Shown here piece after piece: positions 1-36,777 of a stretch of DNA of 36,777 bases. The DNA lies in the NCBI GenBank assembly GCA_031276965.1, contig JAISMC010000001.1:1-36777 (forward strand), in the 5' to 3' direction. Within the stretch, counting starts at the first letter, position 1. Each line of letters starts with the position of its first letter. The stretch is from Treponema sp. Its GTDB lineage: Bacteria > Spirochaetota > Spirochaetia > Treponematales > Breznakiellaceae. Under the pieces are notes generated by a model, which was not told the origin of the DNA, did no database searches, and saw nothing but the letters and a program-made list of their open reading frames with translations. A program made the position numbers and the translations under genes.

Positions 1-62
1 TCCAGGCACTTTTCCGGCATGTGTTTTACCAGATTTATCAACGCGGCCAGTTTGTTGTCCAT
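1..62 (-). CDS. 5' end of an unidentified protein, runs off the window
   Basis: An ATG at 62 on the minus strand is preceded by a GAGGAG Shine-Dalgarno about 6 nt away and opens a frame of 20 codons to the window edge (begins MDNKLAALINLVKHMPEKC). A sigma-70 promoter and a palindrome lie upstream, which supports a real gene. The fragment is too short to assign. Next to a phage primase remnant it could be a regulator of a mobile element, but that is a guess from position. Confidence 0.45.
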   Translation of the reverse strand, partial: MDNKLAALINLVKHMPEKCL

Positions 63-134
63 AAACGGCTCCTCATCTTCTTCCAGGGTGTCATACTGCT
101 CACTTACTTGTCAACCCTCTTTGCGACTATCACC

Positions 135-152
135 AGTAAAGTATACACCACT
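135..152. promoter_or_regulatory. 18-bp palindrome, possible operator
   Basis: AGT-N3-GTATAC-N3-ACT is a perfect interrupted palindrome lying between the -10 box at 187-192 and the start codon at 62 of the minus-strand gene. Position and symmetry fit a repressor site for that gene; no protein is known for it. Confidence 0.35.
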
Positions 153-186
153 ACGGTTTCCGGCGTGAACCCCCGGAAATACGCCC

Positions 187-216
187 AATATACAGGGCCA
201 CTTTTTGTAATGTCAA
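187..216 (-). promoter_or_regulatory. Sigma-70 promoter of the edge gene
   Basis: On the minus strand TTGACA (216-211) is separated by 18 bp from TATATT (192-187). The -35 is a perfect consensus match. It reads toward the gene starting at 62 and leaves a leader of about 118 nt that contains the 18-bp palindrome. Confidence 0.5.
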
Positions 217-250
217 ATTGTTGATACGGATCGTATAAAATTCCCCAAAA

Positions 251-655
251 GATAAATCGATCTTTCTCAGGCTGGACTTGCTCAAGAAGGGGCTGGAGAT
301 GGTTCGTAACATTTACAACGATCTCCTTAAAACCGCCGATTACCGGGAGCAGATGGAGATTGAGAAATACGCCATCCTCAGCGAAAGCGTCAGAATCTTA
401 AAATTGTTGCGCAAGCAACTTCATTAAAGCCTTTGTGGAGGCCGCAGGCTGGATCAAGGCGCTGAACGTTACCAGCGACAACCTTGACACCAACCCCTGG
501 CTCCTCAACGTGCGGAACGGTACCCTCGACGTAACTACCGGGGAATTCCGTGCCCACCGGCAGGAGGACATGATCACCAAGATCGCCCGCGTGGACTATG
601 ACCCACAGGCGGAATGCCCGGCGTGGAAGCAATTCATCCGGGAGATAAGGAATAT
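251..655 (+). pseudogene. Phage/plasmid D5-type primase-helicase remnant
   Basis: Two adjacent frames together give a stretch typical of the D5 N-terminal region of phage P4-type primase-helicases. One frame (251-about 395) contains MVRNIYNDLLKTADYREQ and EIEKYAILSESVR. The next (about 410-650) contains FVEAAGWIKALNV, NPWLLNVRNGTLDVTTGEF and a DMITKIA-type motif ending at FIREI. The frame changes between about 395 and 410, and the protein stops just before the region where the helicase Walker A domain should begin, so it is both frameshifted and truncated. It marks the remains of a prophage or integrative element at the left edge. The family assignment rests on recognised motif order. Confidence 0.7.
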
Positions 656-657
656 TT

Positions 658-801
658 ATGGCATCGTATATTATTTTTGGGCTAAGGAACGGATCGAAGG
701 TTATTAAAAATTATTTAACAGGCAATGTAAGAAATATATCAGAACCAAAGAATATTAGGTGGGATACATATTGCGAAAAAAATAATAGATTTGTACAATA
801 A
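658..801 (+). CDS. AT-rich small ORF of unknown function
   Basis: ATG at 658 opens a 47-codon frame (MASYIIFGLRNGSKV...). GGAGATAAGGA lies just upstream. Its base composition is clearly more AT-rich than all neighbouring genes. It begins where homology to the primase ends, so it is probably foreign DNA joined to the primase fragment by a deletion or insertion. It may be a fragment rather than a working gene; no family was recognised. Confidence 0.3.
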   Translation: MASYIIFGLRNGSKVIKNYLTGNVRNISEPKNIRWDTYCEKNNRFVQ

Positions 802-810
802 CTTCAGTTA

Positions 811-918
811 TTGAACAACTTCCGCTTAAAAACGGCAGAATTTCACAAAATGCGAAGTATTTTGTGAAATTCTGCGAGACCTGTGAAGAAACCAACCGGG
901 TTTCTGAACAAGTCCAAT
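811..918 (+). repeat. Hairpin repeat, GAACAAGTCC family (long form)
   Basis: Bounded by GAACAACTTCC on the left and GAACAAGTCCAA on the right. Inside is a perfect 17-bp stem (835-851 with 859-875, loop of 7), then a short stem around GAAACC/GGGTTT directly before the right end. A similar layout is seen at 29137-29270, so this is a dispersed element rather than a lone hairpin. Confidence 0.6.
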
Positions 919-952
919 AGAAAAGACAAAGAAGAAAATATCTGAAAAAATA

Positions 953-999
953 GATCTCCCCGCCCTGAAGGGCGGGGTATTAGACCCCACTGCGAATAA
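953..999 (+). repeat. GC-hairpin repeat with CCCCACTGCGAAT tail (copy 1)
   Basis: A perfect stem CCCCGCCC-TGAA-GGGCGGGG (958-977) is followed by ACCCCACTGCGAAT. The same hairpin plus tail recurs in reverse orientation at 31385-31429. The look resembles right ends of IS200/IS605-type elements, but no tnpA or tnpB is present here. Confidence 0.55.
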
Positions 1000-1014
1000 A
1001 ACAAGGTTAAACTT

Positions 1015-1155
1015 GAGCCTGTTCCCAAAACTAATCGACTGTGCGCTCACGCGCACGGTTTTGGAACAGGCTTTTGCAGTTTTTCAGGCTTTCAGCCTTG
1101 CAAAACTGTGAATTTTAAGGCTGCTTTCCCAAAACTGAAGTTTTGGGAAAGCCTC
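1015..1155 (+). mobile_element. 141-bp MITE-like element, variant of the 119-bp family
   Basis: Begins GAGCCTGTTCCCAAAAC and ends GGGAAAGCCTC, and is flanked by ACTT on both sides (1011-1014 and 1156-1159). Three hairpins lie in series: a long first stem around 1016-1072 whose loop carries a second stem GTGCGC-TCAC-GCGCAC, a middle stem CAGTTTT/AAAACTG enclosing GGCT/AGCC, and the same right-end stem as the 119-bp copies. It shares plan and ends with those copies but has different left and middle stems. It encodes no protein. Confidence 0.75.
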
Positions 1156-1266
1156 ACTTGCCCAATCATATAAACATTTTTGCCAAACTTCTTGACACGT
1201 TACACAACCGCAATGTCAACACATTAAGCAAATGAGGCATACAAAGGGGACCTCCCCCGCTTTGCT

Positions 1267-1893
1267 TCATAACTTCTGTATCCCGACATAGTATGTCTCG
1301 AAGGACTCCGGCCGGCATGCCTGGGGCTTAAAGCTTTTGCCGTTTTTAAAGTATTCCCGTATCCGTCTTAGTACCGGGGCGGTATCGCCGCCCTGGAAAA
1401 TCTTTAACACCAGGCTGCCCCCGCCCGCCAGGTTTTCCGCATAGTCCAGTACGGTCTCTGCCAGCTCCAGGGAACGCTGGGTATCCACCCCCCGGTTTCC
1501 CGTGGTAGCGGGGGCGGCGTCGCTGATGATAAGATTAAAGGGTCCCCGTTCCAGCAGGGGCTTCCGGATTTCCGGCAGGGTAATATCCCCCCGGACAAAA
1601 CGAAAGCGCTCCCCCTCAAAAAGACCCCTGTCGTACTGCCGGGAGAGGGGGAGGATGTCCGCCGCAGTTAATTCCAGCTTAACGCTGTTCCGGGCCGCCC
1701 CCTGGCGGAGGACATAGAGGCTCCAGCTTCCTGGAGCGGCCCCCAGGTCCAGAACCCGGAGGACGCCGCCGGGAACAGGCCGGAGGAGCCCGAACCTTTC
1801 GTCCATTTCTTTCAATTTGTATACCGAGCGGGCCGGGTAGCCCTCCTTCCGGGCCCGCAGCGACCAGTAATCCGGCTTTTCGTAAGAGCTCAA
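1267..1893 (-). CDS. rlmE: 23S rRNA 2'-O-uridine methyltransferase RlmE (FtsJ/RrmJ family)
   Basis: RlmE family enzymes methylate the 2'-OH of U2552 in the 23S rRNA A-loop using S-adenosylmethionine. The protein shows the early YEKPDYWSLRARKEGYPARS segment, SAM-binding motif VLDLGAAPGSWS, the catalytic-region DAAP motif and a late VLKIFQGG motif carrying the catalytic lysine. At 208 residues it has the usual family length. A TTG start at 1893 is chosen because GGAGAA lies about 8 nt upstream and it removes a 75-bp overlap with the divergent polyprenyl synthase gene that an upstream ATG at 2007 would create. The start choice is inferred; the family call is firm. Confidence 0.93.
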   Translation of the reverse strand: MSSYEKPDYWSLRARKEGYPARSVYKLKEMDERFGLLRPVPGGVLRVLDLGAAPGSWSLYVLRQGAARNSVKLELTAADILPLSRQYDRGLFEGERFRFVRGDITLPEIRKPLLERGPFNLIISDAAPATTGNRGVDTQRSLELAETVLDYAENLAGGGSLVLKIFQGGDTAPVLRRIREYFKNGKSFKPQACRPESFETYYVGIQKL

Positions 1894-1932
1894 GGGACTT
1901 TTCTCCGGAGCAGGGGCCGTGTAGAATGGGGC

Positions 1933-3015
1933 ATGGAAAGAGAGTATATCCGGCGGCTGGAAAAGATTGAAGCCCTGCTCCGGCAGGGGCTTCCCGAATC
2001 GCCGCATCCTTCATGGCGGGCCGCTGCCTTTGCGGATATTCCCCCGGTTCCGCCGGATCTGATCCGTTCTCTCTGTGCCCCCGGCTGGGATCTCCTGAAC
2101 CGGGGCGGCAAGCGGTGGCGGCCCCTCCTTATGACATTGATCTGCGAAGCCCTGGGGGGCGGCGACGGGGCGCTGCCTCTGATTCCTCTGGTTGAATTTC
2201 CCCATAACGCCAGCCTCATCCATGATGATATTGAAGATAACTCGGATACCCGCCGGGGCAGGCCCGCGGTTCACCTTATCTATGGCGCCGACACGGCTAT
2301 TAACGGCGGCTGTTTTCTCTATTTCCTCCCTCTGATCTGCGTCGAGGCCTGGAGCGGCGGACCGGAACGGAAAAACCGTATCTACCAGGTCTGGGGAGAA
2401 CACATGCGGCGGCTTCATCTGGGCCAAGCCATGGATATAAGCTGGCACCGTAACTTTGATTCCCAGCCGGAGATCGAAACCTATTATGCCATGTGCGGTC
2501 TTAAAACAGGCTGTCTTGCCAGACTGGCGGCGGTGTTGGGGGTCTATGCTGCGGATGCCCGGCTCCATGGCGGTTCCCGCGGGACCGTTACCCCCCAGGG
2601 AGAGGCCCTGGCCGGCGAACTGGGGGATGCGGCGGAAAAGCTGGGGGTGGGTTTTCAAATATTGGACGATGTAAAAAATCTTACCACCGGCAATCCCGGC
2701 AAGAAGCGGGGAGATGATGTGGCGGAAGGCAAAAAGAGCCTTCCCGTGCTGCTTTACCTTCGCGGCGGCGGGGGACGGAACAGGCTGGTATCCCGCTGTT
2801 TCGCCGCCGCCCGGAAGCAGGGCGCCGGCGCCTCCGAGGTGGAAGAGCTGATAACCGCGCTGGAAACTGCGGGAGCCCTGGAAGAGGCCCGGGAGCAGGG
2901 AAAGGCCCTTATCTCAGAGGCCGGGGCGGCCCTTGGAGAATTACCCTTTACGGGTTTTGCGGAAAACGCCGGGGCCCGGCGGCTCCTGGCAGAACTGCCG
3001 CCGCTGATAAGCTAG
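1933..3015 (+). CDS. Polyprenyl (farnesyl/geranylgeranyl-type) diphosphate synthase
   Basis: An all-trans prenyltransferase that condenses isopentenyl diphosphate with allylic diphosphates for quinone, carotenoid or undecaprenyl precursor pathways. Visible are GGKRWRP at 58-64, the first Asp-rich motif HDDIEDNSD at 97-105, GQAMDI at 164-169 and a second Asp-rich region LDDVKN at 244-249. The second motif is DDxxN instead of DDxxD. Chain length of the product cannot be read from sequence by eye. The gene has no clear Shine-Dalgarno; TAGAAT at 1922-1927 ends 5 nt before the ATG, so a leaderless transcript is possible. It is followed 9 bp later by the nuclease-family gene, probably in one operon. 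Confidence 0.88.
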   Translation: MEREYIRRLEKIEALLRQGLPESPHPSWRAAAFADIPPVPPDLIRSLCAPGWDLLNRGGKRWRPLLMTLICEALGGGDGALPLIPLVEFPHNASLIHDDIEDNSDTRRGRPAVHLIYGADTAINGGCFLYFLPLICVEAWSGGPERKNRIYQVWGEHMRRLHLGQAMDISWHRNFDSQPEIETYYAMCGLKTGCLARLAAVLGVYAADARLHGGSRGTVTPQGEALAGELGDAAEKLGVGFQILDDVKNLTTGNPGKKRGDDVAEGKKSLPVLLYLRGGGGRNRLVSRCFAAARKQGAGASEVEELITALETAGALEEAREQGKALISEAGAALGELPFTGFAENAGARRLLAELPPLIS

Positions 3016-3024
3016 GAGAGGAAT

Positions 3025-3645
3025 ATGGGGATGATAGAGGCTGAGATCTGGACCATCGTGCGGACCGATCAGGGGAATGCGGTGCTGCTCCGGCCCCTGG
3101 GTTCGGATATTTCGGTGCCTATCTTTATCGGCCAGTTTGAAACCCAGGCCATTCTGATTGGCTTTGGGGAGATCGCCATTCCCCGGCCCCTCACCCACGA
3201 TCTGCTGATAGATGTGATCCGCCGCTTGGGTTTCGATCTGTTCCGGGTAGAGGTCCACGACGTAAAGGATGGCACTTTCTATGCCCGGCTCTTCCTGGGC
3301 GGTCAGAACCATAGCGCCCGGAACCCTCTGATCCTGGACGCCCGTCCTTCCGATGCCTTTGCCCTGGCGGTCCGCCGTAAATGTCCGGTTTTTGTGTCCG
3401 AAAAGGTAGTAGAAAAGGCGGGGGTATCCATAGATCTGATCATTGATGAAGTGTCGGGGACGGGCTGTTCCTCCGGGGATTTTGATGGCGGAAGTTCCGG
3501 TCCGGAGTTCAAGATCCAAAACCACCGGGAGGTCTTGCAGGCGGAACTGGAATCTGCCGTGGAGGCCGAAGAATACGAAAGAGCGGCGGAAATCCGGGAT
3601 ATTTTGGCCATTTTGGACAAAGAAAACGGAAAAAAAAGTATTTAA
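3025..3645 (+). CDS. Bifunctional nuclease family protein (DUF151) with UVR motif
   Basis: The first about 140 residues match the DUF151/bifunctional nuclease family (EAEIWTI at the start, VPIFIGQFE, RPLTHDLL, FYARL, DARPSDAFALA). The last about 35 residues form an UvrB/UvrC-type helical pair (LQAELESAVEAEEYERAAEIRD). This two-domain arrangement is common in bacteria, but its exact role is unsettled; plant and Thermotoga members have been studied as nucleases. AGGAGAGG precedes the start at 3025 (a second ATG at 3031 is also possible). It follows the prenyl synthase gene closely and is likely co-transcribed. Confidence 0.85.
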   Translation: MGMIEAEIWTIVRTDQGNAVLLRPLGSDISVPIFIGQFETQAILIGFGEIAIPRPLTHDLLIDVIRRLGFDLFRVEVHDVKDGTFYARLFLGGQNHSARNPLILDARPSDAFALAVRRKCPVFVSEKVVEKAGVSIDLIIDEVSGTGCSSGDFDGGSSGPEFKIQNHREVLQAELESAVEAEEYERAAEIRDILAILDKENGKKSI

Positions 3646-3658
3646 CGTTAATTTCTCA

Positions 3659-3686
3659 TTGCAAAAACATAATAAACCGATATATG
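3659..3686 (+). promoter_or_regulatory. Promoter of the LysM/M23 gene, nearly leaderless
   Basis: TTGCAA (3659-3664), 16-bp spacer, TATATG (3681-3686). Transcription would start near 3693, about 6 nt before the ATG at 3699. No Shine-Dalgarno is present. Confidence 0.45.
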
Positions 3687-3698
3687 ATGTAAGCTCCC

Positions 3699-4748
3699 AT
3701 GGTTGATTATACGAAAATCAGGCGGATTATTGCAAAAATAAGCCGTTTTTGGAGATCCTTATTGGAAAATCACCCCTTCCCCGTATCAGGGCTTCTCTTA
3801 AGAGTACTTTTGATCTGTTCCATGGTTTATTTTGTTCAGGCCGCCGCTTTTTCTCCCGCCGGGGGAGGGAAAAAGCCTGCCGGGGGCAGGGAAAGATCCG
3901 CCGGGGGCGAAGGCGGCATGGGCGGCTTCGAGGAGGCCTCCTCCATTCTGCCGGTAAACTTTGAGCAGCAGAACTCCAAGGGCGTGCCTGAACCGGAGGA
4001 ATATTCCCGGCCCCGGATGCTGCTCTATTCCTTATACATCATGCAAAGCGGCGATACCATAGGCCGGATTGCCAAAGATTTCGGCCTTAACGAGGGTACC
4101 TTGTTTTCGCTGAACGGCATTTCCAACGACCGTATCGTCCCGGTGGGAGAAGAGTTGAAGATTCCCAACCAGGACGGTATTATGTATACGGTTAAACAGG
4201 GGGATACCCTGGAAAGCATCGCCAAAAAATACGAGAAATATGCGGTTGATCCCCGGTCGATTCTTATCGCCAACGAGCTTTTTACCGGTAATATCCTCCC
4301 CAGGGATACACTTTTTATTCCCGGCGCCCAGCTTTCCCCGGAGGAACACCTTGGTATCACCGGGAACTTCTTCCTGTGGCCCATCCGGGGACGAATAACC
4401 TCCCCCTATGGGTACCGGGTAAGCCCTTTTACGGGGAACCGTACCTTCCATTCAGGTATGGATATAGGCTCCCCCCTGGGTACTCCAATCAAGGCCGCCA
4501 TGGCCGGCCTGGTTATCGCCGCCGGATACGACGCCACTTTCGGTAACTATGTGATCATTTCTCATCATGCGGGTTACCGGACCATGTACGGTCACATGAA
4601 CGCCATCCGGGTCAAGGCCGGCGCCTATGTGGGGGCCGGGGATCTGGTAGGCACTGTGGGCAGTACCGGTTTAAGTACCGGCGCTCATCTCCATTTTGCC
4701 GTATACAAAAACGGCAGAACGATGAATCCCCGGCTTCTGCTTCGCTGA
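3699..4748 (+). CDS. LysM-domain M23 metallopeptidase, cell-wall hydrolase
   Basis: A membrane-anchored murein endopeptidase of the NlpD/EnvC/M23 kind, acting on peptide cross-links in the periplasm. Order: a basic N-terminus, a hydrophobic segment at about 31-50, a Gly-rich linker, LysM repeats at about 112-156 and 162-208, and an M23 domain from about 225 to the end. Metal ligands are visible as H251 and D255 (HSGMD) and H332 (in HLH); H299 and H330 are the other conserved histidines, so it looks active. It stands alone between the nuclease-family gene and a convergent membrane-protein gene. No Shine-Dalgarno precedes the ATG, and the promoter lies directly upstream. Confidence 0.92.
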   Translation: MVDYTKIRRIIAKISRFWRSLLENHPFPVSGLLLRVLLICSMVYFVQAAAFSPAGGGKKPAGGRERSAGGEGGMGGFEEASSILPVNFEQQNSKGVPEPEEYSRPRMLLYSLYIMQSGDTIGRIAKDFGLNEGTLFSLNGISNDRIVPVGEELKIPNQDGIMYTVKQGDTLESIAKKYEKYAVDPRSILIANELFTGNILPRDTLFIPGAQLSPEEHLGITGNFFLWPIRGRITSPYGYRVSPFTGNRTFHSGMDIGSPLGTPIKAAMAGLVIAAGYDATFGNYVIISHHAGYRTMYGHMNAIRVKAGAYVGAGDLVGTVGSTGLSTGAHLHFAVYKNGRTMNPRLLLR

Positions 4749-4842
4749 CGGTTGTACCGGCGGGGGGCTTCGCTTCTGCTGTTAACAGGAAAGCGGGGTC
4801 ATGCCGGCGAGCAGGCTTTTGTCCGGGGCGTTGACGTTAAAC

Positions 4843-6951
4843 TTACTTTTTCAGCACCGAATTGATAAGGTTTTTGAAGTCCTGATCCAGTTTTGTCTCG
4901 TTTCCGGCGGTAAAGTCCAGGGCGCTTTCGTTAATGTAATGAACGCCGTCCCGCTCTTCAATTATTGATTCCGCCTTAACCGCTTCCAGGCTGTTCCCGC
5001 CCTCGTTTTCCAGAATGCCGGGGCTGGTATCCGTTGCGGAAAAGGGTTTATAGACAAGGGACATCTCATAGTTGGGCTCAAGCTCCTCCAGCTTCAATGC
5101 CTTATTGGAGCCCTGCGGGACCACGGCCTGATCGGGTTCCCTGTCTCTCGAGAAGGGCGAGACGATTTCAATATTCATATCGAAGCTGCCGGTGTCTTCA
5201 TCTTCGTCGTCAAGATCGGAGAATTCAATCTGACTGGCAAGATCGTCTGCCAGTGAGGACGGAGCGGCAGCCGGGGCGGGGGCCGGGAATTCGCCTATTG
5301 CTTCAAGCTCTTCCGGCTCAAGTTCCTCAAGCTCCCCGACCTCTTCGTCGGAACGCATGATGTTCATTACCGAATCAATGTCTTCGTCCACCAATTCAAG
5401 ACCGCTGGTTTCGACTATGGTAGGAATATCGTCATCCCCGAAGACAAGTTTAAGATTCGAGGGCTTTTGATCTTCGGCGGTCTTAGCCGCCGCTCCGGGT
5501 TTCTCAACCGCTTCTGCGGTTTCCGCCGGTTTCACCGTTCCGGTTTCGTCGAGCTCTTCAAGTTCCTCAACCGCTTCTGCGGTTTCCGCCGGCTCTACTG
5601 TTCCGGTTTCGTCGAGCTCTTCAAGTTCCTCGACCGCTTCGGCCCCGGAGGCCGGTTCGGCGCCCCTGACCTGGGCCGGCGGGAGGGCGGCAATGCTGGT
5701 ATTGGTCAGGAGACGGCTTAGAATCTTTTGAAGTTTGGCCTCATCAATGCCGGCGGCGGTAATCCTCTCCCTTCCGCCGATGACGCTGAGCAGTTCATCC
5801 CAGGATTTATCAATAAAAAGATCAATGCCGGATTCTTTCCCTGCCTTTTCTTTAATACCCCGCTTTAATTCGGTACGAACCGCTTCCCGGCGCTGGTCGA
5901 GTTCCCATCGCCAGCGGCTCCAATCCATATCGCTCTTGCGATCATAGTATTCTTCGATAAGGGTAAGCTGCAGCTGTTTCAGCCTGTTTTGAATCACCGT
6001 CATGGAATCCTGCCGGAGATTGAAAAGAAGGAAGATGGTCAGGTACAGGGTCAGATAGATGGAAACCAGCAGGATTATCTTCATCGTCAGGGGAAACTGG
6101 AAGACCGACTCATCCACCAGCCGGCCTATGTAGATTCCCTGGCTGGTTTTTGATGAGATCAGGGCAGCGGAAGTACCGGAGGCCGAATCGAGGGTGGTCA
6201 GGGTAAGTATGCCCTCACCCCAGATGGAGGAAATGATGGGGATTAGCACGGCCTTTTCCGCTGCGGGAACCCCCGAAACTATACCCGGAGGATCATCAAG
6301 GATGGAAACATTCTCTCCGACGGTTATTCTTCCTTCATTAATAAGCCGTTCCATCACCGCCCTGACGGAGAGGGAAAAGAGGGCCGTACCCCGGTAAACC
6401 TCGTAGGAATCGGTAAAAGGGAAGGAAAGGAGTATCCGTTCTTCAGCGGCATCAAGGGTAATTTTGGGATTTTCCCCCGCCGCCACGGCTATGGTCTCGT
6501 AGGGAATATGCTGTTCCGCTTCGCCGTAATTACGGTAGGCAATGGCGGCGCTGCTTTCACGCAGAATGTCCGCCCCATAAGTTGAATAGTGAATCCGGGA
6601 TCCCCCGGCATCGATAAAACGCACCATCTGGAGTCCGCTGAACTCCTCCTGGAGACTGCCGTAAAGCTGGGAACGGTCCCGAATATCCTCGACGCTCTGA
6701 TTCGTTAGAAAGCTGCGCCGTACCGCATTATCCATCAGGGCTGCGGCAAAGCGGGCCTGGAGTCCGGTAAGGAAATCCTGTATAGTTTCGGCGTCCAGGC
6801 GTATTTCCTGATTTAAGGACCGGGTGATTGAAGGGTTATAAAACCGGGTCTCTACCAGATCAAAGAGGCCCGTAAAGGCAAGGTAGGCAAAGCCGGCAAA
6901 GAGAACAACTGAAATAAGTAAACTCAATGCTACCTTATGAAAAACGGTCAC
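4843..6951 (-). CDS. Two-TM sensor-like membrane protein with acidic repeat tail
   Basis: Unnamed. Transmembrane segments lie at about 7-30 and 289-311. The roughly 260 residues between them would be periplasmic and look like a sensory (Cache-like) region. A basic, probably helical stretch follows at about 318-400. The C-terminal 270 residues are acidic and low-complexity, rich in ELEELDE runs with two perfect-frame 21-residue repeats. No kinase, HAMP, cyclase or methyl-accepting domain was seen, so output must go through partner proteins. GTG is taken as the start, with AGGA about 7 nt upstream. It is divergent from hflX. The layout suggests an envelope scaffold or signalling protein, which is inference. 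Confidence 0.8.
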   Translation of the reverse strand: MTVFHKVALSLLISVVLFAGFAYLAFTGLFDLVETRFYNPSITRSLNQEIRLDAETIQDFLTGLQARFAAALMDNAVRRSFLTNQSVEDIRDRSQLYGSLQEEFSGLQMVRFIDAGGSRIHYSTYGADILRESSAAIAYRNYGEAEQHIPYETIAVAAGENPKITLDAAEERILLSFPFTDSYEVYRGTALFSLSVRAVMERLINEGRITVGENVSILDDPPGIVSGVPAAEKAVLIPIISSIWGEGILTLTTLDSASGTSAALISSKTSQGIYIGRLVDESVFQFPLTMKIILLVSIYLTLYLTIFLLFNLRQDSMTVIQNRLKQLQLTLIEEYYDRKSDMDWSRWRWELDQRREAVRTELKRGIKEKAGKESGIDLFIDKSWDELLSVIGGRERITAAGIDEAKLQKILSRLLTNTSIAALPPAQVRGAEPASGAEAVEELEELDETGTVEPAETAEAVEELEELDETGTVKPAETAEAVEKPGAAAKTAEDQKPSNLKLVFGDDDIPTIVETSGLELVDEDIDSVMNIMRSDEEVGELEELEPEELEAIGEFPAPAPAAAPSSLADDLASQIEFSDLDDEDEDTGSFDMNIEIVSPFSRDREPDQAVVPQGSNKALKLEELEPNYEMSLVYKPFSATDTSPGILENEGGNSLEAVKAESIIEERDGVHYINESALDFTAGNETKLDQDFKNLINSVLKK
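5518..5643 (-). repeat. Two tandem 63-bp units inside the acidic tail
   Basis: Codons 437-478 of the 702-residue protein are two consecutive 21-residue units differing by one residue (E/K), and a third, degenerate start follows. The DNA is nearly identical between units, so the array is recent and could vary in copy number between strains. Confidence 0.8.
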
Positions 6952-7020
6952 CTCAAATTCCTATCAAGGGTGTCATACTAATATCGGCATTACAATTATA
7001 GGATAAAGTTCTTTTTTTTA

Positions 7021-7049
7021 TCTACAAAATTGGATAAAAATCCTATAAA
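7021..7049 (+). promoter_or_regulatory. Putative hflX promoter, leaderless
   Basis: TCTACA (7021-7026), 17-bp spacer, TATAAA (7044-7049). The ATG at 7058 begins 8 nt after the -10 box, so the mRNA would start at or within 2 nt of the start codon. No Shine-Dalgarno is present. Confidence 0.4.
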
Positions 7050-7057
7050 CTTTGAAA

Positions 7058-8323
7058 ATGGATCTTTTCTTTGAGACCAAGGAGCGGCCAAAACGGGCTT
7101 TACTGGCCGGAATTCGCAGCAATGACATGTCCGGGGATGAAGCCGGTTCTCTGACTAGGGAACTGGCGGGGCTTGCGGAAAGCCTGGGGCTGGAAATTGC
7201 CGCCCAGGAAACGGTACTGGTAAGGGAAAAACACCCAAAATTCGGCATGGGAACCGGCAAGGCCGGGGAACTGGCCGCCAAGGCCGCCTCCCTGGAGGTG
7301 GATTGCCTTGTTTTTGACGGGGAATTGAGCCCTTCCCAGCAGCGAAACTGGGAAAAGCTGACCGGGATTTCCGCCGTGGACCGGCAGGAGCTGATCATTC
7401 AAATCTTTGCGGAAAGGGCAAAGACCCGGGAAGCTGAACTCCAGGCTGCCCTGGCGGAGCTGAGTTATTCCCTGCCCCGGCTGCAGCATAAGTATATAGC
7501 CCTTTCCCGGCAGCGGGGCGGCCGTTATGGTTCCAAGGGTTCCGGAGAGGCCCGGCTGGAAACGGACCGCCGTCTTGTGGAACAGCGCATCCACCGTCTA
7601 AAGGAAGAACTGGCGGAGGTCCGGCAGAGCCGGGTTACCCGGCGGAAAAAGCGGGAAAAGGCCCTGCCCTCCTGCGCCTTGGTGGGTTACACCAATGCGG
7701 GGAAATCTTCTCTATTAAACGCCCTCACCGGGGCGGCGGTCCCGGCGGAGAATAAGCTTTTTGCCACTCTGGATGCCGTAACCCGGCGGATTGAACCGGC
7801 AGGGGGCCGGCCCTTTCTTATCACCGACACGGTGGGCTTTATCCGGCGGCTGCCCCATACCCTGATAGACGCCTTCCGCTCTACGCTGGAAGAGGTAACC
7901 TTGGCGGATCTTTTGGTTCATGTGCTGGACGTATCGGACCCCGATGCAGACCGTTACGAGAAGGCGGTCATGGGGGTACTCCGGGAGCTGGGGGCGGATC
8001 GTATCCCCATGATCACCGTCCTTAACAAGAAGGACCGCCTTTCCCCGGAGGATCTGGCGGCCCTGGAAAGCCGCTTCCCCGGGGGAATTCCCGTTTCCGC
8101 GGCGGATGGTTCCGGTCTGGACAGCCTGGTTAAGCGCATGGAACAGATACTGCCGGGCAGGGCCGTCCGTTTCAGTTTTCCCCCGGACCGTTACGATCTG
8201 GCGGCCCTGCTGCACCGGGACGGAATGGTCCTTTCCGAGCAGTATGCGGAAGGGGCTATCAGAATAGAGGCGAGGGTTAATGACAGAATACTGGGGCAGC
8301 TTAGGGCCTTTCGGGATGAGTAA
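7058..8323 (+). CDS. hflX: Ribosome-associated GTPase HflX
   Basis: HflX binds the ribosome, splits or rescues stalled 70S particles under stress and hydrolyses GTP. The N-terminal HflX domain is recognisable (FGMGTGKAGELA, FDGELSPSQQRNWE, DRQELI). A basic helical linker precedes the G domain with G1 GYTNAGKS at about 210-217, G3 DTVGF and G4 NKKD. At 421 residues it is full length. An in-frame TTG at 7052 is an alternative start; ATG at 7058 is preferred because it follows the -10 box at normal start-site distance. It is divergent from the sensor-like gene and convergent with the next lipoprotein gene. Confidence 0.95.
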   Translation: MDLFFETKERPKRALLAGIRSNDMSGDEAGSLTRELAGLAESLGLEIAAQETVLVREKHPKFGMGTGKAGELAAKAASLEVDCLVFDGELSPSQQRNWEKLTGISAVDRQELIIQIFAERAKTREAELQAALAELSYSLPRLQHKYIALSRQRGGRYGSKGSGEARLETDRRLVEQRIHRLKEELAEVRQSRVTRRKKREKALPSCALVGYTNAGKSSLLNALTGAAVPAENKLFATLDAVTRRIEPAGGRPFLITDTVGFIRRLPHTLIDAFRSTLEEVTLADLLVHVLDVSDPDADRYEKAVMGVLRELGADRIPMITVLNKKDRLSPEDLAALESRFPGGIPVSAADGSGLDSLVKRMEQILPGRAVRFSFPPDRYDLAALLHRDGMVLSEQYAEGAIRIEARVNDRILGQLRAFRDE

Positions 8324-8376
8324 GGATCGGCGGCCTAACGGGTATATCCTTCTTTTATAGCAGCCGCCTCTCAATG

Positions 8377-8946
8377 TCATTTTCCTTCCCTCAAATAACG
8401 GAAGGCCCGGTCCATGGTCCACCCCACGGGATAGCTCGCTTCATACGAATTGCCGCCATATTCAATGTAATTTGGCTGAGCATTGCTGGTATACACCCAG
8501 CCGTCCCGGAGGTAGTAATTGGATATTATAACCGACCTGTCTTCATAAAAGACAAGGAACCCCAGATACGAACCAATGCTTTCTTTGAGGATGTTTTCTA
8601 TTTCGGCAGGACCCGATGCTTCCGGAACCGGGTCATCGGCCCGGATAAAATAACCGGCTACTACCTTGTTTTCACCCATTTCCGGGGCAGGGCCGCTTAC
8701 TATTCCCGATAAGCCCTGTACCCTTTTTTTCAGGCCGGACTGTCTGAATTTTGCCGCGGCTTCGCTTAAAAAAGCATAGGCTGAATCGATATCGTTGAAG
8801 GCAAATTGTCCGCCGGGGGACGAAAAATAATACCCAAAATCGTGTTCGCCGGCGGCTTTGTCGATACCGGCTTGATTTTGAATCGATGCGCAGGCGGCCA
8901 AAGAGAAGATACACAATACAACGGCGGCTCTTAAAATCCGGTTCAT
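8377..8946 (-). CDS. Hypothetical lipoprotein
   Basis: Begins with a short basic N-terminus, a hydrophobic core and the lipobox FSLAAC, giving Cys19 as the lipidated residue. The mature part of about 170 residues is soluble and was not assigned to a family. GGAGGA sits just before the ATG. A GAACAAGTCC-family hairpin lies immediately upstream. Probably an envelope protein; function unknown. Confidence 0.8.
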   Translation of the reverse strand: MNRILRAAVVLCIFSLAACASIQNQAGIDKAAGEHDFGYYFSSPGGQFAFNDIDSAYAFLSEAAAKFRQSGLKKRVQGLSGIVSGPAPEMGENKVVAGYFIRADDPVPEASGPAEIENILKESIGSYLGFLVFYEDRSVIISNYYLRDGWVYTSNAQPNYIEYGGNSYEASYPVGWTMDRAFRYLREGK

Positions 8947-8961
8947 GGGATCCTCCTTTTA

Positions 8962-9018
8962 GGAACTTGTGCCGGACTACAGTCCGCAGGAATCCGCCGG
9001 ATTCTCAAACAAGTCCGA
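8962..9018 (+). repeat. Hairpin repeat, GAACAAGTCC family (short form)
   Basis: Starts GGAACTTGT and ends AACAAGTCC, so the ends are inverted. Between them are stems CGGACT-AC-AGTCCG and GAATCC-GCC-GGATTC. It lies 16 bp upstream of the lipoprotein start codon, so it is likely part of that mRNA leader or borders its promoter. Confidence 0.5.
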
Positions 9019-9119
9019 TATCACCGTATGATGATAGCCTTATCCTCTGCACACGTCAATTTTTATAAGGACCGCCCGTTTCGGCTATATCCCGGTTATT
9101 GCCCTGGGCGGTTTCCGCA

Positions 9120-9824
9120 TTATCCTTCCAGGATAAGCAGGGTCTTGGGATCCAGCTTGAGGGCCATGGCATCGGGATTATAGGTATTCCGGTCCTTGGA
9201 AACCGAAAGTTCGATATGGTCCGGTTTGGGTTCCAGTACAATTACCACATCGATAAGATCCATATAGTCTTTGATCGCCAGGGGCAGATTCCGCTTGTCG
9301 TAGAGCGGATTATCGCCCTTGACGGTACAACTGTACCAGACCGAAAGCCCCAGCTCCCGGGCAAATTCCTTCACCTTGATCAACTGGTCCGGGCTGGTCC
9401 GGGTAAAGTCAAAGCCGTCGATGATCAGGGCCTCCGCCTTAAAGCCGCCGTCTACAATCATGGCCCGGATGCTGGGGAGTATCACGTCGTGGGTAACCCC
9501 GTCCTGATTAAAGTTCATCAATACCCGGTTTTTGATCAATTCGTTCTTGACTTCCCGGGCATTTTCCAGGTTTTTCTTCTTGGTAAATTCGTTAAAGATA
9601 TCTTCGTACCAGGCCAGTACATAATCGGTATGCTGGGTGAAGGATACGTGGATGACCTTCCGGGATTGAAGCAGTTTGTCCAAAGCAATCTGAACCAGTA
9701 CCGAGGTTTTGCCGATGCCGCTGGCGGAGGCGATAATGCCTATTTCCGGGGCCTTGAGGCCCCCGTGGATTGATTTCTCAAAAACCCTGACGGGGCTGCG
9801 CTGTACAAGTTCCTGCTTAACCAT
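9120..9824 (-). CDS. RecA/DnaB-like P-loop ATPase, conserved hypothetical
   Basis: A single RecA-fold ATPase domain. Residues 30-41 hold a P-loop like that of DnaB/KaiC proteins (ASASGIGKTS), and Walker B is ALIIDGFD with D136. It lacks the DnaB N-terminal domain and the second KaiC domain, so it is a compact stand-alone ATPase. AGGAGAG precedes the ATG. It lies 91 bp downstream of EF-G on the same strand and may share its transcript. Role unknown; ATP-dependent DNA or protein handling is possible. Confidence 0.75.
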   Translation of the reverse strand: MVKQELVQRSPVRVFEKSIHGGLKAPEIGIIASASGIGKTSVLVQIALDKLLQSRKVIHVSFTQHTDYVLAWYEDIFNEFTKKKNLENAREVKNELIKNRVLMNFNQDGVTHDVILPSIRAMIVDGGFKAEALIIDGFDFTRTSPDQLIKVKEFARELGLSVWYSCTVKGDNPLYDKRNLPLAIKDYMDLIDVVIVLEPKPDHIELSVSKDRNTYNPDAMALKLDPKTLLILEG

Positions 9825-9915
9825 TGTTCTCTCCTATAAAATACCGGATAAGAATTTTGCCCGCCGGGACCAGGGGGTCTATGCAGCAATTTCCGTAGTT
9901 CATGCCCTTTCTTTC

Positions 9916-12018
9916 CTACTTCTGCTCTTTCTTCCGTTTTTCATCGTACTCTTTGATGAGAGCTTCGGAGATGCTCACGGGAACCTTCCCGTATCTTTCA
10001 AATTCCATGGTAAACTCAGCTTTCCCCTGGGTCAAGGACCGGAGCACCGTCGAATAGCCGAACATCTCGCTCAGGGGGACCTCCGCCTCTATCCGGGAAA
10101 AGACGCCGTCTTCGGTGGAGGAGGATATGATACCGCGGCGCTGATTAACCGAGGCAAAGATATTACCCTGAAATTCGGTGGGGCCCTCTACGGAAACCTT
10201 CATAACCGGTTCCAGGATGCAGGGCTTTGCCTTGGCGTAGGCTTCCCGAAAGGCGCCGATGGCGGCCATTTGGAAGGCAATATCCGAAGAGTCCACCGGA
10301 TGGGACTGACCGTCGTTGATAACGCAGCGGATATTGACAATGGGGAACCCGATGAGGCTTCCCTTTTTTACCGCCTCCCTAAAACCCTTGTCACAGCTTG
10401 GAACATATTCGGTGGGAATGGCGCCGCCTTTGATATTATCCACAAATTCATAGTCCCCGTCGAAGGGTTCCATATAACCTGCGACCCGGCCGTACTGCCC
10501 GGAACCGCCGGTCTGCTTCTTGTGGGTATAGTTGAATTCCGACCGCCGGGTAATGGCTTCCCGGTAGGCTACCTGGGGCATACCGGTGTCAACTTCGCAC
10601 TTGTATTCCCGGCGCATCCGCTCGATATATACCTCCAGGTGGAGTTCCCCCATGCCTTTAATGATGGTCTGGTTGGACTCGGGATCTACAAAGGTCTGGA
10701 AGGTAGGATCTTCCTTGGTAAAACGGTTTAAGGCTTTTGCCATCTGGTCCGCGGACTTTTTGTCCCTGGGAGTGATGGCCAGGGAGATGACCGGTTCGGG
10801 TATAAACATCGAAGACATGGCGTAGTTAACTCCGCCGCCGCAGAAGGTATCCCCGGAGGCGCAGTCGATGCCGAAGAGGGCCACAATGTCCCCGGGGGTC
10901 CCTTCATTAATGTCTTCCATATTATCCGAGTGCATGCGTACCAGCCGGCCTACCTTGAAACGTTTCCGGGCCCGGGTATTGAGAAGTTCATCCCCCTTTT
11001 TTAGGCAGCCCTGATAGATCCGCACATAAGTTAACTGGCCGTATTGACCGTCTTCAAGCTTAAAGCCCAAGGCCACGGTGGGGCCTTTCTCGTCCGCAAG
11101 AAGTTCCCGTTTTTCTTCGTTCTTGTCCAGATCCAGGGCGTAGTTCTTCACTTCCGTAGGATTGGGAAGATAGTTGTTTACCGCATCCAGCAGGGGCTGG
11201 ATACCTTTGTTTTTATAGGCGGAGCCCACCATGACCGGAACAAACTGTTCCGCCAGGGTCCCCCTGCGTATGGCCTGGTGGACCAGCTCCTCGGAAACCG
11301 TCTCTCCCGCAAGGTACTTCTCCGCCAGTTCGTCGGAAAAGAGGGAAACTTCGTCAATAAGCTCTTCCCGGTACTTTTCGGCATCTTCCTTAAGATGGAC
11401 GGGTATCTCCGCATACCGCAGCTCCGTACCCTGATCGCCGTCAAAGTACACCGCCTTCATGGAAATAAGGTCTACGATACCTTCAAGCTTGTCCTCAAGG
11501 CCGATGGGGATTTGGATGAGTACCGCATTGAGGGCAAGTTTTTCCCTAAGCTGATTTTTTACTTTGAAGGGATTCGCTCCGGTACGGTCGCACTTGTTAA
11601 CAAAGGCGATACGGGGGACATGGTAACGTTTAAGCTGACGGTCCACGGTAATGGACTGTGACTGGACCCCGCCTACGGCGCAGAGCACCAGAATGGCGCC
11701 GTCCAGGACCCGGAGGGAACGTTCTACCTCGATAGTAAAATCCACATGTCCCGGAGTATCGATAAGGTTGACGGTATAGTCCTTCCATTCAACCTGGGTT
11801 GCGGCGGACTGAATAGTGATGCCCCGTTCCCGTTCCAGTTCCATATGGTCCATGGTAGCCCCCACCCCGTCCTTTCCCCGGACTTCGTGGATAGCATGAA
11901 TTTTATTACTGTAAAAGAGAATGCGTTCCGAAAGGGTTGTTTTTCCCGAATCAATATGAGCGCTGATTCCGATATTCCGCATCTTTCGGACATCCGTCCG
12001 CGTGATGTCGCTGCCCAT
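9916..12018 (-). CDS. fusA: Translation elongation factor G, spirochaete/mitochondrial-like type
   Basis: A GTPase that drives tRNA-mRNA translocation on the ribosome. All five EF-G domains are present in 700 residues: G1 AHIDSGKT at about 20-27, the switch I region RERGITI, G3 DTPGH, G4 NKCD, and domain IV/V motifs ([30 protein letters not shown]). The G1 with Ser before GKT and the [15 protein letters not shown] segment resemble mitochondrial EF-G1 and the spirochaete spdEFG1 class rather than the common bacterial EF-G. GGAGC precedes the ATG. It lies alone with its own promoter, not in a str operon with rpsL/rpsG/tuf. Confidence 0.95.
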
Positions 12019-12095
12019 GTATTTTTTGCTCCTTAACTATTAAATGGATCGTCATAATAAGACACTAAATGACAATGAAAGTTCCTGAGTGTGAT

Positions 12096-12123
12096 TGTAT
12101 AGTAAGAACTGCACTAATTTCAA
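12096..12123 (-). promoter_or_regulatory. Putative promoter of the EF-G gene
   Basis: On the minus strand TTGAAA (12123-12118) is 16 bp from TATACA (12101-12096), giving a leader of about 75 nt before the Shine-Dalgarno and start at 12018. Confidence 0.4.
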
Positions 12124-12169
12124 GAGGACTACTCCAGGATTATACCGGCAAGCTGTTCTCCGTTCCACC

Positions 12170-13666
12170 CTATTTACCGCTGTTCCCCGTACTCTGCGGA
12201 GGAAGAGGCGTTTCCGTTTTTCGGCGTCCGCCGGTTCCGGTCTTTTCGTAGTGGAAACGCCAGGAGAGGGTCCAAATCCATTCCCGGGGAAAGTCTTCCG
12301 AAGCCAGTTTTACCGTAAAGCGGCCGGATTTTCCCCGAACCGAGGCGGAAAAATTTACGCCCCAGATGGGGTCCTTGTCCGCCGGTACGGTCCATCCCAG
12401 CCTGGCCTTGAGCAGAAAAATCGTAACCGGACAGGAAAATTCCCCCGAGACCTTAAACGAGTTAAAGCCGTAGCCGCCGGCGGGGTTGGGAAAGGCCCCC
12501 GGCCCGCCGCCCGTTCCCGCAAGGGTTCCCTGAAACACGGAACTGACCGGTCCTGCGGCAAAACCCGCCGTTCCTTCGGCGCTGTCCAGGACCGCGTCCG
12601 GATCGGAGCCGTCACGGTTAAGGGTTAGGGAGAAGCGGGTAGGCCGCAGGAAAAGACCCTTTCCCCCCGGGGCCGCGGGAAGCCTATAGTAGAGGGCGGC
12701 GCTGCTCCGTTCAAAGGCTTCTCCGAAGCCCTTTGAACGGAGGGAAACGGCGGTCCGGAAAAGGCCGTTCCGGGCGCCGAATCTTTCAAGCCGGAGGGCG
12801 TTTCTAAAACCAGCGCCGGCGGCGGTCCCGTCCGGGCCGGTGTACCTTTCCCCCGTCCCGTCGGCGGCCAGGGAAAGACGCCAGGGCTTGTTCCCCAGCC
12901 GGAGGGCGGCGTTTCCGTAAATATCCGCCCCATAGCCGAAGGCTTCCGAATAGGCCCAGTCGCTTGCAAAGCCGATAAGGGGGGCGTTAAAGTTTACATT
13001 GGCCCCGTAGATACGGAAATCCCGTTCAGGCAGGGGCGGGGTTTCGGAAAACCATGCGGAGGCCTTTCTGGGGGGAAGGGTTCTTTCGGTAAAGAACCCT
13101 TCCATGCTTAGGCTTGTTTTTCCGGCAAGCTGGGCTGCCATACCCCAGCTGTAGGCCGGGATCCATTCATGGTCCAAAACCGCCGAGGCAAAACCCCTAA
13201 AGGGGCCCAGTTGAGGACTGCCCAAGTAAAGATAGGTCTCCGCCTCCCTGGTAGAGGATGGTTCTGTCTTTAGATCCCGTACCGAAGGTTTATGGGACTC
13301 TACGAAGGGAACGGTCCGGGCCCAGGGATTGCGGATTCGGGCGGGAAGTCCCGCCTCATCCTGGATACCGTAGAGAAAGCGGGAACCGGTACTGTGATAG
13401 AGGCCCCCCGAAAAGGCGGTATTTCCCGCTTCAATGTTTTCCCAGGCGGGACGTTTGTCTATCATCTGGGCCCGGCTGGTAAAACCGAAACCCCGGAGCC
13501 GCAGATCCAGCCGGTCAATCAAACTTGCATCCTGTTCCCAGGAACCTGCGGCGGTCAATTCCATGCCCAAATCCGCCGATTTTTCCGCGGAGAGGGATCC
13601 GGCGGAGAGGACAAAGACGGCCAGGGCAAAGGCGGTCCGCCGCAGAACCAATGTTTTATGGCGCAT
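12170..13666 (-). CDS. Putative outer-membrane beta-barrel protein
   Basis: A signal peptide covers about residues 1-27 (basic start, hydrophobic core, ending LSA). The mature 470 residues have no transmembrane helices and are rich in alternating polar/aromatic strands with many Gly, Ser, Phe, Trp and Tyr, ending in a strand WTLSWRFHY. This looks like a beta barrel. The final about 20 residues are hydrophilic, so the usual C-terminal Phe is not at the end. No family was recognised. The gene follows EF-G divergently across 150 bp only in position, not in operon, since it lies upstream of EF-G on the same strand. AAAGGG near the ATG is a weak ribosome site. Confidence 0.7.
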   Translation of the reverse strand: MRHKTLVLRRTAFALAVFVLSAGSLSAEKSADLGMELTAAGSWEQDASLIDRLDLRLRGFGFTSRAQMIDKRPAWENIEAGNTAFSGGLYHSTGSRFLYGIQDEAGLPARIRNPWARTVPFVESHKPSVRDLKTEPSSTREAETYLYLGSPQLGPFRGFASAVLDHEWIPAYSWGMAAQLAGKTSLSMEGFFTERTLPPRKASAWFSETPPLPERDFRIYGANVNFNAPLIGFASDWAYSEAFGYGADIYGNAALRLGNKPWRLSLAADGTGERYTGPDGTAAGAGFRNALRLERFGARNGLFRTAVSLRSKGFGEAFERSSAALYYRLPAAPGGKGLFLRPTRFSLTLNRDGSDPDAVLDSAEGTAGFAAGPVSSVFQGTLAGTGGGPGAFPNPAGGYGFNSFKVSGEFSCPVTIFLLKARLGWTVPADKDPIWGVNFSASVRGKSGRFTVKLASEDFPREWIWTLSWRFHYEKTGTGGRRKTETPLPPQSTGNSGK

Positions 13667-13738
13667 ATCCCTTTTAGGGAACGGCCTTGGACTACGCTTT
13701 AATGGATTTTACGAAAGAGGCCCTGCTGTTCAGGGAAC

Positions 13739-13892
13739 AAAAAAGCCCTGGTAAAGGAGGCTTTCCCAAAACTTCAGTTTTTGGGAAAGCTACCTTAGAT
13801 TTATATGAAAAAATGGGTTTTTGACCGTTTTTCCGGAAGCTTTTCCCGAAACTAACCGGGTTTTGGGAAAAGCTCAAAGACCAGGGCTTTTT
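13739..13892. terminator. Bidirectional terminator split by a MITE
   Basis: AAAAAAGCCCTGGT (13739-13752) and ACCAGGGCTTTTT (13880-13892) are complementary arms. Between them are AAAG, a 119-bp MITE and a second AAAG. Without the insertion the site reads as a 12-bp stem with an AAAG loop and A and T tracts on either side, a classic intrinsic terminator for both strands. On the minus strand it would end the TPR-coaE-SPOR transcript. Confidence 0.75.
13757..13875 (-). mobile_element. 119-bp MITE, copy 1
   Basis: Reads GAGGCTTTCCC on the left and GGGAAAAGCTC on the right, flanked by AAAG on both sides (13753-13756 and 13876-13879). It has the same length and three-hairpin structure as copies at 30098 and 36145 but opposite orientation. 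It encodes no protein. It is inserted in the loop of a terminator hairpin. Confidence 0.88.
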
Positions 13893-13920
13893 CCGGAATT
13901 CCCTCTGTCAGGCGGGAATG

Positions 13921-14679
13921 TCAGCGCCGGGACTGGCTTTGCCAGATCTGGCTTTCTTCAAAACCCTGTATGGTTTTTATCAGGGAGAGCCAATAGTTGG
14001 CTTCGTTCTGAGAGGTATAGGGACCTATCCGTACCCGGTAAAAGGTCTTGCCCCCCACATCCCGGTTTTCGATGATGGAGGCTATTCCTTTGGAAGCCAG
14101 AGTTTCCTTTACCCCGTCGGCCCGGACCAGGGTAGAAAAGGAACCGGTCTGTACCCAGAAATCACTGCGTACTTCGGTTTTGGGTTTGGCGGGAGCGGCT
14201 GCCGCCGGGGCGGTAGTCCTGGGAGCGGGGCTGGCCGCCGGAACGGCGGCAGACCGGACGGGCGCGGCGGCAGGCTTGGGCCGGACCGGGGGAGCGTCGG
14301 GAACTGCGGCGGCGGCGGGTTTGGGAACGGCGATAACCACCCTGTTTTTCTCTTCATCGCTGGTCTGCTGTACTACCTGGTCAGGGTTATCACCTAAAAA
14401 GTAAAAGACATTTTCCTGACTCGCCGTAAAAGAAGCGGGAGGAGTCTCGAGACCCTGGACTTCACCGGAATTCCGGGTCATGTCCAAGGCATCCGCCGAA
14501 GCGGGCTGCACGGGTCCGGGCGGGGTATTTGAAAAGGAGACCCCCGGCGGAATAGGCCGTTCTATGGCCGCCACGGCGGTTCCGCTCTTGGGCGACAATA
14601 CCAGTATGGCTGCGCCCATGACAATTACCAGAAATACCCCTACCGAAACTGCAACCAGCAGTAATTTTTTCTTTTCCAT
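13921..14679 (-). CDS. SPOR-domain membrane protein
   Basis: SPOR domains bind glycan strands stripped of stem peptides at the division septum. The protein has a short cytoplasmic start, one transmembrane helix at about 6-28, a long Pro/Ala-rich linker and a SPOR domain at about 171-252 (begins SDFWVQTGSFS, includes YRVRIGPY). This bitopic layout matches FtsN-like and related division proteins. Its ATG overlaps the coaE stop codon by one base, so it is translationally coupled to coaE. The terminator downstream is split by a MITE. Confidence 0.85.
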   Translation of the reverse strand: MEKKKLLLVAVSVGVFLVIVMGAAILVLSPKSGTAVAAIERPIPPGVSFSNTPPGPVQPASADALDMTRNSGEVQGLETPPASFTASQENVFYFLGDNPDQVVQQTSDEEKNRVVIAVPKPAAAAVPDAPPVRPKPAAAPVRSAAVPAASPAPRTTAPAAAAPAKPKTEVRSDFWVQTGSFSTLVRADGVKETLASKGIASIIENRDVGGKTFYRVRIGPYTSQNEANYWLSLIKTIQGFEESQIWQSQSRR

Positions 14680-15296
14680 TACCGTGTCCCCCTCCGGGAA
14701 AGAATTGCGTCCAGCCGGTTTTCAAGCATCCTCCGGTACAGGGAGGAACAAAAACCGCAGTATCCCGGATTATCTATGGTATCAATATCGGCCTTTCGTA
14801 TTAAATATTGAGAGATGAATTCCTGCTGGCTTTTGAAGCGCCGGATCAGCTGGCTCAGGGGCAGACGGTCCCGCCTCCGGGCCCGGAGAAGCCTGGCCAG
14901 GAAGGGGGCACGGACCAGGATGATGAAGTCCAGCCGCTTAAAAACACTGGACCGGTGGAGCAGCGCCGCATTGATAACGCAGGGCCCGTTTTGACGGGCT
15001 ATCCAGGCTTCGGTAAGGCGGTTCGCCGCGGGATGCACAATATCCTCCAGGGCGTTCAGCGCTTCCGGTTTTCCAAAGACCCTGTTCCCCAGCAGCCGGC
15101 GGTCTACGGCGCCCCCCGCATCGAGAATGTCCGGGCCGAACCGGGCCATAACCGCCGCTTTTTCCGCCTCCAGAACTTCGTGCCCCAGCTTGTCCACATC
15201 CAGCACCGGAAAGCCCCGTGCTTCCAGAAGCCGGGCCACATAATTCTTCCCGGCGCAGTAGATCCCCGTAAGGCCGATAAGGGCGTTACTGTTCAT
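14679..15296 (-). CDS. coaE: Dephospho-CoA kinase
   Basis: Phosphorylates the 3'-OH of dephospho-CoA, the last step of coenzyme A synthesis. The N-terminal P-loop is GLTGIYCAGKNYVA (8-21), where the usual Ser/Thr after GK is Asn. The HP motif of the family is present in DIVHPAANR. Length (205) is normal. It overlaps the TPR gene upstream by 11 bp and the SPOR gene downstream by one base, and polA lies nearby on the same strand, a neighbourhood seen in other bacteria. The odd P-loop leaves some doubt about kinetics but not about family. Confidence 0.88.
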   Translation of the reverse strand: MNSNALIGLTGIYCAGKNYVARLLEARGFPVLDVDKLGHEVLEAEKAAVMARFGPDILDAGGAVDRRLLGNRVFGKPEALNALEDIVHPAANRLTEAWIARQNGPCVINAALLHRSSVFKRLDFIILVRAPFLARLLRARRRDRLPLSQLIRRFKSQQEFISQYLIRKADIDTIDNPGYCGFCSSLYRRMLENRLDAILSRRGTR

Positions 15297-16329
15297 CCTT
15301 CTTGTTCAGCCAGTCAAAAAAGGTTTCTACCTCTTGCCGGCGCTGTTCCAGCCATGCTTCAGCATCCTTATCGCAGGACATGCTGATATAGCGGCAGAAG
15401 ATCTCAAGATAATCCGGCTTCCGGGTCAGCCGGATAAAGAAGGGAATGTAAAAATCCCGCCAGAGCCTTTCCGCCTCATCCCCGCCGTTCAAAGCGCCGG
15501 AACCGGAAAGCTCCGCCAGGCTTGTAAAGACATACGAAGTTTTCCGCAAAAAAAGCTCCCCTTCGCTTTTTTCTTTATACTCCCCGGCGGAATTCAGGGT
15601 TCCGGCCATGGAAACCAGGAGATCCAGCGCAGCAAAGCTGCCCGGCGTAAGGCTGATGGTTCCCGCTCCACCGGAGGTATCCACCGTAAGAAGCTGCTGA
15701 ATCATCCTGTAAGCCTCCCCGGATCGCCTGGAATAGGGTTCCAGCAGGAGAAAATGGTAGAGACAGAGGAGACTCTGGGCTTTCCGGTTTTGGTCGAAGA
15801 GCATTTTCCCCAAAAGATAGTTGCCGCTGGCATGGTAGGGGTTATTGAACACCCCCTCTGTCAGCGTGTCCAGGGCTTCATCGTACCGTTCCAGTTTATA
15901 GTAGGTGGTTCCCAAATTGTAGAAGAGGAGCGATGCGGCCCCGAAACGCCGGATGGCCTCGGTAAAAACCGTTATGGCCTCCTCCGGCCGGCCCAGATTA
16001 TCCAGGGCGGAACCCTTGGCGTCATAGAGGGCGGGCAGATACTGTTCGTCCCCCCCGGCGGCTTTAATGCCTGCCTCGGCGCTGGCCAGGGATTCCTCAT
16101 ATTTTTCATCGTAGGCGTAAGAGAAAGCCATCTCGTAGTATATCAAAGGAGAATCCGGTTCCAGTTCCAGGGCTTGCTGGTAGTATTCAACCGCGGCGGC
16201 ATAGTCCCCCTGATCGTGGGCATAGATTCCCTGCTGGATTAAGGCATCCGCCGGGCTTTGTTCCGCATCCTGGGCATGGAGCAGCGGAACAAACGAAAAC
16301 AGAACCATGCCAAGCCATACTTTTTTCAT
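15286..16329 (-). CDS. Secreted TPR-repeat protein
   Basis: A cleavable-looking signal peptide (MKKVWLGMVLFSFVPLLHAQ) is followed by at least four to five tetratricopeptide repeats between about 25 and 215 (for example YAHDQGDYAAAVEYYQQALEL). The rest to 347 is helical without a recognised domain. TPR arrays bind proteins, so it is likely a periplasmic adaptor; the partner is unknown. GAGGAG precedes the ATG. The end overlaps coaE by 11 bp, so coaE depends on this transcript. A hairpin repeat sits just upstream. Confidence 0.8.
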   Translation of the reverse strand: MKKVWLGMVLFSFVPLLHAQDAEQSPADALIQQGIYAHDQGDYAAAVEYYQQALELEPDSPLIYYEMAFSYAYDEKYEESLASAEAGIKAAGGDEQYLPALYDAKGSALDNLGRPEEAITVFTEAIRRFGAASLLFYNLGTTYYKLERYDEALDTLTEGVFNNPYHASGNYLLGKMLFDQNRKAQSLLCLYHFLLLEPYSRRSGEAYRMIQQLLTVDTSGGAGTISLTPGSFAALDLLVSMAGTLNSAGEYKEKSEGELFLRKTSYVFTSLAELSGSGALNGGDEAERLWRDFYIPFFIRLTRKPDYLEIFCRYISMSCDKDAEAWLEQRRQEVETFFDWLNKKDEQ

Positions 16330-16340
16330 AATAACTCCTC

Positions 16341-16380
16341 ATTGAGTTTGTTCGAGACCCCGTTGGCTCCCGGACAACGC
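16341..16380 (-). repeat. Hairpin repeat, GAACAAGTCC family (degenerate)
   Basis: On the minus strand GTTG and CAAC arms form a short stem, then TCGAACAAACTCAAT follows, close to the TCGAACAAGTCCAA end of other copies. It lies between polA and the TPR gene and ends in the TPR gene's ribosome-binding region. Confidence 0.35.
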
Positions 16381-16430
16381 TATTTTTATATCAGCGGCGG
16401 GAAAACATATCCTCCGCCTTCTTCCCTGCA

Positions 16431-19277
16431 TTAGTGGAAATCACCCCAACGTTTGCCCGTTTCCACGCTTACCCGCAGAGGTATCCTGAGACTGACGGCG
16501 TTTTCCATCACCTCCTTGACCAGTTTGGCGGCGGCCTCCGCATGGGACCGGGGAGTTTCCAGGATAAGTTCATCATGAACTTGAAGAAGCATCTTCGCCG
16601 GACTTCCTGTCAGGGCCTTGTCCAGTTTCAGCATGGCCGTCTTGACGATATCCGCCGCGGAACCCTGGATGGGGGTATTTACCGCCACCCGCTCCGCCGC
16701 GGCCTTTTCGGTCCGGTTCCGGGAGTTGATCGCCGGAATGTAGCGCCGCCGGCCCAGAATGGTGGAGGCGTAACCCGTCTCTTCGGTACTGCGGATCAAC
16801 TCATCAATAAAAAGCCGGACCCCGGCATAGGTCTTAAAGTAAGCTTCGATGAAGGCGGCTGCATTGGTACGGCTGATCCCTAATTCGTTGGCAAGGCGGA
16901 AGGCGCTCATGCCGTACATGACCCCAAAGTTGATGGTCTTGGCGATACGCCGCTGATCCTGGCGCACCTCCCCCTCATCAACGCCAAAGATGAGGGCGGC
17001 GGTTCTGCTGTGGACATCCTTGCCCTCCTCAAAGGCGGCGATAAGGTTTTTATCCTGAGACAGATGGGCCAGGACTACCAGTTCTATCTGGCTGTAATCC
17101 GCCGAGATAAGAACATTCCCCGTTTCCGCAATAAAGGCCTCCCGAATCCGGCGGCCCTCCTCATCCCTGATGGGAATATTCTGCAGATTCGGTTCCCGGC
17201 TGGAGAGCCGCCCCGTGGCGGTACCGGTCTGGATAAAGTTGGTGTGAATCCGGTCCGTGGAATCAGTCTCCCCCGCCAGGGCATCCACGTAGGTGGATTT
17301 GAGCTTTGCCAGGGTCCGGTGGCGGAGGATGAGGGCGGGAACCTCATCTTCCCGGGCCAGCTCCTCCAGTACGTCCACATCGGTGGAATAGCCGGTTTTT
17401 GTCTTCTTTCCGGGCTTGAGCTTCCGTTCGGTAAAGAGTACCTCCTGGAGCTGTTTGGTGGAAGCCATGTTGAACCCATGACCCACAGCCCGGTAGGTTT
17501 CATCCTGGACCCGGTTCATCTCGGCAAAAAGCTCTTCTCCGTAATCCTTGAGCGCCCCCTTTGCAATCTTGATCCCCGCTCCTTCCATCTCCGCCAGAAC
17601 CGGAAGGAGGGGCATCTCCAGTTCCATGAAAAGCCTGAGAGAATCCGCCTTGAGAAGCCGGGGTTCCAGGTAGAGCCGCATTCTGAGGGCAAGGTCCGCA
17701 TCCTCTGCGGAATAGCGGGCGGCAATTTCCAGAGGAACCTGATCGAAGGAACCCCCCTTGGGCACGATGGAATTGTAACTTAGGGGGGTATAGTTAAAAC
17801 AGGAGATCGCCAGGGAATCCAGGGAATAGTTATTCCGCTCCGGGTTGTCCAGCCAGGCGGCGACCATGGTATCCCAGATATGGCAGTTCCACCGGGGCAG
17901 TCCCCAGCCCCGGGAAACTTTGTAATCGTACTTGGCGTTATGGGCGATGACGGTCATTTTCGGATCGGCCAGCAGGGGGGCCAGCATTCGCTTAACCGTA
18001 TCCGCCTCCAGACAGGGGGCATCGTGATCCGGTCCGTGGGGGGCTACAGGAACATAACAGGCCTCCCTGGGCCTTAATGCCAGGGATATGCCGATGGGCC
18101 GTGCATTCCACGCATCCAGGGAATCGGTTTCAAAATCCAGGGCCAGGAAACCCTGCCGCCCCGCCTCCTTGAGAAGGGCGGTCAGTTCCGCCTCTTCCAG
18201 GATCGTACCGTAACGGCCTTCTCCCAGCAGGGCAGGATCCGGCGGTTCCGGCGCCGTTTCAGGCGCGGCGGGGGGGGCGTCTCCGGTATAACCCGCATTG
18301 GCGCCGGCCTTGGCTTTGGGATCCAGGGCTCTGGCGCTCTGGTGTATGCCCTCCCGGAGCAGTACCTCCGCCCCGGCGGAACGGTTCAGGTTTTCCACCG
18401 AAAGCTCATCGATGCCGGCAATGTCCAGGGGCGCCCCGTAATTCAAGGCTATCAGGGACTTTGCCAGATAGGCGCTTTCCTTTCCCTCCGCAAGCTTCTT
18501 CCCCACCGCGCCCTCGATACCGGCAATGTTTTTGAATATTTCGTCCAGCGAGCCGTACCGGACCATCAGTTTAACCGCGGTCTTTTCGCCTATCCCCTTA
18601 ACGCCGGGGACATTATCGGAACTGTCCCCGGTAAGGGAGAGAAGATCCAGAACTTTTTCCGGCCCGACCCCCCATTCGGCCTTGACCTCTGCGGGGCCGA
18701 TAAGCTCGTAGGGAATACCCCCCCGAACCGTATGGGACTCCCCGGATTCTTCGCCTTTGGAAGATTTAAGGGGCCGCAGAGCGTAGGTTCCCTGTCCCAC
18801 CAGTTGGAGCAGATCCTTGTCCGAAGAGAGGATATAACAGCTCCGCCCCTCGGCCCGGCACCTCTGCGCCAGGGTGGCGATAATATCATCCGCTTCGTAG
18901 CCCCCGGCCCGAAGCACCGGGATCCCCAAGGCCCGGAGTACCTCTTCTACCAGGGGAACCTGGGCGTGAAGATCCTCCGGGGCTTTCTGCCGGGTGGCTT
19001 TGTATCCGGGATACTGTTTATGCCGGAAAGTCGGAGTGGGGGAGTCAAAGACCGCCGCAAGCCGCTGGGGCCGCCGGGGTTCCTCCAGGACCCTGCCGTC
19101 CGCCCCCGCCCCGGGGGCGCCCTCGTCAAGCAGGCTGATTAGGGTCCGGACAAAACCGAAAAGGACAGACACATTCTGCCCCTGGGCGTTGCGGAGAGGT
19201 CTTGTCAGAAAGGCAAAGTAAGAACGGTAGATAAGGCCGTAGGCGTCTATCAGGTAGAGGGGAGGAAGTTCGGACAT
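16431..19277 (-). CDS. polA: DNA polymerase I
   Basis: Repair and Okazaki-fragment polymerase, 948 residues, with all three domains. The 5' nuclease domain (about 1-300) has YEADDIIA and SSDKDLLQL. The 3'-5' exonuclease domain (about 355-540) keeps exo I LDFETDSLD (about 377-385), exo II NAKYD and exo III YSAEDADL, so proofreading should work. The polymerase has motif A DYSQIEL starting at D727, motif B RRIAKTINFGVMYG and motif C VHDE at about 900-903. After IEL the residue is Val instead of the usual Arg. There is a small low-complexity insert near residue 55-70. TATACT lies 6 nt before the ATG and there is no Shine-Dalgarno. Confidence 0.97.
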   Translation of the reverse strand: MSELPPLYLIDAYGLIYRSYFAFLTRPLRNAQGQNVSVLFGFVRTLISLLDEGAPGAGADGRVLEEPRRPQRLAAVFDSPTPTFRHKQYPGYKATRQKAPEDLHAQVPLVEEVLRALGIPVLRAGGYEADDIIATLAQRCRAEGRSCYILSSDKDLLQLVGQGTYALRPLKSSKGEESGESHTVRGGIPYELIGPAEVKAEWGVGPEKVLDLLSLTGDSSDNVPGVKGIGEKTAVKLMVRYGSLDEIFKNIAGIEGAVGKKLAEGKESAYLAKSLIALNYGAPLDIAGIDELSVENLNRSAGAEVLLREGIHQSARALDPKAKAGANAGYTGDAPPAAPETAPEPPDPALLGEGRYGTILEEAELTALLKEAGRQGFLALDFETDSLDAWNARPIGISLALRPREACYVPVAPHGPDHDAPCLEADTVKRMLAPLLADPKMTVIAHNAKYDYKVSRGWGLPRWNCHIWDTMVAAWLDNPERNNYSLDSLAISCFNYTPLSYNSIVPKGGSFDQVPLEIAARYSAEDADLALRMRLYLEPRLLKADSLRLFMELEMPLLPVLAEMEGAGIKIAKGALKDYGEELFAEMNRVQDETYRAVGHGFNMASTKQLQEVLFTERKLKPGKKTKTGYSTDVDVLEELAREDEVPALILRHRTLAKLKSTYVDALAGETDSTDRIHTNFIQTGTATGRLSSREPNLQNIPIRDEEGRRIREAFIAETGNVLISADYSQIELVVLAHLSQDKNLIAAFEEGKDVHSRTAALIFGVDEGEVRQDQRRIAKTINFGVMYGMSAFRLANELGISRTNAAAFIEAYFKTYAGVRLFIDELIRSTEETGYASTILGRRRYIPAINSRNRTEKAAAERVAVNTPIQGSAADIVKTAMLKLDKALTGSPAKMLLQVHDELILETPRSHAEAAAKLVKEVMENAVSLRIPLRVSVETGKRWGDFH

Positions 19278-19283
19278 GATCTT

Positions 19284-19289
19284 AGTATA
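19284..19289 (-). promoter_or_regulatory. -10 box directly before polA, leaderless
   Basis: TATACT on the minus strand ends 6 nt before the polA ATG at 19277, which puts the expected transcription start on the start codon itself. The -35 region is weak (TGGCTT at 17 bp). polA could also be read from the fliS promoter. Confidence 0.35.
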
Positions 19290-19336
19290 GGCGGGATGGA
19301 CTTAAAAAGCCACAGCGCCCGGCGCCGTCTATAGTA

Positions 19337-19834
19337 TCAGCCCTTCAGGTCTATAAGGGAGGCGGAACCCCCGGAGGCATAGACCGAAGGCCGGGCCGCA
19401 TAGGGGTTGCCCCGGAGGGCCTTAAGTTCCAGGCGTATCTCCGCCATCCGCCTGGAGAGGAGTTCTTTGTTCCGTTCAGAGCGGACCACCGCCTCGGTTT
19501 TCAGTTCCTCCAGGACGGCCTTGAGGCCGGGCACATCCCCGGCGTCCTTTTCGGGATAGGCTGTACGGTACATATCTTCAAGGGGATCGATAACCTTTTG
19601 GATAGAGAAAATATCCGCTACGATCTTCTCTTCCATTTCAACATGGGAGATCAGGGCTTCGGCGCTGCCCTTCTCGATAATGTCCTTCTGTTTGTCCAGT
19701 ACTTCAAGATAGGCATGAAAACGGTCCCGCTGCTGGGTCAGCAATTCACGGAAGCGTTTTAACACGGCAACCCGCCGCAGCACCTCTTCCGGGGCTATTT
19801 CGGCGTAAGCCCTTTCTTCAACTGCCGGAGCCAT
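19337..19834 (-). CDS. FlgN-like flagellar chaperone
   Basis: A 165-residue, almost wholly helical protein rich in charged heptads (about 20-135) with a disordered C-terminal tail, like FlgN proteins that chaperone hook-filament junction proteins FlgK/FlgL. It starts 8 bp after fliS on the same strand, with AAGGGA before the ATG. The location next to fliS and behind a sigma-28 promoter strongly supports a flagellar role. The sequence match alone is modest because FlgN proteins diverge widely. Confidence 0.65.
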   Translation of the reverse strand: MAPAVEERAYAEIAPEEVLRRVAVLKRFRELLTQQRDRFHAYLEVLDKQKDIIEKGSAEALISHVEMEEKIVADIFSIQKVIDPLEDMYRTAYPEKDAGDVPGLKAVLEELKTEAVVRSERNKELLSRRMAEIRLELKALRGNPYAARPSVYASGGSASLIDLKG

Positions 19835-19842
19835 ACATTCCC

Positions 19843-20289
19843 TTACCCGGCGATATTAACGCCGCTTGAGGGCCGTCCCATTCCCTCGGCTGTATTTTTG
19901 GCGATGATCTCGCTCCATGCGCCCCGGAGTTCACAGATCATCCTTCGGATGAGGGTGATCTGCTTTAAGTCCTGGCGGATATTAGCTTCCAAAAGCTCGT
20001 GGTTAAACCAGGTGTACAAAGAAAAGAGATTTTTTGCGATCTCCCCGCCCTGTTCAAAGTCCAGGGAAACCATAAGTTCGGTGATAATTTCCTGTGTTTT
20101 CAGAATGGCCTTGCTGATCTGCTCAATTCTGCCGGGATCCTTCTTTTCCGATAAATTCTCGCCCAGCAAATCAAGCCCCATATCCAGCTGACGGACTGCC
20201 TCATCATAGAGCATGATGATAAGCTGTCCCTGGCTGGCCGTTTTGACCCTGGTTTCCCGGTAAGCCGATAAAGCATTGGTATATGCCAT
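19843..20289 (-). CDS. fliS: Flagellin export chaperone FliS
   Basis: FliS binds the flagellin C-terminus in the cytoplasm and prevents early polymerisation. Typical features are the N-terminal AYRETRVKTASQGQLIIMLYDEAVRQL segment split by a helix, the later LMVSLDFEQGGEIAKNLFSLY segment, and a length of 148 residues. ATG at 20289 is chosen over one 24 bp upstream because GAGGGGG sits at the right distance. It is the first gene after a strong sigma-28 promoter and is followed by flgN. Confidence 0.94.
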   Translation of the reverse strand: MAYTNALSAYRETRVKTASQGQLIIMLYDEAVRQLDMGLDLLGENLSEKKDPGRIEQISKAILKTQEIITELMVSLDFEQGGEIAKNLFSLYTWFNHELLEANIRQDLKQITLIRRMICELRGAWSEIIAKNTAEGMGRPSSGVNIAG

Positions 20290-20342
20290 AATGCCCCCTC
20301 CCTGCCAATACAAAATGGACGTATTTATAAATACCCGTTACT

Positions 20343-20369
20343 TTATCGGCATCTAAACTACAATCTTAA
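20343..20369 (-). promoter_or_regulatory. Sigma-28 (FliA) promoter of fliS-flgN
   Basis: On the minus strand TTAAGATT (20369-20362), exactly 11 bp, then GCCGATAA (20350-20343). The -10 matches the FliA consensus 8/8 and the -35 matches TAAAGTTT at 6/8, with the standard spacing. Leader to the fliS ATG is about 48 nt. Confidence 0.8.
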
Positions 20370-20474
20370 AACTTTTTATGGAGAAAAAACAAGCGCCGGC
20401 GTCCGTCCCTGTCATGCCATCTTCCGGCGGCAGGAAAGCAAAAACCCCGGTAAACGCCTTTTTATAGATGGAAA

Positions 20475-20536
20475 ACCGGAACTATTCCGGTTCCCCGTTG
20501 TTGCTGCCGGAAGGCCCGGCTCCGAGGTTCCGGGCC
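20475..20536. repeat. Two GC-rich hairpins between fliS and the next gene
   Basis: ACCGGAA-CTA-TTCCGGT (20475-20491) and GGCCCGG with CCGGGCC at 10-nt distance (20513-20536). No T tract follows. Apart from these, the sigma-28 promoter and the short repeat at 20550, nothing was seen in the 378-bp gap. Confidence 0.5.
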
Positions 20537-20549
20537 ATTGTTAGGGGAA

Positions 20550-20583
20550 CCTCTAAAAACTTCAGTTTTCGAACAACTCCAAT
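20550..20583 (+). repeat. Hairpin repeat, GAACAAGTCC family (short form)
   Basis: AAAACT-TC-AGTTTT is followed directly by CGAACAACTCCAAT, matching the stem-then-GAACAAGTCCAA pattern of other copies with one change. Confidence 0.45.
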
Positions 20584-20667
20584 AATAAAGCTTAAATCCC
20601 GGCAATCACACATCTATCACGCCATACGCTGGATTTTTTTTGCCATTAACTGTATCAATAAAGTATA

Positions 20668-21582
20668 ATGAAAATAAAAAACGCCAGTTTCTGCCGGAAG
20701 TGCCTGCAGCAGTCCCTGCCTGTGGATGTGATGATCCGTTTTGCCGAGCTGGTTTCGCCGGGTTACAACATCTACCGCCGTTCCGGGCTTACCGAGGGTA
20801 TGCCTATTTCAAACCAGGACGCCGCCCAGCGTATTGTGGCGGATTTGATTCAGGACGGTTACTTTATTGATTTTGTGGAACTGCTCTTAAAGATAGAAAA
20901 CGAAGGTTATATGGGCCGCAGGTATGTCCTAAAGGGCCTGAGCGATGTGGTGGCGGGGCTGATTCAGGAGGGCTACAATTACGATAAGACTACCGCTCAG
21001 TTTTTCGAGAATCAGAGCGAGCGGATAAGCGAAAACTGGGGGCGGCTGAAAAACGGCGACGAACGGCGCATGACCGTGTTCCGGCTGGATGTGGCGGGGA
21101 ATTCCATTCTGGTTAAGCAGAATCCCGCCAAGGCTGTGGAAAAAGCCTACGGAGACCTCCGTTCCATCGTCAGCCGGGCGGTAATCAGCCGGGCAGGAAG
21201 GCTTTGGTCCTGGGAGGGAGACGGGGCCCTGGCGGTTTTCCTCTTCGGCAGCAAAGAGCAAGGCGCAGTTTTTTCCGGCATGGAGATACTTCACGAACTG
21301 TACTTCTACAACCGGCTCAGGAATCCCCTGAACAAGCCCATTCGGATCAGGGCGGCCGTGCATATCGGCTCCGTTTATTACCACGATAATGTGATGGAGC
21401 GCTTAAAAAATGAAACCATCAAACAGGCGCTGAGCCTGGAGTCGGCGGTTCCTCCGGATTCTCTGGGTATATCCCACAACCTCGGCGGTTCCATCGGCCA
21501 GTTTATCACCGACCTCTGCGCCCCGGCTGCCGCCCAGGGTAAAAGGTACTGGCTCTACAATGCAATTCAGGAACGGATATGA
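20668..21582 (+). CDS. Degenerate class III nucleotide-cyclase-like protein A
   Basis: The second half (about 130-290) follows the class III adenylate/guanylate cyclase fold: VFRLDVAGNS with D141 in place of the first metal Asp, a long helix, then WEGDGALAVF with D185, and a strand IRIRAAVHIGSVY. The later transition-state Asn/Arg positions are not recognisable (KQALSLESAVPPDS), so catalysis is doubtful. The first 130 residues are helical, with CRKC at 9-12, and unassigned. The stop codon overlaps the ATG of the next gene (ATGA), so the two are translationally coupled. TATAAT overlaps the start codon, so the true start could be a little downstream. Confidence 0.65.
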   Translation: MKIKNASFCRKCLQQSLPVDVMIRFAELVSPGYNIYRRSGLTEGMPISNQDAAQRIVADLIQDGYFIDFVELLLKIENEGYMGRRYVLKGLSDVVAGLIQEGYNYDKTTAQFFENQSERISENWGRLKNGDERRMTVFRLDVAGNSILVKQNPAKAVEKAYGDLRSIVSRAVISRAGRLWSWEGDGALAVFLFGSKEQGAVFSGMEILHELYFYNRLRNPLNKPIRIRAAVHIGSVYYHDNVMERLKNETIKQALSLESAVPPDSLGISHNLGGSIGQFITDLCAPAAAQGKRYWLYNAIQERI

Positions 21583-22625
21583 AGATCTATATTTTTTCAT
21601 CGAAAAAAACGCCCTTCCCCGGATTGAAGGGGGCTGAACTTCTTGATCCCAAAGCTTTGGGCGGACACAGCCCGAAGCAGGGTGATATGAGCTATCTGGA
21701 TCTGTCCTCCTTTACGGCGGCGGAGGCGAAAAAGGCCCTGTCCCTGCTGAAACGGCGCTGCGGCGGAGCCGCCGGATCCCCGGATGCCGCCTGGGGGATC
21801 ATCGATCCCAAGGACAGCGCCGATCCGGCGGCTTTCTTTTTTGAAGGAGCCTCGGACTACCTGGGTTCCAAACTCTTAAAGCAAAGCCCCGATCCGAAGC
21901 GGCTAAAAAGGGCCGTATCCTGGAGGGCCAGCCTCCATGCCACCGGCGCCCATGCCGGCCATCCTTCTGTAAAAGAGGACCCGGAAGAGGAGGCGGAAAC
22001 TTTTGTCCACAGGGCCGCCAAACTTCCCGCGGGAAAATTCACCGGCTGGAGTTCCTACAAGACGGGAACCATCTCGCCCTTTTTCTTCTGTTATGCGGCC
22101 CTCTCCGGCGAGACCAGTCTCCGTTCCCGGCTGGGGGAGGCATCCTTCAAAGTTCTTATGGGAAGGCTCCGCAATTTTCTGGTTCCCCGTTTTCAGGATG
22201 CCAAAGCCCTGCTCTGGATGGAGACCGAGGCCAACTGTCTTTTTTTGATACCCCCCAGGGCGGAATATGTCCGGGCCGCCGAAGAAGCGGCCCTCAAGAT
22301 ACTGATGGGCTCCGCCTTTCTTATCGCCGAAAACCTGGGCCTCACCATTCCGGCGGCCTTTACCTTCGCCCTGCACTACGGAAAGACCGCCTACCGGGCT
22401 CCGGGCAGGACCGGTACCGTAGTTTCCGATGCGGTTAACTTTATCTTTCATTTGGGAACCAAATGCGCCGAAAGCGGCCGTTTAACTTACTCCGACGAGA
22501 TCCCCCCCGATGTCCTGGCTCCCCAGCTGGAGGATATGTTTATCAACGCCGGTTCCTTTGAAGGCCGGAATCTGAGGCACTCGCTGCGCTTTGTCTATTC
22601 CGGAGAATCTGCCAAACGGGGGTAA
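21579..22625 (+). CDS. Degenerate class III nucleotide-cyclase-like protein B
   Basis: Partner of the preceding gene, 348 residues, no signal peptide or membrane helix. The C-terminal half contains TVVSDAVNFIFHLGTKCAES followed by GRLTYSDE, which resembles the late cyclase segment G.AVN.A.RL..LA..G.I..S, with an earlier LHYGKTAYRAPG strand. Metal-binding aspartates and the GDG motif of the first half are not visible (LLWMETEANCLFLI in the place expected). It therefore looks like a non-catalytic cyclase homolog. Together with protein A it may form a heterodimer; that is inference from the ATGA overlap and shared fold. Confidence 0.55.
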   Translation: MKIYIFSSKKTPFPGLKGAELLDPKALGGHSPKQGDMSYLDLSSFTAAEAKKALSLLKRRCGGAAGSPDAAWGIIDPKDSADPAAFFFEGASDYLGSKLLKQSPDPKRLKRAVSWRASLHATGAHAGHPSVKEDPEEEAETFVHRAAKLPAGKFTGWSSYKTGTISPFFFCYAALSGETSLRSRLGEASFKVLMGRLRNFLVPRFQDAKALLWMETEANCLFLIPPRAEYVRAAEEAALKILMGSAFLIAENLGLTIPAAFTFALHYGKTAYRAPGRTGTVVSDAVNFIFHLGTKCAESGRLTYSDEIPPDVLAPQLEDMFINAGSFEGRNLRHSLRFVYSGESAKRG

Positions 22626-22660
22626 AGCCGGGACGCAGCCCGCAGGACAAGGTTTTTTGT

Positions 22661-22957
22661 TCAATCATCCATGTTTTGCAAGAGCTGATTCAGCTTGTCC
22701 TTGCAGGCAATGGGCAGGACAAGGGTTTTAAGCCGGGATTTTTCCCCCGACCGTAGTACGATGTCCTTTTTGGGACAATCCAGCAGCTTTGCCAGAAAAG
22801 AGCGGAGCTCGATATTAGCTCTGCCGTCTTCAGGGGCTGCGGCGATTCCGACCCGGAGCCTTCCCTCCCTTACCCCCATAAGCCGGGATTTTGAGACTCC
22901 CGGCGACGCCTTGATATCAAGATAGATCCTGTCCTCCGACAGCCTGAAACAGCTCAT
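22661..22957 (-). CDS. DUF167 (YggU-family) protein
   Basis: A small protein of 98 residues with the DUF167 signature: YLDIKASPGVSKSRLMGV near the start, then GRLRVGIAAAPEDGRANIELRSFLA split around the PEDGRAN motif, and KDIVLRSGEKSRLKTL. Function of this widespread family is unsettled. The ATG at 22957 overlaps the upstream gene's TGA (ATGA), giving coupled translation. A longer frame reaching 23026 exists but would run into the upstream gene. Confidence 0.85.
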   Translation of the reverse strand: MSCFRLSEDRIYLDIKASPGVSKSRLMGVREGRLRVGIAAAPEDGRANIELRSFLAKLLDCPKKDIVLRSGEKSRLKTLVLPIACKDKLNQLLQNMDD

Positions 22958-23604
22958 CCGGGGTTTCCCTTTTTGGGGGGCCGTTTTCCGGGCCGGGGGA
23001 GCCAGCGGGGTTCGCCCAGTTTCCACGCAAAGGAATAGCCCGGTTCCCCCGATTCCAGGGCTGTAAGACTCATATTAGCCGCCGCCGCAGCCCTAAAGTA
23101 AAAGGGAAGCAGGCCCTCCGTCGCAGCTTCTATGCCGGCGGTATCCGTGCCGCCGTCCTCTGCGCCGCTGCGGATAAGGGCGGCGCAGAGGACGGGAAAG
23201 GGGAACCGGTAGACTGCGCCCGGAATTACCGCAGGAACGGCCAAATCCAGCCGGGGCCCCCACAGGGTGAAATCCCAGGGGTCCTGCCCTTCGCCCCGGA
23301 ACGGCAGGGATACGGGCGCTGCGGAACCTGCGGTGATAATCCCGCCCCGTTCCGCGGAATTTTCCCGCAGCGCCGCCGCCAGATCTCCCAGCTCTCCGCG
23401 GCTTAAAGGCCGGGACAGGAGGGCCAGAGGCGCTGTCTGGGGAAAGGAAAAGGCCCCTGAAAAGCCCGCCGCGAAGAGACGGCGGCTCAGGGTTCTCAGC
23501 GGTTTAAGGCAGTCCCGGTGGGGGATGAGGACGGCGAAACGGAGAACGGCGCCGGGCGGCGCTCTCAAAATACCATTTCCTGCTGATACCGGCGCTTTAA
23601 GCAT
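22954..23604 (-). CDS. Unrecognised soluble protein coupled to DUF167
   Basis: 216 residues from ATG 23604. No signal peptide or clear membrane helix. The start RFAVLIPHRDCLKPLRTLSRRLFAAGF and a following LALLSRPLS recall the first strands of 2H-phosphoesterase-like proteins, but the HxT/HxS motifs are absent, so no function is assigned. The end overlaps the DUF167 gene by 4 bp. A minus-strand promoter (23661-23633) interlocks with the divergent promoter of the next gene. Confidence 0.6.
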   Translation of the reverse strand: MLKAPVSAGNGILRAPPGAVLRFAVLIPHRDCLKPLRTLSRRLFAAGFSGAFSFPQTAPLALLSRPLSRGELGDLAAALRENSAERGGIITAGSAAPVSLPFRGEGQDPWDFTLWGPRLDLAVPAVIPGAVYRFPFPVLCAALIRSGAEDGGTDTAGIEAATEGLLPFYFRAAAAANMSLTALESGEPGYSFAWKLGEPRWLPRPGKRPPKKGNPG

Positions 23605-23606
23605 GA

Positions 23607-23635
23607 CTGACAAACTCAACCCTATGAAGTATACT
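23607..23635 (+). promoter_or_regulatory. Plus-strand promoter, leaderless
   Basis: CTGACA (23607-23612), 17-bp spacer, TATACT (23630-23635). The expected start is near 23642, 2-4 nt before the ATG at 23645. There is no Shine-Dalgarno. It overlaps the opposing promoter. Confidence 0.5.
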
Positions 23636-23661
23636 ATAGCATATATGAAATATAAGACCAA
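23633..23661 (-). promoter_or_regulatory. Minus-strand promoter for the gene at 23604
   Basis: TTGGTC (23661-23656), 17-bp spacer, TATAGT (23638-23633) on the minus strand. Its -10 box overlaps that of the plus-strand promoter, so the two cannot be open at once. Confidence 0.4.
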
Positions 23662-24424
23662 AGTGCTGGTGGATCGTTTTGCCGGGATAATTTCCCAGTG
23701 GCCGGGGGTGGATTGCATTACCCTTAACGAAGCCGCCATGCCCGATACCCTGGACCCCTATTTCGCCCTTATTCTGGACGTATTCTATACGGGGATCATC
23801 CCCGGGGCGGAGGAACGCTGCCGTCTGTACGGAAACGATGTGGCGGCCTTTGAGGTTTCAAACCAGGGCAGCAAGGATCGTTTTCTTATCGGGGATATTC
23901 CGGTACGGCTGGAGTACAAGTCCACCCGGAAAACCAGCGAATTTGTCGCCTTGGCGGATATCAACCAGGAATCCCTCTGGCTGATCAAACATTCGGGGAC
24001 CTATGGTTACTATAGGCTTGCCCATGGGGAGATTCTTTTTTGCCGGAATAATTGGATGCAGGATATCAGGGAACGGCTTTTCAGCCTGGATGATGTATTC
24101 TGGCAGGCCATGCGGGAAACCCATCAATCTAAAATGGAACATCTCCTGGGGGATCTCGGCGCCGCCCTTCTGCAGGAGGATAGTTTCAACTACCTTATCT
24201 CCTCGTCCCTGTTCATTAAAACCGCCTGTCTTACCCTGTTCTGCATCAACCGCCGTTTCGAGCCTTCCCACCGGGGCTACTATAAGCAGGTACTGGAACT
24301 GCCGGTTCTGCCCGAATCTTTCCGGGCCGAGTTTGAATCATTCCTCAGTACCGAAAAAGAAATGACCGTAGAGCGGAAGTATTCTCTGGCCCAGCTTATC
24401 GCCCGGGGCATTATCGCCCTATGA
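23645..24424 (+). CDS. Conserved hypothetical, possibly nucleotidyltransferase-like
   Basis: 259 residues from ATG 23645; in-frame ATGs at 23603 and 23624 are alternatives but lie upstream of the likely transcription start. The N-terminus (KVLVDRFAGIISQWPGVDCITLNE, then PYFALILDVFY) and the helical C-terminal half (LISSSLFIKTACLTLFCINR followed by RFEPSHRGYYKQVLELPVLP) recall nucleotidyltransferase-fold proteins of the DUF4037 kind with a helical substrate domain. The GS..D.D catalytic signature is not clear. The stop overlaps the next gene's ATG (ATGA), so the two genes are coupled. Confidence 0.55.
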   Translation: MKYKTKVLVDRFAGIISQWPGVDCITLNEAAMPDTLDPYFALILDVFYTGIIPGAEERCRLYGNDVAAFEVSNQGSKDRFLIGDIPVRLEYKSTRKTSEFVALADINQESLWLIKHSGTYGYYRLAHGEILFCRNNWMQDIRERLFSLDDVFWQAMRETHQSKMEHLLGDLGAALLQEDSFNYLISSSLFIKTACLTLFCINRRFEPSHRGYYKQVLELPVLPESFRAEFESFLSTEKEMTVERKYSLAQLIARGIIAL

Positions 24425-26238
24425 GGAACGGCGCCGCGGGCTGTGCAGTCCCCGAAGAAAAATGCCGGCGGCATCCGTGCCGGCGGCGTTTTTTTCCGGC
24501 GCTGCTTACGCTGCTCCTCCTGCTGGGTTCCTGCAGCTATGAGCCGGCGTTTTCTCTGGCCGGATTCGGTCCCGGCGCGGTTCTGTCGGCCCGGTCAAAG
24601 GAGGCCGCCGGGGGACTGATCTCCTTTTCCAAACCCCGCAGGCTTGAATATGCCCTCAAGGGAGCGGCGCCGCCGCCGGACCTTTCCCTTCAATTGGAAT
24701 ATGCCCTGCGTTTTGAGGGGCCGGAGCTTTCCGCTGAGGATCAGCTTGTTCTTCGGCGGGAATTTGCCTCCCAGTACCGGTTGATCTGTACCCTGGGGGC
24801 CGTTTCCTGGATCCTGCCCCAGAATCTTTCGTTCCTGGAGGTAGATTCCTTTCCCGGCCTCATCCGCTACGCCCTGCCCCTGCGGGAAACGCCGGAACGG
24901 ATAACCCTCTTATTGGAGCGGAACCGGGATCAAGAAGGACCGGCGCCGCCGGGAAATCTGATCCTTGAAATCCGCTCCTTTAGTCTGGTTCCCCGCTGGT
25001 TTGGATACGGGCGGGATCCGCTTTCCTCCGGCGATTCCGGCCCGCTTTTGGCGAGCCCCTTTGTCTTTCGGGACGGTCCCGCTCTGGTAATTGATCCCCC
25101 CGGGGAGTACCGCATAGCCGGAGCGAGGGAAATAGCCGTGGACGGCCTGGAGGGAAGGGCTTTGCTGGATGCGGGGAAAAGCCGCTATGAGTACCAGATC
25201 CCCCCGGGCCAGCCTCCTGGGGGTTTTGTCATTCCTCCGGGGGCGGTTTCCACCAGCCCCTATCCGCTGGTTCTCGCCGATTGGCGGGGCGCATTCCTCA
25301 GAATTTCCCATACGGAACCTCCGGCCTTTCCCGAACCGGTCTCCGCTGACCCCGGCCTGATCATCGATTATCCCCAGCGCGCCTGGCGGGACAGCCGCTT
25401 CGAGATCTTCCGCTGGGACCGGTTTCCCCAGGTGCTGATCTTCGATACCGCCGATTATGCCCTGCAGGACCGTTTCTTTAAGCGGCTTGCCTTCTTTGTG
25501 GAGAAGACCGGTTTCCGGGGCCGCCTTGTGCCGGATACGGAGATAGCCGCCCTTCACGGCTGGAACGCCCACGATTACAGGGCGGAGGACCTGGCCCGCT
25601 TCTTCGAGGCTGCCAGGACGGCTGATTTTCCCCTGCTCCCGGAGGAACGGGAGCTGGAGCGAATGCTTCTGGACAACGGTATTATTCATAAAACCGGCGT
25701 TCCTGCCGGCGGCATGGATGCTGATGGTACGGACGCCAATGGCAGGGATGCCAATGGCATTGTTTCCGGAACAGGGGCGGTCATTTCCATATCAAGAGAA
25801 TCCAACGATTACCTCCGCGGCCTCTTTATGGCTCACGAAAGTTTTCACGGGCTCTTTTTCATTGACGAAGATTTCCGGGAATTCAGCCGCCGCCGCTGGG
25901 AGGCCCTTCCCCATACGGCAAGACGCTTCATCCGCTCCTATTTTGACTATTCCCAATACGACCTCGGGGACACGTATCTGATGGTAAACGAGTTGATGGC
26001 CTACTGCCTCCAGCAGTCTCCGGATCTGGCGGCGGAATATTTCGGCAAGACCCTGCCGGGCAGGCTTGAAAAAAGCTGGCGGCGGCAGTCTCTGCCTGCA
26101 AAGGATGAGGCCGCAGGAACCTGGCCGGAACTGGAGCGGGACTTTGCCCGGGAAGCGGCGGCCTTTTCCGCCTATGTGGATCAGCGCTGGGGGCTTTCAG
26201 GGGGACGGGTCCACCGTATTACCAGATCTTTGCGCTGA
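24421..26238 (+). CDS. Lipoprotein with putative zinc-metallopeptidase domain
   Basis: A long N-terminal region ends in the lipobox LLGSC with Cys38 as lipidated residue. Residues about 40-330 are beta-rich and unassigned. The C-terminal domain contains H472-E-S-F-H476, an HExxH zinc site, and NELMAY with E524 about 48 residues later, the spacing of gluzincin-like peptidases. A short Asp/Gly/Asn-rich repeat lies just before (about 433-450). The substrate is unknown; an envelope-facing peptidase is inferred. It overlaps the upstream gene by 4 bp and the convergent MBL-fold gene by 20 bp at the 3' end. Confidence 0.65.
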   Translation: MRNGAAGCAVPEEKCRRHPCRRRFFPALLTLLLLLGSCSYEPAFSLAGFGPGAVLSARSKEAAGGLISFSKPRRLEYALKGAAPPPDLSLQLEYALRFEGPELSAEDQLVLRREFASQYRLICTLGAVSWILPQNLSFLEVDSFPGLIRYALPLRETPERITLLLERNRDQEGPAPPGNLILEIRSFSLVPRWFGYGRDPLSSGDSGPLLASPFVFRDGPALVIDPPGEYRIAGAREIAVDGLEGRALLDAGKSRYEYQIPPGQPPGGFVIPPGAVSTSPYPLVLADWRGAFLRISHTEPPAFPEPVSADPGLIIDYPQRAWRDSRFEIFRWDRFPQVLIFDTADYALQDRFFKRLAFFVEKTGFRGRLVPDTEIAALHGWNAHDYRAEDLARFFEAARTADFPLLPEERELERMLLDNGIIHKTGVPAGGMDADGTDANGRDANGIVSGTGAVISISRESNDYLRGLFMAHESFHGLFFIDEDFREFSRRRWEALPHTARRFIRSYFDYSQYDLGDTYLMVNELMAYCLQQSPDLAAEYFGKTLPGRLEKSWRRQSLPAKDEAAGTWPELERDFAREAAAFSAYVDQRWGLSGGRVHRITRSLR

Positions 26239-26887
26239 ACACAGGGCGCTGGTTCCTGTTCTGATCATAGCACAGTATCCCCGCATTAAAGAGCCGTTCC
26301 GCCTCCAGGCAGGAGGGGGGGCCGTGGCCGGGGAGCACCACGATGTCTCCCTGTATGGAGAGGATCTTGCTTCTCAAGGCGGTCATCTGTACCGCCGCCC
26401 CGTAGGAACTGGCGGTACTCCCCACCAGGCCCGCGCTGAGAACGTCTCCGGTAAAAAGGAAATGCTCTATTCTGTAAACCGCGGAATCCGAAGAATGACC
26501 CGGTACGGAGATTACTTCAACACGGAAGGGTCCCAGATTGAGGACATCCCCGTCTTTTACTAAGCTGGTTTTGTGATCCAGGATGACATGATTTACTCCG
26601 TAGATATCCACGTCGTAGATCCGTTTGATGGTCCGCAGCCCGCGGACATGGCTGCGGTGATCATGGGTTACCAGTATCCCCCGGAGGGTATATTCATTCT
26701 GTTCAATGAAGTTGAGAATCTCCTCGTCCATGCAGCCGGGATCGATGATGATTGCGTCCCGCGCCATGTTCCGCAACGGAGGCGGCGTTTTCCGCTTTGA
26801 AGGCTCCTCTTCGCCGGAGGAAAAATCGCTTCCCAAAATATAGCAGTTACTGAAACCGGACAGGCAGTAATGAAAAAAAAGTTTCAT
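26219..26887 (-). CDS. Metallo-beta-lactamase-fold hydrolase with altered metal motif
   Basis: 222 residues of glyoxalase II-like MBL fold: DPG near 49, THDHRSH at 74-80, PGHSSDS, FTGD and LPGHGP in order. The canonical HxHxDH is H75-D-H77-R-S79-H80, so the Asp that normally binds the second metal is Ser; the other ligands remain. A polar insert of about 20 residues (22-42) precedes the first Asp strand. GGAGGA lies before the ATG. The enzyme may bind one metal or have an unusual activity. The 3' end overlaps the metallopeptidase gene. Confidence 0.8.
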   Translation of the reverse strand: MKLFFHYCLSGFSNCYILGSDFSSGEEEPSKRKTPPPLRNMARDAIIIDPGCMDEEILNFIEQNEYTLRGILVTHDHRSHVRGLRTIKRIYDVDIYGVNHVILDHKTSLVKDGDVLNLGPFRVEVISVPGHSSDSAVYRIEHFLFTGDVLSAGLVGSTASSYGAAVQMTALRSKILSIQGDIVVLPGHGPPSCLEAERLFNAGILCYDQNRNQRPVFSAKIW

Positions 26888-26923
26888 AATGATTCCTCCG
26901 CCGCGCCGCCGGCGATTTTCCGT

Positions 26924-27511
26924 TTAGAACTCCAGTTCAAATACCGCTTCCGCAGTATTGGAGGATTTGAAAGAAATGCCCTCCTGTTTGGTTTTTACAA
27001 AATAGGTTTTTTTGGTATTGCAGTCGATAAAGTCGGAGTATTCCATTTCCGCTCCGATGAAGCGGCTGTTGTATAAATTTGAGTCGTTAAAGGTGCTCTC
27101 GGATATGTGGGCGCCGCCAAAGTTAAGGTGCACGAGTTCGGAACCCTCAAAGGTACAGTTCCTGATTCCCGATCCCGCAAAGGACGTAAACTGAAGATCG
27201 CTGTGAGAAAAATCGCAGTTATTAAAGAAGGCAAAATCGAAGAAACACATTCTCATAGATGTCCGGGTAAAAAGGCACATGGAGAAGGAGGCCCCGTGGA
27301 AATTGCAGCCGTAGAAGCTGCGGCGGGAAAAATCAACGCTTTCAAAGTGGAGATCCGGTGCGCAGAGGTCTTTAATCACATCCTGGTCAAGGATATAGGC
27401 CGCTATCCGGGCCGTTTCTTTATTCCGGTTCGCGGCGTGCACGGCGCAGGTCTGGGAGCCGCTTAAGGCGGTCCGCCCGCAGCCGGCCGCACAGGGAATG
27501 ACGGTGAACAT
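26924..27511 (-). CDS. Pentapeptide-repeat protein with N-terminal zinc-finger-like motif
   Basis: From ATG 27511 the protein has 195 residues. C7, C11, C22 and H25 form a C-x3-C-x10-C-x2-H pattern, likely a small zinc site. From about 55 on, the A(D/N)Lxx-type periodicity is clear (SFYGCNFHGASF, DFSHSDLQFTSF, LVHLNFGGAHIS), giving a right-handed quadrilateral beta helix. Some members mimic DNA and act on gyrase, but most have unknown roles. TATTAT lies 6 nt before the ATG, so the mRNA is probably leaderless. Confidence 0.8.
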   Translation of the reverse strand: MFTVIPCAAGCGRTALSGSQTCAVHAANRNKETARIAAYILDQDVIKDLCAPDLHFESVDFSRRSFYGCNFHGASFSMCLFTRTSMRMCFFDFAFFNNCDFSHSDLQFTSFAGSGIRNCTFEGSELVHLNFGGAHISESTFNDSNLYNSRFIGAEMEYSDFIDCNTKKTYFVKTKQEGISFKSSNTAEAVFELEF

Positions 27512-27517
27512 GCTCTT

Positions 27518-27546
27518 ATAATAGGCTCCCCGGCGGGGCTTTGCAA
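27518..27546 (-). promoter_or_regulatory. Promoter of the pentapeptide-repeat gene, leaderless
   Basis: TTGCAA (27546-27541), 17-bp spacer, TATTAT (27523-27518), then 6 nt to the ATG at 27511. The expected transcription start is the A of the start codon. Confidence 0.55.
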
Positions 27547-27593
27547 GGTCCTGATTTGACGGCTTGACAAAAATGCGAATGTACGGCAATGTA

Positions 27594-27618
27594 CCCCGAT
27601 TGTCTATCGGGGCTTTTT
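27594..27618 (+). terminator. Intrinsic terminator without an upstream gene
   Basis: CCCCGAT-TGTCT-ATCGGGG followed by CTTTTT reads as a rho-independent terminator on the plus strand, but the only upstream gene on that strand is far away and the neighbouring gene runs the other way. It may end a small RNA or stop antisense transcripts. Confidence 0.55.
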
Positions 27619-27656
27619 CAGAATCTAACATTTTGAAAAAGTTTTAATTATAATTA

Positions 27657-27686
27657 ACATACCCGGGAACAAGTTCCTGGGCATGT
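27657..27686. repeat. 14-bp-arm inverted repeat upstream of the DksA-like gene
   Basis: ACATACCCGGGAAC and GTTCCTGGGCATGT are complementary except for two positions, separated by AA. Nearby sequence is AT-rich. No terminator T tract is present. The rest of the 300-bp gap holds the orphan terminator and two promoters. Confidence 0.4.
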
Positions 27687-27761
27687 TGTTTCTTTGGAGA
27701 ATAGTGGATTTTTAACAAAATCGACGTTTTTTGTTATTTTTAAGTGAAATTTATCCGGAAA

Positions 27762-27790
27762 TTGAAGTTTCCAGATAACTCTAGTATAAA
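27762..27790 (+). promoter_or_regulatory. Promoter of the DksA/TraR-type gene
   Basis: TTGAAG (27762-27767), 17-bp spacer, TATAAA (27785-27790). A GGAAATT/AGTTTCC inverted repeat covers the -35 box and could be a repressor site. Confidence 0.55.
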
Positions 27791-27812
27791 AAATAGCATA
27801 AGGGGGCTGGTT

Positions 27813-28169
27813 ATGGACCAAAAATTCCTTGGGCGCATGGAAAAATCCCTGGGCGATCTTAAGGCGGAGATTATCTCCAATTTAATCGCCAGCAGTGAGG
27901 ACTTTAAGGAAATTGTGGAGGGCATGGATCCCAAGGATCTGGCGGATATCGCATCCGATGACATTGACCGGAAGATGATAGAGGCCATCGGCGCTCAGGA
28001 TCTAAAAAGGCTTAAGCTGATTGAGTCCGCTTTGACCAGGATACAGCAGGGCAAATACGGTCTCTGCATGAAGTGCGGCAAGCGTATCCCCAAGGACCGT
28101 CTTGAGGCCATACCCTATGCCCTTATGTGTATCGAGTGCAAAACCGCGGAAGAAAGACGGAACCGGTAG
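27813..28169 (+). CDS. DksA/TraR-family zinc-finger protein
   Basis: 118 residues with a helical coiled-coil start and a C4 zinc finger, C85-x2-C88 and C106-x2-C109, in the family context GKYGLCMKCGKRIPKDRLEAI followed by PYALMCIEC. Members bind in the RNA polymerase secondary channel and adjust promoter response to ppGpp. The coiled-coil tip DxxDA motif of DksA is not clear (DPKDLADIASDD is nearby). AGGGGG precedes the ATG at 27813; an upstream in-frame start at 27744 lies before the promoter and is rejected. Confidence 0.85.
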   Translation: MDQKFLGRMEKSLGDLKAEIISNLIASSEDFKEIVEGMDPKDLADIASDDIDRKMIEAIGAQDLKRLKLIESALTRIQQGKYGLCMKCGKRIPKDRLEAIPYALMCIECKTAEERRNR

Positions 28170-28182
28170 CGCTTTTCCGGCT

Positions 28183-29070
28183 TTAGTCCTCCAGGTTTTC
28201 CGCGGTCCAGAGGGGCCGTCCGGCCCGCCGGCCTTCAAAGAAGACCGATGCGGAATAGCCCGCCGCAAGGAGGTTTTCCCGGGCCCGGTCATAGCGGCCC
28301 CCCAGCTCGGCGGCCCGGTGGGCATCGGCGCTGATGGTAACCGGTACGCCCTCCGCCGCCAGGAGCCGCAGCAGGGGCAGAGAAGGATAGGTATCGGGGG
28401 TTTTGTTCCGGTTGAGCCCCCCGGTGTTGATCTCCACCGTCAAACTCCTTCCGGCCCGCAGTTCCGATCCCAGCAGGGCCGCCGTTTTTTCAAGTTCCTC
28501 CCGGTAGGCCCCCCCTTCAAGAGAAAACCATGTCCCATCAGGGTTGTTCTTTTTTATCACATCCGCATGACCCAGGATGTCAAAACCCCCGGCCCGGATC
28601 ATTTCCCGGAGGGCCTCCCAATAGCTCCGCATCAGCCTTTCCCCGTCCCCCGCAAATTGTTCCCGGACCAGCTTTGCAAAGCCCTCCAGGGGACCATCTA
28701 TAGTAACCGGTTCCCCTTGGGGGGAGAGGATGTAGTGGACGGATCCGATGATGTAGTCCAGTCCCAGTTCCTGAAAGTCCCGGTCCGCAGGACTGACAAG
28801 CCCCCTGATATAGTCCGCCTCCAGTCCCAGAAAAACAGCAATCCTGTCTTTCCAGGCATGGCGGGCCCTGCGGACGGCGCTGCAGTACTCTTCCAGCCTG
28901 TCATCGGAGAGGTGCCAACCGGTGGTCATCCCCGTTTTTTTGGCAACCGGCGCATGGGAACTGAAGCCTATGGAAGCGAAACCCCGTTCCCAGGCGGCGC
29001 GGATCATGGTTTCAATATCGTCCTGGCCGTCGCAAAAATTGGTGTGGGTATGGAGACAGGATAAACGCAT
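28183..29070 (-). CDS. PHP-domain histidinol-phosphatase-type phosphoesterase
   Basis: A PHP-fold metal phosphoesterase of the HisK/histidinol-phosphate phosphatase type, about 295 residues. Metal motifs are HTHTNFCDG at the start, SSHAPV, GLEADY, IIGSVHYI, LGHADVIK and SADAHRA, all in family order. HisK removes phosphate from histidinol phosphate in histidine synthesis, but no his genes are nearby, so the substrate may differ. ATG at 29070 is preferred to TTG at 29076. No Shine-Dalgarno is seen. It converges on the DksA-like gene with a 13-bp gap. Confidence 0.85.
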   Translation of the reverse strand: MRLSCLHTHTNFCDGQDDIETMIRAAWERGFASIGFSSHAPVAKKTGMTTGWHLSDDRLEEYCSAVRRARHAWKDRIAVFLGLEADYIRGLVSPADRDFQELGLDYIIGSVHYILSPQGEPVTIDGPLEGFAKLVREQFAGDGERLMRSYWEALREMIRAGGFDILGHADVIKKNNPDGTWFSLEGGAYREELEKTAALLGSELRAGRSLTVEINTGGLNRNKTPDTYPSLPLLRLLAAEGVPVTISADAHRAAELGGRYDRARENLLAAGYSASVFFEGRRAGRPLWTAENLED

Positions 29071-29136
29071 GGTCAAAAGCCCGGATACGGTTTAAGGACG
29101 GCTTTGAAGCGGCAGCGGATTTTGTTAATAACGCTG

Positions 29137-29270
29137 TCTGGAAACCTCAGTTTCCGGACAAATTCCGCCGGAAAGACTGCAATTTCGCAGCCGTAAGGCG
29201 AAAAATGGCAAGGCTCGCAAACTGACCGAAAGCTGGCCGGCGGCCAGCCGGCCTGTCGAACAAGTCCAAG
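29137..29270 (+). repeat. Hairpin repeat, GAACAAGTCC family (long form)
   Basis: Starts with stem CTGGAAAC-CTCA-GTTTCCGG and GGACAAATTCCGCC, and ends with stem GGCCGGC-GGCCA-GCCGGCC plus TCGAACAAGTCCAAG. Same order of parts as the element at 811-918. It fills much of the 365-bp gap between the PHP gene and the DJ-1 gene; nothing else was seen there. Confidence 0.55.
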
Positions 29271-29435
29271 CATAAAAATGCAGTTCATGATCGCCCTCTT
29301 TCCGTTATTTTAGGGTAGGAAACGGAGAAGTTCAAGCTTATACTATTTGTATACGTGCCGGTTTGTTTTCCGGCGGGTACGGCTGAACGCCGCCCGGGCG
29401 GCCGGCCTTAGACTATCCTGTCAGGAGTTTGTTAT

Positions 29436-30020
29436 ATGCAAAAGAAGGTGTTATTGCTTTTAGCCGACGGATTTGAGGAGGTTGAAGCTTTGACCCCCGC
29501 AGATTATCTTCGCCGGGCCGGCATTGAGGTAACCCTGGTTTCGGTAGGCCCCAATCCGGCGGTAAGGGGAGCCCATGGCATTCAGGTAATGTCGGACGTA
29601 ACTTTTACCGAGCTCGCCGGTCTTGGCCAGGGCGGCGCCAAGGCCTGGGACGGCATTCTGCTCCCCGGCGGCATGCCGGGGGCGGCCAACATAGCCGCCT
29701 CCACCCCCGCCTGTACGCTGATACGGGAAATCGCCGCCGCCGGAAAGGTGGTGGCCGCCATCTGCGCCTCCCCGGCAGTGGTTTTGGCTCCCCTGGGGCT
29801 TCTGGAGGGCCGCCGTTTTACCTGTTTCCCCGGCACGGAAGATAAGGTCCGGGGCGGCCAGTGGTCCAAAGACAGGGTGGTGACAGATGGCAGCCTCATC
29901 ACCAGCCGGGCCGCAGGAACCGCCGGGGAATGGGCTGCGGCGATTGCCGCCAAATTCCTCAACGAGGGGGAGGCAAAGAAGCTGGCCCAGCAGGTACTCT
30001 TATTCGAAAGTCCGGGTTAA
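29436..30020 (+). CDS. DJ-1/PfpI (ThiJ/YajL) family protein
   Basis: A DJ-1 superfamily protein of the ThiJ/YajL group: MQKKVLLLLADGFEEVEALT with Glu14/15, ILLPGGMPGA, and the nucleophile-elbow ICASPA with Cys110. Members act as protein or nucleotide deglycases, chaperones or glyoxalases; the exact job is not clear. AGGAG precedes the ATG. The last six residues (LFESPG) and the stop codon lie inside a 115-bp dispersed repeat, so the native C-terminus has been replaced or extended by it. Confidence 0.88.
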   Translation: MQKKVLLLLADGFEEVEALTPADYLRRAGIEVTLVSVGPNPAVRGAHGIQVMSDVTFTELAGLGQGGAKAWDGILLPGGMPGAANIAASTPACTLIREIAAAGKVVAAICASPAVVLAPLGLLEGRRFTCFPGTEDKVRGGQWSKDRVVTDGSLITSRAAGTAGEWAAAIAAKFLNEGEAKKLAQQVLLFESPG

Positions 30021-30240
30021 TACTCCGTCGAACCTCTGGTTTGCGCTCTGCTCCGATGCAGGCAGCGCAGTGCTTACAAAAATTTGGCGTTAAAACAGAG
30101 CTTTTCCCAAAACGTGGTTAGTTTCGAGAAAAGCTTCCGAAAAAACGGTCAAAAGCCCGTTTTTTCATATAAATCCAAGGTAGCTTTCCCAAAAACTGAG
30201 GTTTTGGGAAAGCCTCAACAGATGGTTTTATAAATTTCCT
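30002..30240 (+). repeat. About 116-bp dispersed repeat, interrupted by a MITE (copy 1)
   Basis: From ATTCGAAAGTC to TTCCT this matches the element at 36659-36773 once the 119-bp MITE (30098-30216) and one AACA are removed, leaving 116 bp against 115. It bridges two convergent genes and contributes the stop codons of both the DJ-1 gene (+) and the PfkB gene (-). Confidence 0.8.
30098..30216 (+). mobile_element. 119-bp MITE, copy 2
   Basis: GAGCTTTTCCC ... GGGAAAGCCTC, flanked by AACA at 30094-30097 and 30217-30220. About 11 of 119 positions differ from copy 3. Removing it and one AACA restores the host repeat, which demonstrates insertion with duplication. Confidence 0.9.
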
Positions 30241-31313
30241 CCCGAACGAGCCTTTGTTTTGAATTGCGCATCGCTGAAGATACCGCGGGGTTCTGCACTG
30301 CGGAGGCTCATCTTCAGCTTCCTAAAGATCTCCCGGCTGATCTTCGTCCCCGCTGTACCCAGTACTGCCCCGGCGGTCCGGTTCCCCAGATCGGCGCATT
30401 CCTCCGCCGGTTTTCCCCGGAGCCAGGCTGCGAGAAAGGCCCCGCAGAAGGCGTCCCCGGCCCCGGCACTTTCCAGGGGCTGCGCCGGAACGGTAGGTTT
30501 TCGGCAGATCCTGCCTCCGGCATAGACCGCCGCTCCTTCCCGTCCCCGTTTTTCCACAATAACGGGAAAGGGTCCGCCGGAGGCAAGATCCCGCAGAAAA
30601 CCTTCTTGGTCTCCACCGCCGTTTAAGGCGCCACAGAAGGCCGCCGTTTCGTTCTCGTTCATAAAAAGGATGAGGCGGCTGTTCCGGCACCAGGCGGCAA
30701 GTTCCTCAGCCCTGGAACCGGCCAGGACTGCAGAACCCGCATCCAGGGCTATGGTTTTGCCGAAGCGCCGGGCCGTATCTATAATATGCCGGATCAGATC
30801 GTCCCGGTCCAAGAGATAACCGTCGGGGACTATTATCCGGGCATCCCGGACTGCCGCTTCGGGAATGTCTCCGGGGGAAAGGTCCAGCGCCGCCGAGGCA
30901 GATGCGGCAATACGGACGCCGCCCTCCGGACCGGTCCTCAGATAAAGACAGATTCCGGTTGGTTTGCCGGTCAGTTTTAGGCGGAGAACCACTCCGGCTT
31001 CTTCCAGATCCCGTTTGAAGATCCTGCCGAAGGGGTCTATCTTTTCCCGAAGGCCGCCCACCGATCCGGTAAAGGCGGCGCGTATTCCCAGCAAGGCGGC
31101 TGTCTTTGCCGCATTGGATGCGCCCCCGCCGGAACTGACGGTTGCGGCGGAACCTGCGAAGATCCCAAGGGCGCCTAGGATATGGTCCATCCGTTCCGGC
31201 GTTACATGCTGGACCGCTTCGGTAAGGCCCAGGCGTTTTAGCGTTTCCCCCTCCGCCCCGGCGAAGATGTCAACCATGGCGTTTCCGATACAGAGCAGCT
31301 CTATCCCGTCCAT
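30228..31313 (-). CDS. PfkB/ribokinase-family sugar or nucleoside kinase
   Basis: An ATP-dependent carbohydrate or nucleoside kinase of 361 residues. GNAMVD near the start, GGGASNAAKTAALLG (first PfkB signature) and SAGAGDAFCGAF with catalytic Asp about 287 (second signature) are all clear. The order resembles adenosine kinase and ribokinase; the substrate cannot be read from motifs. ATG at 31313 is preferred over TTG at 31319; no strong ribosome site is visible. The final residues GNL and the stop lie in the right end of the 116-bp repeat. ackA lies upstream on the same strand. Confidence 0.85.
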   Translation of the reverse strand: MDGIELLCIGNAMVDIFAGAEGETLKRLGLTEAVQHVTPERMDHILGALGIFAGSAATVSSGGGASNAAKTAALLGIRAAFTGSVGGLREKIDPFGRIFKRDLEEAGVVLRLKLTGKPTGICLYLRTGPEGGVRIAASASAALDLSPGDIPEAAVRDARIIVPDGYLLDRDDLIRHIIDTARRFGKTIALDAGSAVLAGSRAEELAAWCRNSRLILFMNENETAAFCGALNGGGDQEGFLRDLASGGPFPVIVEKRGREGAAVYAGGRICRKPTVPAQPLESAGAGDAFCGAFLAAWLRGKPAEECADLGNRTAGAVLGTAGTKISREIFRKLKMSLRSAEPRGIFSDAQFKTKARSGGNL

Positions 31314-31384
31314 AATCAATGTCTGTTAAGATCCCCGCAGATTTAAAGCCGCCATTTCAAAATTGGCTGTTTTGGAACGGCTGC

Positions 31385-31429
31385 ATTCGCAGTGGGGATT
31401 GATACCCAAGAACCCGCCCTTCGGCGGGG
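31385..31429 (-). repeat. GC-hairpin repeat with CCCCACTGCGAAT tail (copy 2)
   Basis: On the minus strand CCCGCC-GAAG-GGCGGG is followed after 13 nt by CCCCACTGCGAAT, matching the copy at 953-999. It begins right after the ackA stop codon and could also serve as its transcription end. Confidence 0.5.
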
Positions 31430-31433
31430 AGGT

Positions 31434-32771
31434 TCATTTGGGAACCGCAATGATTGACTTAAGTTCAGGGTACTTTGCCAGTTCTTCCCTGAGCCCTTCG
31501 GCGCGGCTTTTATTCACATAATCCCTATTCTGGAAGGAGTAGCTAAACTTGGTGTGTATGTCGTAGGTTCCCGCCATGAGGGCATAGGCATCCTCGGTCA
31601 TTACCAGCTCTTCGTCGGTGGGGATGATGTAGATTGGTATTTTGGATTCGTCCCTGCTGATGATGGTTTCGGCGTTCCGGGTATGGGCCATATCGTTCTT
31701 TACCGGATCATATATAATGCCGGCATCCTCAAGGCCGTCGAGGATCTTTTTCCGCATAAAGGCGGCGAATTCTCCCACTCCGGCGGTAAAGACCAGGGCG
31801 TCCACCCGGCCCAGCACTGCCTGGTACGCGCCGATGTATTTCTTCACCCGGTGGGCCTCCATATCCTGCGCCAGGGCGGCCCGCTTATCTCCGGCAAGAA
31901 CCGCCTTTTGAATATCCCGGCGGTCGGCATATTTGCCCGTAACCCCCAGAAGGCCGGACTTTTTATTCAGGACATTTTCCATCTCCGCGGCGCTCATGCC
32001 GGTTTTCCGCATCACGTAAAAGGGCATGGCCATATCGGCGTCTCCGGAACGGGTTCCCATGACAAGTCCTTCCAGGGGGGTAATCCCCATAGAGGTGTCG
32101 AAGGAACAGCCGTTCTTTACGGCGTTAATTGAAGAACCATTTCCCAGGTGGGCTATGATCAGATTGGTTTGAAAGGGGTCCTTCCCCAGCAGCGCCGCGG
32201 CCCGTTTGGCCGTATAGAGAAAGCTGGTCCCGTGAAAACCGTAGCGGCGGACCGAATATTCTTCGTACCATTCGTAGGGTACTGCATAGAGAAAAGCTTC
32301 CGGCGGCATAGTCTGATGCCAGGCGGTATCCATGATGGCGCAATGGGGCGCCCGGGGCAGTACCTTTTTGGCGGCCTCGATACCCATGATATTGGCGGGA
32401 TTATGAAGGGGGCCCAGATCTTTAACTTCGTTAAAGGCCGCCATGGCCGCATCGTCCACGATAACGCTCTTGGTAAATTTATCTCCCCCATGGAGTACCC
32501 GGTGGCCGACGGCTTTGATTACCGACATGTCGCCGATCACCCCGTGCTCCTTATCGGTAAGGGTTTTTATAATCAGATCCACCGCATCGGTATGCGTGGG
32601 GCAGTCATGCCCGGCGGTATACTCTTCTTTGCCCTTCACCTTGTGATTGATAAAAGACCCCCCCAGGGTAACCTTTTCTACAATGCCCACCGCCAGAATA
32701 TCCTTAGCGTCCCAGTCGTAAACCTGGTATTTCGCGGAAGATGAACCGCAGTTTAATGTAAGAATGACCAT
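31434..32771 (-). CDS. ackA: Acetate kinase
   Basis: Converts acetyl phosphate and ADP to acetate and ATP, the energy-yielding last step of acetate fermentation. Signatures: [16 protein letters not shown] at the start (Asn7), GHRVLHGG with the catalytic-region Arg/His, [33 protein letters not shown] and the C-terminal PTDEELV. Length 445 is slightly longer than usual because of a C-terminal tail. ATG at 32771 has GGAGG 8 nt upstream; a TTG one codon earlier is ignored. It follows manC by 26 bp and is probably co-transcribed. No pta gene is adjacent. Confidence 0.96.
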
Positions 32772-32797
32772 CAAAAAACCTCCATAAAATTTACAGC

Positions 32798-33961
32798 TTA
32801 CAACAGCTCCCTTCTCCCCGCTGCCTTTATTTTTTCTACAATTGTCCGGACCCGCTGGGTTTCTCCCTTTTTTGAAATCAGCACCGCCGGCGGGGAGCCG
32901 TTTTTGCCGGACCGGACCACCACGATCAGGCCGTCAACCCCGCAGAGGGCCACGGGCATATCGGCGTCTACAAAACAGTTTTCCGAACCGGAACAGTATA
33001 CCTCCGCTTTAGGATCATCCGCCAGTTTGACATATTCATCCCAGCTTCCCACATCAAACCACTCGAAACCGGCGGCCACCATAATGGTCTGAACGCACTT
33101 TTCCGCAATGGCGTAATCAAAGGAAACGCCCTTAACCGTTCCATAGGCTTCTTTCAGGCCGGCCCAGTTTTTAAGGATCCGCAGACCCTGTTCAACCGTA
33201 TAGGACTGTTCATTGGGGGCCACCAGTTTTTCAAAGGGGGTGATAAGCGCCGGGGCATTCAGCTTGAATTCCCTCAAAAGAAAATGGGAAGAAAAGGCGA
33301 ACATCCCCGAATTCCAGTAAAAATGCCCCTTTTTAAGAAATTGTTCCGCCCTGGCCTTGTCGGGTTTTTCCCGAAAGGAAGCGACCTTGAATACCGCAGG
33401 CTCTGCGGGCTTATCATAGCGCTTAAGGCTTACCCGCTGATGGGGAATTGTCAGGGCTTCCGCCGCCTCGATGTATCCGTAGCCTGTTTCGGGGGCCTTT
33501 GGGGTGATGCCAAAAACCACCAGCCTGTCCTGCTGGGCAAGGGCGGCGGCGGCGGCGGCATGGGCTTTAAAAATGTCCAGCGGTTCGATAATGTGATCGC
33601 TGGTGAGGACCAGGATATTCCGGTCCCGGCCGGATACCCAGTCCGTATAGAGGGTTCCGCAGGCTATGGCGGGGGCGGTATTTTTTGCCTCCGGTTCCGG
33701 AATCAGAACCAGGCGGTTTATATCTTCACCGCGGAGGTTCCGGCAGCTTTCGATGATATGGGGTACATGGCTTTGTCCTGCAATGATGATCACCCGGCCG
33801 TCTCCCTGGGTATCGATTACCCCCAAAGCCCGTTCCAGGGCGGTACTAAAAAAGCTGCCCCTTCCGGCAATGGAGAGAAACTGTTTGGGCATCTTTGAAG
33901 TACTCGCCGGCCAAAGCCTGGTCCCGGAGCCGCCGGCCATTATAATGCAGTCGTTAAACAT
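32798..33961 (-). CDS. manC: Mannose-1-phosphate guanylyltransferase
   Basis: Makes GDP-mannose from GTP and mannose-1-phosphate, for surface polysaccharide and glycan synthesis. The nucleotidyltransferase signature [11 protein letters not shown] is at 10-20, followed by [25 protein letters not shown] and [12 protein letters not shown]. It is the short form (387 residues) without the phosphomannose isomerase domain. It heads a minus-strand unit with ackA. TATAAT ends 10 nt before the ATG, so the leader is about 4 nt and no Shine-Dalgarno is present. Confidence 0.93.
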
Positions 33962-33971
33962 GGATAGTTAG

Positions 33972-33977
33972 ATTATA
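33972..33977 (-). promoter_or_regulatory. -10 box of manC-ackA, nearly leaderless
   Basis: Perfect TATAAT on the minus strand, with the manC ATG 10 nt further on. The -35 region is weak. Confidence 0.4.
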
Positions 33978-34012
33978 TCCTAAACCGGCGTAAAAATATA
34001 TAGTATAGGGAA

Positions 34013-34039
34013 CGTTCCAAAATCATACATTTTGAAACG
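34013..34039. repeat. 11-bp stem-loop between manC and aroE
   Basis: CGTTCCAAAAT-CATAC-ATTTTGAAACG, one mismatch, sits between the divergent manC and aroE genes, just upstream of a TATATT that may serve aroE. Possible operator; no T tract follows. Confidence 0.35.
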
Positions 34040-34082
34040 ATTATATTATCGCAGGGTAACCCTGACAATGAGGAGGTCAATT

Positions 34083-34937
34083 ATGGCTAAAAATTACCGG
34101 GCGGAACTTACGGGGTGTTTTGGTTGTCCAGTTGACGAAAACCCTACCGGTGTGATGGAAGAGGCGGCCTATGCGGCCCGGGACCTCAATTTCCGGTATA
34201 TCACTATAAAAGTAAACAAAGAGGACCTGGAAAACGCCGTCAGGGGCGCCAGGGCCTTTAATATGCGGGGGTTTAATCTCACTATTCCCCATAAGGTGGC
34301 GGTATTGAAGTATCTGGACAAGCTTTCCAGGGCGGCGGAGATCATCGGGGCGGTGAATACAGTGATCAACGACAAGGGCAGGCTGACGGGGGAAAATACC
34401 GATGGCAAAGGCTTTCTTATCGCCCTGGAAAGGGCCGGAGTTTCCGTGAAAGGGAAAAAGATAAGCGTCCTGGGGGCCGGAGGCGCCGCCCGGGCCATCT
34501 GCGTAGAATGCGCCCTGGCGGGGGCGTCGGGCATTGCCGTTATCAACCGGGATGCCGGACGGGGGCAGGACCTGGCCCGGCTGATAAGCGGCAAGACCAA
34601 AGCCAAGGGTGATTTTATCCCGTGGAGCGGAACCGCCGCCGTACCTGCGGACACGGACATCCTGGTCAACGCCACTTCCGTGGGGCTTTACCCCAAAGTT
34701 GACGAAAAGCCCAGGATCAACTACGACGGCATCGGCGCCAACATGACCGTTACCGATGTCATCTTTAACGATCCCCATTCCCTCTTCCTGAAGGAAGCGG
34801 AAAAACGGGGCGCCAAAACCATCAACGGCCTGGGGATGCTGATAAATCAAGGCGCCCTGAATTTTAAGCTTTGGACCGGCGTTGAAGCCCCGGTAGATGT
34901 GATGGAAGAGGTTCTTAAAAAGGAATTTAACCTCTAG
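34083..34937 (+). CDS. Shikimate dehydrogenase-like protein (AroE family, atypical)
   Basis: An NAD(P)-dependent AroE-fold dehydrogenase, 284 residues. It keeps the catalytic Lys in GFNLTIPHK, the GAVNT segment, Asp in ENTDGKG, the dinucleotide-binding GAGGAARA and the late Gln in LGMLINQGA. The N-terminal substrate motif, normally HSKSP with two serines that hold the shikimate carboxylate, reads VDENPT, so both serines are missing. This suggests a different hydroxy-acid substrate or an AroE paralog. GAGGAGG gives a strong ribosome site. No other aromatic-pathway genes are nearby. Confidence 0.8.
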   Translation: MAKNYRAELTGCFGCPVDENPTGVMEEAAYAARDLNFRYITIKVNKEDLENAVRGARAFNMRGFNLTIPHKVAVLKYLDKLSRAAEIIGAVNTVINDKGRLTGENTDGKGFLIALERAGVSVKGKKISVLGAGGAARAICVECALAGASGIAVINRDAGRGQDLARLISGKTKAKGDFIPWSGTAAVPADTDILVNATSVGLYPKVDEKPRINYDGIGANMTVTDVIFNDPHSLFLKEAEKRGAKTINGLGMLINQGALNFKLWTGVEAPVDVMEEVLKKEFNL

Positions 34938-34947
34938 TATGAATCTA

Positions 34948-34986
34948 AGGCTGCTTTCCCAAAAACTGGAGTTTTGGGAAAGCCTC
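34948..34986 (+). repeat. Solo right-end hairpin of the MITE family
   Basis: AGGCTGCTTTCCC...GGGAAAGCCTC is nearly identical to the last 39 bp of the 141-bp element at 1015-1155. No left end or target duplication was found. It follows aroE by 10 bp and may act as its 3' hairpin. The next 160 bp to pdxY hold nothing recognised. Confidence 0.6.
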
Positions 34987-35147
34987 GCATGTAAATACTA
35001 AATGTGATTGCTAAAATTTGATCTATAACAGACAGCAGAATTTGTCAGATGCCTTCTTGGTTGTCACAATCCGGGCTGGCCAAACCCCCTTAATGCTGCG
35101 TAAGCGGTTTCGGCACAGCCGGCGTTATGAACAATTTCAACAAGCGC

Positions 35148-36005
35148 CTAACAGAACGCCGCCTCAAAACTGCGGGAAGGCGCGGACAGCTCATTCTGGG
35201 CCTCAATGATAAGGAGCTCCCGGCTCCCGGCCTTGTGGGTAGCTTCCATGATGCCGAAGATCGATCCCGCAGTCAGTTCCAGGGTCCGTTTGATGTCGCC
35301 CGTTTCCAGGTAGCGGGAGAGAAATACCGCCGTGGTAAGATCCCCGGAACCCGCCATGGTCCCTCCGCCGAAATTCAGTTTCGGGGTACGGATGCGGCAG
35401 ACGAATTTTCCGTTAGAGGCGATCATATCGATGAAGTTTGCCGGAACATCCTCCCCGCAGAAGCTGGTAACCAGCACTACCTTCGGGCCCTTGGCGTGGA
35501 CGCTGTCTATGGCCCGGCAGACATCTTCCAGGCTGTTTATGGTAAGTCCCGTCAGGGCCTCAAGTTCAAACTGGTTGGGGGTGATGATGTCCGCCAGGGC
35601 TATCACCTCGTTTTTGAAAAGAGCGGGAATATCCGGGTGTACATAGAAACCCCGGCCCGTGTCCCCCATGACAGGATCGCAGCAGTAGAGAGCTCCCGGA
35701 ACGGCGGACCGTACCTTCCGTACCGCGTCCATTATCGCCCGGCCCACCGCGGCGTCTCCCATATAGCCCGACAGGACCGCCTCGCACCCGGACAGTACGC
35801 CCCGGTCGGCAAGGCCCTCGGTCAGTTCCGCCGCCAGCTCTCCACCCAGCACCTTACCCCGCCAGGCGCCGTAACCGGTGTGATTGGAAAATTCCACCGT
35901 GTTGATGGCCCATACTTCCCGGCCGAGCCGCTGCAGGGGAAAGACGGCGGCGGAATTTCCTGCATGACCGTATACCACATGGGACTGAATCGATAAGACT
36001 GCCAT
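35148..36005 (-). CDS. pdxY: Pyridoxal kinase (PdxY/PdxK type)
   Basis: Phosphorylates pyridoxal or pyridoxine to make or salvage the cofactor pyridoxal 5'-phosphate. Typical are MAVLSIQSHVVYGHAGNSAAVFPL split by the conserved VYGHAGN, INTVEFSNHTGYG, CDPVMGD, ITPNQFELE and the catalytic GTMAGSGDL with Asp. Length 285 fits. ATG at 36005 is chosen since GGAAGG lies just upstream; an earlier in-frame start at 36059 has none. A MITE copy lies about 140 bp upstream. Confidence 0.92.
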   Translation of the reverse strand: MAVLSIQSHVVYGHAGNSAAVFPLQRLGREVWAINTVEFSNHTGYGAWRGKVLGGELAAELTEGLADRGVLSGCEAVLSGYMGDAAVGRAIMDAVRKVRSAVPGALYCCDPVMGDTGRGFYVHPDIPALFKNEVIALADIITPNQFELEALTGLTINSLEDVCRAIDSVHAKGPKVVLVTSFCGEDVPANFIDMIASNGKFVCRIRTPKLNFGGGTMAGSGDLTTAVFLSRYLETGDIKRTLELTAGSIFGIMEATHKAGSRELLIIEAQNELSAPSRSFEAAFC

Positions 36006-36144
36006 TTTACCTTCCTTAAAATATTCCGGCTGTTTACGGCGCTTTGCCGGTCCGGACAAGGACTTTAAACAGCAAAGACCGGGGCTGGTAAAACCGCAGC
36101 CCTAATTGCCGAAGTGTATTATAAATTTGTTATAATATACAGTG

Positions 36145-36263
36145 GAGCTTTTCCCAAAACCCGGTTAGTTTTGGAAAAAGCTTCCGAAAAAGCGGTCTAA
36201 AGCCCGCTTTTTCATATAAATTCAGGGTAGCTTTCCCAAAAACTGAAGTTTTGGGAAAGCCTC
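36145..36263 (+). mobile_element. 119-bp MITE, copy 3
   Basis: GAGCTTTTCCC ... GGGAAAGCCTC with AGTG at 36141-36144 and 36264-36267. Contains three stems: around GCTTTTCC/GGAAAAAGC, GAAAAAGCGG/CCCGCTTTTTC and GCTTTCCCAAAA/TTTTGGGAAAGC. It sits upstream of pdxY, near where a -35 box would be for the TATAAT at 36118-36123. Confidence 0.9.
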
Positions 36264-36311
36264 AGTGTACTGTACATTAAGGGCCTATGCCTAAATGCAT
36301 TTTTTAAGGAA

Positions 36312-36345
36312 GTTTGTCCATAATGTGTCTACATTATGGACAAAC
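36312..36345. repeat. Perfect 15-bp stem-loop at the transposase remnant end
   Basis: GTTTGTCCATAATGT-GTCT-ACATTATGGACAAAC. The stop codon of the transposase fragment falls in its loop region. It may be a terminator-like 3' hairpin or an element end. Confidence 0.6.
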
Positions 36346-36735
36346 ACTGAATAACATCAGCCTTACGGAAAGCGATAAAGGTACAAGCAAACATGAGCAA
36401 TCCCTCATAGGAATTTTTCAGTTTCTCAAACCGTACCAGGATCTTGCGAATCAGTTTATCCACGAATGAACCGCCTCAAGGGCTTTCCGGGGGTTTATGG
36501 GCGGCCTGCCTCCTCCCGGTTTTCGCTGACATTCCCGGTGGGGGTCTCGTTCTTTTTGGGGCAGCAAAGGCGCCGCAACTGCCCCAAATGCGCCGGTTAT
36601 TTCCCCATGAATGTGCTTGTTTTTCCCCTTGTTTTTAATCGGAGGAATATCGATTTTCATTCGAAAGTCTGGTTTAATACCCCGTCGAACCTTCGGTTCG
36701 CGTTTGCTCCGGCTCAAATAGCGTAACGCATACAA
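36329..36735 (-). pseudogene. IS5-family transposase remnant
   Basis: On the minus strand an N-terminal part (APLLPQKERDP, then KPGGGRPPINPRKALEA) is joined directly to the C-terminal part of an IS5-type DDE transposase (VHSWIN, then after a frameshift RKILVRFEKLKNSYEGLL and IAFRKADVIQ). The whole catalytic middle is deleted and a single-base shift creates TGA after HSWIN. The start of the open frame is formed by the 115-bp repeat and is not native. It is a dead insertion sequence. Confidence 0.7.
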
Positions 36736-36773
36736 AAAATTGGTATTAAACCAGACGGTATTATAAACTTCCT
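36659..36773 (+). repeat. 115-bp dispersed repeat, uninterrupted (copy 2)
   Basis: Matches 30002-30240 minus its MITE. Inside are perfect 15-bp inverted repeats GTCTGGTTTAATACC (36667-36681) and GGTATTAAACCAGAC (36742-36756) and a small GAACC-TTC-GGTTC hairpin. It abuts the dead transposase and reaches almost to the window end. Confidence 0.75.
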
Positions 36774-36777
36774 ATCG

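Follow-up and report, generated by a model that had tools for sequence, protein, structure and literature searches.

A 119-bp MITE lies exactly within the loop of a predicted transcription terminator in the window, by which we mean the whole 36,777-nucleotide stretch of DNA analysed here. We propose, with a probability of roughly 60%, that the transposase of a 1.2-kb IS moved the MITE into this loop through a symmetric, A/T-based target, and that the terminator was weakened and not lost. In this scheme, a non-autonomous element would have been mobilised by the transposase of an IS with the same kind of ends, and a 4-bp staggered cut would have opened the 4-nt loop of an intrinsic terminator behind the TPR-coaE-SPOR genes. 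The features of the site and its surroundings are as follows.

12170-13666, minus strand: next gene downstream of the terminator, with no Pfam match
13740-13752, no strand assigned: left terminator arm AAAAAGCCCTGGT, placed by sequence and inverted repeat
13753-13756, no strand assigned: left copy of the AAAG target duplication, which is the original hairpin loop
13757-13875, plus strand: 119-bp MITE with GAG...CTC ends, three stem-loops and no transposase
13757-13791, plus strand: 5' terminal hairpin of the MITE, with the terminal inverted repeat GAGGCTTTCCCAAAAC as its first 16 bases
13808-13835, plus strand: short central hairpin of the MITE, with an A-tract, G+C core and T-tract in most copies and weak here
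13837-13875, plus strand: 3' terminal hairpin of the MITE, with the second terminal inverted repeat as its last 16 bases
13876-13879, no strand assigned: right copy of the AAAG target duplication
13880-13892, no strand assigned: right terminator arm ACCAGGGCTTTTT, placed by sequence and inverted repeat
13921-14679, minus strand: gene for a SPOR-domain protein (PF05036), the last before the terminator
14679-15296, minus strand: gene called coaE in the first-pass annotation, a name carried over here as a locus marker
15286-16329, minus strand: gene for a TPR protein

The two arms pair perfectly over 13 bp, or over 14 in minus-strand RNA if one G-U pair is counted. Deleting the MITE and one AAAG restores the stem with AAAG as its loop and leaves A- and T-tracts on the outside. 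The first-pass annotation had put the insertion precisely in the loop with AAAG as its target, and the coordinates and the arm pairing bear this out; as it also claimed, the hairpins of the MITE now sit within the terminator, since the element lies between both arms. Its perfect pairing stands as well, with a corrected length: the 14-nt left arm it gave includes one base outside the stem, which measures 13 bp and not 12.

The joined palindrome resembles an intrinsic (Rho-independent) terminator, with a G+C-bearing stem, a short loop, a T-tract and a position near a stop codon. Its minus-strand RNA is predicted to fold into a 13-bp stem closed by a 4-nt loop and followed by a U6 tail (T6 in the DNA) at -21.4 kcal/mol, and the stem begins 28 nt past the stop codon of the SPOR gene. 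Once this MITE is removed from the window, the joined palindrome is the only perfect 4-nt-loop hairpin with A/T tails; the other perfect hairpins with such a loop lie at 1123, where two MITE arms pair, at 13074 in coding sequence, and at 36312. Judging from these features, the joined palindrome is likely a transcription stop signal. It had been described as bidirectional, which is right for the structure but not for the genes: both flanking genes lie on the minus strand, so only termination on that strand matters to them.

The palindrome might instead be part of an older repeat, or a product of chance, and no terminator at all. A palindromic target of a related insertion (L086, below) does belong to another repeat family. 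In the window, however, the flanks are unique in the genome: a genome search with the joined flanks returned no other good match, so the arms are unique sequence outside any dispersed repeat. The distance to the stop codon and the T6 tail also speak for a terminator, and chance would not be expected to place 13 perfect pairs around precisely this target. We therefore regard this alternative as very improbable.

That the inserted sequence is a MITE, as first annotated, is confirmed by about 40 copies in the same genome, in which full-length members run from GAG to CTC between exact 4-bp duplications that vary in sequence (AAAG, ACTT, TATT, TACA, AACA and more). Its terminal inverted repeats, GAGGCTTTCCCAAAAC and GTTTTGGGAAAAGCTC, match at 14 of 16 positions. 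With terminal inverted repeats, target-site duplications, many dispersed copies and no transposase, the element is mobile in origin. Within the same bacterial family, 136 of 200 genomes and 42 of 57 genera carry relatives of this 119-bp element. By title, most of the matching records are Treponema sp. MAGs and some are Spirochaetaceae; from the isolate names and genome sizes, we take these spirochaetes to be probably of termite-gut origin and the family to be probably Breznakiellaceae. A search of the plasmid collection with the element gave no match, and our literature search found no paper joining termite, Treponema and MITE. Across genomes we collected 256 distinct full-length insertions, 151 of them with an exact 4-bp duplication when the ends were free to shift by up to 4 bases; a control with mispaired flanks, run without end shift, gave about 1% identity.

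The window holds three more members of the family: 119-bp copies at 30098-30216 and 36145-36263, with AACA and AGTG duplications, and a 141-bp variant at 1015-1155 with an ACTT duplication. A half copy at 34938-34986 consists of a single terminal hairpin. Elsewhere in the same genome, solo hairpins of 37-39 bp that comprise the two terminal repeats occur at L073, L075, L081, L082 and L088 with their 4-bp duplications retained. We considered these as minimal mobile units and rejected the idea; as many retain the duplications, in-place deletion between directly repeated hairpin arms is the simpler account. L062 and L091 contain a different hairpin repeat, whose ends resemble GGGAACCTCTAAAAAC...GTTTTTAGAGGTT and which has the CTTCAG loop also seen in the MITE family; at L062 it adjoins a truncated MITE copy. 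At L426 (501-612) the element lies within a long nested palindrome (ACACGAAT...ATTCGTGT). MAG contigs often stop in or beside the element (for example L225, L248, L253 and the contig ends of G016 and G150), which suggests that it breaks the assembly of these MAGs.

A candidate source of transposase was found by a PF05598 search followed by protein searches, which identified IS elements of 1.2 kb with one DUF772/DDE_Tnp_1 transposase and 16-bp ends of the same kind as those of the MITE. The ends of the L446 IS, GAGCCTTTCCCAAAAC and GTTTTGGGAAAGCCTC, are nearly identical to the MITE's; it encodes a transposase of about 364 aa and is flanked by duplicated ATCA(T). The single-contig genome G029 carries four IS copies with related ends, two of which have exact duplications (TTAA and TCTA), and the ends of the L371/L443 IS are also related. 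The other two G029 copies and L371/L443 lack an exact duplication beside the IS ends. Potentially autonomous elements with matching or related ends thus occur at L446, at L371/L443 and in G029. In the roughly 86%-complete genome bin to which the window belongs, we found no such IS transposase; PF13751 had no match there, and PF01609 only two fragments with unrelated ends. The partner transposase is nearest to the IS1182 model, at 85-102 bits against a cut-off of 270, with IS5 models next, at no more than 75 bits against cut-offs of 110-140, so that both fall below the cut-off. Given the shared ends and the length of the duplication, the 1.2-kb IS is likely the autonomous partner that moves the MITE.

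To describe the target, we used the 145 of the 256 insertions that have both an exact duplication and recognisable ends, and summed both strands. The first base of the duplication is A in 0.60 of them, and position -4 is A or T in 0.86. A second preference appears at -10 and -11, where A reaches 0.51-0.53 and A+T 0.81-0.83; by -14 the composition is back at background, and further out A and A+T stand at about 0.29 and 0.58. The preference is symmetric, with A 10-11 bp to the left of the duplication and T 10-11 bp to the right. The same spacing characterises a compact terminator that consists of A-tract, 8-bp G+C-rich stem, 4-nt loop and T-tract. We scored sites with a matrix derived exclusively from insertions whose palindrome scores are low. 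The empty site of the window scores 5.79, which places it at the 83rd percentile of insertions and in the top 0.13% of sampled positions. The transposase would accordingly favour A at the first base of its 4-bp cut, A or T at 4 bp, and A- and T-tracts about 10-11 bp out, and the site would have been picked because the terminator layout fits this symmetric target.

The transposase might alternatively recognise the extruded or bent hairpin (cruciform) itself, with terminators targeted as secondary structures. There is precedent in IS1272 and TnSha1 of the IS1182 family, which insert at terminator hairpins (PMC4923244, PMC5678879), and the closest model for the present transposase is that of IS1182. 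Palindrome centres are also hit somewhat too often: 5 of 145 insertions have a palindrome score of at least 11, against 0.65 expected after matching for the target pattern (P 0.0006), and at this threshold the excess persists without the site that prompted the analysis (P 0.0045). At higher thresholds it is not significant once that site is left out (P 0.08-0.38), and the thresholds, viewed together, rest on small numbers. This modest excess over the target pattern is suggestive, and DNA shape may matter too. Against recognition of the hairpin as such, 140 of the 145 insertions fall below a score of 11, typical scores resemble those of controls, and the comparison with random genomic positions detected no general preference for palindromes. 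Moreover, insertion here duplicates 4 bp, whereas IS1272 removes some of the stem and leaves its target unduplicated. We therefore consider hairpin recognition possible but rather unlikely, and favour the target pattern, not hairpin shape, as the probable deciding factor. The earlier statement that the element chose a palindrome centre is true of this site but fails as a general rule, with only 2 of 145 insertions in strong hairpins.

Survivorship offers a different account, in which many AT-rich places are hit and insertions in terminator loops are seen because they are harmless, the stem re-forming, and not because they are preferred. Insertions do avoid long open frames (49% lie in a frame of at least 450 nt, against 80% of random positions), and the outer stem is predicted to survive the insertion. 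However, this account leaves the base-specific symmetric pattern at -10/-11, at -4 and at the cut unexplained, and most harmless intergenic positions are not loops. As the whole explanation, it appears distinctly unlikely. Within the target-pattern reading, the insertion may nevertheless have persisted because no gene was hit and the arms can re-pair around the self-folding MITE.

An empty site is available for a relative of the window element at another locus. In L086, a 144-bp variant sits between AAAAAACACGGATTTTGCC and AAAAATCCGTGTTTTTT, at a palindrome centre, with an AAAA duplication. Its joined flanks align with uninterrupted paralogues in the same genome at up to 112 of 116 bases with no gaps, directly demonstrating a 4-bp duplication at a palindrome centre. 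The target-pattern score of this site is middling (1.76). The host sequence belongs to a second family of dispersed repeats, which have a long palindrome at their centre (AAAAAACACGGATTTT...; for example G000:C120:3023-3108). For the window site itself, an exact-pattern search of an 84,980-genome collection did not find the joined sequence. At the coaE-SPOR loci fetched from the nearest relatives, which belong to other genera and whose proteins are 49-68% identical, we detected no MITE and could recognise no homologous stem. Most of these loci gave no hit with a simple terminator finder; by eye, L032 and L034 carry terminator-like sequence after the SPOR gene.

What the insertion does to termination was approached by predicted folding. 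With the MITE inside, the outer stem pairs with a predicted probability near 1 and is worth -15.0 kcal/mol, compared with -19.6 in the empty site. The stop signal can thus probably still fold around the MITE. Thermodynamics would tolerate the insert, while termination itself depends on the speed of folding, and we expect termination to be weakened yet probably retained. A simple terminator scan does not report the window site because its loop now exceeds the 8-nt limit of the scan. Just downstream the scan reports a weak hairpin with a T-rich tail (13735-13721, minus strand), of a kind no commoner than in shuffles.

The opposite outcome is that the terminator was inactivated, with read-through into 12170-13666, or that the MITE now serves as a new regulatory or mRNA-stabilising 3' structure. 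The arms are now 127 nt apart, which would be expected to slow hairpin formation, and the weak hairpin with its T-rich tail follows downstream. The three stem-loops are also conserved with compensatory changes: they are common to 32 diverse copies, 12 of 29 pairs have changed on both sides, and the covariation score of 0.267 exceeds that of shuffles (0.128) and of every slid version. This structure came from the tested alignment itself, and two of the hairpins include the terminal repeats, so the covariation need not mean RNA function; constraint on the terminal repeats as DNA could equally produce it. As the outer stem also stays thermodynamically dominant in the predictions, we judge loss or replacement of the terminator unlikely and keep to a weakened one.

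Several known systems bear on this interpretation. The staphylococcal elements IS1272 and TnSha1 insert into terminator hairpins, with part of the stem deleted and no duplication (PMC4923244, PMC5678879), and our literature search on insertion into terminator loops found nothing closer than IS1272. The likeness extends to the terminator hairpin as target and to the nearness of the transposase to the IS1182 model. However, IS1272 makes a blunt cut in the stem, whereas here the loop is split and the stem left intact, and most insertions of the present MITE family lie outside hairpins. The 4-bp duplications, the mostly non-hairpin sites and the L086 empty site without deletion all depart from IS1272-type targeting. 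The present case differs from these precedents in its split loop with a 4-bp duplication and in its general A/T target pattern.

The family resembles MITEs with a cognate DDE-transposase IS: it is short, non-coding and multi-copy, makes 4-bp duplications and has the 16-bp terminal inverted repeats in common with a larger IS. Unlike those, each end has its own internal inverted copy, so that both ends fold as hairpins. REP/BIME and the pneumococcal RUP, BOX and SPRITE elements are likewise small intergenic hairpin repeats, but in the present family the 16-bp ends are common to MITE and IS, and the 4-bp duplications are clear. REPs are not known to have these features. Some of the pneumococcal repeats resemble terminators, and one repeat may lie inserted in another (PMC10969869).

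More broadly, the target code of a DDE transposase (A-tract, about 9 bp, 4-bp cut, about 9 bp, T-tract) may coincide with the layout of a compact bidirectional terminator, so that MITEs could use loops as safe sites in which the terminator re-forms. We offer this generalisation tentatively and think it improbable as it stands, yet it provides a testable link between transposase target code and terminator architecture. The window site also offers a natural example of a probable terminator whose stem is split by 127 nt of self-folding RNA. For the MITE family, which these spirochaete genomes carry in abundance, there is now a large and clean collection of insertion sites, along with a likely partner IS.
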